Of a DNA stretch of 64,000 nucleotides, positions 1 to 64,000 are shown one piece after another; within the stretch, counting starts at the first letter, position 1; every line of letters starts with the position of its first letter. The position numbers were made by a program, and so were the translations under genes. This DNA is from Bacteroidales bacterium (GTDB lineage: Bacteria; Bacteroidota; Bacteroidia; Bacteroidales; UBA932): the NCBI GenBank assembly GCA_017544265.1, contig JAFYEM010000030.1, positions 87,402 through 151,401 of the forward strand. Reading direction: 5' to 3'. Below the pieces are notes generated by a model, which made no database searches, was not told the origin of the DNA, and worked only from the letters and a program-made list of their open reading frames with translations.

Positions 1-2142
1 GTGCAGGAGACCTATTACGACAAGGGTTTCGACGCGGACACCAAGTGGTACAACTACCTCCAGCAGTTCAACAACCCGCAGTTCCAGAACGATATATCCA
101 TCGAGGGAGGAGGCGCCCGCGTGTCCTACATGATAGGCGCGGGACAGTTCCACCAGAGAGGCGCCGCGATCGGCAATGTCTATGACCGCTACACCGTGCG
201 TTCCAACCTCAACGCCCGTCCGAAAGACTGGCTAAAGGTGGGTATCAACCTGAACTTCACCTACGACCGCACCGTGAAGAACCCCAACTGGTCCGACGCA
301 TCGACCCACGCAAACTACACTTCCGGAGGTCTTTCCTATCTCACCCTCCCCTTCTACCACGCCATCAATCCCGAGACCGGCAAAGAGTACGAGGATGAGT
401 ACGAAGGCGGCGGAATCAACCACCACACTTACATGAAGAACCGCATCACCGCCACCGACCGCTACGGCCTGGTCGGTAACGCGAGCGTGCAGGTGGACCC
501 CATCCGCAACCTCACCTTCCGCTCAGTGGCCGGTCTGGACGGTTACCTGAGCATGTACAAGGGCCTCATGAAGCCGGACTACTTCATTATGAACGGAGTG
601 GGCTGGCGCTCCCGCAGTGCTACGCTCAGCTACACCGCAACCATCACCAACACCGCCGAATATTCCTTCGAAATCGGTTCCGACCACGAACTTTCCTTCC
701 TGCTCGGACACGAAGGCATAATCAATGACGGCGACGCCTTCAGCGCCTCCGCCGACGGCATCACCGACCCGAGGATCATACTGCTGGACAGCGCCTCGGA
801 CGAGAACACTTCAGTGAGTGAAAGCCAGAGCCAGAGCAAGTTCCTTTCGTTCTTCGGCCATGCGGACTACACCCTCATGGGACGCTACATTTTCGACGCC
901 TCGCTGCGTTTCGACGAATCTTCCCGCTTCGGCGCCAACTTCCGCTGGGCCCCGTTCTGGGCAGTCGGCGCACTCTGGAAAGCAAAGAAGGAAAGTTTCC
1001 TGAAGAATGTCGTGTGGCTCAACGACCTGAGCCTCAAAGTAAGCTACGGTACCCAGGGTAACGCCGCCATCGGCAACTACGCCGCACTCGGAACCCTCGG
1101 AATCGGCGGGAACTATGCCGGCAACTCCTCCCTGTACTTCTCCCATCCCGAGAATCCCAACCTCACCTGGGAGCGCCAGGGGCTGCTGACCGTGAACCTG
1201 ACCACCCGCCTGCTGGACATGTTCGACGTGGAGGTCGAGTTCTACAACCGCCAGACCACGAGCATGCTCATGAGCGTGCCCAACCCCTCGACTACCGGTT
1301 TCTCCTCCACCACCCAGAACGTGGGCGGGCTGCTGAACAGGGGTATAGACCTGACGCTCGGCATAGACATACTTCGCGGACGCGACTATTTCCTCCGCTT
1401 CAACACCACCTTCAACTACAACCATGAGGAGGTCACCGAACTCTTCGGCGGATTGAAGCGCTGGGAAATCGAAGGCACCGGTATCGCCTACGTCGTGGGC
1501 AAGCCGGTCCTCTACTACGACCCCATCTACGCCGGAGTCAACCGCGACAACGGTAAACCGATGTGGTACGTGCCGGGCGAGGACATAGACGTCACCACCA
1601 AGAAAGAAACGACCGAGGTCTTCGACGAGGTCGGCCTCCGCCAGAATACCGGCATCCGCCTCAACGCACCTGTCTATGGCGGTTTCGGCTTCTCCGGAAG
1701 CTGGAGAAACATCTCCTTCATCATGGACTTCGCGTATGTTCTCGGCAAATACATGATCAACAACGACGGCTACTTCTACGCCAACCCGAACCGCTTCACG
1801 GACCAGAACCAGATAAAGAGCATTTCCGACTTCTGGACCGAGTCCAACCGCGATGCCAAGTGGCCGGACTGGAGGCAGGGCGCACAGATGGAATTCGATA
1901 CGCACCTTATCGAGGACGCATCATTCCTCCGCCTGAAGAATCTCCAGATTGCCTATGCGCTTCCTCAAAGATGGATGGAAAAACAGAAGGTGCTGAGCGA
2001 TCTGAAAGTCACTTTCACCGGACGTAACATCCTGACTCTCACCAAATATTCCGGTATAGACCCGGAGGATGACACCAACGTGTCCCTCGGTCTTCCCGCG
2101 AACTCCATGCAGTTCCTCTTCGGACTTGAATTCACTTTCTAA
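1..2142 (+). CDS. SusC/RagA-family TonB-dependent outer-membrane transporter (5' truncated by window)
   Basis: This is the C-terminal 713 residues of a SusC-like receptor; the frame is open at base 1, so the signal peptide, carboxypeptidase-like domain and plug lie upstream. The visible part is barrel: alternating aromatic/polar strands, conserved SusC segments such as LRFDESSRFG near residue 300 and TGRNILTLTKYSGIDPE near 675, and a terminal phenylalanine (GLEFTF) typical of outer-membrane barrels. SusC proteins form the TonB-energised channel that takes up oligomers captured by the SusD lid. The SusD gene starts 11 bp downstream and the unit continues to a protease, so the imported ligand is more likely peptide than glycan (inference from context). 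The family call is firm; the substrate is not known. Confidence 0.95.
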   Translation: MQETYYDKGFDADTKWYNYLQQFNNPQFQNDISIEGGGARVSYMIGAGQFHQRGAAIGNVYDRYTVRSNLNARPKDWLKVGINLNFTYDRTVKNPNWSDASTHANYTSGGLSYLTLPFYHAINPETGKEYEDEYEGGGINHHTYMKNRITATDRYGLVGNASVQVDPIRNLTFRSVAGLDGYLSMYKGLMKPDYFIMNGVGWRSRSATLSYTATITNTAEYSFEIGSDHELSFLLGHEGIINDGDAFSASADGITDPRIILLDSASDENTSVSESQSQSKFLSFFGHADYTLMGRYIFDASLRFDESSRFGANFRWAPFWAVGALWKAKKESFLKNVVWLNDLSLKVSYGTQGNAAIGNYAALGTLGIGGNYAGNSSLYFSHPENPNLTWERQGLLTVNLTTRLLDMFDVEVEFYNRQTTSMLMSVPNPSTTGFSSTTQNVGGLLNRGIDLTLGIDILRGRDYFLRFNTTFNYNHEEVTELFGGLKRWEIEGTGIAYVVGKPVLYYDPIYAGVNRDNGKPMWYVPGEDIDVTTKKETTEVFDEVGLRQNTGIRLNAPVYGGFGFSGSWRNISFIMDFAYVLGKYMINNDGYFYANPNRFTDQNQIKSISDFWTESNRDAKWPDWRQGAQMEFDTHLIEDASFLRLKNLQIAYALPQRWMEKQKVLSDLKVTFTGRNILTLTKYSGIDPEDDTNVSLGLPANSMQFLFGLEFTF

Positions 2143-2153
2143 GACACGCTGCC

Positions 2154-3674
2154 ATGAAGAAGATTTTCAAATATATACTCACTGCAGGGCTCGTGGCAAT
2201 GACCGCAGCCTGCGACATGAACCTCCAGCCCACCGACTCCGTGGTCGTGGAAAATGGAAAAGTGGAAATCCGCACCGGACAGGAGCTCTTCTCCTTCTAC
2301 ATGGGTATCCTCTCCAACTTCCGTGCAGTCCACAACGGCTACTTCTATACGACCGAGGAACTGATGCTGGACGGCTTCAACGCCACTTCCAGCTACGGCA
2401 ACAACTACGGCGACGTGCACCGCGTTGAAATCAAGGCCGGCGACGACTACATAGAGTCATTCTGGAGTGACCATTACACAGTCATAAAGAACTACAACAT
2501 CCTTATAGACGCACTTCACGACTATATTCCCGAAGGCTATGAGGCTGACGCCAACGATATTCTGGGCAACGCGTTCCTCTTCAGGGCGGACGCATATCTC
2601 CAGCTGATCCGCCATTTCGCCCCGGCATACCGCAAGGACGACATAGACGACACCACCGGCAGCCTCGGCGTTCCGCTTGTAGTGCACTACAGCCTCTCCG
2701 AACGCCCCGCACGCGCGACAATAGGCGAAGTCTATGAGCAAATAGTCGAAGACCTCGATTCCGCCTATGTAAGACTCAAGGAAGTTCCCGGAGAAATCGG
2801 CGCTCTGACGGGCACCATAGACGCCGTCCGCGCCCTTCAGGCCCGCGCCGCCCTGGACATGGGCGACTATAAACTGGCTGTCGCGAAGACCGACACCCTG
2901 ATCAAGTCAAAGATTTATTCCCTCGCCTCTACCGCCGCAGCGATGGAAACCGAGTTCCGCGAAGACGGAGGCAACGAGCCCATCATGCAGATGGCCGCGA
3001 ACAAATCCGACGAGAAGCCTTCCAGCATCTCTGTCTATACCAACTGCGGCAGCTCGCTCCAGTACAGCCTCTGCTTCAAATCCCTGTACCTCCCTTCGGA
3101 GAAACTCGTGAACGCCTACTCGGACGGAGACCTGCGAAAAGCCAGCTGGTTCACCAACAGCCTCTACTACACCGAGGTGAACGGTTCCTACTACAGGGGC
3201 GATTTCTACACCTTCATCAAGTACCTCGGAAATCCCGAGCTCTACAGCGGCAAGACTCCTGACGGCACCCAGGCGGTGAAGCCTTACACCATCAGCGAGA
3301 TTTACCTTATCAATGCCGAAGCAAACGCCCAGGGCGGCGACCGCAATGCAGCCAAAACCTCACTCAACGTACTTCAGAACGCCCGCAAGGCCACTGCCAC
3401 CAGCGGCTCGCTCGGAAACATCAAGAACGAGTGGTTCAAGGAAACCGTTGGCCAGGGCCTGCGCCTGAGCTGCCTCAAGAGATGGGGCGACGGCTATGAA
3501 GAGCGCAAGGGACAGGCCGGAGCCATCCGCGACAACGCTCTGATGACAGGCGACAGATACACTGAAAAGTCTCTGGATGCGGACGACTACCACCTCGTAT
3601 GGCCGATTCCCGCCCACGACATGAGGCTTAATCCGAACCTTATCCAGAACCCCGGCTACGGAACCGCGGATTAA
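2154..3674 (+). CDS. SusD/RagB-family nutrient-binding lipoprotein
   Basis: 506 aa, usual length for SusD. The lipoprotein signal ends in TAAC with Cys20, followed by a short polar tail. The N-terminal half has the TPR-like helical pattern (SFYMGILSNF, VIKNYNILIDAL, NDILGNAFLFRADAYLQLIRHF), and the C-terminus carries the ISEIYLINAEA helix and the LVWPIP motif near the end seen across RagB/SusD proteins. It should act as the outer-leaflet lid of the SusC channel encoded just upstream (11 bp). The next gene follows after 11 bp, so this is an operon. The start is the ATG giving MKKIFKYIL, which directly produces the signal peptide. Confidence 0.95.
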   Translation: MKKIFKYILTAGLVAMTAACDMNLQPTDSVVVENGKVEIRTGQELFSFYMGILSNFRAVHNGYFYTTEELMLDGFNATSSYGNNYGDVHRVEIKAGDDYIESFWSDHYTVIKNYNILIDALHDYIPEGYEADANDILGNAFLFRADAYLQLIRHFAPAYRKDDIDDTTGSLGVPLVVHYSLSERPARATIGEVYEQIVEDLDSAYVRLKEVPGEIGALTGTIDAVRALQARAALDMGDYKLAVAKTDTLIKSKIYSLASTAAAMETEFREDGGNEPIMQMAANKSDEKPSSISVYTNCGSSLQYSLCFKSLYLPSEKLVNAYSDGDLRKASWFTNSLYYTEVNGSYYRGDFYTFIKYLGNPELYSGKTPDGTQAVKPYTISEIYLINAEANAQGGDRNAAKTSLNVLQNARKATATSGSLGNIKNEWFKETVGQGLRLSCLKRWGDGYEERKGQAGAIRDNALMTGDRYTEKSLDADDYHLVWPIPAHDMRLNPNLIQNPGYGTAD

Positions 3675-3685
3675 ACGACAGTGCC

Positions 3686-4606
3686 ATGAAAAAGTTTGCA
3701 TACATAATTATTTCCGCTGCCGCAGGCCTCGCCCTCCTTTCCGCCTGCGACCGCAAAGCCAGTTTCCACACGATGACGGCTGTCTATTTCGCCAGGCCCA
3801 ACATCAATGTCTATGAAGACGCGGGCGTAGTGAAGATTCCCGTAAACGTGAGCAATCCGAATACTGACTTCATGATATCCTATACCATCGAGGACGATAC
3901 CGCGGTGGACGGGACAGACTATATCACCTCCGAGACTTCCACCGGAGTGCTCTCCTTCGCAAAGGGACAGGAAAGCTCCGATATAGAGGTTCAGGTGGTG
4001 AACTTCCCCGATGAACTCACCGGCAACAAGAAGTTCCGCATCAAGATAGGCAATGTCTCCAACGAAGTGACCCGCGGCGGTTTCTCCACCTGCACGGTCA
4101 CGATTGTGGACAACGACCATCCGCTGCGCGACCTCTTCGGCGAATACAACGCCTCCGGCTATGACTATTTCGACGAGAAGACGGTGGAATGGACAATGAC
4201 CATCACCGAGACTCCTGACCTTCCGGAAACGCTCGCCGACTATTATAAGATATATATAGACGGTATCTTCGACTTCGTCGCGGGCAACTGGCTCAACACT
4301 GGCCTCCGCCACTACGTCCCCGCGACCGTGTCCCGCGACCTTTCGACCATCACCATCCCCGGCGGATGGCAGCTTGGTGACACCTATCAGGACTATGATG
4401 TCGCTCTCGCGTGGGTGAGCATCAGCGCCTCCGGCGGCTCCTTCGACCTGAAGACCAACGTCGTGTTCGAGCAGCAGGAGCTGACTGACGCAGTGGACCG
4501 CCTGAAATATGTTACCACCGCCGGATACGGCGCCAACCTTCCTTCCGAAGGCTCCGGCAGCAGTTTCCTCACCATTTACACCGGTGTAACCATAATCAAG
4601 AAATAA
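3686..4606 (+). CDS. Calx-beta-like surface lipoprotein of the SusCD operon
   Basis: 306 aa lipoprotein; lipobox LLSAC with Cys21. Residues about 30-140 resemble a Calx-beta domain: YFARPNINVYEDAG, then VNVSNPNTDFMISYTI, a GTDY turn, the SFAKGQESSDIEVQV strand pair, and closure on VTIVDNDHP. The remaining 160 residues are beta-rich and not recognised. Third genes of SusCD operons are often surface glycan- or protein-binding lipoproteins (SGBP-like), which is the inferred role here. The stop TAA overlaps the ATG of the next gene (TAATG), implying translational coupling. No catalytic motif was seen. Confidence 0.75.
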   Translation: MKKFAYIIISAAAGLALLSACDRKASFHTMTAVYFARPNINVYEDAGVVKIPVNVSNPNTDFMISYTIEDDTAVDGTDYITSETSTGVLSFAKGQESSDIEVQVVNFPDELTGNKKFRIKIGNVSNEVTRGGFSTCTVTIVDNDHPLRDLFGEYNASGYDYFDEKTVEWTMTITETPDLPETLADYYKIYIDGIFDFVAGNWLNTGLRHYVPATVSRDLSTITIPGGWQLGDTYQDYDVALAWVSISASGGSFDLKTNVVFEQQELTDAVDRLKYVTTAGYGANLPSEGSGSSFLTIYTGVTIIKK

Positions 4607-5295
4607 TGAAGGCGAAGGGAATCATAACTGTGCTCCTGGCACTCTGCCTTGCCTGCGGGGCCTCGGCCCAGAAGTTCGAGCCGCGTCAGACCTGGCCCTA
4701 TCTTCTGGAGGAGTTCACCCTCGGTTCCGTCAGGACAAGCGCCGGCGTCGTTATCCGCGACGAGGCCTTCCTGAACGTGTCCATCCCGGACGGCCGCCTG
4801 CACTATATCCAGAACGGCAAGATAATGGCCGCCGACATGACCCAGGTCTATACCGTCCTCATCGGCAAAGACGTCTTCATGAACCGCGGCGGACGCCTGG
4901 AGCAGGTGCTCTATGAAGGCGACGGCGCCCTGCTTCTGAAAAAGACGGAAGTGGACATGGTGAAGCTCTCCAAGTCGGACATCGGCTACGGAGTGAGCTC
5001 CGCGACGGCATCGACCCAGAAACTGACCGGGCTCGGCGCGGAGGGAATGCTCATCAACATGGACTTTTCCACCGCCATCGAAAATGCCAAGACAGGAGAA
5101 TACCTTCCTCTGGACGAATCCTATTCGTTCCTTGTCAAGGGAAAGGAGATTCCCGCCAAGAAAGCTGATTTCCTCGCTCTCGAGGGTCTGGACCATGCCG
5201 GGGCCAAGGCCTTCCTGAAGGAGCAGAAAATAAAGTGGAACAAGCCCCTGGACCTTGTCAAGGTGCTTGATTACATCACCGCCAACCTGAAATAA
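4606..5295 (+). CDS. Small secreted protein of unknown function
   Basis: 229 aa. The N-terminus is a cleavable Sec signal ending in CGASAQ; no lipobox Cys is placed for lipidation, so the product is likely periplasmic or secreted. The mature part is mixed alpha/beta (LHYIQNGKIMAADMTQVYTVLIG, AFLKEQKIKWNKPLDLVKVLDYI). I do not recognise a family. It sits between the Calx-beta-like lipoprotein, whose stop it overlaps, and the subtilisin-like protease 8 bp downstream. It could therefore be a protease inhibitor, chaperone or accessory factor, but nothing in its sequence proves any of these. Confidence 0.7.
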   Translation: MKAKGIITVLLALCLACGASAQKFEPRQTWPYLLEEFTLGSVRTSAGVVIRDEAFLNVSIPDGRLHYIQNGKIMAADMTQVYTVLIGKDVFMNRGGRLEQVLYEGDGALLLKKTEVDMVKLSKSDIGYGVSSATASTQKLTGLGAEGMLINMDFSTAIENAKTGEYLPLDESYSFLVKGKEIPAKKADFLALEGLDHAGAKAFLKEQKIKWNKPLDLVKVLDYITANLK

Positions 5296-5302
5296 ACGAA
5301 CT

Positions 5303-7948
5303 ATGAAAAAGATATTATTCCCCCTGGCAGCAATTTCACTCCTCGTGCTCTCCTGCGCGAAAGAGCCGCTTGCGGAAGAAGAGAACACCTCCGAGGGTCT
5401 CTCCCCGAAGGAACTTCCCGCAGCTGAACCTGCCCTCGTAAAGGGCGTCCGTGAGGTCCTCTTCTCGGACGAGATGATAGACCTTGTGGAAGCGGACCTT
5501 GCCAAGGGTTCCCTCGCCACGAAATCCATGCAGCTGAACGAGGCTCTCACGGAGATGGGAATCACCGCCATCGAGCGCATATTCCCCTATGCCGGCGAAT
5601 TCGAAGCCCGTCACCGCGAGGCCGGACTGCACAAATGGTACAGGATCTATTACAACGAGGATGTTCCCCAGACCAAAGCCGCATCTACCCTTCTCTCCAT
5701 TCCCGGAGTGGAGGTTTCAAACCCTGTGTGCTACCGTTCCCTGGACATCAGTTTCGACGATCCACGCGAAAAGGAGCAGTGGGGCTTCCACAATAATGTA
5801 AAGGATGCCGACGTCAACGTGGAGGCGGTGTGGAACAACTACACCACGGGGCGCGAGGACGTAATTGTCTCGGTTGTGGACACCGGCGTCCAGCTGGAGC
5901 ACCCCGACCTCAAGGACAACACCATCCCCGCCGGCGAGGACGGTTCCCACAGCTTCATGAACGGAGGCAATGAGAACCGCGTCGTAGCCGGTGACCACGG
6001 CACCCACGTCGCAGGCACCATCGCCGCCATCAACAACAACGGCACCGGAGTGTGCGGACTTGCCGGCGGCAATGCCAAGACCGGGGCCAAAGGCGTCAAA
6101 ATCATGTCCTGCGTTATTTTCCAGGCCGGGCTGAGCGGCGCCAACGACCATGCCGCGATTGTCTGGGGTGCCGACCACGGTGCAGTCATTTCCCAGAACA
6201 GCTGGGGCTACAACTTCGAGCGTCCTGACGGCTCCTATGACACCCAGTCCGCAAAGGCCATGCACGATTTCTACATGAAGCCCAACAGCGGTGAGTACCG
6301 CGACGCCATCAAGGACGCCGTGGACTACTTCAACAAATATGCTGGCATGAGCAACGGGAAACAGACCGGTCCCATGGCCGGTGGCGTGGTGATTTTTGCG
6401 GCCGGCAACGAGAACCAGCCCTACGGTGCACCCGGCTGCTATGAAGGCTGCATTTCCGTCGGGTCCATCACCAGGGACGGCAGCCGGAGCAGCTTCTCCA
6501 ACTACGGCTCCTGGGTGGACATCTGCGCCCCCGGATCCCAGATTGTATCGACACTGACCGGCGGCGGTTACGGCACCATGTCGGGCACTTCAATGGCCTG
6601 CCCGCACGTGTCCGGAGTCGCGGCCCTGGTGGTTTCATACTGCGGCGGCAAAGGCTTCACCGCCGAGGCCCTCAGGGAGAAACTCATCGGAGGCGCACGC
6701 AGCATTTCCGGCCTTTCCACGGGCCAGAGAGGCATAGGCCCCCTGGTGGACGCTCTCGGAGCCATCGAATTCGGTTCCGGCGAAGCTCCTTCTCCCGTGG
6801 AGAGCTACTCCCCTGAGATCGTGTCCAACAATGTGGACTTCTCCATCACCGTGACCGGCAAGGGTGAAGACAATGCTCCTGCCTATGGATTCCGCCTCCT
6901 GGCATCAAAGGACAAGGCCGCTCTCCAGGCCGCGGATCCCTCCAAGCCGGCTTCCGGAATCTCCTACGAGGACATCCTCAACACAGACATTCCGGTGGGA
7001 GGAAAGATCAACGGCACACTCAGCGGTCTGGATTTCGAGAACACCTACTACATCGCGGTTTCCGCATTCGATTACGGGCGCAATTTCTCCCCGATAAGTT
7101 CAATCGAAGAGGTTACTACCGGAATCAACCACGCCCCCGATATCGCCTATGATATTCCCGGCGGCCGGATTGAGATTCCTTCCTTCAAGACCGTAAGCCT
7201 TCCCTTCACCGCCATAGACCCCGACCGTCATGCTGTCAAGGTGTCCGTTTCGGGCGGTAGCGCTGCAGTCTCTATGGTGGAAAAGAACAATAGCTACAGC
7301 TTAAACATCAAGGGCAACGGCGCTCCCGCAGGCACCTATACCTGCAAGATTACTGCCACGGACAGCTATAATCTCGCCTCGTCCTCCTCGTTTACCTACA
7401 CCCTGCTTCCCAACTCCGACCCGGTGGTCAAGGGCAGCATCCCGGACATCCTTCTCTCCGGCAGCGGCGACGTGTTCTCCTTCAATATCGAGGACTACAT
7501 CTACGATCCTGACGGCGAGACCATCAAATACAGCATAGTCAACAACAATCCTTCCGCAGTGCATGTGAAACAGAACGGGAACATCTTCTACGTCACTGCC
7601 ATGTCCGATGCGGGCGCCGCCATCGTGCGCATTTCCGGCCACGATTCCGGCAACAATCCCCTCCAGTTGAAAGATGAGTTCAACGTGCTCGTCAGGGAGG
7701 AAAGCGTGAAGATTGTCTGCTATCCGAACCCGGTTCTGAGCGACCTGTTCATCGCAACCGGCGGAAATGAAGAGGAGGCCTCCATCAAGATTGTCTCCTC
7801 CTCCGGAGCCACCGTCATCAGCACTTCCGCCGTCTGCAGCGCATTCAATCCTGCAAAGATAGACATGAGGGGATGCGGCTCCGGGAAATACTCCGTTACC
7901 GTCAAATACGGCGGCGGCACCTACACCCAAACCATCATTAAGAGATAA
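5303..7948 (+). CDS. Subtilisin-like (S8) serine protease lipoprotein with T9SS C-terminal sorting domain
   Basis: 881 aa. The catalytic triad is complete: Asp193 in VVDTGV, His232 in DHGTHVAG, Ser430 in SGTSMACPHVSG, with the oxyanion Asn in AAGNEN. After the catalytic domain (about 150-490) come an FN3-like domain (about 500-610), Ig/cadherin-like segments (about 615-800), and from about 803 a typical T9SS type A sorting domain (KIVCYPNPV...LF, then SGKYSVTVKYGG...IIKR). The N-terminus has a lipobox (LVLSC, Cys18) rather than a plain signal peptide, which is unusual for a T9SS client. Residues 30-140 resemble an S8 propeptide. It probably digests protein at the cell surface to feed the SusCD channel upstream; a PorV/PorQ-like protein follows 7 bp later. 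Confidence 0.92.
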   Translation: MKKILFPLAAISLLVLSCAKEPLAEEENTSEGLSPKELPAAEPALVKGVREVLFSDEMIDLVEADLAKGSLATKSMQLNEALTEMGITAIERIFPYAGEFEARHREAGLHKWYRIYYNEDVPQTKAASTLLSIPGVEVSNPVCYRSLDISFDDPREKEQWGFHNNVKDADVNVEAVWNNYTTGREDVIVSVVDTGVQLEHPDLKDNTIPAGEDGSHSFMNGGNENRVVAGDHGTHVAGTIAAINNNGTGVCGLAGGNAKTGAKGVKIMSCVIFQAGLSGANDHAAIVWGADHGAVISQNSWGYNFERPDGSYDTQSAKAMHDFYMKPNSGEYRDAIKDAVDYFNKYAGMSNGKQTGPMAGGVVIFAAGNENQPYGAPGCYEGCISVGSITRDGSRSSFSNYGSWVDICAPGSQIVSTLTGGGYGTMSGTSMACPHVSGVAALVVSYCGGKGFTAEALREKLIGGARSISGLSTGQRGIGPLVDALGAIEFGSGEAPSPVESYSPEIVSNNVDFSITVTGKGEDNAPAYGFRLLASKDKAALQAADPSKPASGISYEDILNTDIPVGGKINGTLSGLDFENTYYIAVSAFDYGRNFSPISSIEEVTTGINHAPDIAYDIPGGRIEIPSFKTVSLPFTAIDPDRHAVKVSVSGGSAAVSMVEKNNSYSLNIKGNGAPAGTYTCKITATDSYNLASSSSFTYTLLPNSDPVVKGSIPDILLSGSGDVFSFNIEDYIYDPDGETIKYSIVNNNPSAVHVKQNGNIFYVTAMSDAGAAIVRISGHDSGNNPLQLKDEFNVLVREESVKIVCYPNPVLSDLFIATGGNEEEASIKIVSSSGATVISTSAVCSAFNPAKIDMRGCGSGKYSVTVKYGGGTYTQTIIKR

Positions 7949-7954
7949 GACGCC

Positions 7955-8911
7955 ATGAAAAAAATATTCGCAATTCTTTTGGTCTCCGTGGTCCTTGCCT
8001 TCCAGGCTGGTGCGCAGAGCGTCTCCAGGACGTTCCCTGACGCGCGCATAGACCGCGATCCCGTGACAGCCGGTCTCGCTGGAGCCGGCACGTCCATGGC
8101 ATCTGCCTACGCTTCCTGGAACAATGCAGCCGCAGCCGCCCTTATGGACGAAAAACTCCTCACCGGGGTTTCCTACCAGCTGTGGCAGCCTTCAGGACTG
8201 TTGAACAGCAATATCTCTCTCGGCGGCGCCCTGAGACTGGGAAAGCGCTATGCCATCACTGCCGGCGCAACACTTGAATTCGGCCCGAAGATTCCCGCCT
8301 TCACGGACAGCGGCATCCCCGACGGATACCTCCAGAACAACCAGCAGCACTATAATTTCGGTGCGGCAATAAAGGTCTATGAAAGCGAGAACGTCGGGTC
8401 CTTCTCCATCGGCGCGAACGGCCACTATCTGCGCGAGCCCCTCACCCCGAGAAGCCGCAACTGGGCCTGGGCTGTGGACGGATACCTGCAGTACCGCCGC
8501 AAAGCCCTCGGAGTCGCGCTCGGAATCCAGACCCTGGGCGGTTCCTACGAGTATGGTTCCTCACTGAACAAATCCAATACTCCCTACAATGACAGCAAAC
8601 TCCCTACGGTGATTAAACTTGCAGCGGACTATACCTTCGTGCTCGGACAGGACCACAGCATACTTACGGCCCTGGACCTGAACCTCGAGCGCAACTGGAC
8701 CTTCGGTTTCGCCGGCGGCGTCCAGTACGCCTTCCGCGACATGGTCTTCGCCAGGGTAGGTTACAACCTCGGCGCCCGCACGGCCGCCTGGCCCTCATAT
8801 CTGAGCGTCGGTCTCGGCGGCAAATACAAAGGTTTCCGCCTCGACGCAGCCTACATAGCCACCTCCAACCTGAGGAATTCCTTCACGGTCGGATTCGGTT
8901 ATAGCTTTTAG
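7955..8911 (+). CDS. PorV/PorQ-like outer-membrane beta-barrel protein
   Basis: 318 aa with a Sec signal ending in QAGAQ. The mature start (RDPVTAGLAGAGTSMASAYASWNNAAAAALM) is the typical opening of the PorV/PorQ/FadL-like family: an AGAGTS stretch, then an ASWNNAAA helix. The rest is regular amphipathic beta strands ending in an aromatic residue (VGFGYSF). PorV is the shuttle of type IX secretion that receives clients after sorting-domain cleavage. Because this gene is directly downstream of a sorting-domain protease in the same operon, a dedicated PorV-like partner for that protease is a reasonable inference. Simple OmpA/porin-like roles cannot be excluded. Confidence 0.75.
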   Translation: MKKIFAILLVSVVLAFQAGAQSVSRTFPDARIDRDPVTAGLAGAGTSMASAYASWNNAAAAALMDEKLLTGVSYQLWQPSGLLNSNISLGGALRLGKRYAITAGATLEFGPKIPAFTDSGIPDGYLQNNQQHYNFGAAIKVYESENVGSFSIGANGHYLREPLTPRSRNWAWAVDGYLQYRRKALGVALGIQTLGGSYEYGSSLNKSNTPYNDSKLPTVIKLAADYTFVLGQDHSILTALDLNLERNWTFGFAGGVQYAFRDMVFARVGYNLGARTAAWPSYLSVGLGGKYKGFRLDAAYIATSNLRNSFTVGFGYSF

Positions 8912-8951
8912 GCTCAGTTAATTCCCAATTACAGGTGTCGTTGCAATTTTT

Positions 8952-8982
8952 TTTGCATCGACACTTATTTTTTGTATCTTTG
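8952..8982 (+). promoter_or_regulatory. Bacteroidetes-type promoter for tRNA-Ser
   Basis: TTTG at 8952-8955, a 19-bp spacer and TATCTTTG at 8975-8982 match the primary sigma consensus TTTG-N19/21-TAnnTTTG. Transcription would start about 20 nt before the tRNA. Confidence 0.8.
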
Positions 8983-9008
8983 CAGTCCCGTTTCCGCGGG
9001 AGCACATT

Positions 9009-9096
9009 GGAGAGATGCTCGAGTGGCTTAAGAGGCACGCCTGGAAAGCGTGTATACGCCAAAAGCGTATCCCGAGTTCGAATCTCGGTCTCTCCG
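9009..9096 (+). tRNA. tRNA-Ser(GGA)
   Basis: 88 nt, class II. The acceptor arms GGAGAGA (9009-9015) and TCTCTCC (9089-9095) pair perfectly. The anticodon loop CTGGAAA between stem halves CACGC/GCGTG gives anticodon GGA. A long variable arm is present, and the T arm contains the invariant GTTCGAATC. CCA is not encoded. The 3' end is duplicated at 11481-11507, marking it as an integration site. Confidence 0.97.
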
Positions 9097-9100
9097 CAAA
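9074..9100 (+). repeat. attL-like direct repeat (tRNA-Ser 3' end)
   Basis: 27 bp from GAGTTCGAATCTCGG to CCGCAAA, identical to 11481-11507. It includes the T-loop and 3' acceptor strand, the usual crossover of tyrosine-recombinase elements. Confidence 0.8.
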
Positions 9101-9227
9101 GCATTGATGGCCGGCTGCGACAGCAGTCGGCTGTTTTTGGCTACGGACCCGTCGAAAGCTCGCTTTCGTAAGGGTTCGAAGCCGGAAACAGCAAGGTCCG
9201 AAGGACCAGCCGGCCATCCAATGCTTT
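9098..9227. other. 130-nt highly structured element downstream of tRNA-Ser
   Basis: Outer arms 9098-9116 and 9208-9227 are inverted copies (19 of 20, one gap). Inside them, nested pairs are visible: 9130-9136 with 9186-9192, 9139-9142 with 9180-9183, 9145-9150 with 9172-9177, 9153-9158 with 9163-9168 around a CTCG loop, and a separate hairpin GGTCC-GAA-GGACC at 9195-9207. It could be a structured RNA co-transcribed with the tRNA or a palindromic MITE at the edge of the island. It shows no coding potential. Confidence 0.6.
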
Positions 9228-9250
9228 GGCCATCGACAAAGGAGCCCCCA

Positions 9251-9283
9251 GAGATGCCGGAGGGCGCAGCCCGACGGAATCTC
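9251..9283. repeat. REP-like imperfect palindrome
   Basis: Arms 9251-9265 and 9269-9283 around GCA pair at 12 of 15 positions. This looks like a short palindromic intergenic repeat between the structured element and the DUF4143 promoter. Confidence 0.45.
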
Positions 9284-9299
9284 GGTTTTAGGCTAAAAT

Positions 9300-9352
9300 A
9301 TTTGTTATTATAAACAAATTGAGTAAATTTGCGCAGTCCATTGAGTAAATTT
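9300..9352 (+). promoter_or_regulatory. Promoter and operator-like repeats of the DUF4143 gene
   Basis: TTTG (9301-9304), a 19-bp spacer and TAAATTTG (9324-9331) form a promoter. A palindrome ATTTGTT-N6-AACAAAT (9300-9319) overlaps the upstream box. A 12-bp direct repeat TTGAGTAAATTT (9319-9330 and 9341-9352, 22-bp period) covers the -7 box and start site. This suggests repression, possibly autoregulation. Confidence 0.55.
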
Positions 9353-9375
9353 AAAACCAGTGGGCGTAAGTGCTT

Positions 9376-10566
9376 ATGTATAAAAGGGCTCAATACGACA
9401 TCCTTGCTAAAAGACTGGCAGAGAAACGACGCTTTATCCAAGTAATCATGGGGCCGCGTCAGGTAGGCAAATCAACTCTTATGAAGCAGGTAGTGAAAAA
9501 CCAGGACATCCCGTACCTGTTCTATACTGCGGATGCGGTACCTGTAACAAATTTCGAGTGGATCAGCGACTGCTGGAATGCCGCCCGAACCAAGATGAAG
9601 GTAGAGAATCTGCCGGAGATTATACTTATTATCGATGAAATCCAGAAGATTATCGGCTGGAGCGAGATCGTGAAGAAGGAATGGGATGATGACAGCTTCA
9701 ACGACATCCCCTTGAAAGTCATCCTGCTGGGTTCTTCGCGCGTAATGCTGGACAAAGGGCTGGCCGACAGCCTCCAAGGCCGGTTTGAACGCATAATTCT
9801 CTCCCACTGGTCCTTCGCTGAAATGAGGGATGCCTTCGGCTTCTCCCTGGAACAGTTCATCTATTACGGAGCCTATCCTGGCGCGGCAGAACTGATCGAT
9901 AATCCGGAACGCTGGATTAACTATATCAGCGGTTCCATCGTAGACGCAACCATTAATAAAGACATTCTTGTTAACGAGAAAATTACAAAACCAGCACTAC
10001 TGCGGCAGACTTTCGAGTTGTCGTCGGCCTATTCCGGACAAGAACTTTCGCTGACGAAGATGATTGGCCAGATGACTGATGCGGGCAACACGACAACAAT
10101 TACCGGCTACCTGAACCTTCTGTCTCAGGCCGGACTAGTCTGCGGCCTGAACAAGTACGCCGTCGATATGGCCAGAAAGAAGAATTCCATTCCGAAGCAC
10201 CAGGTGTACAACAATGCCCTGAAAACGCTCTACTGTGAAAAGCCCTTTGAGGAGGCTATTCTGGACCGGAAGCTGTGGGGGAGGCTGTTCGAGTCGGCCA
10301 TTGGCGCCCATATCTTAAGCTATGCTTACGCAGGCGAATACAAGGTATACTATTGGCGGACGAACCCGGGCTGCGAAGTGGATTATGTTCTAGAAAAAAA
10401 GGGCAAACTGGTCGCCATAGAGGTAAAGAGCAACGATGATGACTGGAACGACGGCCTCTCGGAATTCAAGGAGACTTTCAAGCCCTATCTTTCCATCATT
10501 GTGGGCCGAAGCGGCATACCGGCCGAGGATTTCCTCTCGACGGATCCTGTGTATTTATTCAAATAG
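9376..10566 (+). CDS. AAA ATPase with DUF4143 domain
   Basis: 396 aa from the ATG at 9376; an in-frame GTG at 9370 is less likely. Walker A GPRQVGKST lies near residues 24-32 and Walker B ILIIDEIQ near 78-85. The middle part has the DUF4143-type helical segment (YGAYPGAAE...WINYISGSIVDATINKDIL), and the C-terminus carries a PD-(D/E)XK-like core (EVDYVLEKKGKLVAIEVKS). Members are common accessory ATPases of unclear function, often proposed as mobile, toxin- or defence-related cargo. It lies inside the tRNA-Ser island, is AT-richer than the flanking operons, and has its own operator-like promoter. Family assignment is firm; the biological role is unknown. Confidence 0.9.
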   Translation: MYKRAQYDILAKRLAEKRRFIQVIMGPRQVGKSTLMKQVVKNQDIPYLFYTADAVPVTNFEWISDCWNAARTKMKVENLPEIILIIDEIQKIIGWSEIVKKEWDDDSFNDIPLKVILLGSSRVMLDKGLADSLQGRFERIILSHWSFAEMRDAFGFSLEQFIYYGAYPGAAELIDNPERWINYISGSIVDATINKDILVNEKITKPALLRQTFELSSAYSGQELSLTKMIGQMTDAGNTTTITGYLNLLSQAGLVCGLNKYAVDMARKKNSIPKHQVYNNALKTLYCEKPFEEAILDRKLWGRLFESAIGAHILSYAYAGEYKVYYWRTNPGCEVDYVLEKKGKLVAIEVKSNDDDWNDGLSEFKETFKPYLSIIVGRSGIPAEDFLSTDPVYLFK

Positions 10567-10985
10567 CGATTTGTAGCATTCGGCACCCGCCGCAGCCCCG
10601 ACATGGGCTATCGAGTTGATGAGAAGGACGCTGTCAAGGCGGCTTTCCTCGGCCACCTGCGCCATGACCTCCTTTTCGGGAGTGAGCGGCTCTAGCGGTT
10701 GGTGATCCTGCTGGCGATATTCTGAATTATTCCTGGTTCCTCTCCTGGACTCCCTTTAATTAGCAGGTAATCCACCCCTTATACCTTCAGCGCCGGGCCC
10801 GAAAGGTCCGGCGCTACTGTATCCAGGCGGGGCGCCCCGTGATGGTGGCTTACCTCACCGCTGCCGAATAAACACTCGTGCATTTTCTATTCAAAAAAGT
10901 CGCACCGGAGCAGGAGGTGCTAGCTTTGCACAAAATACTCATCACCTATGGCAAAAGACTAAATCTTGTGGTTAACACTTTTTGA
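10567..10985. other. Intergenic region inside tRNA-Ser island, with a hairpin
   Basis: 419 bp without a convincing gene. It contains a strong hairpin AGCGCCGG/CCGGCGCT at about 10789-10816, which may be a terminator but lacks a clear T tract. A motif around 10894-10922 (GTCGCACCGGAGCAGGAGGTGC) resembles GCACC motifs at 11563-11582 and 12863-12895, perhaps remnants of element ends. Confidence 0.4.
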
Positions 10986-11017
10986 TTGCACAGTTTTGAC
11001 AAAAATGCTTATTTTTG
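10986..11017 (+). promoter_or_regulatory. Putative promoter of the DUF3791 gene
   Basis: TTG (10986-10988), a 21-bp spacer and TATTTTTG (11010-11017). The ATG at 11022 falls where transcription should begin, so the mRNA may be leaderless. Confidence 0.45.
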
Positions 11018-11021
11018 CAGT

Positions 11022-11228
11022 ATGAGCAAGAACGATCAAGACATACTCTATTTTGTTGCTTTCTGCCTGGAATCCTTCAAGAACAAGCATGGGATTCGCG
11101 GAGAAGAGGCTTCAGAAATGTTTGACAAATTTGGAGTGAAGAAGTACCTTGTCAAAAACTACGATATACTCCACACTCAGGGTATGCCATGGTTATTGGA
11201 AGAAATTGATGAAATGATGGGCTTATGA
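11022..11228 (+). CDS. DUF3791 small protein (toxin-antitoxin-like module)
   Basis: 68 aa from the ATG giving MSKNDQDILYF. It shows the DUF3791 pattern: an aromatic ILYFVAFCLESFK helix, KHGIRGEEASEMFDKFGV, then YLVKNYDILHTQGMPWLLEEID. DUF3791 proteins are usually the small partner next to DUF3990 or another short ORF and are suspected toxin-antitoxin or phage-exclusion components (family knowledge, function not proven). The next gene starts at 11261 with an overlapping alternative start at 11225. A promoter sits so close that translation may be leaderless. The longer in-frame start at 10986 (TTG) is rejected because it overlaps the promoter. Confidence 0.8.
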   Translation: MSKNDQDILYFVAFCLESFKNKHGIRGEEASEMFDKFGVKKYLVKNYDILHTQGMPWLLEEIDEMMGL

Positions 11229-11260
11229 TACTCTTTTTCACAAGTGAAGGAGGTGCGCGT

Positions 11261-11476
11261 ATGAGAGCCGAAATCACCCAGCAAAATCTTTATTTGATTA
11301 TTGCGGGCAAAGTGGCTGCCGTAGCCGCTTTTATAGCAGAAGACGAGCATTTAAGTCTTGTCGATGCTTTGACCAAGTTCTACGCCTCCAGCACCTACAA
11401 ACGCTTGGAGCAAGAAAGCACCAAACTGTGGCATTATGGTCCTGTGGCTCTGTACCAAGAATACCTGGCAACATAA
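11261..11476 (+). CDS. DUF3791-partner small protein
   Basis: 71 aa from the ATG at 11261, preceded by a good Shine-Dalgarno-like AAGGAGG with suitable spacing; an in-frame ATG at 11225 overlapping the upstream stop is the alternative. The helical sequence has YLIIAGKVAAVAAFIAEDEHLSLVDALTKFYASSTYKRL followed by TKLWHYGPVALYQEYL. This matches the small companion proteins I associate with DUF3791 genes, in which the C-terminal W-x-x-GP-x-ALYQ motif is conserved. It ends 4 bp before the duplicated tRNA end, so it is the last gene of the island. Probable partner of the preceding protein; mechanism unknown. Confidence 0.7.
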   Translation: MRAEITQQNLYLIIAGKVAAVAAFIAEDEHLSLVDALTKFYASSTYKRLEQESTKLWHYGPVALYQEYLAT

Positions 11477-11480
11477 TGGC

Positions 11481-11507
11481 GAGTTCGAATCTCGGTCTCT
11501 CCGCAAA
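11481..11507 (+). repeat. attR-like direct repeat of tRNA-Ser 3' end
   Basis: A perfect 27-bp copy of 9074-9100. It is followed directly by an A tract and a terminator hairpin, the arrangement expected for the tRNA's original downstream region. Confidence 0.8.
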
Positions 11508-11540
11508 AAAAACCTTCTGAACGCATTAGAAGGAGTTTTT
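11504..11540 (+). terminator. Rho-independent terminator, probably the ancestral tRNA-Ser terminator
   Basis: A nine-A run, then stem CCTTCT (11513-11518)/AGAAGG (11528-11533) and a TTTTT run at 11536-11540. It can work on both strands, and it sits just behind the duplicated tRNA end. Confidence 0.75.
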
Positions 11541-11615
11541 CTTGTAATTAGGCCGAAAAAAGTTGCACCGAAAATGCACCGAGGGCTAAACGTTCTTCAA
11601 ATCAGGACAATAACA

Positions 11616-12746
11616 TCAAAATGTCAGGTCTAGCCACTGACCAAAGAAACGGTCATAAACCATGTACCCCTCCGGGGCCCGATAAATAATCTCTTCCTCC
11701 AGCATCCTCTCCAGTGCGCTCTTGACACTGCTTGTTGCCGTAAGACCATATTTTGTAATAAAAGAGCCTGCCGTTATTTCTTTAACTTTTTTTTCTTTAG
11801 CAATAGCTTTGACAAGCTTTACCTGTCCCCTGGAATATACCTGGAGCAAATGCTGGTAGTAAAACTCGTTTTCTCGAAGGATATCCAGGATACTCTCCTT
11901 AACCAATTCCGTATTGACAGTTCGGGACGCCTTCGCATACAACCGATTCATAATCATCTGGATGTACCAGGTATAACCTTCGTATAGACTGTAAACCTGA
12001 TGGAATACATCTTCTGGAAGTTCACGACCCTGCTCCCTGAAAAAAGATGCAGCAAAGTCATAATACACATTCTCCCTAATTGTCCCTATTGTTTTTTCGG
12101 ATGTGCTCTGGTAGAATGGACGTTTGGGAGAAAGGAACATTTCTCCCAGCATATGTGCCTGGCTACCGGAGAATATAAAGTGCACGTTATGCAAATCCTG
12201 AATATATGAGCGGAGCATGGCTTCTACGTTTTGCTCAGGATAGTTTGAAATTTGTTGGAACTCATCAAAAGCAATGAAACAGGTTTTTCCAGATTGCTTC
12301 AAGTACTTGAATACTTGCTCCAATGTTCCGGGTTCTGCTCCCAACGCTATATCCAATCCTATCTTGGGCTGCCCGGTCACCTGATCCACCGTGAGATTCG
12401 GCCTGAATCCTTTGAAGATGGTTGCAATCTTTTTCAGGACTTTTACCGGATTGGAATCCAGTTGCCCCAAAACTGCCGAAGCAAATGCCTGGGTAAAATC
12501 ATAAAGCGATTCTGTTGGATACAAATCTATGTATGTGGCATGCACCTTTGCATCTTGTTGCTTCAACAGATAGTAGATATGCTTTATCAGGCCTGTTTTT
12601 CCCAGCCTTCTGGGAGAAGTCAGCGTAATATTGCGTCCATTCCGGAGTGTCTCCAGCAAGTCTTCAGTCTCTTTTATACGGTCACAGAAGTACTCTGGTG
12701 ACTCATATCCGGTTATTAAGAAAGGGTTGTTGATTCGCGGCTCCAT
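11616..12746 (-). CDS. AAA/archaeal-type (STAND-like) ATPase with winged-helix C-terminus
   Basis: 376 aa. The opening NPFLITGYESPEYFCDRIKET is typical of the PF01637-type ATPases of Bacteroidetes. Walker A SPRRLGKT is at residues 44-51 and Walker B FIAFDEFQQI near 155. The sensor-like region FIFSGSQAHMLGEMF follows, and the C-terminus (EITAGSFITKYGLTATSSVKSALERMLEEEIIY) looks like a winged helix. These ATPases are frequent accessory genes; a role in defence or signalling is speculated but not shown. It lies alone between two tRNA-end copies (11481 and 13031), is AT-richer than the chromosomal operons and is oriented towards the tRNA. Confidence 0.88.
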   Translation of the reverse strand: MEPRINNPFLITGYESPEYFCDRIKETEDLLETLRNGRNITLTSPRRLGKTGLIKHIYYLLKQQDAKVHATYIDLYPTESLYDFTQAFASAVLGQLDSNPVKVLKKIATIFKGFRPNLTVDQVTGQPKIGLDIALGAEPGTLEQVFKYLKQSGKTCFIAFDEFQQISNYPEQNVEAMLRSYIQDLHNVHFIFSGSQAHMLGEMFLSPKRPFYQSTSEKTIGTIRENVYYDFAASFFREQGRELPEDVFHQVYSLYEGYTWYIQMIMNRLYAKASRTVNTELVKESILDILRENEFYYQHLLQVYSRGQVKLVKAIAKEKKVKEITAGSFITKYGLTATSSVKSALERMLEEEIIYRAPEGYMVYDRFFGQWLDLTF

Positions 12747-13089
12747 ATAATTGCGTTTTTTTCGTTGCGTAAATATCGCAATAAAAAATCGTATATCAAA
12801 TAGTTTATTGCGTTATTCTTCAAATGGAATAAATAGAAACATATATGCGATAATTCAAAGACCGGTGCATTTTTGGCTCAGAAAAAGTGCACCGGGTCGG
12901 GAAGAATATGGTGAAATTGAAGATTTCGCACTAATGTCAGTGCAACAGTAAAACGCTCAAATACCCCACTACAGTTATCTACATTGAGCTTTCACCGCCA
13001 TAACGAGAAAGTCTGAAATACAGGCAATACTCTCGGTCTCTACGCACATGGCCATCGGCAGCGCCGCGGAATGACAGGGAAAGAGCCGA
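12747..13089. other. AT-rich intergenic region upstream of the ATPase
   Basis: 343 bp. It contains a palindrome TTGCG-N7-CGCAA (12765-12781) and more TTGCG half sites near 12751 and 12805, which could be an operator. An imperfect inverted repeat with CGGTGCA and TGCACCG arms lies at about 12863-12895, a degenerate tRNA-Ser 3' end at 13031-13046, and a short repeat (13060-13087) also found at 42390-42419. No coding potential was seen. Confidence 0.45.
13031..13046 (+). repeat. Degenerate third copy of the tRNA-Ser 3' end
   Basis: TCTCGGTCTCTACGCA matches the tRNA end TCTCGGTCTCTCCGCA at 15 of 16 positions. A second, older attachment site would explain the lone ATPase between 11507 and 13031. 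Confidence 0.5.
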
Positions 13090-14268
13090 TTAGGATGCTT
13101 GAAGGATTGCGGCGGCAAGGGCTTCCAGGGCGGATTCGTCGGAAGCGTGCATGCGGCTTCGGATGGTCACAGTCTCACCGACAATCTCGACTTCCTTCAT
13201 AGCACCGAACATCTCTTTCATGACCTTAGCTGCCGAAGGTGCCCAGGAGCCATTCTCGATCAGGGCGACCTTACGTTTCTGCCAGGCTTTCATCTGGAGC
13301 GTGTGGAGGAAATTATAGGCCGGAGTAAATAGGCCGCCGTCGTAGGATGCGGCGGCGAGGACCATTTTTCCGTAGCGGAATGCATCCTCAACGGCCTCGG
13401 CCATGTCGTCGCGGCAAAGGTCGGAGATCGCGACCTTCGGGCAGCCTTTGGCCTTCAGGATTTCAGCAAGACGCTCCGCAACCTCGGCCGTACCCCCGTG
13501 AATGGACGCATAGGCCACGAAAATGCCTTCTGTCTCAACCCCATAGCTGCTCCATGTCTGGTAAAGTGCGATACACTCCTGCTTCCCATCAGAGAGAATC
13601 GGACCGTGAAGCGGGGCAATCTTCTCAATGGGCAGGGCAAGGGCTTTTTTCAGCAGATTCTGCACCGGGACGCCGTATTTTCCGCAGATATTGAAATAGT
13701 AACGGCGGGCTTCACATGCCCAGTCGCCGTCATCCTTATAATAGAAACCGCATTTTGACAGGGCACCGAATTTTCCGAAGGCGTCGGCCGCGAAAAGTAC
13801 CCCCGTAGCCTTGTCGAAAGAGACCATGACCTCGGGCCAATGGACCATCGCGGCACCGTAGAAACTCAGGCTGTGCTCTCCGAGGTCCAGGCTGTCCCCC
13901 TCCTTTATCGCAATACCTTCGAAGGGCTTGTCCATGAACTGGGGAAGCATCTGCAGGGCCTTCGCCCCGGCGACTATCCGGATCTCAGGATATATCTCCA
14001 GCAACTTCTCGATCATTCCGGAATGATCCGGCTCCAGATGATGGACAACGAGATAGTCCGGACGGCGGCCACCCAGAGCCACGCCCAGATTTGCAAGCCA
14101 CTCCTCCCCCTTTCTGGCATCGACGGTGTCCATAACCGCGACTTTCTCATCCAGAATCAAATAAGAATTATAGGATATACCCTCCGGAACAATATACTGG
14201 CCTTCGAACAAATCGAGGTCAAGGTCGTCCACCCCGATATAGACAGTCTTTGATGCAATCTCTTTCAT
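13090..14268 (-). CDS. fprA: FprA-type A flavodiiron protein (O2/NO reductase)
   Basis: 392 aa from the ATG giving MKEIASKTVY. A metallo-beta-lactamase-like N-terminal half carries the diiron ligands: His77, Glu79 and Asp81 in HLEPDHSG, then His143 (MVHWPE), Asp162 (ADAFG) and His221 (LHGP). The C-terminal half (about 255-392) is flavodoxin-like, with the FMN-loop motif YASIHGGTAEVAE. Such enzymes reduce O2 to water or NO to N2O in the cytoplasm of anaerobes, taking electrons from rubredoxin or related donors. It stands alone with its own promoter, whose position supports the 14268 start over an upstream in-frame codon at 14289. Confidence 0.95.
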   Translation of the reverse strand: MKEIASKTVYIGVDDLDLDLFEGQYIVPEGISYNSYLILDEKVAVMDTVDARKGEEWLANLGVALGGRRPDYLVVHHLEPDHSGMIEKLLEIYPEIRIVAGAKALQMLPQFMDKPFEGIAIKEGDSLDLGEHSLSFYGAAMVHWPEVMVSFDKATGVLFAADAFGKFGALSKCGFYYKDDGDWACEARRYYFNICGKYGVPVQNLLKKALALPIEKIAPLHGPILSDGKQECIALYQTWSSYGVETEGIFVAYASIHGGTAEVAERLAEILKAKGCPKVAISDLCRDDMAEAVEDAFRYGKMVLAAASYDGGLFTPAYNFLHTLQMKAWQKRKVALIENGSWAPSAAKVMKEMFGAMKEVEIVGETVTIRSRMHASDESALEALAAAILQAS

Positions 14269-14286
14269 AGTATCAGCTTTATAGGG

Positions 14287-14294
14287 CAAAAATA
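14287..14294 (-). promoter_or_regulatory. -7 box of fprA promoter
   Basis: TATTTTTG on the minus strand matches TAnnTTTG and predicts a start site about 10 nt before the fprA ATG. No clear TTTG box is seen at the right distance. Confidence 0.5.
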
Positions 14295-14345
14295 GTAAAA
14301 ATATGCCGATAAATAAAGTATATCCTCAGAGGGCCCAGACGCAAA

Positions 14346-14375
14346 ACGGGCAGGGTATCAAAGCACCCCGCCCGT
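14346..14375 (-). terminator. Terminator of the 14400-39956 gene cluster
   Basis: Arms ACGGGCAGGGT and ACCCCGCCCGT pair with one mismatch around an 8-nt loop; on the minus strand the stem is followed by TTTT. It lies 25 bp after the stop of the last GLUG gene. Confidence 0.7.
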
Positions 14376-14399
14376 CAATATTCAACTAATCAATGGTTT

Positions 14400-17300
14400 C
14401 TATAGGTCAGCCACGTTGCCCGTGCCGGTGAAGTTGGCGTCGGAGCAGATCTGAACCCCGTTCTTATAGTGACAGTTCTTAATCGCAGATCCGGCGACAG
14501 ACTGACCGGCAACCGCACCGTAAGCGGTAATCGGCGTGCCATTCTTGTCGATAGTCTCAACTTTACTGGAGCAGCCGTCAACTACAGTCCCGGCATCGAG
14601 CAGAGCGGTAATGCCGCCGCCAATCTGGATCTGGCTGGACTTAATTTCGGAGCCGTCATAGCTGCAGGAGTTTATACTGCTGTTCTGTGCCAGGGCCACG
14701 ATTCCGCCATAGAAGTAGGCGGAACCGCTTGACCAGCTTAAAGGCATTTTGCACTGCGAGACAGACGCATATTGTGCCATCCCCACAATTCCGCCACATG
14801 CTCCGCGGCGGGAAATGACACTGGCAGTCGATTCCACTTCGCAGTCGGAGATTGCTATAAGCGCACCGTCGGCACCAACCACCTGACCGGCAATACCGCC
14901 GGCGGCAGGGCAGTCGTAGGAGGTAAATCCACGATTGCTGAAATGGTCATTATTGGCCCTTCCTTCGCCGGCAAGAGTGCAGCCGGAAATAGATGACGTC
15001 CCGGTGACATAACCTACAATTCCGCCGACCATGAACGAAGGCTTCTTACGGTTGTTGTTGGCGCTGCTGTCTCCGCCCTTGACGGCACCGCTGTTGTCCG
15101 AGTCCTTAATCGCCGCATTCTTTGCATATCCGGCAACGCCTCCCATATAGATGTAGTCATAAAGGACCACATGGGGATCATCCGCGGTGCCGGCATGACC
15201 GTCTTTGGCGCATTGCGCATCCTCCGAGACGGCAAAGGTGACATTGGCGGTATTGTGACATTCAAGCACGTCCACGGCGGAGGCGGCATTGAGTTTGGCG
15301 ACGACGCCGCCGAGATACACATAGTGGACACCAACTTTCGCAGCATTGCAAGTGTACTTCACTGCACCGCTGTTGGAAACGTTCTTTACTCCGGCCGTGG
15401 CATAGCCGACGACTCCGCCGAGATAAAAACCGTAATCGTTGGCACCGGAAGGCTCAGAGCACAAGGTAAGCACCGCATTAGACTGGCTCAATGAGCCTGA
15501 ATTGGAAATGGAGCCACCTTCGGCAGAGCCGTCAATTTCGGCTTCGCTCATACCAATTACGCCACCTACACGAATCATCACGCCGCTGGTGGTTTCATAG
15601 CGGGAAAGATTTATGGCGGCAGCATTATGGACATTGGCGACTATGCCTGAGGAAGCGTTATATGCAATCACACCGCCGATATAAGGCATGCGGGCGCTAT
15701 AAGGGGTAAGATACGAGGTGCCGACTGCGACAGCTCCTTCTGCATTATTGTCGCAGGAGAGCACCGAACCGTGGTTCTTGCCTACTACGCCTCCTATATA
15801 ATGAATCTTCGGGTTGGCGCGGTCGATTATGGGGCCATTGTTGAAGCATCCACTGACGGTTGCTCCCTCGCCGTTAAAGGCCACGATGCCTCCGACCTCC
15901 AGATAACGGCCGTTCATGTTTCCGCTAGCGCCGCGTTCGGCGTGGAAGATGTTCACGATTGCAGATTTGTTGTTGCAGGAAGCCACCGTTCCGTCATTAC
16001 GGGCGGCAATTCCGCCAAGGGCATAGTGGTATGCGTTGGTAGAATGAGTTACAATACTTCCGGTAATGGGATGATCAGATGTATCTGTAAGAATAACTGT
16101 GATTCCGACAGGATGATTCTCCGTAACGCAATTTTCTATGGAGCCCGAATTGAGTCCGGCGACGCCGCCGATCAACAGCTGGGGATTGTTCTTCATATCG
16201 GAAGATTCTTCAGCGGCAATCATCTGCCCCTGGTTATCTATGGTTCCGGAGAAGATGCATGCCTTGATTTTGCCGTCAGCATTGCTGACACGCCCCACTA
16301 TACCGCCAATCTGAATCTTCTGGGCCTGGGCCTTGAAGTCAGCGGGAACAGATATCGCACCGTTGAATGTACAGCCGTCCACAGTACCGATGGTCACTCG
16401 TCCGGCAATACCTCCGAGGCAGGTAGCCTTATTGACAGTGGCGGAGGCAAGGCTGACGGATGAAGAAACGCTTACATTCTGAATCAAACCTTTGTTGTAT
16501 CCCGCGACAGGACCGAAATGGCCGTCATCATCCACTGCATGGACAAATGTAAATGTGCAGTCGCTGCCAAGGGTCAGGTTCTTTACAGATCCGGCCTCAT
16601 CGATTGCCACAAAAAGAGGCACCGAGGCGCTCAAACCGCTGATGCTGTGCGAACAGCCGTCGAAGACTCCGGGGAAGTAGTAGTTTTCCTGACCGTTAGC
16701 GCCTTCCTTCAGTCCGATGCCGCCGGTGGAATTGAACGTCATGGAAGAAGTTGCGTCGAAGACGATATCGTCCAAAAGCTTTACCTGGAGGTCTGCGATA
16801 CCATCGTAGCCCTTGCCGTTGAACTTCTGCGCGAAGGCAATGAAGTCGGCTGCTGTGGCGATATTGACCACGTTCTCAGGAGTATCGTCCGGAGCAGCTT
16901 CCTGGGTAAAGGTGACCACGATGGACTTTTCGCCTAAGGTGAAGGTAACCGTGGCGCTGCGGGACACAGTCTGATAGTTCTCGCCGCCCACGAAAGTGTA
17001 TTCGGTGGTCACTGCAGACTTGGGTTCCACATAGCTGAGCCAGGCGGGAGAACCCTGCGAAATCTCGAAGCTTACCTCGCCATTCGACTTCACCGGGACA
17101 GTCGCAGTTCCGCCTTCATGGGCGAAAGTGAAATTCAGATAATCATTCTCGATTACAAATATCTCGGGAGCAGCCTGGCTGATGGTCACGTCTTCACTGC
17201 CGCTGTCATTGGTGAAAGTGATGACGCCTTCCCTCGGGTCCTCACCTTCATTGGCAGCGACCAGGAATTCGTAAGTACTCTCGACGAGTTCGGCCTTCGG

Positions 17301-17840
17301 AGCCACATAGCTAATCCACTGGGCAGCGGAACCGTTGATTTCGAAAGAAACTTCGGAGTTGGACTTGAGCTTTATGCTCACGTTTCCGCCTTCGCAAGCG
17401 ACAGAAATGGGGGAAGCAGTCTCGATTACGAGGGCTCCCTTGTATTTCTGGGTCACGCTGACCGTGGCGCTGGCCTCTTTCCCGTCATTGCTGCAGGTAA
17501 TTGTAATTGTGGCGTTGCGGTCACTGTAAGAAGCATTCTCAAGCGACTTTACGCTAAGCGAAAGGTTTTCGCCTGCCTCCCCTTCCTTGTCCTCGGGGAA
17601 AGTTAGCCATTTCGCCGAGGAAGTGGCTTTCCATGCGTAGTTGCTGGCAAATTCCACCGCGAAGGTGTAGGCGTCGTCAGGGATGACCACGCTGCTCTGG
17701 GAGAGAAGGGTAATTGCGGGGGCGTCAGCTTCGCCGGAGGGCTTTTCATCCTCGCCGGCGGGCTGCTGCTCCTTCTGGCTGCAGGCGGTGGCAAATACCG
17801 CCGCAGCAGCAAGGTAAAGGAATAAACGTTTCAGTGTCAT
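14400..17840 (-). CDS. BACON-GLUG repeat surface lipoprotein
   Basis: 1146 aa. The lipobox ATAC (Cys20) is followed by an acidic tail (GEDEKPSGEAD) suited to surface export. Three BACON/Ig-like domains lie at about 45-128, 135-222 and 225-315, each ending in a V(T)-x-Q strand. From about 325 on comes a long array of GLUG-like units (GGIAGRV..GTVDGCTFNGAI, GGVVGKNHGSVLSCDNNA and so on), which should fold as a beta solenoid. The C-terminus NCHYKNGVQICSD...GNVADL is shared with the paralogues at 17860 and 36334. Such proteins are thought to be adhesins or surface scaffolds. It is the last gene before a terminator; the upstream paralogue ends 20 bp away. No catalytic motif was seen. Confidence 0.85.
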   Translation of the reverse strand: MTLKRLFLYLAAAAVFATACSQKEQQPAGEDEKPSGEADAPAITLLSQSSVVIPDDAYTFAVEFASNYAWKATSSAKWLTFPEDKEGEAGENLSLSVKSLENASYSDRNATITITCSNDGKEASATVSVTQKYKGALVIETASPISVACEGGNVSIKLKSNSEVSFEINGSAAQWISYVAPKAELVESTYEFLVAANEGEDPREGVITFTNDSGSEDVTISQAAPEIFVIENDYLNFTFAHEGGTATVPVKSNGEVSFEISQGSPAWLSYVEPKSAVTTEYTFVGGENYQTVSRSATVTFTLGEKSIVVTFTQEAAPDDTPENVVNIATAADFIAFAQKFNGKGYDGIADLQVKLLDDIVFDATSSMTFNSTGGIGLKEGANGQENYYFPGVFDGCSHSISGLSASVPLFVAIDEAGSVKNLTLGSDCTFTFVHAVDDDGHFGPVAGYNKGLIQNVSVSSSVSLASATVNKATCLGGIAGRVTIGTVDGCTFNGAISVPADFKAQAQKIQIGGIVGRVSNADGKIKACIFSGTIDNQGQMIAAEESSDMKNNPQLLIGGVAGLNSGSIENCVTENHPVGITVILTDTSDHPITGSIVTHSTNAYHYALGGIAARNDGTVASCNNKSAIVNIFHAERGASGNMNGRYLEVGGIVAFNGEGATVSGCFNNGPIIDRANPKIHYIGGVVGKNHGSVLSCDNNAEGAVAVGTSYLTPYSARMPYIGGVIAYNASSGIVANVHNAAAINLSRYETTSGVMIRVGGVIGMSEAEIDGSAEGGSISNSGSLSQSNAVLTLCSEPSGANDYGFYLGGVVGYATAGVKNVSNSGAVKYTCNAAKVGVHYVYLGGVVAKLNAASAVDVLECHNTANVTFAVSEDAQCAKDGHAGTADDPHVVLYDYIYMGGVAGYAKNAAIKDSDNSGAVKGGDSSANNNRKKPSFMVGGIVGYVTGTSSISGCTLAGEGRANNDHFSNRGFTSYDCPAAGGIAGQVVGADGALIAISDCEVESTASVISRRGACGGIVGMAQYASVSQCKMPLSWSSGSAYFYGGIVALAQNSSINSCSYDGSEIKSSQIQIGGGITALLDAGTVVDGCSSKVETIDKNGTPITAYGAVAGQSVAGSAIKNCHYKNGVQICSDANFTGTGNVADL

Positions 17841-17859
17841 ATTTTATGTCTGTATAGGT

Positions 17860-20800
17860 CTATAAAAGGTCCGCCGCGTTGCCGCCGCCGTTGGTGAAGT
17901 TGGTGTCGGAGCAGATGTTGATTGTTCCTGTATGGTGGCAATTCTTGATCGTTGTACCGGCCTCAGAGACAGCAGCAATCTCGCCAATTACAGTCTGCGC
18001 TTTAGTAGCGGTAATATCAGCGCAGTAATTATAGCATCCATCTACTACACTTGCCGCGGTTAACTTGGCAACTATTCCTGCCGCCCAATAACCCTGAGTG
18101 GAAGCAATCTTGGTTCCATGGTACTTACAGTTTGTCATTGTGGAATTTACAGACCAACCGACGATGCCACCAGTAACGTGATTATACATATTATAATCAA
18201 CCGTCACTTCACAATCGGAAATATCAGCATATTCGGCGTAAGCAGCGATACCGGCGCAAGTCCCTCTGCGAGATCCCACAGCTTTAGTAGAATATGTCCA
18301 GTCACAATCAGTAATTGTAACACGACCGGTTGCTGTTCCTTTGACAACACCAACAATACCGCCATCGGCAAATATCTTGGTAATATCGTCGTCAGTGTTG
18401 TTTCCAGCATTAATGTTGGTATAACCGGTATTGTTGCAGTTGCTAAGAGATGAGGCTCCTGAGAGATAGCCGACAACACCACCTACATATATGCCAGAGT
18501 CGGTGACTGTCACGTTAGAAGGAGCCGCATGCACATATCCACTGTTATTGCAATTAGTAATACTCACTTTGCAATTATTAACGTAGCCGACAATACCGCC
18601 AGCTATACAGTTCTTGTGGGCCAGATCTTTAATTGTTATACCCAAATTGACTTCGCCTGAATTTGCAGCCTCACTGGGAGTATTGTCGCATCCGGAGATT
18701 ATTATGGTTTCTGGAGAACTGTTATTTTCTCCTTCCAATATCTGCCCCACGATACCTCCTATATAAAAATTTTGCGCAGCGTTAGCAGTCCAGTTCGCCT
18801 GGACATAACCACTGTTAACTACATTCTGGACAGATGAGGAAGTTTTGCCTACAATACCGCCAAGACTATAACCAATTGGAACAACACTCATATTGGTATT
18901 ATAGTAAACCTTTCCAGTATTGGAAATGTTTTTACTTGCTCCGCCATCAATTGACGCAGTATTGTTTCCTATAATTCCACCCAAAGCCACATCAACGGCA
19001 TTCTTTTGTTTCGCTTCCGTCCTTGAAACTGTCAGCGTCGCTGCATTACTGACATTGGAAATATTAGAAGAAGCATTATCACCAATAATACCACCAAGGC
19101 TGATTACTCTACCTCCATATAGTTTTGCGTCGCCCTCCGCACTTGTAGTCATATGCGCCACATCGGCGTTGTTCGCACAATTTGAAACAGTTCCGCCTGC
19201 GACGTTCTGGCCAACGATGCCTCCAATACGCTGTATGCGGGGATTCGAGCGGTGATAGACAGTTGCATTATTATTACAGTCATCAACAATGCCATTAGCG
19301 CCATTCCTTCCTACGATACCACCTGTTTCCATATACCTTGCGTTGGTATTCTCGGCGTCTAAAGCCCTGATAATGGTATTCATTATGGTAGCTCCGTTGT
19401 TGCAGGAAGATACCGTTCCCTTTACAACTTCACCAACAATTCCACCGACAGCGGAATTATAAGCAACAGTAGTTTTGTTTACCAGAATACCTGTAGCACC
19501 AGAATATGCACTTTCTACAGCCGTGTGGTCAGCAGTAGAGCTGCAAGATGTCACGCTTGCGCCGCCATCCATATGACCAACTACACCGCCGATGATAAGA
19601 TAAGGGTTGCTCTTGTCCTCAGATGTTACTTGAGCTGCATTGCTGATGGCGCCCTTGAAGGTGCAGTCTGTAACGCTGCCTGCATTTGAGAACCTGCCGA
19701 CGAGTCCGCCGATAATGAGTTTACCGGTAGTGGTGAAACCTGCAGGAGTGGAAATCAAGCCGGAGTATTCACAGCCGTTCTGGAGTACGCCGGTGGTAGT
19801 GCGCCCGGTCAATCCTCCTACCGTCGTCATTTTAGTAATATCGGCGACTGCTGCGACATTGATGTCCGCAGCCACTTTTACGTTGTCAAGAACTCCCTTA
19901 TGGTAACCCACGACGCTGGCGAACATCCCTTCAGCCCCATCGGTGTGGGTAAAGGTGTACGTACAAGTATCGTCCAAAGTAAGGTCCTTGACAATGCCGT
20001 TGTCTCCGGTACCGCCGAAGAGCGGAACGGTTGCTTCAAGACCGCTGATGGTCTTGTTGTTGCCGTTGAAGACACCGTTGAAGTAATTGTCCCCGCCATA
20101 CGGAGTGCCGATACCCCCCGTTGCATTGAATGCGGCGCTGGAGGTGTCGTCGAAGTCGATGTCAGCAGTTACAGTTGCGATGAGGTTACCTCCGAGAGCC
20201 AGATACTCCTTGTTGTTATAGGCAGTTGCGAAGTCTATCAGGTCCTGGGCGGAAGCAATCTCGATACCGAGCTCGGTTCCGGTTGGTTTGAATTCAATCT
20301 CGGGGAAAGCCTTGATTTCGCCGGCGACGAAGGTCTTGGGCGAGGAAGTCGGAATCTCCATTAAATGGCCCTGGCGGTCCACAATCTTGACTTTGAAGCT
20401 ATATGTTCCTGCAGGAACGGGTATAAACAGCTCTTTTGCAGTGTCCGAAAGAGTGAGGTTCGGGAAAATACTGACTTTCCGGTCTTCTTCCACAGGATTG
20501 AGGTAAGGGGTCAGCTCACCAGTTTCGAAATCCACTGCGAAAACGCCGCTCAGCTGGGCATCATCGGAAATAATCCAGACAGCGGCAATCTTGTCGGTGT
20601 CGGGATCCGCCTCGCTTGATAACTTTATGGATAGTTTGACGGCCGCAGTAATGGCCTTTACGGAGATGGACTGGGCATCGCCATAACCGACAAGCGGGAG
20701 AATACCGCTCTTTGCCTGCTGGGGAAGATTCACGCTGAGATCATCTTTCCAACTGGTCTCAGGATATACCACCAAAAAAGGAGGATTTACGACGGAAGAG

Positions 20801-21069
20801 AATGAAAAGCTTGCGCTTCGGCTCCCCGCAGGAATATTCTCAAGCGGATCCGAAACGACTCCGTTGACTGCGACTTTGTCGCCATCGGCCCAATAGACGG
20901 GGCGCTTGCCTCCGGAGAGGTCGCCGACAGTGGTCTTTGCCTCGTCCAGGGTGAGGGTGATGACGGTCTTTCCTGATGCGAGTTCGGGAGAGTCCTGGAC
21001 AATGTCTTCACGGGCGCATGCCGCGGCAAAGGTCGCAGCAATGCCGATAAGTGCATAGATCTTTTTCAT
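17860..21069 (-). CDS. Fimbrillin-like N-terminus plus GLUG repeat lipoprotein
   Basis: 1069 aa from the ATG giving MKKIYALIG, lipobox AAAC (Cys18). Residues about 25-290 match the fimbrillin-like (Mfa-type) pattern: a KT-x-x-GD...VYWADGDKVAVNG loop, PPFLVVYPETSW, and a basic-hydrophobic VPAGTYSFKVKIVD strand. GLUG-like repeats fill about 295-1065, ending in NCHHTGTINICSD. The boundary segment (GTELGIEIASAQDLIDFATAYNNKEY) is nearly the same in the 36334-39804 paralogue, pointing to recent duplication. The stop of a 44-aa microprotein gene lies one base before its start, so the two are probably translated together. Likely surface adhesin or scaffold. Confidence 0.85.
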   Translation of the reverse strand: MKKIYALIGIAATFAAACAREDIVQDSPELASGKTVITLTLDEAKTTVGDLSGGKRPVYWADGDKVAVNGVVSDPLENIPAGSRSASFSFSSVVNPPFLVVYPETSWKDDLSVNLPQQAKSGILPLVGYGDAQSISVKAITAAVKLSIKLSSEADPDTDKIAAVWIISDDAQLSGVFAVDFETGELTPYLNPVEEDRKVSIFPNLTLSDTAKELFIPVPAGTYSFKVKIVDRQGHLMEIPTSSPKTFVAGEIKAFPEIEFKPTGTELGIEIASAQDLIDFATAYNNKEYLALGGNLIATVTADIDFDDTSSAAFNATGGIGTPYGGDNYFNGVFNGNNKTISGLEATVPLFGGTGDNGIVKDLTLDDTCTYTFTHTDGAEGMFASVVGYHKGVLDNVKVAADINVAAVADITKMTTVGGLTGRTTTGVLQNGCEYSGLISTPAGFTTTGKLIIGGLVGRFSNAGSVTDCTFKGAISNAAQVTSEDKSNPYLIIGGVVGHMDGGASVTSCSSTADHTAVESAYSGATGILVNKTTVAYNSAVGGIVGEVVKGTVSSCNNGATIMNTIIRALDAENTNARYMETGGIVGRNGANGIVDDCNNNATVYHRSNPRIQRIGGIVGQNVAGGTVSNCANNADVAHMTTSAEGDAKLYGGRVISLGGIIGDNASSNISNVSNAATLTVSRTEAKQKNAVDVALGGIIGNNTASIDGGASKNISNTGKVYYNTNMSVVPIGYSLGGIVGKTSSSVQNVVNSGYVQANWTANAAQNFYIGGIVGQILEGENNSSPETIIISGCDNTPSEAANSGEVNLGITIKDLAHKNCIAGGIVGYVNNCKVSITNCNNSGYVHAAPSNVTVTDSGIYVGGVVGYLSGASSLSNCNNTGYTNINAGNNTDDDITKIFADGGIVGVVKGTATGRVTITDCDWTYSTKAVGSRRGTCAGIAAYAEYADISDCEVTVDYNMYNHVTGGIVGWSVNSTMTNCKYHGTKIASTQGYWAAGIVAKLTAASVVDGCYNYCADITATKAQTVIGEIAAVSEAGTTIKNCHHTGTINICSDTNFTNGGGNAADLL

Positions 21070-21070
21070 A

Positions 21071-21205
21071 CTACCACTCCTCCTCCGTTTCGACAAATTC
21101 AGGAATAGTAGCTGAGGCCAGAAAATGCCGCTCCACCTCAACGGGGCGGATTCTCAGCGCGGGAGCCGTATAGGCTTTCCGCAGTTCAGTTGATTTCTTT
21201 TCCAT
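21071..21205 (-). CDS. 44-aa microprotein (Y-T-x-P family) before a GLUG lipoprotein
   Basis: The frame is open from ATG 21205 to TAG 21071, one base before the GLUG lipoprotein start. The product begins MEKKSTELRKAYTAP, contains HFLASATIPEF and ends VETEEEW. It shares the pattern Y[TK][AS]P, then an acidic VE-x-E, then an AS pair and an acidic tail with the microproteins at 39807-39956 and 62647-62805, although overall identity is low. No signal peptide, no obvious hydrophobic helix. Similar very short unannotated proteins occur beside fimbrillin-type genes in Bacteroidales (my recollection of the family). Function unknown. Confidence 0.65.
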   Translation of the reverse strand: MEKKSTELRKAYTAPALRIRPVEVERHFLASATIPEFVETEEEW

Positions 21206-21227
21206 TATGATGACAGTTGATTGATAT

Positions 21228-24080
21228 TTACCATTTTATACTTTCCGAATAGGTATTACCGAACATATCGGTAGTGCGGACCATTCCGCCGGTGCAACCC
21301 TCGGAGGGAGTGACGGAGAACAGCACAGCGTTGGTGGAAGGGGCGCAATACTTCTTAGTGGTCTGGTTGTCCACCTGCAGGAAGATATCGTAGTAGTCCG
21401 GATCAACGCCCGGAGTGGATTCCATGGGAGTCCAGCTCATTCCGCCGTCCTCGCTCCATTCGGGCTGGCTCCAGCCTTCAGACCAGTTCCAGATATTGGC
21501 CTTGACGACACCGTCCACGCTGCGGGAAGGGTCATAGATCCTGAGCTGATGCTCCTGCCCGTGTCCGACGCTCTTGTAGTACCATGAAAGCTGGTCGCCA
21601 CTGACGCTGAGGACCATGTAGCCCTGGGGCTCGCCCATGGCGCCGAGTTTCTTGTTCAGACGCAGGGAGCCGGTGCAGCGCGCGACGCGGATGCACTCGA
21701 TGTTGGGGGCACCGTGCTTGGTATCCTTGCCAAAGTGGTTGGCATAGTTGTAATAGAAGTTCTGGTGATAGTGGCCGAACCAGGAATAGACCTTGCGATA
21801 AGATGAGAGCAGGTCCAGGTACTCCTGATAGTGCCTGAAATAAACGCCGTGGGAACCATGGGGAGACGTATTGGGGTTCTTGAAAAGACTGGCGTGCGTG
21901 CATGCGACGATAATCTTGTCCTTCGGGACGAATGAAAGGTCTGAACGGAGCCATGCGAGAGTCTCGTCGTCGAGCCCGTAATGATACTTCGCCTTGACGT
22001 TCGGGCGGTCGTACATTATATCGTTCATAACCACATAGTGGAGCTCGCCCAGGTCGAAGGAGAAATGCGTGGGGCCCACGTAAGTTTCATAATAGACGTC
22101 GCCCTGGGCAATTTCGAAGAGCGTGGCCTGGTCGTAGTCATGATTGCCTATGACGTTGAAGGTCGGGCAGTTTATGCTGGCGGCAATGTCCATGTAGTCG
22201 TCCCATGCGAACATGTTGTTATACACCAGGTCGCCCAGGTTGATGGAATAGACATCACCCTGCTGAGCCGCCCTGAAGGCTTCCGCATCGGGGGCGACGA
22301 CATCTCTCCACGTCTCCATTGAGCCGTCCACGCCGTACTGGCGCACCTGCGGGTCCGCAATCATCATTACCGTGTAATTCTTCTGCACATCACGCTTCTC
22401 GAGCACGAAGTCCGCTGTGACGGCGGGAGCGTCGTGCGGAATGCGGCGGAAGAACTGGGGGACTCCGTAGCGGGTGGGAATCACCGCATCGGCGGGCAGG
22501 CTGAGATAGACAAAACGGGCCTTGGACATGTCGCTCTTGAAAGCGTAACGGCCATCAGGGCCGGTCTTGATGCAGCTGAAACCGTCGCTGACGACTATTC
22601 CTTCCAGAGGAGAGCCGTCAGGAGTCGTAATCTTACCCGAAACCGTGATACCGTCTGCGGAAGGCTTTGCGAGCTGCGCGACGGCAGGAGAAGCCGATCC
22701 GCCCGTCTTCACCAGGACGGAATTGCCTATGATCTCGCCCTTGCGGCCGCTCTTGCAGCTGACGCTGCCGTCCGAAGAGCACTCGCTAACGAAGGATCTC
22801 ACATTGTCGCGGGCTTCGGCATAGCCGACTACTCCGGCTGCATGGATGGCGTTGCGGTTGGAGGGTTCGTACTTGTTTCCGCCGGCCCCGGCATAGACAG
22901 GACCATGATTCACGCATTCGCGTACATAGCCCCCCGCGACCTGGTCCTTGGGACAATAAACCTGGCCCACGATACCGCCGGCAGTGCTGCGGGCGCGGGA
23001 AGAGACTCCGTCGAAGCGGATGGCGCCATAGTTGGAACAGCCGCGGATATGCACAGGACGGCGTATGTTTCCGGCGATGCCGCCGGCGTGTGAAGGCTGC
23101 TCGCCGAGCGCGGATACAGCGCCGTAGTTCTGGCAGTCCGCAATCACGAGTTCGGCATGGGGATTTCCGGTAATTCCGCCTATATAGATTCCGCAGGCGC
23201 CTTCGCCCTTTAGGGAAGCATAGTTGCAGCAGCGCAGAATATCCCATTTGGTGGTTCCGCAGATACCGCCGACCCGGCCGATACCGCTGGCCTCACCGTC
23301 ATCGGAAGTGAGTATCTTAACCTCGACATCACCTCTGTTGTCGCAGTATTTGAGGCTGCTCTTCGCGGCGTTGCCGGTGATTCCGCCCACAACCACGGCA
23401 TAGAGGCTCGATACCACCTTTATCTGGCCGTGGTTAACGCAGCGGGCAATAACGCTGGAGGTATTGGACTTGGCGCCGCAGGCGCCGGCAATGCCGCCGA
23501 TATTGACCGAAACTTCCTCTTTATAGGCGCCGTTGGTGTCCGAGGTGATTTTCCCGTAATTCTCGCAGCCGAGCAGAACGAAGCGGTTGAATCCGACGAT
23601 GCCGCCCACATTGTTGGGGGCCAGGGCATAGGCGCACTTGTGATTTACCGTTCCGTAATTGATGCAGTCCCTTACGGTTCCGAAATTCTTGTCCGCAATG
23701 AAACCGGCAAAGAGCTCGTCACCCTTGCTGGTGGCATCCAGCGTGCAGGAGGCGTCAATCACTATGGATTTGACGAGGGCGCTTTTGGTAAGTTCGCTGA
23801 AAAGGCCGCGGATAGTCTTCCAGCCTTTCAGGGAGTGCCCCTGGCCGTCGAAGCGGCCGCTGAAAGATGTGACCTGGGGCAGTTTCTTCGTCTTGGACAG
23901 GTCTATGTCCGCAGTCAGGACCACCACGCTGTCGGCGTTGCACCACTGGAGCAGGTCCTCGCCCTTGTTGCAGGCCTCAATGAATGCCTGGAGGTCTTTG
24001 GCGCTTCCAATTCCCTGCGCCCACGCGTACGCGCACGCGAGTAGGAGGCCCAGTATGACAGTCAGTACTTTTTTCATCAT
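21228..24080 (-). CDS. GLUG repeat-calcineurin-like phosphoesterase fusion
   Basis: 950 aa. The signal peptide ends in AYAWAQ; a Cys at position 16 makes lipidation possible but uncertain. GLUG-like repeats cover about 90-460. A carboxypeptidase-regulatory-like/MetallophosN domain lies at about 475-565 (ITVSGKITTPDGSPLEGIVVSDG). The metallophosphoesterase has DPQ (576-578), GDLVYN, GNHD (645-648), a CTHAS motif and GHYH (769-772). A MetallophosC-like tail ends near RTTDMFGNTYSESIKW. Motif I has Gln where the general family has His. The start overlaps the upstream phosphoesterase stop by 4 bp (ATGA). The fusion directly links GLUG scaffolds with phosphoester hydrolysis; the substrate is unknown. 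Confidence 0.88.
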   Translation of the reverse strand: MMKKVLTVILGLLLACAYAWAQGIGSAKDLQAFIEACNKGEDLLQWCNADSVVVLTADIDLSKTKKLPQVTSFSGRFDGQGHSLKGWKTIRGLFSELTKSALVKSIVIDASCTLDATSKGDELFAGFIADKNFGTVRDCINYGTVNHKCAYALAPNNVGGIVGFNRFVLLGCENYGKITSDTNGAYKEEVSVNIGGIAGACGAKSNTSSVIARCVNHGQIKVVSSLYAVVVGGITGNAAKSSLKYCDNRGDVEVKILTSDDGEASGIGRVGGICGTTKWDILRCCNYASLKGEGACGIYIGGITGNPHAELVIADCQNYGAVSALGEQPSHAGGIAGNIRRPVHIRGCSNYGAIRFDGVSSRARSTAGGIVGQVYCPKDQVAGGYVRECVNHGPVYAGAGGNKYEPSNRNAIHAAGVVGYAEARDNVRSFVSECSSDGSVSCKSGRKGEIIGNSVLVKTGGSASPAVAQLAKPSADGITVSGKITTPDGSPLEGIVVSDGFSCIKTGPDGRYAFKSDMSKARFVYLSLPADAVIPTRYGVPQFFRRIPHDAPAVTADFVLEKRDVQKNYTVMMIADPQVRQYGVDGSMETWRDVVAPDAEAFRAAQQGDVYSINLGDLVYNNMFAWDDYMDIAASINCPTFNVIGNHDYDQATLFEIAQGDVYYETYVGPTHFSFDLGELHYVVMNDIMYDRPNVKAKYHYGLDDETLAWLRSDLSFVPKDKIIVACTHASLFKNPNTSPHGSHGVYFRHYQEYLDLLSSYRKVYSWFGHYHQNFYYNYANHFGKDTKHGAPNIECIRVARCTGSLRLNKKLGAMGEPQGYMVLSVSGDQLSWYYKSVGHGQEHQLRIYDPSRSVDGVVKANIWNWSEGWSQPEWSEDGGMSWTPMESTPGVDPDYYDIFLQVDNQTTKKYCAPSTNAVLFSVTPSEGCTGGMVRTTDMFGNTYSESIKW

Positions 24081-25717
24081 AAGCTCAGTGTGGATTCGTA
24101 ATTATTGCCGAAACGGTCAGTGACGGTGACTTTTACAGTACCGCTCTTCTTCTCCGTGAATCCACGGAAAATGGAAGCGCAGTTATTCTTGCTCGGCTCT
24201 GAGTACCAAGATGCAATATTGTAATAGAAACTGGTCATGTCCCATTCGGCAAAGGAATAATGAAAATCAGTCTTAGTTACCCGGGACATCGTGGCACCGT
24301 CCAGTTTCGGAGTATCCCACTGCTCATCCCAGAGGAACACATTGGCATAGACGTAATTGTTTTCATATACTCCGGGCTTGAACAGCTGCATCTGATACTT
24401 GTCATCCAGCTTCTTGCCGCTGTCCTTCATTATGGCAACGCCGGTGGCGTCATAATCCCAGTCGCGGTAGGAGTAATCCGGTTTGGAGGTACGCTGGTGC
24501 TTGCCTTTCTGATAAGGAATCGGGTGGAAATACCAGTTGATGCTGCCGGAATCATAGTTGAATATGACATAACCACGCGGGGTCCCGTTGGAGCCCAGAA
24601 ACTCATTGGTCCACAACGACCCGGTAACCCTGGTTACGGTGTGAGTCTCTATTTTTTCACTGTTCGGAGCATAGTTGAAAGTGGCATGGGTATGCCCGGC
24701 CCAGGCATAGGTCTTCGGATACCTTTTCAGCAGCGTCCGCAGCTCATCAAGATGATTTCCGCTGCGGTCTTTTCCCGATTCCAGATGCATCATTGGCGAA
24801 TGGCCGCAGAGCATTACGGGAGTGTCCCTAGGGACGAGCGCAAGGTCGTTCTGCACGAATTGCCAGATGTCGTCCCTCAGTCCGGTAAGGCATTCATCAC
24901 TGTACTTTCCGCTTCCAGGACCCGGGGAAATCATATTGTCCAGCATAAGGAAATGCATTCCGCCGAGGTTGAAGGAATAATTTACAGGCCCCATCTTGGA
25001 CTCGAAGGTCTTGGATGCCAGCTCGTCGGGCTGTTCCAGGACATGGGCCTGGTCGTGATTTCCTATGATATTGTAGTTGGAAATGCCGGTTCGTGCGATT
25101 CCTTTCTTGTGATCGTCCAGCAGAGAGAGGTCCTGATGGACAATGTCGCCGAGGCCGATGCCATAGACCGTGCGGCCGGTGATCAGGGCTTTCTGCTCCA
25201 CCATGTCATCGTACATGTCCTCGCAGCATTCCAGGGACTTGTAGGCCAGTTTGTCGGTGCTGCCGCTGTTCTTGCGGGGCTGCGGGTCCGCATAGATAAA
25301 GATAGTGAAATGCTCCGGATCAGTGATCTTATTCAAGGTGAAATCCGCGGTATATACGCCGTCGGAGCCCTTGGGACACTGCTTTATCACTTTCCAGAAC
25401 GTCGCCTGACCCTGGACCACCGGGGCCGACCACTTGGACGGGGTGGACACGAAGACGTGGTCCGATTTCGTCAGGTCCGCAGCCAGGGCGAACTTGCCCT
25501 TGGAATCCGTCTTGACGCAGTTGATCCCGTCAGATACGACCACGCCCTCGAGCAGAGTGCCGTCATCGCCTTTAACGGTTCCGCTGACGGTTATCCCGGA
25601 AGATGAACCGCCACCGCCGCCGGAGTCCTCCTTGTCACGGGCTCCGGTAGCACCTTCATTCTTGTCGCAGCCGAGCAGAGCCGCCGCGCATAAAAAGAAT
25701 ACGAAAAATCTTTTCAT
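24077..25717 (-). CDS. Calcineurin-like phosphoesterase lipoprotein (MetallophosN/C type)
   Basis: 546 aa, lipobox ALLGC (Cys17), then a Gly/Ser linker. A carboxypeptidase-regulatory-like domain spans 42-92. Metal-binding motifs are DPQ (144-146), GDIVH (190-194), GNHD (219-222), CGHSP (304-308) and GHTH (341-344). The C-terminal beta domain ends with VTVTDRFGNNYESTL, the recurring end of this group. The order and the closing motif match the MetallophosN-catalytic-MetallophosC family of Bacteroidetes. It should hydrolyse phosphomono- or diesters at the cell surface with two metals; His of motif I is replaced by Gln. It starts 3 bp after the preceding BACON/GLUG gene and is translationally coupled to the next. 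Confidence 0.92.
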   Translation of the reverse strand: MKRFFVFFLCAAALLGCDKNEGATGARDKEDSGGGGGSSSGITVSGTVKGDDGTLLEGVVVSDGINCVKTDSKGKFALAADLTKSDHVFVSTPSKWSAPVVQGQATFWKVIKQCPKGSDGVYTADFTLNKITDPEHFTIFIYADPQPRKNSGSTDKLAYKSLECCEDMYDDMVEQKALITGRTVYGIGLGDIVHQDLSLLDDHKKGIARTGISNYNIIGNHDQAHVLEQPDELASKTFESKMGPVNYSFNLGGMHFLMLDNMISPGPGSGKYSDECLTGLRDDIWQFVQNDLALVPRDTPVMLCGHSPMMHLESGKDRSGNHLDELRTLLKRYPKTYAWAGHTHATFNYAPNSEKIETHTVTRVTGSLWTNEFLGSNGTPRGYVIFNYDSGSINWYFHPIPYQKGKHQRTSKPDYSYRDWDYDATGVAIMKDSGKKLDDKYQMQLFKPGVYENNYVYANVFLWDEQWDTPKLDGATMSRVTKTDFHYSFAEWDMTSFYYNIASWYSEPSKNNCASIFRGFTEKKSGTVKVTVTDRFGNNYESTLSL

Positions 25718-25720
25718 AGT

Positions 25721-28612
25721 TTATTTTCCATCCCAGTATGTTATTCCCTCAACTGTGCAGTTGCCTTTTCCGACTGCCTTCTCTTTCGCGGTGTTTGCAG
25801 TGACCGGGCTTCCGCCGACATTGCCGCCTAAACGGCAGTTGCGGACGACGGTATTCTGTTGGGCGACAGCCACCATACCGCCCGCGAAGCGCCTTTCTTC
25901 ATCAGTTTTGGAGCTGAAGCCTAGACGGCCGAAGAAGGCACAGTCTTCCAGGGTAACGGGATTGCCGTCAAGCACACGGGCGACAATTCCGCCTGCATCT
26001 CCGTCCTGGGCGCTGCCGCCCCTGTGGGAAACAAGTGTTACCTTTGCACTGCAGCCGGAAAGTGTCGCTGAAGCAAGACCGCCGGCGATACCGCCCTTGA
26101 AAGAAGCCTCGTTGTAGTTGTCTCCGGGAGAACTGCCCCTCCAGCTGCAATTGGTGAAAGTGGCGTTCTGGGCGAAGCCGGCTATACCGCCGACATAACC
26201 CCTGTAGGCCCAGATGTCCGCAAGATTGCGGCAGTTTTCAAAGGTAACAGACTTGCTTTCAGGCGACTGCTTGTAATTATAGGCCCCGATGATACCTCCT
26301 GTGCTGCAGGCAGACATAAAGTTGCCATAGACAAAATAGGTAGGGCTATCTTTATCCCATGCTCCGTTGTTGTTGTACTGCGGATTGGTCAGTTTTCCCC
26401 GGTTGACGCAGCCCGTGAAGGTCATATTGCCGCCGATGCCCATGCCGGCGATGCCGCCGAGAATTATGGCATGGCCATTGGAACCCTTGCAGTAAGCCTC
26501 ATTATAGCCAAGTTCAGCAAGGTTGGAGCAGTTTTTGAACGTCACGGTGCCACGAACAAAGCCGGCTATTCCGCCGACGCAGCCGCGGCGGACCTGGTTT
26601 TCAATCGTGTTGGATGTCCCGATAAGAATGTTGATTATTCCCTGGTTGGCTATGTCCTCGAACAGGAGATCACCTCCCGGAGAGTCCGGTTCGCAGCTTC
26701 CGAGAATGCCGCCGCAGTTGAGATAGACACCTTGATGGATGTACTGACTCTTGTCAAGCACGAAAGATGTCATGGGGCTGTAGCCTTTGACGCTGAGATT
26801 GACGCTTTCGCCAAGCAGGCCTATAAAGCCGCCCACATATACCCTGGATTCGTCGTTGCCCGCAAAACTGGCTATGGTGATGTTTCCTCCGGCCATGGAA
26901 CGGTCGGAATCGTGGTCCATTGTCCAGCTGCCGGACTTGATATGCCCGTACAGGCCGCCGATCGCAATATTCTTTGTAGTACATTCCACGTTGATGCTTC
27001 CGGTGTAGGAGTTCCCGGAAACCCGGGCGCCCTCGCCCAGACTGGCCATGATACCGCCGAAATCCACGCTCTCGTAACCACTGCCGCATTCGAAAGCCCC
27101 TGAGAATTCGCAGTCGGAAACACTGGCGGGACCGTCAGCGAGAATTCCGCCCACGGAACAAATCGATGCCACAGCACCGGAAGAAATGGTGATACGGCCT
27201 GCATTCTTGCAGAAGCTGAAGGAGGACGAAGCATCCGCGGAACCGGCTATACCGCCGATGAGCGGAGACTCATCCGTTCCGGAATACTCTATGACACCGC
27301 TGAAAACGCAGTGGGCGAATTCAGTTCCTTCCGCAACGGCCGCTATACCGCCGGCCACCTTGCCCGAGGCGAAACTGAATGAGCAGCTCTTGTGCACATT
27401 GAGGTTCCTCACAGAAGCTCCCTTGAGATAGTTGAAGAGAGGCTTGCCGGCCCTGAGTCCGCTGACAGTATGGTTCTTGCCGTCGAAATCTCCCTGGAAG
27501 GGATGATCCTCAGTGCCTATTCCGGCCCATCCCTCAACATCGCTCATGTCTATATCCTCAACTATGCAGACAACGCCGTCCTTTTCCCATGCGGAAGTGT
27601 CTCCGCCCGCGGCCACGGCCTGGGCAAAGAGCATCATGCCTTTTGCTGTCATAAGGCTGCCGGCGGGCTCATAGCCCTGGATAATCCTGGGCAGGGGAAT
27701 CTCTGTCTCCGCCTTGTTGTTGAGAATAAGGCTGACGGGAATGGTCCTGTCCTCGTTGCAGTCGCTGTAATTGTGCCCGAACTCTATTTTGAAGGTTTCG
27801 GTGCCGTTGCCGTTGTCCACGGACGAGGCCTTGGCATATTTCGGGGTGTTCACCTTGCGTACCGCAAAACTGGGTGCGATGAAACTGATGTCCGCGTCCA
27901 CTTCGACGGGATAATAAATGTCGCCGTCTTCGTTATAGACCAGGTCGTCGCCGAACTGATAGACACATATCTCATCGTCGCCGTCGCTGCTGCTCAGGCG
28001 GATTCCGCCCAGGCGGGATTCGGAGGAATTCCGGGAAACGGTCACGCCAAGGACCGTGTTCTTCAGGCCGTCTTTGATATCCTCACCGAGCTTGTCCACC
28101 TTAAGCCAGGAATCCGAATCGTAATCCCAGTCCAGATCCGCCTCGGTGGAGACATTGAGTTCATAGGCGAAGCCGTCTTTCGGAGCGAGCGAGAAAATCC
28201 TGTCCACAAGGAAGACGGAACGGCTCTGGCTGACCGAAAGTTCAAAGCCGGAATACTCGCCGGCAGTGAAAAGCAGTGTAGCCGCATCACGGCCGTCGAA
28301 ACTTTCGTTGGCGTCTATCTCGATGGTCGCCTCTCCGGAACCGATGTGTTCGGCGGGAAGCACCCTGCACCAGTCGCGGTTGCTGACCAGATTCCAGCGC
28401 AGATTGTCGTTATTGACCTTTACGTCTATAACCTTGCGGGCGGCGGCGCCGCTGAAAGACAGCTCGGTCACGGCAGAACCGGCGACAGAATAGCTGACGT
28501 CTATGGACACCCTTTCGCGGGATTCGAGTTCTTTTGCCTCGTCCACCTTTTTCTGGCATCCTGCGGCCAGTACCACGGCCGCCGCGAATATGAAGTGGAT
28601 ATACTTTTTCAT
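25721..28612 (-). CDS. BACON-GLUG repeat surface lipoprotein downstream of SusCD
   Basis: 963 aa, lipobox LAAGC (Cys19) with a charged tail. Two BACON-like domains lie at about 35-130 (NLRWNLVSNRDWCRVLP...FELSVSQ) and 135-225 (LDWDYDSDSWLKV...EICVYQFG). A linker domain follows, then GLUG-like repeats from about 340 to the end (GGIAGFVRGTVTFKNCSNLAELG and similar). It starts 1 bp after the SusD stop, so it is the third gene of the SusCD unit, the position usually held by a surface substrate-binding lipoprotein. The GLUG solenoid may bind ligand or tether neighbouring enzymes (inference). Confidence 0.85.
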   Translation of the reverse strand: MKKYIHFIFAAAVVLAAGCQKKVDEAKELESRERVSIDVSYSVAGSAVTELSFSGAAARKVIDVKVNNDNLRWNLVSNRDWCRVLPAEHIGSGEATIEIDANESFDGRDAATLLFTAGEYSGFELSVSQSRSVFLVDRIFSLAPKDGFAYELNVSTEADLDWDYDSDSWLKVDKLGEDIKDGLKNTVLGVTVSRNSSESRLGGIRLSSSDGDDEICVYQFGDDLVYNEDGDIYYPVEVDADISFIAPSFAVRKVNTPKYAKASSVDNGNGTETFKIEFGHNYSDCNEDRTIPVSLILNNKAETEIPLPRIIQGYEPAGSLMTAKGMMLFAQAVAAGGDTSAWEKDGVVCIVEDIDMSDVEGWAGIGTEDHPFQGDFDGKNHTVSGLRAGKPLFNYLKGASVRNLNVHKSCSFSFASGKVAGGIAAVAEGTEFAHCVFSGVIEYSGTDESPLIGGIAGSADASSSFSFCKNAGRITISSGAVASICSVGGILADGPASVSDCEFSGAFECGSGYESVDFGGIMASLGEGARVSGNSYTGSINVECTTKNIAIGGLYGHIKSGSWTMDHDSDRSMAGGNITIASFAGNDESRVYVGGFIGLLGESVNLSVKGYSPMTSFVLDKSQYIHQGVYLNCGGILGSCEPDSPGGDLLFEDIANQGIINILIGTSNTIENQVRRGCVGGIAGFVRGTVTFKNCSNLAELGYNEAYCKGSNGHAIILGGIAGMGIGGNMTFTGCVNRGKLTNPQYNNNGAWDKDSPTYFVYGNFMSACSTGGIIGAYNYKQSPESKSVTFENCRNLADIWAYRGYVGGIAGFAQNATFTNCSWRGSSPGDNYNEASFKGGIAGGLASATLSGCSAKVTLVSHRGGSAQDGDAGGIVARVLDGNPVTLEDCAFFGRLGFSSKTDEERRFAGGMVAVAQQNTVVRNCRLGGNVGGSPVTANTAKEKAVGKGNCTVEGITYWDGK

Positions 28613-28613
28613 A

Positions 28614-30380
28614 CTATTGTCTTCCTTTAAGCCTTATTTCCTTGCTTTCCGCGGTATCGGCCCACCAGACATCCGTCTGGATGTTGTTGGTGCCGCCGAG
28701 CCAGCGGTTCAGAGCCTCCGGATAGCTGGAGGGATTACGGTAGAGTTCGTCGGAAGGATAACGCATGCGCGTGGGGAGAATATGGTTGTTGGCAGCGGCG
28801 GGACCGTCGGTGCGCAGAATCGGATAGCCTGTGCGGCGGTAGTCGCACCAGGATTCCACGCCGATGAAGAAGTTGGCGAGCCACTTCTCGGTCAGGATTG
28901 CCTCCAGGGCATTTTCGGAAGAGAAGGGCGTACCGCTGTAATTCTGCTGGGAAACGCAGTAGGACACATAGGCAACCACCTCGTCGGAATTCTCATCCAC
29001 ATAGGGATTCCATTCCAGGATGCTCGCGGTGATACCCTTCTTGAATAGTTCCGTATAGGCGTCCAGTCCGGATACCGCACCGATCCAGCCACGTGCTCCC
29101 GCCTCTGAATAAATGAACAGAAGTTCGCTGAACTGCATCAGGGCATAGTAGGGAGCATTCTGAAGGTCATAGACTTTACCCGTGATGCCGCTGGGCTCGG
29201 GGGCTCCGTCGGCGTTCTTGCCGCGGACCATCCTGCCGACCTTTGAATTGCCGGAAGAGGAAAGGTGCGTATCAAGGAACTTAGCCCGGGTTTCATTCTG
29301 AAGGTGCACCGGCATGCCGTTCACTTTCCTCCACCAGCAGTCGTAGCGGGGATCCTCGATATGTCCGCCCTTGGATGAAGCCTTCCACTCATAATACTTG
29401 AGTTCAAGGTCCTCATCGTAGAATTCGTTGGTGTCGAGCATCCATCGGCAGAGCACGTCGCTCACCGCCACGGTGTTCCAGTTGCCGCTGGTAATCGTGT
29501 AGAAAGGAGTGTGCTCGGTTTCATTCTGGTCGCTGAAGGGAACCAGGGGACGGTCCGAAATCGAACGCATCTGGGGATAGTCTGCGCCGTCGTTCTCGAA
29601 GTTGGAATAGAGTTCGGAAAGTTTGGACTTCACCGAAACGGACTCCCACTTTTCATCTCCGAGTTCAAGCACTCCCCCGTCTTCGTCAATTACTTTCATA
29701 GCGATTCTCATCAGCACCCTGGCGTAGAGCGAATTGCCGAAACGGTGCCACAAGTCGAAACTGCCGCCGAAGACCTTGTCGCAGGCCGGGGAGAAGGAAT
29801 ATCTCTTCACGGCATCGCTGGTTTCATTGCTACGGTCAAGTTCGCAGAGGATTTCATTGGCCTCTTCCAGCATGATGACGACATTGCGGTAGATGTCCTT
29901 CTGGGTGTCATAGGCGGTATAATACTTGTCGGCGCTTCCGACAGCAAGGCCGCAGGACTCAGAGAAAGGCACGTCACCGTAGGTGTCGCTTATCTGGGTG
30001 ATAAGGAAAGACTTGAGGATCATGGCGATGGCCTGCATGGGCCGGTCCTCCTCCTTCAGCGCCTTGTCGTACATGGCAGAGGCGTTTCCGAGCTGGAGAT
30101 AGAGATCAGCCCAGACGTCGTCTGTGTTCCCTTCCGGAATATTGTAGTTGTCTATCACCCTGGAGGACACTTCGGAGTTGGTCGAAACCCCATACTGCAT
30201 CAGCAGCACGGTATTGGACCGGAACACGCTGATCAGGTTGTACTGGGTCTTGAACATTATGGGATGTATGTATTCCTCCGACGGTGCATCATACAGGGCG
30301 TAGGGGTTTTTGCTCATCTCGTCGAATTTCGCGCAGGAGACGGCTGCAAGAAGGAAAAATACTGCTAAATACTTTTTCAT
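28614..30380 (-). CDS. SusD-like lipoprotein (SusD-like_2 type)
   Basis: 588 aa from the ATG giving MKKYLAVFF, preceded by GGAGGATTGATT, which provides an SD-like site; an in-frame TTG at 30386 is less likely. Lipobox AVSC, Cys16. Family marks are NPYALYDAPSEEYIHPIMFKT at the start, WADLYLQLGNAS, AIAMILKSFLITQISDTYGDVPFSE, and ANFFIGVESWCDYRRTGYP near the end. These match the SusD-like_2 branch, often paired with SusC proteins that import non-starch or peptide ligands. The SusC gene ends 16 bp upstream. Confidence 0.93.
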   Translation of the reverse strand: MKKYLAVFFLLAAVSCAKFDEMSKNPYALYDAPSEEYIHPIMFKTQYNLISVFRSNTVLLMQYGVSTNSEVSSRVIDNYNIPEGNTDDVWADLYLQLGNASAMYDKALKEEDRPMQAIAMILKSFLITQISDTYGDVPFSESCGLAVGSADKYYTAYDTQKDIYRNVVIMLEEANEILCELDRSNETSDAVKRYSFSPACDKVFGGSFDLWHRFGNSLYARVLMRIAMKVIDEDGGVLELGDEKWESVSVKSKLSELYSNFENDGADYPQMRSISDRPLVPFSDQNETEHTPFYTITSGNWNTVAVSDVLCRWMLDTNEFYDEDLELKYYEWKASSKGGHIEDPRYDCWWRKVNGMPVHLQNETRAKFLDTHLSSSGNSKVGRMVRGKNADGAPEPSGITGKVYDLQNAPYYALMQFSELLFIYSEAGARGWIGAVSGLDAYTELFKKGITASILEWNPYVDENSDEVVAYVSYCVSQQNYSGTPFSSENALEAILTEKWLANFFIGVESWCDYRRTGYPILRTDGPAAANNHILPTRMRYPSDELYRNPSSYPEALNRWLGGTNNIQTDVWWADTAESKEIRLKGRQ

Positions 30381-30396
30381 AATCAATCCTCCTCCG

Positions 30397-33300
30397 TTAG
30401 AATTTCAGGTTGATGGACGCGCCGAACTGTGCGGGCGAAGGCATCTGCAAAATCTCAAATCCGGGAATGACGGCGCTGCCGCGCATAGTCACGCCTTCCG
30501 GATCCCAGGCGGGGAAGTCAGTCCAGCACCAGAGGTTGTTTCCATAGACGGAAATGCTGGCGCCGCTGAGGAACTTGGTCTTGGCAAGCAGTTTCTTGGG
30601 GAAGGAGTACTCCAGGCGGATTTCCCTGAGCTTGAGGAACTGCGTACTCACGAAATGAGCCTCGGCATTTGTGTTCTCATACTTGTTGTGGTAGTATGTC
30701 GCAATGTTCTCGGGCTTTATTTCGCTGGTGTTGATGACATAGTTGCCGTCTGCGGTGAGGCGCACGCCCACGGGGACCAGACCGCCTTCACGTCCGGCGA
30801 GGGTGTTGGTACCCTTGCCCCTGTAATTCAGCACCCAGTTGGTGTAGGAGTACACATGGCCTCCGACCTGGCCGTCAAAGCCGATGTAGAAGCTCAGGCC
30901 CTTCCATTTGAGGGTGGTGTTGAAACCGCCTTTCCAGTCGGGAGCGCAGTCGCCGAGATACTGGAGGTCGGTGGTGGTCTGCGGACGGTTTTCATCGTCC
31001 AGTACAAGCATTCCGGACACATCGACCATCTTGCCGGTGGCGTCTATGGCCGTGGCGCCTTCGGGCGCGCGTACATAGCCCTTGCCGTACATGGCGGTCA
31101 GCGAGCCGCCCTCATAGGCGGTCATATAGGCATGTGATGAATACTGGGCGACAATCCATGAGTCTATGCCTTCGCCCAGCGAGACGACGGTGTTGCGGTT
31201 TAGGGTGAAGTTTGCCCCCACTTTCCACTGCAGGTCGCGGGTCTTGATGATGGTGCCGCTGGCAGAGGCCTCTACGCCGCGGTTGCGGATGGAACCGGCG
31301 TTGACAAAGACGCTCCTTACGCCGTTGGCGACGGAAACGGGCATCTGCGAAATCAGGTCCTTGGTGACCGAATCATAAAACGCCACGTCCATGGCGAAGC
31401 GGTTCTTGAACATCTTCAGCTCCAGACCGACCTCCCAGGAGGAGACTATTTCCGGACGAAGGTCGGAGTTGGCCTTGTTCACAGGAATCGAGACGGTTCC
31501 CGGGAAACCGGTGCCGAGCAGATAGTCCTCCACACGGTAGGGGGCAGTGTCGTTACCGACCTGGGCCCAGGAAGCGCGAATTTTCAGAAGGTTCATCAGA
31601 CCGTTCGTGCGCCCGAATTCGAAGAGGTCGTTAAGGGCGACGCTGGCTGAAACGGAAGGATAGAAGAATGAACGGTGCTTTGCGCTCAGGGTGCTGGACC
31701 AGTCGTTACGGCCTGTCGCCTCGAGGAAGACAGCGTTTTTCCATGAGAAGGAAATCATTCCGTAGAGGGAATTTGTCTGGCGGGCGTAGCTGTTGTTCGA
31801 AGTCAGCGGCTCGTAGGCTGTGTTCACCATGGAATAGACAGCCGGCAGTTTGAGGGCGCTCGCAGTCTGGGTGTGGTTGCTGTAGCTGCGATAGACAATG
31901 CTGCCGCCGGCGTTCGCAGTGAGCTCGAAGTCAGGCCCGAAGCGGGTGTTGTACTTCAGCAGGAAGTCGCCGCTGAACTGCTTGGAGTCAATGTCCTGTT
32001 CGCGGTACCAGCCATTCGGCTTGGCCTGGGTCGATGTGGCCTGGCGCTGGGTTCGGAAATCGGAAGTTATATCCAGACCGCCGCGCACCGTCAGGTCGAG
32101 TCCCTTGACAATGTCCGCCTTGAGGGTGACGTTGCCATAGACACGGTCCTTCTTCTGGTTGTTGATACACTGGTTCGCCACGAAATAGGCATTGTTCTTG
32201 CCGCCGGAGAGGGACGCATCCTGCTTATAGGGGACGTCTTCCCTCCAGTAATCCTTCACCCAGTCCATGTTGATGTTGGGGGCATAGCACCAGATACTGT
32301 ACATAATCGAAGTGGAGCCGTAACCGGACGAGGTCGGGATGTTGTCCTGCTTAGTATGCTTGTAATTGACAGAACTGTCCAGTTTCAGCCAGGAAGCGAG
32401 CCGGTTGGAAGTCTTGACTGAAACAAAGTGGGACATGCTCGGGGAATTCGGGACGATGCCCTGGACGGTATTGTTGGTGTAGGACAGGCGGATGCTGTTT
32501 TCCTTGTTGATTTTTCCGGACATCACAAGAGAGTTGGTGAAGGTCAGGCCGGTCTTGAAATAATCCTTGAACCAGTCGCCATAGCTGATGAACGGGGTCG
32601 CGTCGCGGGTAAACTCACCGAATTCGTCGATGTGGCCGCCAATTCCCTTGGCCTTGTTGTAGTACTGGTAGTAAAGGGTGCCGTCCATCCTGGGGCCCCA
32701 GGACTCCATTCCCACGGTGGTGGTCATGTCGGGCTCCGGGTTGAGTCCTACCGCATCGTCACCCTCGCCGCTGCGCAGATAGTAATAGTACGGCTGCGTG
32801 GCGTTGCCCTGGCCATAGACATACTGCAGGTCCGGGGATGAGAGAAGCACGTCCGCGGCGAAACTGGACTTGAAGTTGACGCTGAACACCGCATCCTGCG
32901 ACTCCGCCGACTTGGTGGTGATGATGATGGCGCCGTTGGCGGCCTGGGAACCGTAGAGCGCCGTAGCGGCAGCACCCTTCAGCACGGTCACGCTCTCGAT
33001 GTTTTCCGGGTCTATGTCGGCGATGCCGTTACCATAGTCGATGGCGAAGGACGAGCCCTCGCCGCCGGCGTCGGAGGCCGTGGAAGTGTTGTACATCGGG
33101 ACGCCGTCCACCACGAAGAGGGCGGTGTTGTTCTCCAGGCTGGCGGAGGATTCGCCGCGGACCGTGACGCGCATGGAGCCGTTGGGGGCGCTGGTGCGGT
33201 CTATGTTAAGGCCGGCGACCTGGCCAGTCATGCCGTTGAGCCAGTTGCCGGTGGTTCCGCTGTTGGCGAATTTCTCGCTTTCGACTTTCTGGACGGAATA

Positions 33301-33684
33301 TCCCAGGGCCTTTTCGTCGCGCTTGATACCGAGAGCTGTGACCACAGCCGTTTCAAGGACCTGGGCGTCGTCTTTCATCACGACGTGCGAGAGCGAAGGC
33401 GCTCCGGCCTTTACAGATACTGTTTCATAGCCGAGAAATGAGAACTGGATTTCATCTCCTGGCCTTGCGGACATGGACCAGGCACCTTTCTCGTCAGAGA
33501 TTGTGCCGTTGTCCTTTGTGAAAATCGCCACGCCGGGGATGGGTTCGCCGTTCATGTCCACGACCACACCGCTGTAGGTAACGGGTTTTGAGGACTGGGA
33601 CGGCTCATCCTGCGCGTAAAGCGACAACGCAGTCCCCAGTGCAAGCGCCAGGGACAAAGCCATTAGTTTTAGAATGCGGTTCAT
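30397..33684 (-). CDS. SusC/RagA-family TonB-dependent transporter
   Basis: 1095 aa from the ATG giving MNRILKLMAL. The Sec signal ends in LSLYAQ. A carboxypeptidase-regulatory-like domain (VTYSGVVVDMNGEPIPGVAIF) spans about 35-115, the SusC motif ETAVVTALGIKRDEKALGY marks the plug start, and the plug shows VRGESSASLENNTALFVVDGVP. A 22-strand type barrel follows, ending SINLKF. It partners with the SusD-like gene downstream. Unlike canonical glycan loci no glycosidase lies beside it; the flanking genes encode phosphoesterases, so a phosphorylated ligand is a reasonable guess. A 24-bp gap separates the upstream phosphoesterase stop from the alternative start at 33711; the 33684 start gives the better signal peptide. 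Confidence 0.95.
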   Translation of the reverse strand: MNRILKLMALSLALALGTALSLYAQDEPSQSSKPVTYSGVVVDMNGEPIPGVAIFTKDNGTISDEKGAWSMSARPGDEIQFSFLGYETVSVKAGAPSLSHVVMKDDAQVLETAVVTALGIKRDEKALGYSVQKVESEKFANSGTTGNWLNGMTGQVAGLNIDRTSAPNGSMRVTVRGESSASLENNTALFVVDGVPMYNTSTASDAGGEGSSFAIDYGNGIADIDPENIESVTVLKGAAATALYGSQAANGAIIITTKSAESQDAVFSVNFKSSFAADVLLSSPDLQYVYGQGNATQPYYYYLRSGEGDDAVGLNPEPDMTTTVGMESWGPRMDGTLYYQYYNKAKGIGGHIDEFGEFTRDATPFISYGDWFKDYFKTGLTFTNSLVMSGKINKENSIRLSYTNNTVQGIVPNSPSMSHFVSVKTSNRLASWLKLDSSVNYKHTKQDNIPTSSGYGSTSIMYSIWCYAPNINMDWVKDYWREDVPYKQDASLSGGKNNAYFVANQCINNQKKDRVYGNVTLKADIVKGLDLTVRGGLDITSDFRTQRQATSTQAKPNGWYREQDIDSKQFSGDFLLKYNTRFGPDFELTANAGGSIVYRSYSNHTQTASALKLPAVYSMVNTAYEPLTSNNSYARQTNSLYGMISFSWKNAVFLEATGRNDWSSTLSAKHRSFFYPSVSASVALNDLFEFGRTNGLMNLLKIRASWAQVGNDTAPYRVEDYLLGTGFPGTVSIPVNKANSDLRPEIVSSWEVGLELKMFKNRFAMDVAFYDSVTKDLISQMPVSVANGVRSVFVNAGSIRNRGVEASASGTIIKTRDLQWKVGANFTLNRNTVVSLGEGIDSWIVAQYSSHAYMTAYEGGSLTAMYGKGYVRAPEGATAIDATGKMVDVSGMLVLDDENRPQTTTDLQYLGDCAPDWKGGFNTTLKWKGLSFYIGFDGQVGGHVYSYTNWVLNYRGKGTNTLAGREGGLVPVGVRLTADGNYVINTSEIKPENIATYYHNKYENTNAEAHFVSTQFLKLREIRLEYSFPKKLLAKTKFLSGASISVYGNNLWCWTDFPAWDPEGVTMRGSAVIPGFEILQMPSPAQFGASINLKF

Positions 33685-33735
33685 TGTATTTCTGAAAAAT
33701 ATCAACTTCAATCGATACCTATTTATATATAGGGG

Positions 33736-36270
33736 CTACCAGGAAACCCTGCGGGAATAGCTGTTTCCGAAGCGGTCGGTGACGGAGACCGTGCCTGATG
33801 TGGGGATCGCCGAAGCCGGAGCCCGGAAGATTGTGACAAGGGCGCCGTCCGCAGAGTAAATTTCCTTGGGCCTGTAGCCGTCAAGGGCCGCCAGGCTGCC
33901 GCCGGACTTGTTGGCATAAGTTTTATACCAGCTGCGGAACTCTGTATCGGCAAGGTCATAGTTGTAGTCCAGTCCGGCGTTGGTTTCCTGATTGTCCGGA
34001 GAGGTAATCCTTGTCATGGTCACCGGTGTACCTCCGTCGGGGGTCCATACCGGGAGTTCCCATTTCTCATCCCAGAGGAAGACATTGGCATAGACATATC
34101 CGCCGGCCGAATAGGCGCCGCGGGGATATGCGTGCAACTGGTAGTTTTCGTCAAGGGTGCCGCTGCCGTCTTTCATGACTGCCACGCCGCTGGAGTTGTA
34201 GTCCCAGTCGCGCCACTGGTAAGCCGGCGCTCCGGCGGAGCAATAGCCGGTCGTGACGCCCTGGAAAGCACCCCTCTGACGGGTTACAGGATGGAATTTC
34301 CATGTGATTTCACCATTGTCTATCTTCACGATGGTGAAGCCGCGCGGCGTTCCGGCCGCCAGATATTCATTGGTCCAGAGTTCGCCGGTAGAGCGTGCGA
34401 GGGTATGCACCTCGACATGCTTGTGACGGTGGGTTGAAGGATAGATATAGTTCAATCCGATATGGGTGTGACCCGCCCAGGCGTGCACCTCGTCGTATTT
34501 GTCCAGAAGATCGCCGTAACCGTAGTTGCCGTCGTTAATGCTGCGGGTTCCGCCGTGGAAGGCGGAATTGGTGCGCTCACTGCCCTTGAGAAGTTTGAAC
34601 ATGGGCGAATGGGCGCAAATCATCAGTTTAGTGGTGGTGGGGATGAAGGCGAGGTCGCCCTGCAGCCATTCCCATATCTGGTCGGTAAGTCCCTGGTCAT
34701 AGCCGGTAAGACTCCCGCCGTTATCTTTCATAATCAAGTTGTCCAGCACCACGAAAAGTATTCCGCCTATGTTGAATGAGAAATTCCTGGGGCCATAATA
34801 CGATTCGAAGGGCTCTGCGCCGGCATCGTCGTCGGCTGCATCGGGGTCGTTGTCGTGGTTGCCGATAACGTTGTAGGTCGGATACTCCAGCGTCGCCAGG
34901 GCACTGTTGTACTGGGCGTAAAGGCTCATGTCCTCATGGACTATGTCTCCGAGGCAGATGCCATAGACCTCACGGCCGGAAACAGCGGGAGAGCGGGACA
35001 CGTCATAGAGTTCCTGGTACAGGTCCGCGCACGCATCGAGCGACTTGTACGCGATTTTGTCGAGAGTCCAATTGGACTTGCGGGGCTGGGGGTCCGCCGT
35101 CATGAGGATGGTGCAGTGATCCGGGTTGTCCTCCGCAGTCAGCACGAAATCGCCGAAGTCATAGACACCGCCCTGGGGGGTGATGTCCGACTTTGCCTTG
35201 TAGAAGCGGGGGATGCCGCCGGAGACTGCAGGCTTGTAGCCCGACGGGGTGCTCACATTCACGAACTTGACATTCGCGAGGGTGCTTTCAATATAGAAGG
35301 ATCCGTCGAACATTGTCTTAACGCTCTTGGTGCCGTCGGAGACTACGACTCCTTCCATAGGGGCGCCGGTGCTGTCCACGACGCGGCCGGTCACATTGTA
35401 TCCGTCAGGAGGAAGAACCTCTTCCTGGACATCCTCAATCGAGAATTCCGTCGCGATGGAGGAAGGCACGAAGGTGAATTCCGGCATCAGGGCGAGCTTC
35501 CCGGGGGTCATGTCTATGGACGAGGTACGGACCTTGGTCATGGTGCGGGCTTTCTCATCCTTGAGAACCACCTGGAAGCCTGAAGCGTAAGTCCGGGCGG
35601 GAACGACGAAGTAGATGTCCAGCACATCGGTCTCCGACAGGTTCTGGTCCACGTTCAGGATAAGGCTGAGACCCTCCCCGTCCGGAGCCTCGCCGGACAG
35701 GGAATGGTTCTCATAGTCAATAGTGAAATCTCCTGCTATCTGCTCCCCTGCCCTGCCGGTCAGTGTCGCGCTGGCAAGGCGCGAGGCGCTGACGGAGGCA
35801 TCCTTCTTGACTCGGAGCTGCACAATTGCACCGAGGTGGGAAATGCTGAGGGAACCGCCGGAAGAAGCCTGATAGCCGGCCATGGGTATGGTGTTGGTGG
35901 CGAAACCGCCATCGGCCCAGGTCTGGGTATCAGGGAGGGTAATGCTGTCCTCGTCTTTATAGAACGAAGCAGGATACAGGATTTTGTAGGGGGTATTCAA
36001 CACAGCTGCGAAGCTGAAGTTGGCGCTGGACGCGGCATCGCCGATTCCGGAAAGAGGATTCGACGCTACGCCGTTCAGGCACAGCTGGTCACCGTTGCTC
36101 CAGTACACATGGCGCACCCCCTGGTCGGGGGCGCCCATGTGTGTCTTGGAGTCGGCAATGGAAACTTCAAGGGTAGTAAACTCCCCGTCCTGCTCTTCAA
36201 ACCCGGGTTCCCGGCTGCAGGAGACCAGTGCCAAAAGCGCACAAGCCGAAGCTACAATATATTGACGCAT
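33736..36270 (-). CDS. Fimbrillin-like/calcineurin-like phosphoesterase lipoprotein
   Basis: 844 aa, lipobox ALVSC (Cys18). Residues about 30-270 are fimbrillin-like (HVYWSNGDQLCLNG, TPYKILYPASFY, FVVPARTYASGFQVVLKD). A carboxypeptidase-regulatory-like domain spans 290-345. The phosphoesterase motifs are DPQ (393-395), GDIVHED (441-447), GNHD (470-473), AHSP (553-556) and GHTH (600-603); the MetallophosC-like tail ends VSVTDRFGNSYSRRVSW. It is close to the 24077-25717 enzyme with an added N-terminal domain. The upstream GLUG gene stops 63 bp away, and SusC follows directly. Likely a surface phosphodiesterase or phosphatase feeding the SusCD pair. Confidence 0.9.
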   Translation of the reverse strand: MRQYIVASACALLALVSCSREPGFEEQDGEFTTLEVSIADSKTHMGAPDQGVRHVYWSNGDQLCLNGVASNPLSGIGDAASSANFSFAAVLNTPYKILYPASFYKDEDSITLPDTQTWADGGFATNTIPMAGYQASSGGSLSISHLGAIVQLRVKKDASVSASRLASATLTGRAGEQIAGDFTIDYENHSLSGEAPDGEGLSLILNVDQNLSETDVLDIYFVVPARTYASGFQVVLKDEKARTMTKVRTSSIDMTPGKLALMPEFTFVPSSIATEFSIEDVQEEVLPPDGYNVTGRVVDSTGAPMEGVVVSDGTKSVKTMFDGSFYIESTLANVKFVNVSTPSGYKPAVSGGIPRFYKAKSDITPQGGVYDFGDFVLTAEDNPDHCTILMTADPQPRKSNWTLDKIAYKSLDACADLYQELYDVSRSPAVSGREVYGICLGDIVHEDMSLYAQYNSALATLEYPTYNVIGNHDNDPDAADDDAGAEPFESYYGPRNFSFNIGGILFVVLDNLIMKDNGGSLTGYDQGLTDQIWEWLQGDLAFIPTTTKLMICAHSPMFKLLKGSERTNSAFHGGTRSINDGNYGYGDLLDKYDEVHAWAGHTHIGLNYIYPSTHRHKHVEVHTLARSTGELWTNEYLAAGTPRGFTIVKIDNGEITWKFHPVTRQRGAFQGVTTGYCSAGAPAYQWRDWDYNSSGVAVMKDGSGTLDENYQLHAYPRGAYSAGGYVYANVFLWDEKWELPVWTPDGGTPVTMTRITSPDNQETNAGLDYNYDLADTEFRSWYKTYANKSGGSLAALDGYRPKEIYSADGALVTIFRAPASAIPTSGTVSVTDRFGNSYSRRVSW

Positions 36271-36307
36271 AAGTTGCAGTGTGTTAAATAATATTCCTAC
36301 GCTTGGT

Positions 36308-36349
36308 TTGGTTTAAAGGTCAGCTACGTTGGTTTAAAGGTCCGCTACG
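36308..36349 (-). repeat. 21-bp tandem duplication over a stop codon
   Basis: 36308-36328 and 36329-36349 differ at one base. The unit encodes the last codons (NVADL) and stop of the GLUG lipoprotein, so a second copy lies untranslated after the stop. Confidence 0.85.
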
Positions 36350-39300
36350 TTGCCGCCGCCGCTGAAGGTGCCGGTACCGGCGATGGCGTAGGTTGTCTTA
36401 TAATGGCAGTTCTGAATGGTCGTTCCGTCGACAGAAGTTCCCACGATACTTCCTGCAGTAATGGCATTACCGCTCTTGGTGATGGATGTTACGTAGCTTG
36501 AGCAGCCGTCAATGACAGTAGTACCAGTAATAATCTTTCCAACAATTCCGCCGCCCGTCTTGATTTGCGAACTATTGATAGTGGTTCCGCTGAAGGTACA
36601 GTCCGTTACTGTAGAGTTAGTGACAATGCCGGCGATACCACCACAGTTATAACCAGACTGGGCACGGCCACTGACGGTTCCGTCCATCTCTATGGATACA
36701 GTACAGTCTGAAAGGTCAGAATAAATGCCGGAGCCGAGAATGCCGCCGATGGATCCGCGACGGGAACGTACACATGTCGCATCGCCGGAAACCGTGCATT
36801 CTTCGATGCTGATTCGGCTACTTTCTGTTCCATAAGTGATACCGGCAATTCCGCCGGTAAGAGTACCATCATAAGCATTGGAATCTCGGTTTGACCAGTG
36901 GTCATTATAAAGATCGGCGCCACTATGGGAACAGTTTGTAATGGAGGATGTACCGTTAAGGTAGCCAATTACACCGCCTGCTATGACGGTATTCGCTTGG
37001 TTAAGGTTAGCGGATCCCTGTCCACCGTGAACATATCCGGTATTGTGGCAGTTGTCAATATCCAGGCTCTTGCCGTAACCTATAATGCCTCCAAAGTAGA
37101 TATAGTGGTATTCAACGCTACCCGCTGTGCCCTGTACGTCAGCCCGGAAATAGACCTCTCCGGAGTTCGCGTTGTTGTTGACTCCTGCTGTTTCTCCAGC
37201 ATTGATATAGCCAGCAACACCGCCGAGGCGCACATTGTTGAGCAGTGCTCCGGTCTGCTGGCGGTAGTGGACATAGCCCTCATTGGTGCTGCCAGTAACC
37301 GCTGATGTACTAATTCCCACGATGCCACCCACATTGTAACCTCCGGTTGATGCGACATTAGGAAGGTTATTCAGGAAGTACACTTCACCGGTATTATTTG
37401 CACCGCTGATTGCTGCTGTCGCTCTTCCGGCAATGCCGCCTATACAGAAAGCGCCTGTATTATTAGTATTGTCCCCACCTTCGGTTGTTTTCTCGTATTT
37501 AACACTTCCGCTGTTAGACACGTTGCTCACAGCAGCTGTAGTCTTACCTACTATACCGCCAAGATTGAAGCCATCAGCACTGAATACAGATGGTGTGTAG
37601 TTCTGCAGAATATCTCCGGAATTGGTGATATTCTTTCCGGTTCCACCGTCAATGGCTTTGGAATTGAGCCCGATAACACCACCAATATAAGTATATACAG
37701 CATTATTGTTGTTCTCGGTGCGGGATAGAGATATATCACCAGCATTGTGCAAATCTGATACGTTGGCAGTGGAACGGTTTTCAGCAATCACACCGCCGAT
37801 ATGGGGATACCTGGCCGAGTACGAACCGGCTCCAGCTGTCATCATTTTTAATGACCCGACATCGCTATTTGAGCAGGATGAAACAGTGCCATAGTTACGT
37901 CCCACAACACCGCCCAAATACTGGAAATAGGTATTGCTCCTGTGGGTCACAGCAGCGCTATTAGTACAGCCTGTGACGGTGCCGCCACTCTGGTTGATTC
38001 CCACGATGCCTCCGGTACTGGTTCTCCGTCCATAGTTGTTGTTGTTGTCCTTTTTGAAAAGGGTTACAAAAATACTTGCTTCGTTCTGGCATGCGGATAC
38101 AGTTCCTGCAACATTCTCACCCACTATTCCACCGACTGCAGAGCAGTAGGCCACTATAGTCTTATTGACGATGTGCCCCAATGAACCGGAGTATGCTCCC
38201 GCGACCGTTTCATGATCGGATGTAGTATTGCAAGAAGATACTGTACCTGCTGACAACTGCCCCACAATACCGCCTATGATAAGATAAGGGTTGTCCTGAT
38301 CTGTTCCTTCGGTTTCCTGCGCTTCATTTGAAATGGCTCCTTTGAAGAATGAATCGCTTATTGAACCGGACGCGTTGGTAATTTCGCCGGCGAGGCCGCC
38401 AATGATTACTTTTGCAGAACTGCTATAAACTGCAGGTGTGGAAATGAGTCCCGAATACTCGCAGCCGTTTTCAATGCTTCCCACAACAATACGGCCGACC
38501 AAGCCGCCGAGGGCGGTGACTGATGTCACGTCGCTTACTTCGGCAAGAGAGACGTCCGCCGCAACTTTCACATTATCAAGCACTCCTCTGTGATAGCCCA
38601 CAATGGCTCCCTTTTCAAAATTACCAGATTTGGGGTTGGTGAAAGTGAATGAGCAGGTATTGTCGAGAGTCAGGTCCTTAATTGTAGAACTGGAAGTTGT
38701 ACCATTGAACATAACAACAGTGGACTCAAGGCCGCTAATTGTCTTGCCGTTGCCGTTGAAAATTCCGTCAAAGCGGTTGGTATCGCCGCTTGTGCCGATA
38801 CCGCCAGTTGCATTGAACGCTGCGGAAGATGTGGCGTCGAAGGCGATGTCCTGGGTGACGGTGGCAATGAGGTTGCTTCCGAGAGCCGCGTATTCCTTGT
38901 TGTTATAGGCAGTTGCGAAGGCGATAAGTTCCTCTGCGTTGCTGATTTCCACGCCGAGCTCGGTGCCGGTAGGAACGAATTCAATTGCGGGATAGGAATA
39001 CAGGTGGCCGGCCTCAAAGGTCTTGGACGCAGTTATGCTCTTGGTCATGATGTGGCCGTTGACGTCCTGGATGATGATGTCGAAACCGCTTGCATACTGA
39101 CGCGCGGGAACGATGAGATAATAGTCCACGGCATCGGTCGTCGAGGTCGCAAGGTTCTTGTTCACGCGGACCTCATGCTCAAGGTCGGTTGCGGCGGCAG
39201 CGGCGGTAAGGGCCGGAGTGCCGGTGTAGGTGATTTCGAGATTGCCGCTCACCTTCTCACCATTGCGGCCTTTGAAGCGCACGCAGGCGATATTGTCCAC

Positions 39301-39804
39301 GTCGGGAGTCGCCGCGGCGGAACGGAGTACTGAAATCTTCACCATAGCGCAAAGGTGCGACAGCGACAAATTCGAGCCGTCGGTGCTGTAGCCTGCCAGA
39401 GGGAGCATGTTGTCAGCGATTCCGCCGGCCTTGTAGCTCTGCACGGACGGGAAATTGATATGCGATGCGTCCACATAGGCAGATGCGGGATACAGCACAT
39501 TGTAAGGGGTGCTGAGCACTGCATTGAAAGTGAAACTGGCGGAAGCGGTTCCGGCGGCGATGTTCTCAAGAGCCTCGGAGCTGGTGCCATTCACGGCAAT
39601 CTGGTCTCCGTTGCTCCAGAAAACTTTACGCTTACCGTTCTCGGGATCACCCAGGTTCGTTTTCAAATCATCGGAAATGCCGACGACAAGGACAGTCTTG
39701 GCATTGGAAGGATTATCGACAGTGTTTTCGATTTCCTGCGCTTCCTTTGCGCAACCTGCCAGCAATCCAATTGCCGCAAGTAAAAGATAGTAACGAGTCT
39801 TCAT
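36334..39804 (-). CDS. Fimbrillin-like N-terminus plus GLUG repeat lipoprotein, first large gene of the cluster
   Basis: 1156 aa from the ATG giving MKTRYYLLL; lipobox LLAGC (Cys18). The fimbrillin-like domain lies at about 30-285 (KVFWSNGDQIAVNG, TPYNVLYPASAY, IVPARQYASGFDIIIQD). The GTELGVEISNAEELIAFATAYNNKEY segment opens a long GLUG-like array to about 1140, closing with NCHYKTTYAI...GGGNVADL. It is the closest paralogue of the 17860-21069 protein, and its N-terminal domain resembles that of the phosphoesterase next door. A 49-aa microprotein gene ends 2 bp before its start, and a promoter within inverted repeats lies further upstream. Expected surface adhesin or scaffold; expression may be phase variable. 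Confidence 0.87.
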   Translation of the reverse strand: MKTRYYLLLAAIGLLAGCAKEAQEIENTVDNPSNAKTVLVVGISDDLKTNLGDPENGKRKVFWSNGDQIAVNGTSSEALENIAAGTASASFTFNAVLSTPYNVLYPASAYVDASHINFPSVQSYKAGGIADNMLPLAGYSTDGSNLSLSHLCAMVKISVLRSAAATPDVDNIACVRFKGRNGEKVSGNLEITYTGTPALTAAAAATDLEHEVRVNKNLATSTTDAVDYYLIVPARQYASGFDIIIQDVNGHIMTKSITASKTFEAGHLYSYPAIEFVPTGTELGVEISNAEELIAFATAYNNKEYAALGSNLIATVTQDIAFDATSSAAFNATGGIGTSGDTNRFDGIFNGNGKTISGLESTVVMFNGTTSSSTIKDLTLDNTCSFTFTNPKSGNFEKGAIVGYHRGVLDNVKVAADVSLAEVSDVTSVTALGGLVGRIVVGSIENGCEYSGLISTPAVYSSSAKVIIGGLAGEITNASGSISDSFFKGAISNEAQETEGTDQDNPYLIIGGIVGQLSAGTVSSCNTTSDHETVAGAYSGSLGHIVNKTIVAYCSAVGGIVGENVAGTVSACQNEASIFVTLFKKDNNNNYGRRTSTGGIVGINQSGGTVTGCTNSAAVTHRSNTYFQYLGGVVGRNYGTVSSCSNSDVGSLKMMTAGAGSYSARYPHIGGVIAENRSTANVSDLHNAGDISLSRTENNNNAVYTYIGGVIGLNSKAIDGGTGKNITNSGDILQNYTPSVFSADGFNLGGIVGKTTAAVSNVSNSGSVKYEKTTEGGDNTNNTGAFCIGGIAGRATAAISGANNTGEVYFLNNLPNVASTGGYNVGGIVGISTSAVTGSTNEGYVHYRQQTGALLNNVRLGGVAGYINAGETAGVNNNANSGEVYFRADVQGTAGSVEYHYIYFGGIIGYGKSLDIDNCHNTGYVHGGQGSANLNQANTVIAGGVIGYLNGTSSITNCSHSGADLYNDHWSNRDSNAYDGTLTGGIAGITYGTESSRISIEECTVSGDATCVRSRRGSIGGILGSGIYSDLSDCTVSIEMDGTVSGRAQSGYNCGGIAGIVTNSTVTDCTFSGTTINSSQIKTGGGIVGKIITGTTVIDGCSSYVTSITKSGNAITAGSIVGTSVDGTTIQNCHYKTTYAIAGTGTFSGGGNVADL

Positions 39805-39806
39805 GA

Positions 39807-39956
39807 TTAGTCCTCCCATTGTTCTTCCTCAATTGTGACATCCGGAATCGTGTAGCTGGCGTTGAGGAAATGATTTTCCTGCTCCACGAAGAATAATTCT
39901 GTGAAGGGAGATGTGTACGACATCCCTTCCTTTCTTTGTTTTGAGTCAGTTCTCAT
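39807..39956 (-). CDS. 49-aa microprotein (Y-T-x-P family), first gene of the cluster
   Basis: Open from ATG 39956 to TAA 39807, ending two bases before the GLUG lipoprotein start. The product contains MSYTSPFTELFFVEQ, then HFLNASYTIPD and the acidic end TIEEEQWED. It aligns with the 44-aa protein at 21071-21205: YT[SA]P, a VE-x-E core, HFL-x-AS-x-TIP, and an EEE-W tail. Both stand immediately before fimbrillin/GLUG lipoprotein genes, which argues that they are translated and functional. The predicted promoter leaves a leader of about 90 nt. No signal peptide is evident. The role is unknown: a regulatory leader peptide, a chaperone-like cap, or a precursor peptide are all possible. Confidence 0.65.
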   Translation of the reverse strand: MRTDSKQRKEGMSYTSPFTELFFVEQENHFLNASYTIPDVTIEEEQWED

Positions 39957-39982
39957 TTAGTAAATTATTAAATTGATTTTTT

Positions 39983-40168
39983 TTCGGTACTAAGGTCGGT
40001 TAAAGTTCACATTTAGTTTTAGTGTCTATACTTTTTTGCCTATAAAGTTCACAAAGTTATGAATTTCAGCGCTTAAATGCAAATTTTTCCGAAGATCCCC
40101 CACGATTCCATACTTGTATGGACTCCTGTCGCTACAACTAAAGACACTTCTATGTCCTTAGTACCGAA
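39983..40168. repeat. Inverted-repeat-flanked promoter segment (possible invertible element)
   Basis: TTCGGTACTAAGG at 39983-39995 and its exact reverse complement at 40156-40168 enclose 160 bp that contain the only good promoter for the downstream cluster. Size and layout resemble phase-variable promoters of Bacteroides surface genes. No invertase gene lies nearby; global invertases acting in trans are known in the group. Confidence 0.5.
40052..40083 (-). promoter_or_regulatory. Promoter of the microprotein/GLUG/phosphoesterase cluster
   Basis: On the minus strand: TTTG (40083-40080), 20-bp spacer, TAACTTTG (40059-40052). It points at the 49-aa microprotein gene with a leader of about 90 nt and lies inside the 13-bp inverted repeats. 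Confidence 0.7.
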
Positions 40169-40220
40169 CTAAAGAAAAACAGTAAAGTTGCAACAAACTG
40201 ATAGTTAGCGCAAAAAATCA

Positions 40221-40255
40221 AAAGTGCCTTCCGGATATTGTCCAGAAGGCACTTT
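40221..40255 (-). terminator. Rho-independent terminator of the Rpn pseudogene
   Basis: Perfect 11-bp stem AAAGTGCCTTC/GAAGGCACTTT around a 13-nt loop; on the minus strand it is followed by TTTTGATTTTTT. Confidence 0.85.
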
Positions 40256-40317
40256 GGTAATTATGTAAAAAACGGTTGGCTATAGCCGCCGCGAAGGGCG
40301 ATGGCAGCTGGCAGGGC

Positions 40318-41309
40318 TCAGCTATTGATCAGCGCCTTTACCGCATCTTCGGAAAGGCCGGTAACTTTAGAAATAAAACCGACTTCTGCGCCAAACGAAA
40401 GCAGAGATCTGGCAATAGATAATCTCTCGTCAATTCTTCCCTCCTCACGGCCTTCTTCACGGCCCTCCTCGCGACCTTTCGCAAGGCTTTCCGCCCGGGC
40501 CTTGTCTATCTGCTCCGACCAATAGGTTGATATGTCTGCTTCCGTCATCATGGCTTTATCGTATTGCGCCACCTGGTTTGCGCTCCAATTCGCAATCTCG
40601 GCGGCCTGAAACAAATCGTCAAAAAATTCGCCCCTCAGCTCCGAAGGCTGCTCCTTCAGCTCATTGATATACTTCAGAGAAAACGCCAGCTTCTCCAGCA
40701 TCGTTCGGCATCTCTCCGGATGCTCAGCACCGTAATTCATGCGGTCCAGCTCTAGGAACACGAACTCCAGTGAATCCGTCATTCGCTCACCGGCCGTCGC
40801 CTCCATCAGCCAATACCTGCACACAAGGCCGTCCTCCAGCTTCACAGACTCCTTGTGATCTATGCTGAATTTATTATCCCAACGATGTGCACCGCGTCAA
40901 GGCGGTACTTGATGCGGGGCAGATACTTCAACTTCAGCTTTTTCTTCTTCGCCTTCGCCTCCCGCAGACGAGTCACAATCTGCTCCCGGATAGGATAAGT
41001 CGAATAATACAGCGTACGGTCACGAAAATCCTCCTGCACATTGTACTGCATCTCTATCAATACATGCTCGCCGCTCTCCGTGACACAGTACACGTCGAAT
41101 ATGCAGTGCCGGTCATCGGACGACTGACCGTGCTTGTCCTTGTTCACAAGCGTGATCCTCGAAATGTGCATCGAGGGAAGAAGATGGTTCATCAGCTTGA
41201 TCAGAAGGCCCTCGTTCTCCTTAGCGGCAAACACCAGCTGGAAAATCTTGTCCCTCCGGATGTCAGCATAGCGAGTCTTTGAATGAGGGGCGTCAATGAA
41301 CTTTGACAT
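40318..41309 (-). pseudogene. Rpn/PD-(D/E)XK nuclease family transposase-like gene, frameshifted
   Basis: Two adjoining frames make one protein. 40860-41309 encodes the N-terminal 149 residues (RYADIRRDKIFQLVFAAKEN, then the nuclease core IFDVYCVTESGEHVLIEMQ), and 40318-40845 the C-terminal part, with helical regions, a charged GREEGREEGREEGR repeat and a closing SLLSFGAEVGFISKVTGLSEDAVKAL. The break is near 40870, where a missing base turns an expected NFSIDH into NSA-stop; restoring one base joins the frames. Rpn-like proteins are recombination-promoting nucleases common in Bacteroidetes. The gene keeps its terminator, so the damage looks recent. Sequencing error is the alternative. Confidence 0.85.
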
Positions 41310-41898
41310 AACTCAAAATATTAAATGGTTATACTGTGATATTTTGAGCGGTGCCGTTGCAAATTTGCGAATATTCCTCCAAAATATCAAGACTCCGGCA
41401 TGGAATCGTGACCACAATAGTATGCAATTATTTTTGGAAAAGCCAATGACTTTGCCCGTCGAACTGCAAAAATACGTGTTGTTGCAAATAATTTAAGTTT
41501 CCGAATGTTTTTGGGACAAAATGTTAGTTTTCTTATCAGCAAAAATTGCCGAATTCGTGACTGCCTACATTATTTGTTATCTCGCGTTGCCGACGACACC
41601 GGCAGCTGGCAGGGTTCCGGGGGGCATAGACACACTATTAAGCCGACGGGGCCATGCCAGATGACGGCGGGCGGTGGAGGGAAATCTCCGCCCGAAATGA
41701 CAGAAAGAAAGCCTTGGTCGAAATTCACCTTGAGGGGAAATCTGCACTGGAGGACGTTACAGTGCTCAAGGTGACGCAAAATTGTCGCACCTTGAGCGGT
41801 AGAAGCCTCTCTATCGGCGTTTTTTGCTCAAGGTGATTTTTCGGTAGCGGGGTGCAACCAGGATGGGGGCTACAGGGAGGAAGGCGGCGGGTGCGGTG
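41310..41898. other. 589-bp repeat-rich intergenic region
   Basis: No credible gene. Upstream of the Rpn gene is a perfect 10-bp inverted repeat CTCAAAATAT/ATATTTTGAG (41312-41321, 41339-41348) that may be an operator. Further on, four CTCAAGGTG motifs alternate in orientation at 41726, 41765, 41788 and 41827; the middle pair forms a strong hairpin (41764-41797). The stretch 41580-41760 is GC-rich and reads like an interspersed repeat rather than protein-coding DNA. Confidence 0.5.
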
Positions 41899-42282
41899 TC
41901 AGTTTTTGCCGATTTCCTCGAAGAAGGAGCTGAGGCCGCCGACTAGTTCCTGAAATTTGACGGACATCTCGGATATGGATTTATTGAACTGTTCCGAGAG
42001 CTTGCTTGCACCGGTTTTCACTACCATTGCACGGTAACGCCCTATGGACTTGGAGATTAGCTCACGGTCGTCCCTGGAGATGTTTTCATACTCGTTTTTA
42101 TAGACTTCCATCAGGGCGTCGAACTGGTCGCTGACTTTGTCCCAGTCTTCTTCGGTGTAGGAAGCTGATTCTTTATCGACCTTATTGACGAATTCTTCAA
42201 ACTGCTGGACAAGGGTGCCGTCGGAGCTTAAAAGCGTAACCAGAGCGACGGCAGCAAGTAAAAAAAGTACAATTTTTTTCAT
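41899..42282 (-). CDS. DUF6565-like exported protein
   Basis: 127 aa. N-terminal signal or anchor MKKIVLFLLAAVALVTLLSS without a lipobox. The rest is helical with EEFVNKVDKESASYTEEDWDKVSDQFDALMEVYKNEY and IGRYRAMVVKTGASKL, resembling small Bacteroidales proteins of the DUF6565 type (family name from memory). Probably periplasmic or membrane-anchored with coiled-coil character. It is separate from its neighbours: a 140-bp gap with a short repeat lies before it. Role unknown. Confidence 0.75.
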   Translation of the reverse strand: MKKIVLFLLAAVALVTLLSSDGTLVQQFEEFVNKVDKESASYTEEDWDKVSDQFDALMEVYKNEYENISRDDRELISKSIGRYRAMVVKTGASKLSEQFNKSISEMSVKFQELVGGLSSFFEEIGKN

Positions 42283-42351
42283 GTCTATAAATTTTTGCCG
42301 CCATCCCTAATACAAATCGCGGGCCGCAGGGCTAAAGTCTACGGCGCAAGA

Positions 42352-42419
42352 GATTTCTCGACTCGCTGCGCTCGCTCAAAATAACAGTGACGCGGCAGCG
42401 CGAAACGACAGGGAAAGAG
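42352..42419. repeat. Short palindromic repeat downstream of the nucleoside hydrolase gene
   Basis: It contains a near-palindrome CTCGACTCGCTGCGCTCGCTC and ends in a GACAGGGAAAGAGC segment that touches the stop codon. The same end segment touches the fprA stop at 13090, so this is an interspersed 3'-flanking repeat. Confidence 0.5.
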
Positions 42420-43781
42420 CTATCGCTGAATCGCCATCAGGCGGATATATTTGAGGACCGTGTCGCTCCAGACTTTGTCGCCGGGGAACTGGTAGCGGGC
42501 ATTTCCAGCGGGGTCCGGGGTGAAGATTGTCTCGCCCCTGGGCGTAAGTTCCACCCAGCCGCGCTCTGAAAGCGAATAGAGTTCGTCACCCTCGACCGCA
42601 TTGATTACCGCGAGCGGGTCCCACATCTTCTGGCCGGTGTCGCAGTTAAGGAACTGATAGATCCACTTGATGGGGTGCGAATCAGTCCAGTCCATGTCCG
42701 CGATGACGGTTTCGGGCCTGTAGTCCAGCGGGTCGCCGACCTCGCCGGGCGAGAAGACAATATCGACCTCCCGGGGCCAGAGTTCGAAGAATTTGAGGGA
42801 GAAGTCTATGGCCTGGGAGAAGTTGTAGTCCGGCTCCACGGCATCGCCGAAAACACCGCCCATAGCATATATGGCGCAGACTTTATTGCGGACCAGTTCC
42901 ACGCCGCTGAGCGGAGAATATTCGTCAGGCCCCGATTCCAGAAGGCGCGCAAGCGTGGTCACGAAGCCTATGGAAGCGATGGTTACGCTGTGGTCCGGCT
43001 GCGAGGCGAGAAGGCGCCGGTAGAGTTTGTAACCCTCCTCGTACTGTGAAGGGTCGGTCACGCTACGGCGGAAAAGCGGCTCCGCATCAGTCGTGCGGGC
43101 GTAGGGAACATTGTGATAGGTAATGAACACATGCGGAAGGTCTATGCCCTTGCGCTCCAGGCCTATGGGAATGTCCGGATAGCCGTAGAAATTGTTCAGC
43201 ACGTCCACTATGTCCGCGTTGGCATTGCCCATGCGGTCCACGACGACGCCGAGCAGCTTGCAGCGCTTCATGTCCATGTAGCGGTAGAGCATCATCAGCG
43301 CGAACAGGTCGTCGGTGGAACTGCCCATGTCGGTGTCAAGGATGACGCGGATGTCCTTCTGCTCGTAATTCGATTTCACTTCTATCTGCTTGGAGGCAAT
43401 CCAGACGCTGTGCTGGCCGTTCGCGCGGGCGAAAGCCACCGCCGCTGCAAGGCTGTCCTCAGGGAAGATGCGGTTGCTGTCGAAATAGTATTTTCCGTTT
43501 TCCGGATTGTACCAGCCGCCTACGAAACCATTGTGCGTCCTTGCGTGCCGGACCACCGCCGGGATGCTCTTCTTGTCGAAACTGTTCTGAGTCGCAGCAT
43601 AGGACACCACAATCCCCTCCTGCGGCTGCCGCATAGTCTTCAGGTCAATGGTAAACCCGTCGGGATACATCTGTCCCATCGCCCATATTGCATTGTACAA
43701 CTCTTTGTCGGAAAGTCTATTCTGCGAAAATGCCGGCAGGGCGCACAGCAGAACCAAGAATGAAATGAACGCTTTTCTCAT
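42420..43781 (-). CDS. Exported nucleoside hydrolase-like protein with extra N-terminal domain
   Basis: 453 aa from the ATG giving MRKAFISF; Sec signal ending in ALPAFSQ. The nucleoside hydrolase domain starts at about 143 with the Ca-binding motif RVILDTDMGSSTDD (DTD...DD at 149-158) and continues through a VTIASIGFVTTLARLLE segment and AIYAMGGVFGDAVEPDYNF. Such enzymes cleave the N-glycosidic bond of ribonucleosides. Residues about 25-135 form an unrelated domain (GFTIDLKTM...GIVVSYAATQNSF...GFVGGWYNPENGKYYFDS) that I cannot name with confidence. Export would fit scavenging of extracellular nucleosides, alongside the window's phosphoesterases. The 43781 start is chosen because the longer frame runs into a 31-bp inverted repeat. 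Confidence 0.85.
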   Translation of the reverse strand: MRKAFISFLVLLCALPAFSQNRLSDKELYNAIWAMGQMYPDGFTIDLKTMRQPQEGIVVSYAATQNSFDKKSIPAVVRHARTHNGFVGGWYNPENGKYYFDSNRIFPEDSLAAAVAFARANGQHSVWIASKQIEVKSNYEQKDIRVILDTDMGSSTDDLFALMMLYRYMDMKRCKLLGVVVDRMGNANADIVDVLNNFYGYPDIPIGLERKGIDLPHVFITYHNVPYARTTDAEPLFRRSVTDPSQYEEGYKLYRRLLASQPDHSVTIASIGFVTTLARLLESGPDEYSPLSGVELVRNKVCAIYAMGGVFGDAVEPDYNFSQAIDFSLKFFELWPREVDIVFSPGEVGDPLDYRPETVIADMDWTDSHPIKWIYQFLNCDTGQKMWDPLAVINAVEGDELYSLSERGWVELTPRGETIFTPDPAGNARYQFPGDKVWSDTVLKYIRLMAIQR

Positions 43782-43800
43782 AGTTCTATTGTTTAATGAT

Positions 43801-43923
43801 GGTGAAAAAATTACCCGCATCACTTTCATCTAATCGTCGCCCTCCCAACTTTGTCGGGCCCCTCCCACTTATGATGCCGTGGGTGGCACAGGAGATGAAA
43901 GTGATGCAGGTAATTTTTTCACC
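43801..43923. repeat. 31-bp inverted repeats flanking 61 bp (MITE-like)
   Basis: 43801-43831 and 43893-43923 are reverse complements with one mismatch. The element fills the gap between two minus-strand genes; no target-site duplication is clear. It can form a very stable hairpin. Confidence 0.75.
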
Positions 43924-43924
43924 T

Positions 43925-44563
43925 TTACTTAGCAAGTTTCGATATGTCGCGGACTTCAATTTCGTGACAAGGGTAGCCGGAACGAGTCACAGCTATCATC
44001 GCGCGGCCCACCTCGGACATAGTGTTCCAATAGTCAAAAAACTTGACGAGCGGATATAAAAACCAGAAGAAATACTGCATTTTCTGGATGTTCTTCTGCC
44101 CCTTGTAGCGCCACATTATGGCAGGACGGAAGTTGTAGGCCCCCTTGAAAGGCATGCGCACGAGAGCATCTTCCGTGGATTTCTTGACCCTCACCCACAT
44201 CTGGTCCGTGTGGTTGTAATTCCCGGCGCCGCTCACATAGACAAAAGTCATCTTCTCCTTCGGGCCGACCACTTCGGCAAAATGCAGCGGAATGTCGTGG
44301 CTGATGATTTTGTACTCCTCTTCACGCTTCCCCACACTGGTCGTACCGGCGCAGAAAAACACTGCGTCGTAGCCCGCGAGTTTTTCGTCCCCGGGCCTCA
44401 GGGCCATGAAATCATGGACAATGTACTCCTCCAGCTTCGGGTGGAAATGACCGCAGGGACGGCGGCTGACACTCAGCACTTTATCAATCTCTGGATTATC
44501 GAGGCACTCCAGCAGGACGCCCTCTCCGACGTATCCGGTAGCACCGGTAAGGATGACTTTCAT
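43925..44563 (-). CDS. NAD(P)-binding epimerase/dehydratase-like protein
   Basis: 212 aa from the ATG giving MKVILTGATGYVGEG, the Rossmann nucleotide-binding motif at residues 4-14. Further atypical-SDR marks are SVSRRP, the FFCAGTTSVGK strand and the FVYVSGAGN segment. The C-terminal part holds aromatic-rich helices (MQYFFWFLYPLVKFFDYWN). It resembles the HTATIP2-like group of extended SDRs. Cytoplasmic oxidoreductase or isomerase; substrate unknown. It has its own promoter, whose start site lies between the ATG and a possible upstream start at 44614, so the shorter form is preferred. Confidence 0.85.
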   Translation of the reverse strand: MKVILTGATGYVGEGVLLECLDNPEIDKVLSVSRRPCGHFHPKLEEYIVHDFMALRPGDEKLAGYDAVFFCAGTTSVGKREEEYKIISHDIPLHFAEVVGPKEKMTFVYVSGAGNYNHTDQMWVRVKKSTEDALVRMPFKGAYNFRPAIMWRYKGQKNIQKMQYFFWFLYPLVKFFDYWNTMSEVGRAMIAVTRSGYPCHEIEVRDISKLAK

Positions 44564-44583
44564 ATACTTCTGCTTTTCTTTTG

Positions 44584-44614
44584 CAAAAGTATAAAACAAT
44601 TTGGCTATCTGCAA
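44584..44614 (-). promoter_or_regulatory. Promoter of the epimerase-like gene
   Basis: Minus strand TTG (44614-44612), 20-bp spacer, TACTTTTG (44591-44584), placing the start about 14 nt before the ATG at 44563. Confidence 0.7.
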
Positions 44615-44638
44615 GTGCCTAAGAAGGCGTCGCGGAAG

Positions 44639-45955
44639 CTACAGCTCTTTTGCCGCCCAGCCGAATGCGTCCAGCTTGACCGGAGAGGAGGAAACGGCGG
44701 AAGGAAGGCTCACCGAGAGGGCCTTGTCGCCGAGATTCACCGCGAAGAGCGAGCCGCCGGAATAGTGGACCAGGACAGCCCTGCCGGCGGTATAGACAGT
44801 GGCGGTGCCGCTGCGCGGGATTTTCGCGAAGGCCGACAGACTCTTCTTGTACACATCCAGAAGCTTGTTGTTGCTGTGCCAGTCTATGTTGATGACATTG
44901 AAGAAGTTGATGGTCTTGTCGTAACCGATTTCCTGGGAGCCGTAGAGCATTGTGGCCGATGGAAGGCTCCGCATCAGCAGGAACGCGGCGAGGGCGCCTT
45001 CAGCACTCTTGAAATCCTTTATCGGCGTGCTTGACGTGGCGTCGTCGTGGTTAGTGATGAACAGCAGCGGAGAACATGGCGCCGGGGCCGATGAGAGGGC
45101 GGATTGGGCGGTATTGACAAAGCCCGACATATCGCCGCTGCCGAAGGAGCTGATAAGGCTGGCCTTCGAAGAACGGGAGAAGATTATGTCGAAACCGTCG
45201 CCGTACATCTTGGTGAAATCGCTTTCCGCCAGCATCAGCAGGTCAGCTTTCTCTGAACGGAGCTCAGCAATCGCCGAAATCCAGAACTCGTCCATGGGAC
45301 CGGACTGGCGGCCGGAAGGGCCGTGGGCATCGTCGCAGCGGTAACCGTCTATGCCAAGTTCCTTCACCCAGTAGAGCATGGCGTCGGTCATCGCGGCACG
45401 AAGTTCCGTGGAGTTGTAATCCAGCAGGGCCACGTCGTTCCAGACACCGTCCGCAGTGGGGCTGACAATATTGCCCGAACCGTCCTTGACATACCAGTCC
45501 GGATGCTCCGAAATCCAGGGATGGTCCCAGGCCGTATGGTTAGCCACCCAGTCGAACATCACCTTCATACCTTTTGCATGAGCCGCATTCACCAGACTCC
45601 TGAGGCCCTCCAGAGAACCGTATGAGGTATTTACCGCTTTGTAGTTCCTGATGCAGTAGGGAGAGCCGAGAGACTTCTCGCGGCCCTGTTCGTAAACAGG
45701 CATAAGATACAAGACGTCAGTGCCAAGGGCCTTGATTTCGTCAAGCCTCAACTGGATTTTCCCGAATGCGCCGGAAGTGCCGTACAATTTAGGATTCACC
45801 TGGTAAATCTGGGGCATGACGCGGTCCTTCGCGGGAATATCGGCCAGCTTGGAGGCCGATACAGAAGAATAATCGGCATCTTCACCGTCGGAATTATTTC
45901 CCTTTCCGCATGCGCAGAGCAGCGTCAGGGCAATGAGGAACAGGTATCTTTTCAT
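44639..45955 (-). CDS. GH13 alpha-amylase-family lipoprotein
   Basis: 438 aa from the ATG giving MKRYLFLIAL, lipobox around Cys14-Cys16. The GH13 barrel shows conserved region I DWVANHT (135-141), region II GIDGYRCDDA with nucleophile Asp208, region III LMLAESDF with acid/base Glu244, and region IV FITNHDDA with Asp304. A short C-terminal beta domain (AVLVHYSGGSLFAVNLG) follows. It should cleave alpha-glucans or alpha-oligosaccharides at the cell surface or in the periplasm. The DUF1295 membrane protein gene ends 4 bp upstream, so the two are co-transcribed although no functional link is obvious. Confidence 0.93.
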   Translation of the reverse strand: MKRYLFLIALTLLCACGKGNNSDGEDADYSSVSASKLADIPAKDRVMPQIYQVNPKLYGTSGAFGKIQLRLDEIKALGTDVLYLMPVYEQGREKSLGSPYCIRNYKAVNTSYGSLEGLRSLVNAAHAKGMKVMFDWVANHTAWDHPWISEHPDWYVKDGSGNIVSPTADGVWNDVALLDYNSTELRAAMTDAMLYWVKELGIDGYRCDDAHGPSGRQSGPMDEFWISAIAELRSEKADLLMLAESDFTKMYGDGFDIIFSRSSKASLISSFGSGDMSGFVNTAQSALSSAPAPCSPLLFITNHDDATSSTPIKDFKSAEGALAAFLLMRSLPSATMLYGSQEIGYDKTINFFNVINIDWHSNNKLLDVYKKSLSAFAKIPRSGTATVYTAGRAVLVHYSGGSLFAVNLGDKALSVSLPSAVSSSPVKLDAFGWAAKEL

Positions 45956-45959
45956 AGTT

Positions 45960-46898
45960 TTAACGGACAAATTTTTTCCCGGGGAAGAAGCAGGAGACAG
46001 TCTCGCAGTAGCGTTTGTACTCAGGATATTTACCGGCGCTGATTTCCTCAGCGAAGGCGCTGCTGCCGAGGAAGAGCACAATCAGCAGAAGCGCACCGAT
46101 AATGCTCCAGTTGATTATGCCTATGCCTCCGGCGATGGTGAACAGGTAGAGCGCACACCAGGTGCCCTGCTCAGCGAAATAATTGGGATGGCGGCTGACG
46201 CTCCAAAGGCCTACGGTATTGAAGCCGAGGTCGTAGGGGGCAGGCAGTTCGGAGAGTTTCTTTCCCTCCTTGATCATCTTCCACTTGGTGGTCTGGAAAG
46301 CCCATTGCTGCTCGTCAGCGACGGTTTCATAGACAATGAAGCCGAACATCAGCGCGGCGGCGACGGCGTCCATCCATCCGAAGGGGACGTCCACATTCAT
46401 CAGCACCAGCGCCGGGAAAGTGGTCATCAGCACGAGGGCGTTCTGATAGATGCTGATGAAAAAGAGATTGAACAGCATCCATTTCCAGTGCGGCTGGAAC
46501 TCCTTCTTCTGGCGGAGAACCACCCAGCGGTAGTCCTCTTCACCTTCCCAGAATTTGAGCTTGTAGGCCCCTTTGCGGGCGAAGTTGAAGGTGAGACGGA
46601 GGCCCCAGAAGGTAGCAAGGACAGCAATTACCACAAGCCTCGCGCTCATTCCGCCGCGGACCGCGATTACCCAGGTGTAGGCAATCGGAAGGAGGCTCCA
46701 GAGTTTGTCCATCTGGCTGTTGTTGGAAGTAAGTTCACCCACCACGAAGCAGTAGAGAGCGCTGCAGCCCATGATTATTCCGAGGATTTTGAGGGTGTCA
46801 ATCTGTGATGCGTCCAGTGCCGGACCCACGAAAATATACAGCAGAGGGCAGGCCACCAGGGAAACGGCGAGAAGTGCGCCGACGAGTTTAACATTCAT
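45960..46898 (-). CDS. DUF1295/steroid 5-alpha-reductase-like membrane protein
   Basis: 312 aa with about eight hydrophobic segments. The C-terminal region has the family signature: LGFNTVGLWSVSRHPNYFAEQGTWCALYLF and, near the end, AGKYPEYKRYCETVSCFFPGKK. These integral membrane proteins belong to the isoprenylcysteine methyltransferase/steroid reductase superfamily; the physiological reaction of the DUF1295 branch is unsettled. First gene of a two-gene operon with the GH13 lipoprotein, divergent from GH28; a TATATTTG box lies just upstream. Confidence 0.92.
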   Translation of the reverse strand: MNVKLVGALLAVSLVACPLLYIFVGPALDASQIDTLKILGIIMGCSALYCFVVGELTSNNSQMDKLWSLLPIAYTWVIAVRGGMSARLVVIAVLATFWGLRLTFNFARKGAYKLKFWEGEEDYRWVVLRQKKEFQPHWKWMLFNLFFISIYQNALVLMTTFPALVLMNVDVPFGWMDAVAAALMFGFIVYETVADEQQWAFQTTKWKMIKEGKKLSELPAPYDLGFNTVGLWSVSRHPNYFAEQGTWCALYLFTIAGGIGIINWSIIGALLLIVLFLGSSAFAEEISAGKYPEYKRYCETVSCFFPGKKFVR

Positions 46899-46918
46899 GA
46901 CTATAAGGTTTTAGCGTG

Positions 46919-46926
46919 CAAATATA
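46919..46926 (-). promoter_or_regulatory. -7 box of the DUF1295 operon
   Basis: TATATTTG on the minus strand, about 20 bp before the ATG; the matching TTTG box is weak. Confidence 0.5.
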
Positions 46927-46965
46927 CACATTTTTTCGCTCATGGAAATAAAGCCCCTTCCAAGC

Positions 46966-46996
46966 TTGAATTTTAAGCGGTTTTTTGCTATCTTTG
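46966..46996 (+). promoter_or_regulatory. Promoter of the GH28 gene
   Basis: TTG (46966-46968), 20-bp spacer, TATCTTTG (46989-46996); the start would fall about 10 nt before ATG 47014, which supports that start over the longer frame from 46942. Confidence 0.7.
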
Positions 46997-47013
46997 GGAA
47001 AATATCGCATCTG

Positions 47014-48372
47014 ATGAGAAAAGTCCTGATTTTAGCTGCAATTCTGCTCGCCATTCCCGCCTTTGCGTACGGCAGGAGCCTGGATATAACGAAGGCCGGG
47101 GCCAGGACCGTTCCCGGGAAAGACAACGCCAAGGTCATACAGAAAGCAATAGACAGACTCAGCAGCGAAGGCGGCGGAACAGTCATAGTCCCCGCCGGCA
47201 ATTTCATGACCGGCCCAATAGAAATGAAATCTGGAGTGGAACTGCATCTGGAGATGGGCGCCAGACTCCTCGGGATAGCAGATATCGATGCATATAGTAA
47301 AGCGCATTATGTCTATCCGAGCGGCCGCAAAGCCCCTCACTGCGGCCTGATTTACGCAAACTCCCAGGAGAACATAGCCATCAGCGGCCCCGGAACCATA
47401 GACGGCCAGGGCGGTGATCCCGCCTTCAACGTGGGCAAGGCAGACCCCGGCGGAAGGCCTATGATAATCCTTTTCCGCAATTGCCGGAACGTGGTGGTGA
47501 AGGATGTCAGGCTTGAAAATTCCGCGCACTGGGTGCAGTACTATACGGACTGCGAGGGTCTGAGAGTCAGCGGTGTGAAGGTCTATTCGCACTGCAATTA
47601 CAATAACGACGGGATAGACATAGAATCAAAGGACGTGGTCGTGACGAACTGCATATTCGACTGCGAGGACGACGCCATCTGCCTCAAAGGCGCCGGGCGG
47701 AAACTGTGCGAGAACGTAACCGTGTCCAACTGCGTCGCCGCATCCAACTGCAACGCCGTCAAACTCGGGACCGGCTCGGATGTCGGCTACAGGAACATCA
47801 ACATCAGCAACATAGCCATACGCGCTGCCAGCGAGGACAATTTCCGTCACTGGTCCACCAAACTTCAGGGCGTCACCGCCCCCGTCACCGTCATCTCCGG
47901 GATAGCCGTGGAAGTGGTGGACGGCGGGATTGCCGAGAACATCAATATCAGCAACATATCCATGCGCGACGTGCAGACGCCCATTTTCATCCGCATGGGC
48001 CGTCGCGGAAGCAACTGTGAAGGCAGCAGCCTGAAGGCCGTTACCATAAGAGGCGTAACCGCGGTCAGCGAGAGCATGATGTCCAGCTCCATCACCGGAG
48101 TGCCCGGGCTGCGTCCTTCGGACATATATCTCTCGGACATAGACATAACCTCCCCCGGAGGAGGAACGGCGGAAATGGGCAGTCTCGAAGTCCCCGAAGC
48201 CGAGGACAGTTATCCCGAGAACCGCAAACTCGGCTGCATCCTGCCCGCTTCAGGACTTTACATAAGGCATGCGGACAATGTATTCCTCAATAATGTGCGC
48301 TTCCACTTCCGCTCCCCCGACGAGCGTCCGCTCATCATTGTCGATGACTGCGAAAACGTAGTCGGACTCTGA
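47014..48372 (+). CDS. GH28 polygalacturonase-family glycosidase
   Basis: 452 aa from the ATG giving MRKVLILAA; Sec signal ending in AFAYG. The right-handed beta-helix begins with the AIDRLSSEGGGTVIVPAGNF pectin-lyase-fold motif. Catalytic acids are in NNDGIDIES and CEDDAICLKG, the NDG and DD pairs of GH28; the usual GHG motif is replaced around GTGSDVG. It likely removes galacturonic acid or related sugars from pectin fragments, in the periplasm or outside. It heads a two-gene plus-strand unit with the VOC lipoprotein. No other pectin genes are in view. Confidence 0.92.
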   Translation: MRKVLILAAILLAIPAFAYGRSLDITKAGARTVPGKDNAKVIQKAIDRLSSEGGGTVIVPAGNFMTGPIEMKSGVELHLEMGARLLGIADIDAYSKAHYVYPSGRKAPHCGLIYANSQENIAISGPGTIDGQGGDPAFNVGKADPGGRPMIILFRNCRNVVVKDVRLENSAHWVQYYTDCEGLRVSGVKVYSHCNYNNDGIDIESKDVVVTNCIFDCEDDAICLKGAGRKLCENVTVSNCVAASNCNAVKLGTGSDVGYRNINISNIAIRAASEDNFRHWSTKLQGVTAPVTVISGIAVEVVDGGIAENINISNISMRDVQTPIFIRMGRRGSNCEGSSLKAVTIRGVTAVSESMMSSSITGVPGLRPSDIYLSDIDITSPGGGTAEMGSLEVPEAEDSYPENRKLGCILPASGLYIRHADNVFLNNVRFHFRSPDERPLIIVDDCENVVGL

Positions 48373-48411
48373 CAGCCCAGCTTTTTGAACAATCATACAG
48401 ACTTCCAAAAT

Positions 48412-48888
48412 ATGAAAAAAATCATGTTCACACTTGCCTCACTGGCAGCCCTTTTCGGCTGCGCGCCCAAAGAAAATGAACTGATAAAGCCGGACGGGTT
48501 CGTACTGGAGCACCCTGCAATCGACGTTGCAGACCCTGTGGCCACAGCCAAATGGTGGTGCGACAATCTCGGATTCACCATGACCCGCCAGAAAGATGAC
48601 GAGACGCACACGACCTTCATCGTGGACGCCAGCGGACGCGTGGCAATAGAAATGTACCGCGCAAAGACGCAGCCCCAAGCGCCCGACTATGCGTCCATGG
48701 ACCCGCTCACCCTGCACTTCGGCTTCAGCTCGAAGGATGTCGATGCGGATATCGAGCGCCTCACAAAGGCCGGCGCCACACTGATTGTGCATGAAAAGTC
48801 TCCCGGCTTCGACGGGGCCATGATGAAAGATCCCTTCGGGATTTCCATCCAGTTCGTAAAACGCGAAAAAAGCGTACTGCTGAGATAA
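48412..48888 (+). CDS. VOC-superfamily (glyoxalase-like) lipoprotein
   Basis: 158 aa from the ATG giving MKKIMFTLASL; lipobox ALFGC (Cys17). A single VOC unit: LEHPAIDVADPVATAKWWCDNLGFTMTRQ, RVAIEMYR, LHFGFSSKDVDADIERLTKAG, and the closing MMKDPFGISIQFV. Metal ligands would come from H and E residues of these strands. VOC proteins include isomerases, dioxygenases and resistance proteins; an exported, lipid-anchored form is less usual and its substrate is unknown. The stop lies only 11 bp from the stop of the convergent 1570-aa gene, with no terminator between. Confidence 0.85.
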   Translation: MKKIMFTLASLAALFGCAPKENELIKPDGFVLEHPAIDVADPVATAKWWCDNLGFTMTRQKDDETHTTFIVDASGRVAIEMYRAKTQPQAPDYASMDPLTLHFGFSSKDVDADIERLTKAGATLIVHEKSPGFDGAMMKDPFGISIQFVKREKSVLLR

Positions 48889-48899
48889 TAACTACGGAA

Positions 48900-51800
48900 T
48901 TACTCCGAGTCAATCCAGGAGCCGACTTCCTGATAGACGAAGTCGGCCATTTTCGTCATGCCCTCGGCGTTGGGATGCGGATTGCTGTACATAGGGATGG
49001 AAAGACCGGCACCCAGAATATCGGCAACGCGCACATTGTCTTCCCCGAAATGATCCGCGATGCGCAGGATAGCCTCCCTCTGGCCCCCCTTCAGGTAAGT
49101 ACCAATCAGGCAGACGACCTTTACCGAAGCGCCGCACCTTGTCTGAATCATCTTGATCAGGCGGATGTACGCACTGCAGAAGGTAGTGCCGTCAAGGGCG
49201 TCTGCGGCCGCCACCGTAGTGGCGGCATCAGCAGCGCCGAACAATTCGTCAAGTTTGGCTGAGGACGACTCCGGGAAGGAGGACGAGCTCATTGAAACCC
49301 CGTCGATCAGTTCTTCCGACGTACCGTACCAACTGGTGTGACCGTAGTCATTGGTGCCGCCGTGGATCAGGACCACGTCCGGACTGCCGATACCCAGCGT
49401 CTGCAGCCTTGTGCCGAAGTCCCAGCCGTACCAGTAGGCGCTGGAATCGCCGGTTGTGTTCTGCACCACGGTAGTGTTGCCAGCGGAAATGTTCTTCTCG
49501 AAGGTGCCGGTGCTCATTTTGGTGTAAATCAGCTTATGCCACCAGGTATCCGTCACGGAAGTCACGTCACCGTCACTCTTGGGATAGTAGGCTCCGCCCT
49601 TGGTGGTGTCGCACCAACCCTTGAAGGTGGATATGGAGTCTCCGATGATGCTTACCTTGGTAGTGCGGTTGGCGTCGCTCAGCTCCACAATCTTGACGGT
49701 AATGTCACTTATCATAATACGTCCCTGCCCCTTTTCAACAGTCTGAGTGGAACCAATTGCAATTCGGTCACCCTTTAGAACGCCACTGACTGAAATGGTC
49801 TGGGTACTCCATTTCTGGCTGCCGCCGTTCAAGGTTATCGTCTCAAAATTGTCGTAGCTTACAGTGTTAGTCTGCCCGGATGCGTCCGACATGTTCCTTA
49901 TAGTATTACCGTGCTGAACTGCTGCTATGGCTTTATAATTTGAGCCCCATCCAGCTGCAGTAACAGTCACATCAAGCGTAGCAACACACCCATCGGGGAT
50001 AGAGGTAAGGGGCGGCGTAATAATATGAGAGGGTGTAGTTGTGTTGGTACTTAACTTGAGATACCCCGGATGCATATAAATATTGTTATTCTTGCCGAGT
50101 GCCCAATCCCTCAAACGAATCTCGGGAGTAAGGTATACAGTTTTAGACAGTAGCCGTTCAGAAGTAGTGGTGGCTCCGGCAGCATAACCCGAGACTTCTC
50201 TTGAATTGATGTACTCAGTAGCGTCGGCAGCGTTATAACCCATTGCGGCATCTGGAAGATCGCAACCCCAGCACACTTCGCTGAAGTCTTCGGCAAGGAT
50301 TACATCACCGACAGCTGCTGTCGCTATATCTGAAGGGGATACAATAGTGAATGGCCTGGTGGTTCCAGAAACTGGTGCAGATTCCTTATTGTTACCTTCC
50401 GTAGTATCCACTGCTTTAAACCAATACGTTGTGGATGGTTTGAGTCCTGAGAATACGAAACGCGGCTGCTTGCCGTTCCATGAAGATTCTCCTGCATTAA
50501 TTGAAAACTCTGCTTCTTTATCAGTACAAGCTTCATCTTTGTACAAGGTGATCGTCCATGGCTTGTCAATATCATCAGAAGCAGAAACGCCCTCAGTCCA
50601 TGTGAAAGAGAGTGTCGATGAAGATGCGACTCCAAACTTCACGTCAACATCCGCAATGTCATCCATCGAGACAATCTGCACCTTAACGTCGCGGAGGAAG
50701 AAGCGGTTCTTGGTATTGATGTCTTCGTATGAACCGATGAGCAGGCAGCTGTTAGAGTTTACACCCTCTATCCTTATGGTTTTGGTGGTCCAGCTCTTTA
50801 CCTCCGTGTCAAGCGGATAGCCATTGCTGAGCGAGGCACCGGTGTACTTGCCGCCGGAACTGGAGAACTTGGGATTCGTGCTTTCCTTCTGATCCGGTGC
50901 AAGGACAAGCGTAAGGGAGGAATGGTCATTGACGAAGACTGCGACATCGGCGCCACTGTTATATACGCTGGAAGTTACGGTAACATCCACAGTAGCCGTC
51001 TTCCCCGCCGGAATACAGGAAAACGCCGGAGAAACGATGTGAGTGCGCGCGCCGGAGTCCGAAGAGCCAACGCGGAGATAACCGGCATATGAGAACACCG
51101 CACTGTTGCCGAAGAAGCCCCAGTTGTACAGCCTCTTGTCGGAATCTACTCTGGTTTCGCCGTAGATACGGCCGGACGTGTTGTCGAAGTCCACAAAAGA
51201 TCCGTCGTCTTTAGTATAATTGCCGCTTAATAGATTCAGGGGTTTGCCGGCAGGAATGAAGCCTGCAGCATTGGCAAGCATATCGGCCCCCCAGCCAATC
51301 TCGCTGAAGTCTTCGGCAAGGATGACATCTCCCACGGCGGCAGTGCTAAGCTTGTAGGGATCTACGACGGTAAAGGCCTCTGTGGTGCCCTGGACGGGGT
51401 CGGAAACATCGCCGTTCTGCTTATTGGTCACCTTGAACCAGTACGTGGTTGCAGGCTGCAGGCTGCCGAAGGTAAAGCGCAGTGCCTTCTCGCCCCAGCA
51501 TGAGCTTTTGGCAGGAACATCAAACGAGAGCGCAAGGTCCGTGCAGGCGGCGTCGCGGAAGAGTTCCAGTTTGTATGGCATTTCTGCATCTTCCGCCGCC
51601 GTTCCGCCGATAGTCCATCCAAAGACCAGGGATGAAGAAGACGCCTTTACGAATTCGGCTACAGGCTTTTCGCGAACAACCTCATTCTTGTATTCATCCA
51701 CGGTGAACGCCTTGGGGCGTATCATGTTTTCCATGTAAACTTTCCCGTAGCGGTCGGTGACCTTTACCGTTACAGGCGTATCAGGAGCCGAGGCCGTGGC

Positions 51801-53612
51801 CTGGAAGAAGTGACGCCATTTGGCCGTGCTGAAGGTGGTGGTGCCGCTGTTCTTGTTCAGGCGCGGAATGGTCATGGCCTCGATATGAAGCGGATCATAG
51901 ACGCCAACCTCGGCTACATTCAGAGGTGTTCCATTCTCGGAGATTTCCACCTTCCAGTCATCGTCATAATCCCACACGTTCACCAGTATTATGTTGTCGC
52001 CGTAACTCTGGATGTGATCGTAGTACTTTTTATAGCCCGATTGAGTTGAACGGTCCTCTGAAATCACCTCTTTCACCTTGTTCATGTCGTAGGCGCGGAA
52101 CTGGTATTCGCGGGGCTGGAGGGCGGCCTGATAGTAATGCGTGCATTCGGTACCGCTGACATTCCACTGGGTCCATCCGCCCGGAGCGCCGTCCTGCGCG
52201 ATATGGATGCCAGGCGTATGATAGCCGCTCCACCACCAGCTGGCGCAGATGGCGCCGCTGTTGTGCTCAGTGAAAGTGGAAGACCAGTCCTTGTTGAAGA
52301 TATTGTGCGTATGGCCGCTCAGGTACTGTACATCGTAGCCTTCGAAAATGCCGATGAAGGTGTCAAGGTCTGCGTCCTTGCCGTTCAGCTGCTCGTTCCA
52401 GCTCAGGCCGGAAGGACGTGCCAGGGGTTCATGGGCCGTGACGAATATCGGAGTGGACTTGTCCACGTATGAGAGGTCTTTACGCAGCCACTCCAGCTGC
52501 TCGGCAGTGAAATTCTTGGCGTATTTGCTCCGGTTTTCCTCGCCGGGATCCACACCGGTGAAGTCCATGTTGTCCAGCACTATGTAGTGGATCTTGCCCA
52601 GATTGAAGGAATAGTAGTCCGGGGCGATGTTCTCGGTATATTTTATGGCCTTGAGGAAATCTCCGCCCACTTCCATCTCGTTGTCATGGTTCCCCATGGT
52701 GTGAAAGAACGGAATGCCGGAGAAATAGGAATTCATGGTCTGGAGATAATCGGCGAAGCCATAGTTGTTCGAAACCCAGAACATATCCCATGTCATATCC
52801 CCGAGAGTCAGGACATAGACCTTGCCGGGGGTCTCGTTCATGGCACTGCGAAGGTGTACGGCCACTTTTTCGAACTGTGCCAGGTCGTTGGTACGACGGG
52901 CAAGGTGGATGTCGCCGAGAACGAAGAGAGTGTAGTTGTCGTTGGAAGAGCTGACAAGTTCGAAGTCCTGTCTCTCAACCTCTTCCACATTATCCGATAT
53001 AGGCTTCCAGATATCCGGCAGCACGCCGTCAGTATGCGCCTCATATCCGGAAGGGACAATCATAAAGACATAGCGCCATTTCTTGCCGGAATTCAGATAA
53101 TAATTTCCATCCGCGTCCGTCTTGACTATGTCTATGCCGTCGGAAATCAGAACACCCTCCACAGGCGCGCCGTTGCAGCTTACGCTGCCATAGACATTAT
53201 AATCCACCGGCGGCTGCGGAATGTCGCCGTCTTTCTGATTCTGGCTTACCTTTATTATCTTGCTGTCCTTTTCAGATGTGATGGTAACATTTGCCTTCCT
53301 GGGAGCGTCGCTTGTATATTCGCCCGCCGTCACGGTCAAAGTAGCATCGCCGGCGCCGCCGCTCGCGGGCTCCACAGTAAGCCAAGCCTCACTGGAGGCA
53401 GCGGTCCAGTCCTTAGTGGCAGAGAAAGCAATCTGTTTGCTTTCGCCGTTGCCGGAGAGGACTATGTCCCCTTCCGTGACAAGAGTTATTTTGCCTTTTA
53501 CTTCGATTTCTGCCTCTTCCTCCTCCTGCTCCGGCTTATTGCAGGCAAGAGTGAGGGCAAAGGGAAGCAATGCAAGCGAAAACAGAATCGCTCTGGAATC
53601 TAATCTGACCAT
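48900..53612 (-). CDS. BACON-phosphoesterase-FN3/anchor-SGNH hydrolase multidomain lipoprotein
   Basis: 1570 aa, lipobox TLAC (Cys24), acidic tail. Order: BACON (45-125), carboxypeptidase-regulatory-like (138-188), metallophosphoesterase with canonical DIH (234-236), GDMTWD, GNHD (307-310), TAHEP, GHTH (433-436), MetallophosC-like domain to about 640, FN3-like plus anchor-type beta domain (about 655-990), a second such pair (995-1320), and an SGNH hydrolase (1320-1570) with Ser1326 in GDSIS, Asn1421 in GGTNDY and His1546 in SNPHPN. The Asp expected three residues before that His is Ser. It joins a phosphoesterase to an esterase/acetylhydrolase-type fold on one surface protein. The anchor modules match those of the 57950-62644 protein. 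Last gene of its operon. Confidence 0.9.
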   Translation of the reverse strand: MVRLDSRAILFSLALLPFALTLACNKPEQEEEEAEIEVKGKITLVTEGDIVLSGNGESKQIAFSATKDWTAASSEAWLTVEPASGGAGDATLTVTAGEYTSDAPRKANVTITSEKDSKIIKVSQNQKDGDIPQPPVDYNVYGSVSCNGAPVEGVLISDGIDIVKTDADGNYYLNSGKKWRYVFMIVPSGYEAHTDGVLPDIWKPISDNVEEVERQDFELVSSSNDNYTLFVLGDIHLARRTNDLAQFEKVAVHLRSAMNETPGKVYVLTLGDMTWDMFWVSNNYGFADYLQTMNSYFSGIPFFHTMGNHDNEMEVGGDFLKAIKYTENIAPDYYSFNLGKIHYIVLDNMDFTGVDPGEENRSKYAKNFTAEQLEWLRKDLSYVDKSTPIFVTAHEPLARPSGLSWNEQLNGKDADLDTFIGIFEGYDVQYLSGHTHNIFNKDWSSTFTEHNSGAICASWWWSGYHTPGIHIAQDGAPGGWTQWNVSGTECTHYYQAALQPREYQFRAYDMNKVKEVISEDRSTQSGYKKYYDHIQSYGDNIILVNVWDYDDDWKVEISENGTPLNVAEVGVYDPLHIEAMTIPRLNKNSGTTTFSTAKWRHFFQATASAPDTPVTVKVTDRYGKVYMENMIRPKAFTVDEYKNEVVREKPVAEFVKASSSSLVFGWTIGGTAAEDAEMPYKLELFRDAACTDLALSFDVPAKSSCWGEKALRFTFGSLQPATTYWFKVTNKQNGDVSDPVQGTTEAFTVVDPYKLSTAAVGDVILAEDFSEIGWGADMLANAAGFIPAGKPLNLLSGNYTKDDGSFVDFDNTSGRIYGETRVDSDKRLYNWGFFGNSAVFSYAGYLRVGSSDSGARTHIVSPAFSCIPAGKTATVDVTVTSSVYNSGADVAVFVNDHSSLTLVLAPDQKESTNPKFSSSGGKYTGASLSNGYPLDTEVKSWTTKTIRIEGVNSNSCLLIGSYEDINTKNRFFLRDVKVQIVSMDDIADVDVKFGVASSSTLSFTWTEGVSASDDIDKPWTITLYKDEACTDKEAEFSINAGESSWNGKQPRFVFSGLKPSTTYWFKAVDTTEGNNKESAPVSGTTRPFTIVSPSDIATAAVGDVILAEDFSEVCWGCDLPDAAMGYNAADATEYINSREVSGYAAGATTTSERLLSKTVYLTPEIRLRDWALGKNNNIYMHPGYLKLSTNTTTPSHIITPPLTSIPDGCVATLDVTVTAAGWGSNYKAIAAVQHGNTIRNMSDASGQTNTVSYDNFETITLNGGSQKWSTQTISVSGVLKGDRIAIGSTQTVEKGQGRIMISDITVKIVELSDANRTTKVSIIGDSISTFKGWCDTTKGGAYYPKSDGDVTSVTDTWWHKLIYTKMSTGTFEKNISAGNTTVVQNTTGDSSAYWYGWDFGTRLQTLGIGSPDVVLIHGGTNDYGHTSWYGTSEELIDGVSMSSSSFPESSSAKLDELFGAADAATTVAAADALDGTTFCSAYIRLIKMIQTRCGASVKVVCLIGTYLKGGQREAILRIADHFGEDNVRVADILGAGLSIPMYSNPHPNAEGMTKMADFVYQEVGSWIDSE

Positions 53613-53623
53613 TATTCAATAAT

Positions 53624-56600
53624 TTATATATTCTTAACCAAATAATCAGGATACATGTTGTCCTGTTCGACAATGTCGGTGCATGTATAACTGTTCCCAT
53701 ACGTATCTGTGGCGACAACTTTCACAGAGGCAGATGGATTTTTCAGTGTGTACTTGTACATGTGGTAGCAGGTATCCATAAACCAGCTGTACGGGTTCAG
53801 GTTGTTGCCGGAGAAACCCAGGCCGAGAACACCGAGATAAAAGCCCGAAGTCCACCAGTCCTGTGAGCTGTCCGCACCTGTCGTTACTGTTGAATACATA
53901 CTGTCGGAGCGATACTCAGTAACTTCAGGCATCAGCTGGGCATTGCCGGAAAGCACATCGTTCTCATAAACCTCTACGGTCCATGACGGATCTGCATTGA
54001 ACACGTTGATGAAGAGGTCGTCAGCGGAATGGGGACTCTGGAAATAGATGTAACTGCCACCGTATTTCAAACCGCCGCGATAGATGCGCATCTGGTAGTC
54101 CCGGGTATTCATGCCTTTGTTGACGCCAATATAGTATGAGTCGGCAATGTCTCCGCCGTTGAATTCATATACGGTGTAGCCGTTCGGGCTGCCGTCAGAT
54201 GCCATGCTGGACCACCACCAGGCTCCGCATACCGACGAATGTACGTGCTCGTAGATACCCGTTCCTCCTACATCAGGATGCTTCTGCATATAGTGGGTAT
54301 GTCCGGAGAATATTTCGCAGCTTGAGAATTCTTTAAGCAGCGACAGCACCCTGGAAACATTTTCCCCCCTCTGGCTGTCCGCTATGGGAATATGGACGCA
54401 CAGGATAACGGTCGCGCTCTTAGGGACATTGGCAAGGTCGGCCGCAAGCCAGTCGTATTGCTCGTCCGTAAAGCCTCCGTGATAAGAAGATGCATCGGTA
54501 TTGCTGTCCCATATAATGTTGCGCATGCAAACCACGTGGACATTCCCGCGGTTGAAGGAATAGTTGATGGGCCCGAAACAGTCTTCGAAAGACCTCTGGG
54601 CTTTGAGGAAAAGAGTGCTGCTGGTAGCGTCGGTCTTTAGTTCCTGACCGGAACCGGAGTAGAAATATGTGTAGTCGTGGTTGCCGATTGTCTGAAATAC
54701 AGGGCAATTGATCTTTGCGCAGTGGCTGCGCATAATGTCCAGGGCAGGGGTAGTGTTCCTGCTGCCGGACGAATAGATTATGTCTCCAAGCGTTACGGCG
54801 TAGACGGGAAGCGAAGATGTGGCTATGCGCTCATTTACGGCCGGAACAGACTCGGTGATAAAGCGATCGACATCCAGTGTTTTCTGCTTTCCGCGCTTGG
54901 AGTCGCTGGCCTGGGGATCAGCAAGTGCATAGAGCAGGAAGTTGTTTTCCACCGCCTGCCGCTCCAGTGTGAAATCGTACGTCGCGCAACCTTTGATTCT
55001 GCGCTTGTAAAAATCGGGGCATCCGTTTGAATTCTTGGAAATGACCGCATCCGAAGGCAGGGAAATGTAGAAGTAACGGACATCGCTGTTGTTGGGAAGG
55101 GTATAATATCCCTGGGAGTCCGTCACCGTTACATCGAAGCCATTGGATACGCTTATACCCACGGCCGGCGCGCCGTTGGAATACAGCACGTGTCCATCGA
55201 CATGGTCGACATCCTGCGCATCGCCTGCTTCAAAGATGTCAGTCACGCTTACGGTAATGTCGCTGATCTGGACGCGGCCCTTGCTGGCCGCGGCACCCTT
55301 TCTTCCGCCGAAGGCAATTCTGTCGCCGGCTTTGACAACAAGCCCGTCAACGCTATTGGTCACCCAGGAGTCAACATTGCTGAAGGTCAGGACCCGATAT
55401 AGCTCGGGATCTTCAATGTCGGGCCAATCGAAATCTGCAGTGTGGGCGCCGGGGTTGGCTTTGGCAAGCTCCGGAGTCAGAACTACCAGGCACCAGTCGC
55501 TGTCTGCGCTGGTATTGATACGTGCAGCGGTGACACTGACAGAAACCACTGCGGCCATTCCCTCAGGTACGGTGAATTCCGGCGTGAGAATCCAGCCTCT
55601 GGCGCTTGCTGTACCAAGTTTCAGATATCCGGGATGGATGTAGACATTCGTGTCGGTAAGCCAATTTGCGAGACGGCTGTTGTTGATGGCATCACCCTGG
55701 CCCTTGAAAGTCATTTCGCCGCCGCCACCGGGGCGATGATAACCGCCGTAGATGAATGAGCCGGAATTGTTTTCACTGGTCTTGACACCGGTATTGGCGA
55801 AACTGCTGTTGTCTGTAGGACGGAAACCGACCGCGGTATTTATGAGGTCGAATTCCCAGCGCAGATCGCCGAAGTCTTCTGCAAGCACTACGCCTGTCCC
55901 GGTGATGGATTCAGGCATCTCAACTACCGTGAAGCCTTCCGTTGTTATTTTGACGGCTTTGGATTCTTTGCCGTTGGTGGTGTCCTTGACCTTGAACCAG
56001 TAATCGGTCGATGGTTTGAGCCCACCGAATACATACCTCGGCTGCTGGCTGTTCCATGCACCGAGGTTCGCAGGGAAATCGAAACTCTGGTCCACTGCCG
56101 TGCAGCCGCTGTCTTTATAAAGGATGGCCGTATATGCATTGGCAACATCGGCCGCGGCGCTTTCTCCTTCGGTCCAGGTGAAGGCTGCCGTGGAAGATGT
56201 AGTGGCCAGCGCTATGGCGTCTATCTCGGCGGGAATAGATATGCCCTCCTGCTCTATGGTAACGGTTTCGCTTCCGTACTCGTTGGAAAAGACGATTTGG
56301 CCGCTACGTGGACTTTCCTCGGTGTTCGCGCTCACTTCGAATTCGAAGATATAGTCTATGAGTCCCTTGGTGGTTATATCTTTAATCCATCCCTTTGCAT
56401 TCTCGCCGATGGCAGCGCTTACATTGGAATTCGCCTTGGCGGTGATGGTTACTATGCCGCCCTGGGCGCCCACGGGAATTGTGGATTCCGTGAGAAGCAG
56501 AGCGCCTTTCTGCTTCTGCATCACCTCAATGCATTGGCTGTCTTCACCGCATACAATGGTTACCGTTGCGCTTCTGGGGGAGTAATCTGCATTTGCACTG

Positions 56601-56875
56601 GCCGATACTGTGATTGCGACGTCTCCTTTCTGGCCGCTGCGCGGTTCCACGGTGAGCCAGTCTTCGCTGGATGAAGCAGTCCAGTCCTTTGTGGCAGAGA
56701 AATCAATCTGTTTGCTTTCGCCCTCGTTGGAGAGGACTATGTTCCCTTGCGCGCCAAGAGTGATTTTACCTTTTACTTCGGTTTCCACCTCTGTCTCTTC
56801 ATCCTCCTGCTCCGGCTTATTGCAGGCAAGAGTGAGGACAAAGGGTACCAAAAGGAAGCAGAGATACTTTTTCAT
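53624..56875 (-). CDS. BACON-FN3/anchor-calcineurin-like phosphoesterase lipoprotein
   Basis: 1083 aa from the ATG giving MKKYLCFLLV; lipobox LTLAC (Cys18), tail PEQEDEETEVETEV. Two BACON domains (about 45-122 and 130-212), FN3-like domain (216-316), anchor-type beta domain (325-547, opening VVLAEDFGDLRW), carboxypeptidase-regulatory-like domain (556-605), phosphoesterase with DPQ (653-655), GDII, GNHD (731-734), CVHIP and GHTH (858-861), and a MetallophosC-like end (VVATDTYGNSYTCTDIV). The EEP gene stops 2 bp upstream and the next phosphoesterase starts 11 bp downstream. Its first 120 residues are very similar to those of the downstream gene, showing module exchange. Surface phosphodi- or monoesterase; substrate unknown. 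Confidence 0.9.
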   Translation of the reverse strand: MKKYLCFLLVPFVLTLACNKPEQEDEETEVETEVKGKITLGAQGNIVLSNEGESKQIDFSATKDWTASSSEDWLTVEPRSGQKGDVAITVSASANADYSPRSATVTIVCGEDSQCIEVMQKQKGALLLTESTIPVGAQGGIVTITAKANSNVSAAIGENAKGWIKDITTKGLIDYIFEFEVSANTEESPRSGQIVFSNEYGSETVTIEQEGISIPAEIDAIALATTSSTAAFTWTEGESAAADVANAYTAILYKDSGCTAVDQSFDFPANLGAWNSQQPRYVFGGLKPSTDYWFKVKDTTNGKESKAVKITTEGFTVVEMPESITGTGVVLAEDFGDLRWEFDLINTAVGFRPTDNSSFANTGVKTSENNSGSFIYGGYHRPGGGGEMTFKGQGDAINNSRLANWLTDTNVYIHPGYLKLGTASARGWILTPEFTVPEGMAAVVSVSVTAARINTSADSDWCLVVLTPELAKANPGAHTADFDWPDIEDPELYRVLTFSNVDSWVTNSVDGLVVKAGDRIAFGGRKGAAASKGRVQISDITVSVTDIFEAGDAQDVDHVDGHVLYSNGAPAVGISVSNGFDVTVTDSQGYYTLPNNSDVRYFYISLPSDAVISKNSNGCPDFYKRRIKGCATYDFTLERQAVENNFLLYALADPQASDSKRGKQKTLDVDRFITESVPAVNERIATSSLPVYAVTLGDIIYSSGSRNTTPALDIMRSHCAKINCPVFQTIGNHDYTYFYSGSGQELKTDATSSTLFLKAQRSFEDCFGPINYSFNRGNVHVVCMRNIIWDSNTDASSYHGGFTDEQYDWLAADLANVPKSATVILCVHIPIADSQRGENVSRVLSLLKEFSSCEIFSGHTHYMQKHPDVGGTGIYEHVHSSVCGAWWWSSMASDGSPNGYTVYEFNGGDIADSYYIGVNKGMNTRDYQMRIYRGGLKYGGSYIYFQSPHSADDLFINVFNADPSWTVEVYENDVLSGNAQLMPEVTEYRSDSMYSTVTTGADSSQDWWTSGFYLGVLGLGFSGNNLNPYSWFMDTCYHMYKYTLKNPSASVKVVATDTYGNSYTCTDIVEQDNMYPDYLVKNI

Positions 56876-56877
56876 AA

Positions 56878-57867
56878 TCAGAACGATATTGTTGCAGCCA
56901 CTGGCAGATGATCGGACGGGCACCACTGAATTCCGTCCAAAGTGTATGTGGTGGTTATGAGTCTGTAATTGGAAGGGATGCAGCCCTTTGCCATGATATG
57001 GTCTATCCTTCTGTCCGGACGCTCTGTCGTGAACTCTTCAATGGAGTAGTATTTATAGTTTGCGGAACTGCCGCTGAGCGTACCCCAGCTGGCGGTATTG
57101 CCGTCCTTCCAGTAACTTGTGAGGACTCTATATGCTTCGGTGCCGGGGCCGTTGTTCATATCGCCGGTGAGTATCGACGGGAGATCTCCGGCATTGGAGG
57201 AAGCGAAACGGTTCACTACCGCTGCCATATTCTCCGCCCCTCCCTGGTCTTTTGTTGGAAGATGGGTGACGAACAGCCAGAACTGCTTTCCGCTGCCAAG
57301 ATGAGTGAAAAGGGCTTTTATGCAGGTGCGTTCGGGGCTGCCGGCCTTGCCATACGCAGAAGAAGGACTTTCAAACCAGTCATTGCTTGACTTCGACAGC
57401 CAGACATAACTGCATTTCTCCAGTCTGAATTTGGTCTTGTCGTAGGCGAAGCCGTTTGCGTAGGAATAGCTCGTGGAATATATGGCGCTGATCTTGTTCG
57501 GCCACTCCAGCCTCCAGTCAAAATCAGGAAGAGGATTATAATATGTCTTCAGCGAGTATTTTCCTCCGGCAGCGTAGTTTCCGTCCAGCTCATTGAAGCC
57601 TATGATGTCCGCTTTGGTGGCCGCAATCGCACTTGCGAGTGCCTTCCGGACAGTGGAATTGTCCAAAGACATTTCCTCCCTGCGGCCGGAGGGCTTCAGC
57701 ACGTTATAGGTCGCAACGGTGATCTCGAGCTTTTCGCCGGCCTGGTAAGGGTTCACCAGTCCACCACTTTTATTCTCTCCTTCTCCAGAAGTGTCCGTGA
57801 CCTTGTTGCAGGCTCCCGCGAGTAATACCGACAGCAGTAAGGCAATATGACAAAGCCGTTTATTCAT
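56878..57867 (-). CDS. Endonuclease/exonuclease/phosphatase (EEP) family lipoprotein
   Basis: 329 aa, lipobox LAGAC (Cys20). The EEP fold (about 47-329) has all core residues: Asn55 (ATYNVL), Glu93 (GFNELD), His202 (VTHLP), Asp236 and Asn238 (GDMNN), Asp289-His290 (RIDHI) and SDH at 318-320. These are the metal and catalytic groups of the DNase I/sphingomyelinase/inositol-phosphatase superfamily. An exported form could cut nucleic acid, sphingomyelin-like lipids or inositol phosphates; sequence alone does not decide. A second EEP protein lies at 62845-64000. The gene is followed after 2 bp by the BACON phosphoesterase. Confidence 0.92.
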   Translation of the reverse strand: MNKRLCHIALLLSVLLAGACNKVTDTSGEGENKSGGLVNPYQAGEKLEITVATYNVLKPSGRREEMSLDNSTVRKALASAIAATKADIIGFNELDGNYAAGGKYSLKTYYNPLPDFDWRLEWPNKISAIYSTSYSYANGFAYDKTKFRLEKCSYVWLSKSSNDWFESPSSAYGKAGSPERTCIKALFTHLGSGKQFWLFVTHLPTKDQGGAENMAAVVNRFASSNAGDLPSILTGDMNNGPGTEAYRVLTSYWKDGNTASWGTLSGSSANYKYYSIEEFTTERPDRRIDHIMAKGCIPSNYRLITTTYTLDGIQWCPSDHLPVAATISF

Positions 57868-57906
57868 CTTCAGTCCATCCCGACCTTACCGGGCATATAA
57901 TTGGCA

Positions 57907-57934
57907 CCCCGGGGGCCGGTCAGGGCCCCTGGGG
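57907..57934 (-). terminator. Very GC-rich intercistronic hairpin
   Basis: CCCC-G-GGGGCC pairs with GGCCCC-T-GGGG around a 6-nt loop. It lies 16 bp after the 57950 stop but lacks a T tract, so it may attenuate or stabilise the transcript rather than end it. Confidence 0.45.
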
Positions 57935-57949
57935 CGAAAAGAGGGGTGA

Positions 57950-60900
57950 TTACCAGTCCTTGACTACAAGATGTTCGTCATCTATTACGGAAGTAATATC
58001 GTAAGTGGAACCGGCGCCACCGGCGAGGACACCGATAGTTACATCAGTGATATCGTTGATGGTGTCATTGTGGGTGTTGTCCTTCCTGACAGTGCCGGGG
58101 GCAATCATGTTTGGATTATTTTCATCGCCTTTCTTGATGGAGAAGGAGGCAGTGTTATTCTTGGTACAGCAGAATAGACCTGTCGTGGTCTTGCTGCCCC
58201 AGACGGTGCCGGCCAGTCTGTGTCCCGTCATAGTGAATGTGCTGCTGGCGTCGCTGCCTTCGACGGTTGCCATCAAACCGGCTGTGTAATTCTCACCGCC
58301 GACCGTCGCCAAATGGGTATCGATGGTGGCATTGGAACGCCAGTAATAATGATTGGTTGTGTTGACTTTTGGACAAGCGACAATACCTGCTGCCCAGATG
58401 GAAGCGGTAGTGGTGGCGTCAACGGTGACATCGCCCGTATTCCTGCAGTTGTTGAAGTTGAAGGAAGCGTTGCTGATCCATCCGCCGATGCCGCCGACAT
58501 TGATAGCCGTGCTACCCTTGTCTCCGGTGACATAGATGTCTCCGGAATTACGGGCGTACTGCGTCTTGATACCGGTAGTGGTATAACCGGCGATACCGCC
58601 GATGCTGAGATCTCCGCCATTGCTCTTGGCGGGGCCGGAATTATCGGTAATGTTTCCGCTGTTGGAGCTGTACTTGCTGGAAGTCCCGGTCATGTTGAAA
58701 TAACCGGAACTGTTCCTTCCGAACAGACCTCCGATGCAAATGTTCTTTGCGCTGCCACCATTCACGATATCTCCGGAATTGGTTAGTTTATACTGGGCAG
58801 AGCTGCCAGCATCGGAAATACCGTTATTCTTATCCAGGTAGCCTACGATTCCGCCCATATATACGTAATTGTTAGCATCACCGGAATTAGAAACTGTACC
58901 GCTGTTGGAATTATTCTTGAAGGTGTTGTCTGTTTGCATACGACCGAGCAAGCCTCCAACATAGTTGATATCAGTTGCTGTGCCGGTATTGGAAACTTCT
59001 CCGCTGTTGGAGTTGTCGTCAAAGGTGGCTTTCTTGTCCAGATAACCGATAAGTCCGCCAACACGGTTTTGTTTAGCATTGCCGGTATTGGTAACAGTTC
59101 CAGTATTGGTGTTATCGGTATAGGTGCCAAAGCGAATCCAGCCAATGACACCGCCAACACTGTTAGTAGCATCTGCATTAGCACCATTATTGGTAATAGC
59201 ACCGCTATTGGTACAGCCAGAGACTGTCATTGTGCAGGTCAGGCTAGAAGAGTTACCAGCCTGGCCGATGATACCACCTACAGAAACATCCTTATTCCAG
59301 GCGCCATTATTGATAACAGCACCTGTATTTTCGCAATCTGAGATGGTGAAATCAACTCCCCAGAATGTTCCCAGTACGCCGCCAACCATCAGCTCGTTTT
59401 CGTTGCCGCCGGCATAGGAAGTTTCGTTGGTGACGCTGGCCTCGTTGGTGCAGCCGGTCATTTCAGCACCGCTATTAGCCTTACCGATGAGGCCGGCGAT
59501 GTGGTGCTCTTCGGTAACTCCGCCGGCGACGTTGAAGGTAACGCTACCCTGAGACTTACAACCGATTGCGGTGCCGGAAAGGACATTGGCAAGGATACCA
59601 AGATCCAGCTGGTCTGCAGTAATATTCAGCGTAGAGTTGAGAGTAAGATCCTTCACGGTACCCTTCAGTTCGTTGAACAGAGGCTTGGTGAGGCCGCTGA
59701 TGGTCTTGCCGTTGCCGTTCAGGGTGCCGGCGTAATCTTCGATGGATGCGAAGGCTTCGGCAGAAGCGGAAGAAATGGTGACGTTCTGAGTAACAGCAGC
59801 CTCCAGCGACTTGTTGCCGCCGGCTACTGCGCTTACGAATTCATTGAAAGTCTCCTCGTTCTTAATCTTGAAAACAGGATCATCTACGAGGGCCGTAATC
59901 TGGACCTTTACGTCACTCAGATAGAAACGGTTCTTTGTAGAAATATTCTCCAGGGAGCCGATGATGAGCTGGGTGTCGGAATCAACGTTATTGATAGTCA
60001 CTGACTTCGTCTCCCACGACTTAATGGAGGAGATTTCCAGGGCGTGGCCGTCTGAGAGGGAAGCACCGGTGTATTTCCTGAAGTCTGAGCTATTAAGTTC
60101 CGTGGTGCTCTTCATCGTAATTCCTTTCTCCGCAAACACGGCGACGTCATTCTCGCTGGATTCGTACTTGCAGGCGGTAACGGTAACCTCGATGGTCGCA
60201 ACCTTACCTTCGGGAATACCGGCAAGAGCAGGCGTTACAATATGGGTGCGGGCAGTGGTGGCAGAGGTGGCTACACGCAGGAAACCATTCTGATAATATG
60301 CTGCGCTGTTTCCGAAGAAGCCCCAGCCTTTAGAAAGGCGGCTGCTGCCAAGATCCCAACCTGCTCCGAAGATACGGTCTCCGGTAGAATTAGACTTGAT
60401 AAATGAACCGGCAGGATTAACACCAGCAGGAACGACAGGCAGAACTTTGCTGGCGGGGTAGAAGCTGGCTGCACCCAGGAATTCATCCGGGCCGGTACCA
60501 ATCTCGCTGAAGTCTTCGGCCAGAATTACATCGCCAACGGCGGCATCCGAAACCGTTGTGGCATCTACTACAATAAAGGGATCGGTGTGGGCGCTTACAG
60601 GATCAGACGATACGCTGGAGGCAGTATCTGTAGCAACAAACCAATAATCGGTGTCCGGAGCCAGTCCGCCGAATACGAAGCAAGGGCTCTTGCTGCTCCA
60701 GCATTCATCATCAGCCGGAATATCGAAGGAGACCACAAGGTTAGAACATGCGGAATCGCTGTACAGAGCGATAGTGTAAGGCTTTGCGATATCGTCAGCA
60801 GCGGAACCACCGTAAGTCCAGGTGAAGGCTGCGGTACTGGAGGACACGGCCTTTACTGAGGCGGTAATGCCCGGCTCTTCAAGAGCAGTGACGGTGACCT

Positions 60901-62644
60901 TCATGTCGCTGATGTTCATGCGCCCTTTCTGGTCGGAGACGCTGGAAGAAGCAGCGCCGAAGGCCAGGCGGGCGCCCTTGCCCACACCGGTAAGGGTGAC
61001 TTTGTAGCTCTTCCATGCTGTTTCGGCATCCAGCGTGATAGGCTTCATGTTGGTGGTAAGATCAAGCGTGTTCGTCTTCGTTTCGTCGGTCAGTTCGTTG
61101 TATGAACCGGCGGGCTGAACGGCTACGACGGCGTCAAAAGTAGCATAGGCATTGTTGGACTCGCTGAAGTAAGGACATGCCGTTACTTCTACCTCCAGCG
61201 TTGCCAGCTTACCATCAGGAATGTTATTGAGGGCCGGAGTGACAAGGTGGGTAATATTGGCTTTGCTGGCGGAGAGTTTGATATATCCAGGGTGGATATA
61301 CAGGTTTGCTTTGGCCCCCTGTGCCCAATGGGCCAGACGACTGGAAGCAAGGGCATCGCCTTGAGCGGAAAGCAGCTTCTCACTATTGGTGTCTATAGGC
61401 AGGAAGGATAAGACATCTGAGTTAGAGAATGAATCCTGAGAAGTAGCGAAATATCCCACGCCACGGGTAATCAGTTCGCTGTCCCAGCGGAGTTCGCCGA
61501 AGTCCTCTGCAAGAATCACGTCACCCACGGCGGCAGGATTGGAGGAAACCTCCACGATATTGAAGGCTGCTGTCGTTACGCTGAGGCTGTTGCTCTCGGT
61601 GTGTGCGGTGTCGTTGGAAACCTTCACGAAATAGGTCACTCCGGGCGCGAGGCCGCTGATGCAGAAGCGGGGAGCTGCTCCGCCCCAGCAAGAATCGCCT
61701 TCGGGAACGGCAAAGCTGTTGACGAGATTGGAGCAGGCCGCGTCGGAATAGACATTGAATGTAAGGGCGGCTGCAGCATAACTGGCATCCGGCAGGCAGA
61801 TGACCGCGGTGGAACTTGTAATGCCTTCCGCGCTGATTGTGAAGTCGGAAGCGACTGGAGCGTAAGGAATTTCTTCTGAATACATCTTTCCTGCTGCCCA
61901 TGCCTTGTCAGGCTTGGCGGAACAGGTCATGGAACCGCCCTCGGCATCCTCAATACGGACCCGCAGGCCGTTCACGCTGTAATCCACCGCAGGAACGACT
62001 ATGAACCACGGAGTACCGGCGGGAACCGGAGAATCTGCGGTCACTGCAAGAGAGGTCAGAGCCCCGGCTGCAGGAGTGATGGCGCTGAAATCAGTGGAGA
62101 AAGCGCCTGCGATTTTGTCTGAGCCGATGGAAGAGAGCACTATTTTCTTAATGCTCTTTTCGCCGGTCGGAGTGAGTTTGAAGATGGCGACCTTTGAAGA
62201 GAAGGTCAGGGTAGTCTCACTTCCGGAAGCGAGCATGACGTACGCGGCGGGGTCGTAGGAACCGGCCACATAGCTCTGCGCGGCAGGAATGGTAATTGTC
62301 GCGTTGCCGGCGTCATATGCCGACAGGGACGCGGCGGGATAGGCAGCATAGAACGGGGCCGCGATGCCATCGACAGTAAAGGATGCGGTGGCTTTACCGG
62401 CGCCGGCGGCATCCAGAGGTTCTGAAGTTACGCCATTGACGCTGATCTTGTCGCCTTCCGACCAATAGTTGGGCCATAGGTCTCCTTGCTTTTCGCCGAG
62501 AGCCGTCTTGGTTTCCGGCAGGATGACATTCAAGGTGACAGGTCCTTTTACATCTTCTGTTTCGGGAGCCTGCTGTTCTGCTTCCTTGGAACATGAAGCG
62601 AGCACTGCTGCGAGGGCAGTGAGGGTGATAAATAACTTTTTCAT
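57950..62644 (-). CDS. Fimbrillin-like, FN3/anchor and GLUG repeat giant lipoprotein
   Basis: 1564 aa from the ATG giving MKKLFITLTA; lipobox VLASC (Cys18). Fimbrillin-like domain at about 30-260 (NYWSEGDKISVNG, PFYAAYPAAS), then FN3-like (266-362), anchor-type beta domain (372-595, opening DVILAEDFGELRW), a second FN3-like and anchor pair (about 598-925), and GLUG-like repeats from about 930 to the end. The anchor modules are close to those of the two phosphoesterase genes downstream. No catalytic motif was seen. A 52-aa microprotein gene ends 2 bp before the start, as in the other cluster. Likely a surface scaffold or adhesin of the hydrolase operon. Confidence 0.87.
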   Translation of the reverse strand: MKKLFITLTALAAVLASCSKEAEQQAPETEDVKGPVTLNVILPETKTALGEKQGDLWPNYWSEGDKISVNGVTSEPLDAAGAGKATASFTVDGIAAPFYAAYPAASLSAYDAGNATITIPAAQSYVAGSYDPAAYVMLASGSETTLTFSSKVAIFKLTPTGEKSIKKIVLSSIGSDKIAGAFSTDFSAITPAAGALTSLAVTADSPVPAGTPWFIVVPAVDYSVNGLRVRIEDAEGGSMTCSAKPDKAWAAGKMYSEEIPYAPVASDFTISAEGITSSTAVICLPDASYAAAALTFNVYSDAACSNLVNSFAVPEGDSCWGGAAPRFCISGLAPGVTYFVKVSNDTAHTESNSLSVTTAAFNIVEVSSNPAAVGDVILAEDFGELRWDSELITRGVGYFATSQDSFSNSDVLSFLPIDTNSEKLLSAQGDALASSRLAHWAQGAKANLYIHPGYIKLSASKANITHLVTPALNNIPDGKLATLEVEVTACPYFSESNNAYATFDAVVAVQPAGSYNELTDETKTNTLDLTTNMKPITLDAETAWKSYKVTLTGVGKGARLAFGAASSSVSDQKGRMNISDMKVTVTALEEPGITASVKAVSSSTAAFTWTYGGSAADDIAKPYTIALYSDSACSNLVVSFDIPADDECWSSKSPCFVFGGLAPDTDYWFVATDTASSVSSDPVSAHTDPFIVVDATTVSDAAVGDVILAEDFSEIGTGPDEFLGAASFYPASKVLPVVPAGVNPAGSFIKSNSTGDRIFGAGWDLGSSRLSKGWGFFGNSAAYYQNGFLRVATSATTARTHIVTPALAGIPEGKVATIEVTVTACKYESSENDVAVFAEKGITMKSTTELNSSDFRKYTGASLSDGHALEISSIKSWETKSVTINNVDSDTQLIIGSLENISTKNRFYLSDVKVQITALVDDPVFKIKNEETFNEFVSAVAGGNKSLEAAVTQNVTISSASAEAFASIEDYAGTLNGNGKTISGLTKPLFNELKGTVKDLTLNSTLNITADQLDLGILANVLSGTAIGCKSQGSVTFNVAGGVTEEHHIAGLIGKANSGAEMTGCTNEASVTNETSYAGGNENELMVGGVLGTFWGVDFTISDCENTGAVINNGAWNKDVSVGGIIGQAGNSSSLTCTMTVSGCTNSGAITNNGANADATNSVGGVIGWIRFGTYTDNTNTGTVTNTGNAKQNRVGGLIGYLDKKATFDDNSNSGEVSNTGTATDINYVGGLLGRMQTDNTFKNNSNSGTVSNSGDANNYVYMGGIVGYLDKNNGISDAGSSAQYKLTNSGDIVNGGSAKNICIGGLFGRNSSGYFNMTGTSSKYSSNSGNITDNSGPAKSNGGDLSIGGIAGYTTTGIKTQYARNSGDIYVTGDKGSTAINVGGIGGWISNASFNFNNCRNTGDVTVDATTTASIWAAGIVACPKVNTTNHYYWRSNATIDTHLATVGGENYTAGLMATVEGSDASSTFTMTGHRLAGTVWGSKTTTGLFCCTKNNTASFSIKKGDENNPNMIAPGTVRKDNTHNDTINDITDVTIGVLAGGAGSTYDITSVIDDEHLVVKDW

Positions 62645-62646
62645 AA

Positions 62647-62805
62647 CTACTCGGAAATCCATAAATCAATACCTGCGTCCTCCTCCTCAATGGGCTGGAG
62701 AGCGCCTACACTTGCACAGATGCACCATTCCCAGTCCAGGGAATGGATCCTTGCAAAAGGAGCCTTGTACTCCTTTTGAGTTTTTAATTTCAGTGTTTTC
62801 ATCAT
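62647..62805 (-). CDS. 52-aa microprotein of the Y-x-x-P family
   Basis: Open from ATG 62805 (or the next ATG, 62802) to TAG 62647, ending two bases before the giant lipoprotein start. The product contains KEYKAPFARIHSLDWEWCIC, then AS and an acidic stretch PIEEEDAGIDLW. It shares Y[KT][AS]P, a hydrophobic-acidic core, the AS pair and acidic tail plus Trp with the proteins at 21071 and 39807. Position and spacing are the same in all three cases, in front of a fimbrillin-like lipoprotein. Function unknown; two Cys residues are special to this copy. Confidence 0.65.
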   Translation of the reverse strand: MMKTLKLKTQKEYKAPFARIHSLDWEWCICASVGALQPIEEEDAGIDLWISE

Positions 62806-62844
62806 AATATATAGTAATTTTTGTAAGATTTCTGATTCTAAGGG

Positions 62845-64000
62845 CTAGTCAAAAACCACATACGACACAAGAGGGAAGTGGTCGGAAGGGCACCAGGTGT
62901 TTTCGTCCTCGGCCTCGTAGGTCCTGCGGACGGTCTTGTATGAAATTGGCGTCACCGTATGCGAAGCGCTGTTCTTATAGACAATATGGTCCAGACGCCT
63001 GTCAGGATGGTTCTTAGTGAACGACAGGAAGGGATAGTAATAGCTGTGCTGGCTGCCGGTCTGGGTACCGTCGTAGGTCTTGTAATAATCGGTCATGTTG
63101 CCGTCGGCCTTGACCTTGTCGTAGGCGTCGGTCCAGTAGGACGTGAGCGTGAGGTAGTTGGGGCAGTCGGTGCTCTTGTCCTGTTCCTTCGGGCCGAAGT
63201 TGAGGTCGCCTACGGCAATGATGGGGAGGTCTTCCACATCGTTCTTCAGATGCTGGGCAAAGGTCTTGAAACTCTTGACGTTGTTGAGATTGTTGCCGTC
63301 AGTGTTACCGATGTAGGTATCAAAGTGGGTAACGATGAACCAGAAACGCTTGCCGGAGACCTTGTGGCGGCATTTTGCATATACTGCCGTATGGCGGCCG
63401 GTGCTGTGCTCGTAGGCGTCCTTCTTGGAGGACCAGTAATCGTCTTCGTCGTTGCAGAGCCATACGTAACCTTCGCTTTCGACAGCGATGGTATTCTTGT
63501 TATAAACGAAGACGTTGGCGTAGTACAATTCGGCGGAGTAAGAATACCCGGTGAGAATGTTGCCGCTCCTGCTTACCTTGTTGGGATAATCCATCATCCA
63601 GGTGTAGTTGCTGCTCGAGAGTCCCTGGGCGATGGCCCATGCTTTGATGTCGTGCGTCTGGCCCGGCATGTTGTCTTCTCCGATTTCGTTGATTCCGAAG
63701 ATATCCGCCCCCAAACCCGCGATAGTGGAGCCAAGGCCGGCCTGGACGTCGGCGCGGTCCATGCTTATATATGTAGAGTTATCGCCGCTACGGTTTTCAG
63801 CCATCTTGATATTATACACTCCTACCGTGATTCCCGGAGGAGTCGCAGTGGGCTCTCCGCCGGCTTCAGCGTTAAGTTCCGCGATGGAGAAGAGGTTCTC
63901 CGTGCGGCCAGCAGCGAAGGTCTTGCTCTCGAACTCAATCACGTCGCGGCCGTAAAGGTCTTTCCCGTCGCCCCAGAATTTCAGGCGCATGAAGGTGCCG
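62845..64000 (-). CDS. EEP-family phosphoesterase, 5' end outside the window
   Basis: At least 384 residues; the frame is open through base 64000, so the signal peptide and any N-terminal binding domain lie outside. The first 50 visible residues (GRDVIEFESKTFAAGRT) look like the end of a beta domain. The EEP domain shows VGVYNIKMAEN, GINEIGE, VTHFDTYIGN, AVGDLNFGP, RRLDHIVYKN and SDHFPLVSYVV. All catalytic groups are present. It is a relative of the 56878-57867 lipoprotein but larger. The 52-aa microprotein gene starts 39 bp downstream, so it is probably part of the same transcript. Substrate unknown. Confidence 0.9.
   Translation of the reverse strand, partial: GTFMRLKFWGDGKDLYGRDVIEFESKTFAAGRTENLFSIAELNAEAGGEPTATPPGITVGVYNIKMAENRSGDNSTYISMDRADVQAGLGSTIAGLGADIFGINEIGEDNMPGQTHDIKAWAIAQGLSSSNYTWMMDYPNKVSRSGNILTGYSYSAELYYANVFVYNKNTIAVESEGYVWLCNDEDDYWSSKKDAYEHSTGRHTAVYAKCRHKVSGKRFWFIVTHFDTYIGNTDGNNLNNVKSFKTFAQHLKNDVEDLPIIAVGDLNFGPKEQDKSTDCPNYLTLTSYWTDAYDKVKADGNMTDYYKTYDGTQTGSQHSYYYPFLSFTKNHPDRRLDHIVYKNSASHTVTPISYKTVRRTYEAEDENTWCPSDHFPLVSYVVFD

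Follow-up and report, generated by a model that had tools for sequence, protein, structure and literature searches.

In one defined gut community, the reported median per Bacteroidota genome is 8.5 invertons supported by reads, mostly intergenic and with inverted repeats of about 10 to 40 nt (PMC11892184), and the prior for inversion is therefore not small. Mpi is described as inverting 13 regions in B. fragilis (PMC4747536). As far as PMC8748976 describes them, the invertible promoters of the IP-ARG classes all directly follow an invertase gene. We analyzed a candidate locus within the window, which is the whole 64-kb stretch of DNA under analysis. Here, a Bacteroidota promoter of a microprotein-GLUG lipoprotein operon lies between short inverted repeats (Table 1). 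We lean towards reading it as an ordinary fixed promoter, with the repeat either coincidental or a relic. The sequence itself shows the promoter match and the direction in which it points; that the promoter is active and fixed, we infer.

Table 1. Features of the promoter segment and its surroundings (positions in the window)
Feature	Position	Strand	Remarks
Calcineurin-like phosphoesterase	33736..36270	-	PF16371/PF00149/PF16370; next gene, same direction
GLUG-repeat lipoprotein	36334..39819	-	PF07581
49-aa microprotein ORF	39807..39956	-	shorter start possible at 39923
Left 13-bp arm, TTCGGTACTAAGG	39983..39995	+	~50-57 nt downstream of the predicted transcription start
160-nt spacer	39996..40155	.	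portion that inversion would turn
Bacteroidota promoter, TTTG-N20-TAACTTTG	40052..40083	-	consensus match; -33 at 40083-40080, -7 TAACTTTG at 40059-40052
16-bp palindrome, ATTTCAGCGCTTAAAT	40063-40078		inside promoter spacer; rare in window
Right 13-bp arm, reverse complement of TTCGGTACTAAGG	40156..40168	-	upstream of promoter, ~-110 from the predicted start
Intrinsic-terminator-like stem-loop, 15 pairs	40221..40255	-	3' of the Rpn fragments
Rpn/PDDEXK_2 gene, broken	40318..41309	-	split across two frames, as ORFs 40860-41309 and 40318-40845

An earlier note on this DNA had described perfect 13-bp inverted repeats bounding 160 nt, and both the coordinates and the sequence proved exact. The arms pair perfectly over 13 bp, which falls within the range of roughly 10 to 40 nt given for inverton arms in PMC11892184; a repeat-finding tool stretches them to 18 nt at 89%. 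The spacing between the two 13-bp arms is 173 bp, and the whole element with its arms measures 186 bp. Gapped extension of the arms gave a score of 29, which was matched by 1 of 300 shuffles, with the 13-bp core carrying the score. The outer flanks, judged by eye, read ...TTTTTT on the left and CTAAAG... on the right.

Strict matches to the Bacteroidota promoter consensus number three in the whole window, and the enclosed site is the single one in the cluster. The suggestion that the cluster's only good promoter lies within the repeats was thus upheld, this being the sole strict consensus match there. The promoter was not listed in a scan for E. coli-type promoters. Its boxes are on the minus strand and face both the 49-aa ORF and the GLUG gene, and the present orientation would accordingly be ON toward the two genes, as had been proposed. 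As in invertons, the promoter lies within the segment and faces a gene in one orientation, here the microprotein-GLUG operon. From the promoter boxes, the transcription start is predicted at about 40045 on the minus strand, and the right (upstream) arm falls outside the predicted transcript of the operon.

With a fixed promoter, minus-strand transcription would begin near this position and drive the microprotein-GLUG lipoprotein operon, preceded by an unstructured leader of roughly 90 to 120 nt. The 13-bp inverted repeat would either be a relic or have arisen by coincidence in an intergenic stretch rich in AT, and no inversion would take place. Folding of the operon's leader gave no structure (z 0.82). 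An explanation at the RNA level was rejected, as the leader is unstructured and no Rfam family scored above its gathering threshold in positions 38500-42500; there was one weak mir-17 match, over the stem-loop at 40221-40255. The palindrome ATTTCAGCGCTTAAAT was likewise rejected as a conserved operator, because among 332 genus genomes its 14-bp core pattern was present in 10 and the reversed control in 9 (counts tallied by hand from result rows).

We examined whether the repeat is more than chance. The inverted repeat alone is unremarkable, because shuffled windows and congener loci yield comparable ones. Perfect inverted repeats of at least 13 bp with a spacer of 20 to 400 nt averaged 0.33 per dinucleotide-shuffled window, at least one being present in 25% of 60 shuffles. 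The real window holds two, the second of which is part of a dispersed repeat. Four such repeats, including one in genome G174 that is described below, were found in 45 congener loci (196.6 kb), although this base is somewhat inflated by overlapping loci (e.g., L025 and L050). When the 361-bp intergenic stretch was shuffled, an inverted repeat of this kind arose in 4 of 3000 replicates. Shuffling of five long gaps in the window (2,679 bp; spurious ORFs occupied the remaining gaps) produced one in 2 of 200 replicates, which was counted against coincidence.

The enclosure of a promoter was assessed separately. A survey of 450.6 kb from the own genome gave 14 inverted repeats with spacers of 40 to 400 nt, of which this one alone encloses a promoter; the 450.6 kb comprise the window and 20 hand-chosen stretches, about 24% of the genome and no random sample. 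In shuffles of the flanks around promoters, at least one strict promoter was enclosed in 2 of 100 replicates (33 sites) and at least one relaxed promoter in 10 of 100 (58 sites), the observed number being one. An inverted repeat that encloses a promoter is unusual but not compelling; we regard it as suggestive, not decisive, and the locus was picked out of the whole window. The dispersed material in the window includes an imperfect inverted repeat of about 31 bp with a 61-nt core at 43801-43923. This element was found at 16 places in the genome at E < 1e-19, its own place included (54 blast pieces in total), and is a MITE/REP-like family. Seven of the 14 inverted repeats in the 450.6-kb survey resemble this family by arm sequence.

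The main rival to a fixed promoter, which we hold tentatively as a possible account, is that the element is an inverton. A trans-acting site-specific recombinase would recognize the 13-bp arms and turn the 160-nt segment, the present state being ON and the flipped state OFF. The flipped state would simply be OFF because the promoter would then fire rightward into the stem-loop, which stands between the Rpn fragments and the promoter segment, and antisense to the Rpn remnant. The earlier note had the inverted promoter facing an Rpn pseudogene. The gene is in fact split between two reading frames, but it lies on the minus strand, so that a flipped promoter would enter its 3' end antisense, by way of the stem-loop, and would not drive it.

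The perfect arms, the 160-nt spacer with a strict promoter inside, and the lipoprotein operon downstream argue for an inverton, as do the published repeat lengths and mostly intergenic positions in Bacteroidota (PMC11892184) and the finding that shuffles rarely place such a repeat around a promoter. Potential recombinases are present in the genome (90.53% complete), with four profile matches outside the contig, one for serine recombinases (PF00239) and three for tyrosine recombinases (PF00589), and the serine recombinase locus contains an 11/13 match to the arm, within a SusC gene. However, neither profile had a match on the own contig (C10, 151 kb), and the lone serine recombinase has repeats of its own, which the 13-mer matches at best at 7 of 13 positions. 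The repeat is also unique in the genome. No exact copy of the arm was found elsewhere in it, and three matches with one mismatch each stand alone on three other contigs. The segment is assembled once at full length, and no second orientation was found in the assembly.

Conservation of the repeats, on which the earlier note had set store, was not borne out. Of 400 genus genomes, the own one alone has the exact pair (0 of 399 congeners), and it was found in none of the GTDB genome_contigs scanned (a set that may omit this genome and its closest records) and in none of the viral_contigs; these searches used exact arms and a spacer of 145 to 175 nt, which degenerate relatives would escape. A shared inverted-repeat motif, usual but not strictly defining for invertons, was found neither in the own genome nor in congeners, GTDB contigs, or viral contigs. 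A homology search with the segment matched 5 of 400 genus genomes, namely, the own genome and four with 26 to 49 bp around the promoter, and with a wider 494-bp query the own genome was the sole match among 61. None of these absences, whether of a motif, of a recombinase on the contig, of the repeat in relatives, or of a second orientation, refutes inversion.

We additionally surveyed related operons in the genus. Counting the own genome, 54 of the 400 genus genomes encode relatives of the GLUG protein (E <= 1e-30), and the best is 59% identical. A search of genome_contigs for relatives of the GLUG N terminus gave 81 candidate stretches, none of which was confirmed. The operon survey comprised 22 of 29 fetched loci, those in which a microprotein could be located ahead of the lipoprotein gene; L047 (a fragment with no start) was omitted, L055 (spotted by eye) was added, and L061 and L062 are near-identical. 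When the 500 bp preceding each microprotein were scanned, 20 of the 22 loci had no inverted repeat of at least 11 bp (spacer, 40 to 400), and the 13-bp repeat TTCGGTACTAAGG was present at none of the 22. The missing repeat weighs little, because the relatives are distant (at most 59% identity). L063 has an 11-bp inverted repeat upstream, which was taken as chance. At 4 of the 22 loci, a relaxed promoter match precedes the microprotein by no more than 100 bp. A sense ORF ends within 40 bp upstream at 14 of the 22, indicating that many related loci are probably operon internal.

In genome G174 (L049/L116; G174:C10, contig end 55169), the promoter of a sibling microprotein-GLUG operon is surrounded by an inverted repeat that is perfect over at least 100 bp. 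Its arms span -261 to -161 and -47 to +53 relative to the microprotein start, with a spacer of 114 bp. The -7 box falls within an arm, as does the microprotein start, and the -33 box is in the spacer; the contig terminates within the outer arm. No other copy of the arm was found in the first or last 3 kb of the 18 other G174 contigs or at the other end of G174:C10, and the 13-mer TTCGGTACTAAGG is absent from the arms. The repeat could be a genuine switch whose partner went unbinned, or it could come from a fold-back in the assembly. This sibling locus, with its much longer inverted repeat around the promoter, was counted toward an inverton at the 13-bp locus. It also bears on a wider reading, which we consider doubtful, that the microprotein-GLUG operons of the genus are phase variable through lineage-specific inverted repeats around their promoters. 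The 13-bp repeat class would then be one found in no other genome scanned, and after a flip in G174 the -33 box would serve a second copy, divergent from the first.

Without inversion, the arms could also be the inverted sites of one regulator, whose binding would form a repressive DNA loop around the promoter. The arms do flank the promoter on both sides, 173 bp apart, but the genome has no further copy of the exact site and the arm itself, by eye, is no good palindrome, and we consider such a paired operator very unlikely. A MITE-like miniature transposon that brought in the promoter, with the arms as its terminal repeats, is scarcely credible: the 186-bp size and 13-bp terminal repeats would suit one, but inspection by eye showed no target-site duplication, the element is single copy in the genome, and no copy was found in the 399 other genus genomes, four of which gave the short matches around the promoter only.

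The balance for the fixed promoter was drawn as follows. Counted in its favor were the consensus match, the uniqueness of the inverted repeat, the lack of a recombinase match on the contig, the one assembled orientation, the 20 of 22 relatives without an inverted repeat, the 0.33 repeats expected per shuffled window, and the unstructured leader. Counted against it were the rarity in shuffles of an inverted repeat plus promoter, its standing as the sole promoter-enclosing repeat of 14, and the G174 sibling.

The microprotein belongs to a family of about 37 to 55 aa, encoded directly before or overlapping lipoprotein genes at 22 of 29 genus loci (L047-L073). Further family ORFs in the window have their low ends at 21071 (-) and 62647 (-). 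An alignment of 22 microproteins (2 from the window and 20 from genus loci) has one invariant Y and one invariant P, and the pattern is Yxx P ... S..IP...EEEDW. The conservation of the acidic-W tail is partly by construction, because the search required that tail. The alignment omits L047, L055, L062 (whose peptide equals that of L061), the window ORF at 62647, and the dissimilar window ORF at 10079. The family had no match in Pfam or NCBIfam at E <= 0.1, and a literature search on small protein/GLUG/lipoprotein returned nothing recognizable on it among the matches listed.

In the same genome, a 205-aa serine recombinase is encoded between two divergent SusC/RagA-type genes (L077; G000:C2, ~31675-32100), with inverted repeats at the starts of both genes. 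No TAnnTTTG box was found in this segment. L077 is likely a SusC inversion locus, and it is a more typical inversion candidate than the 13-bp repeat locus. The two are alike in that inverted repeats frame a segment lying upstream of genes for surface proteins. In contrast to the 13-bp locus, L077 has a recombinase inside the segment, longer repeats of a different sequence, and two divergent SusC-type genes.

If the segment does invert, a surface-lipoprotein operon of a Bacteroidota genus would join the phase-variable loci, with a repeat class new to the scanned collections. If the promoter is fixed, as we lean towards, it is an ordinary promoter of little significance. A 13-bp inverted repeat spanning at most 400 nt is expected about once per three shuffled 64-kb windows, and such findings therefore need reads. 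Unlike the B. fragilis Mpi system, the locus has no shared inverted-repeat motif that was found, no recombinase match on its contig, and one orientation seen; unlike the IP-ARG classes, it has no recombinase match nearby. As in those classes, as far as they are described in PMC8748976, a promoter with TTTG and TANNTTTG boxes lies inside inverted repeats. Like the Mpi-flipped capsule promoters of B. fragilis, it is a -33/-7 promoter between short inverted repeats in an intergenic position upstream of a surface-protein operon.
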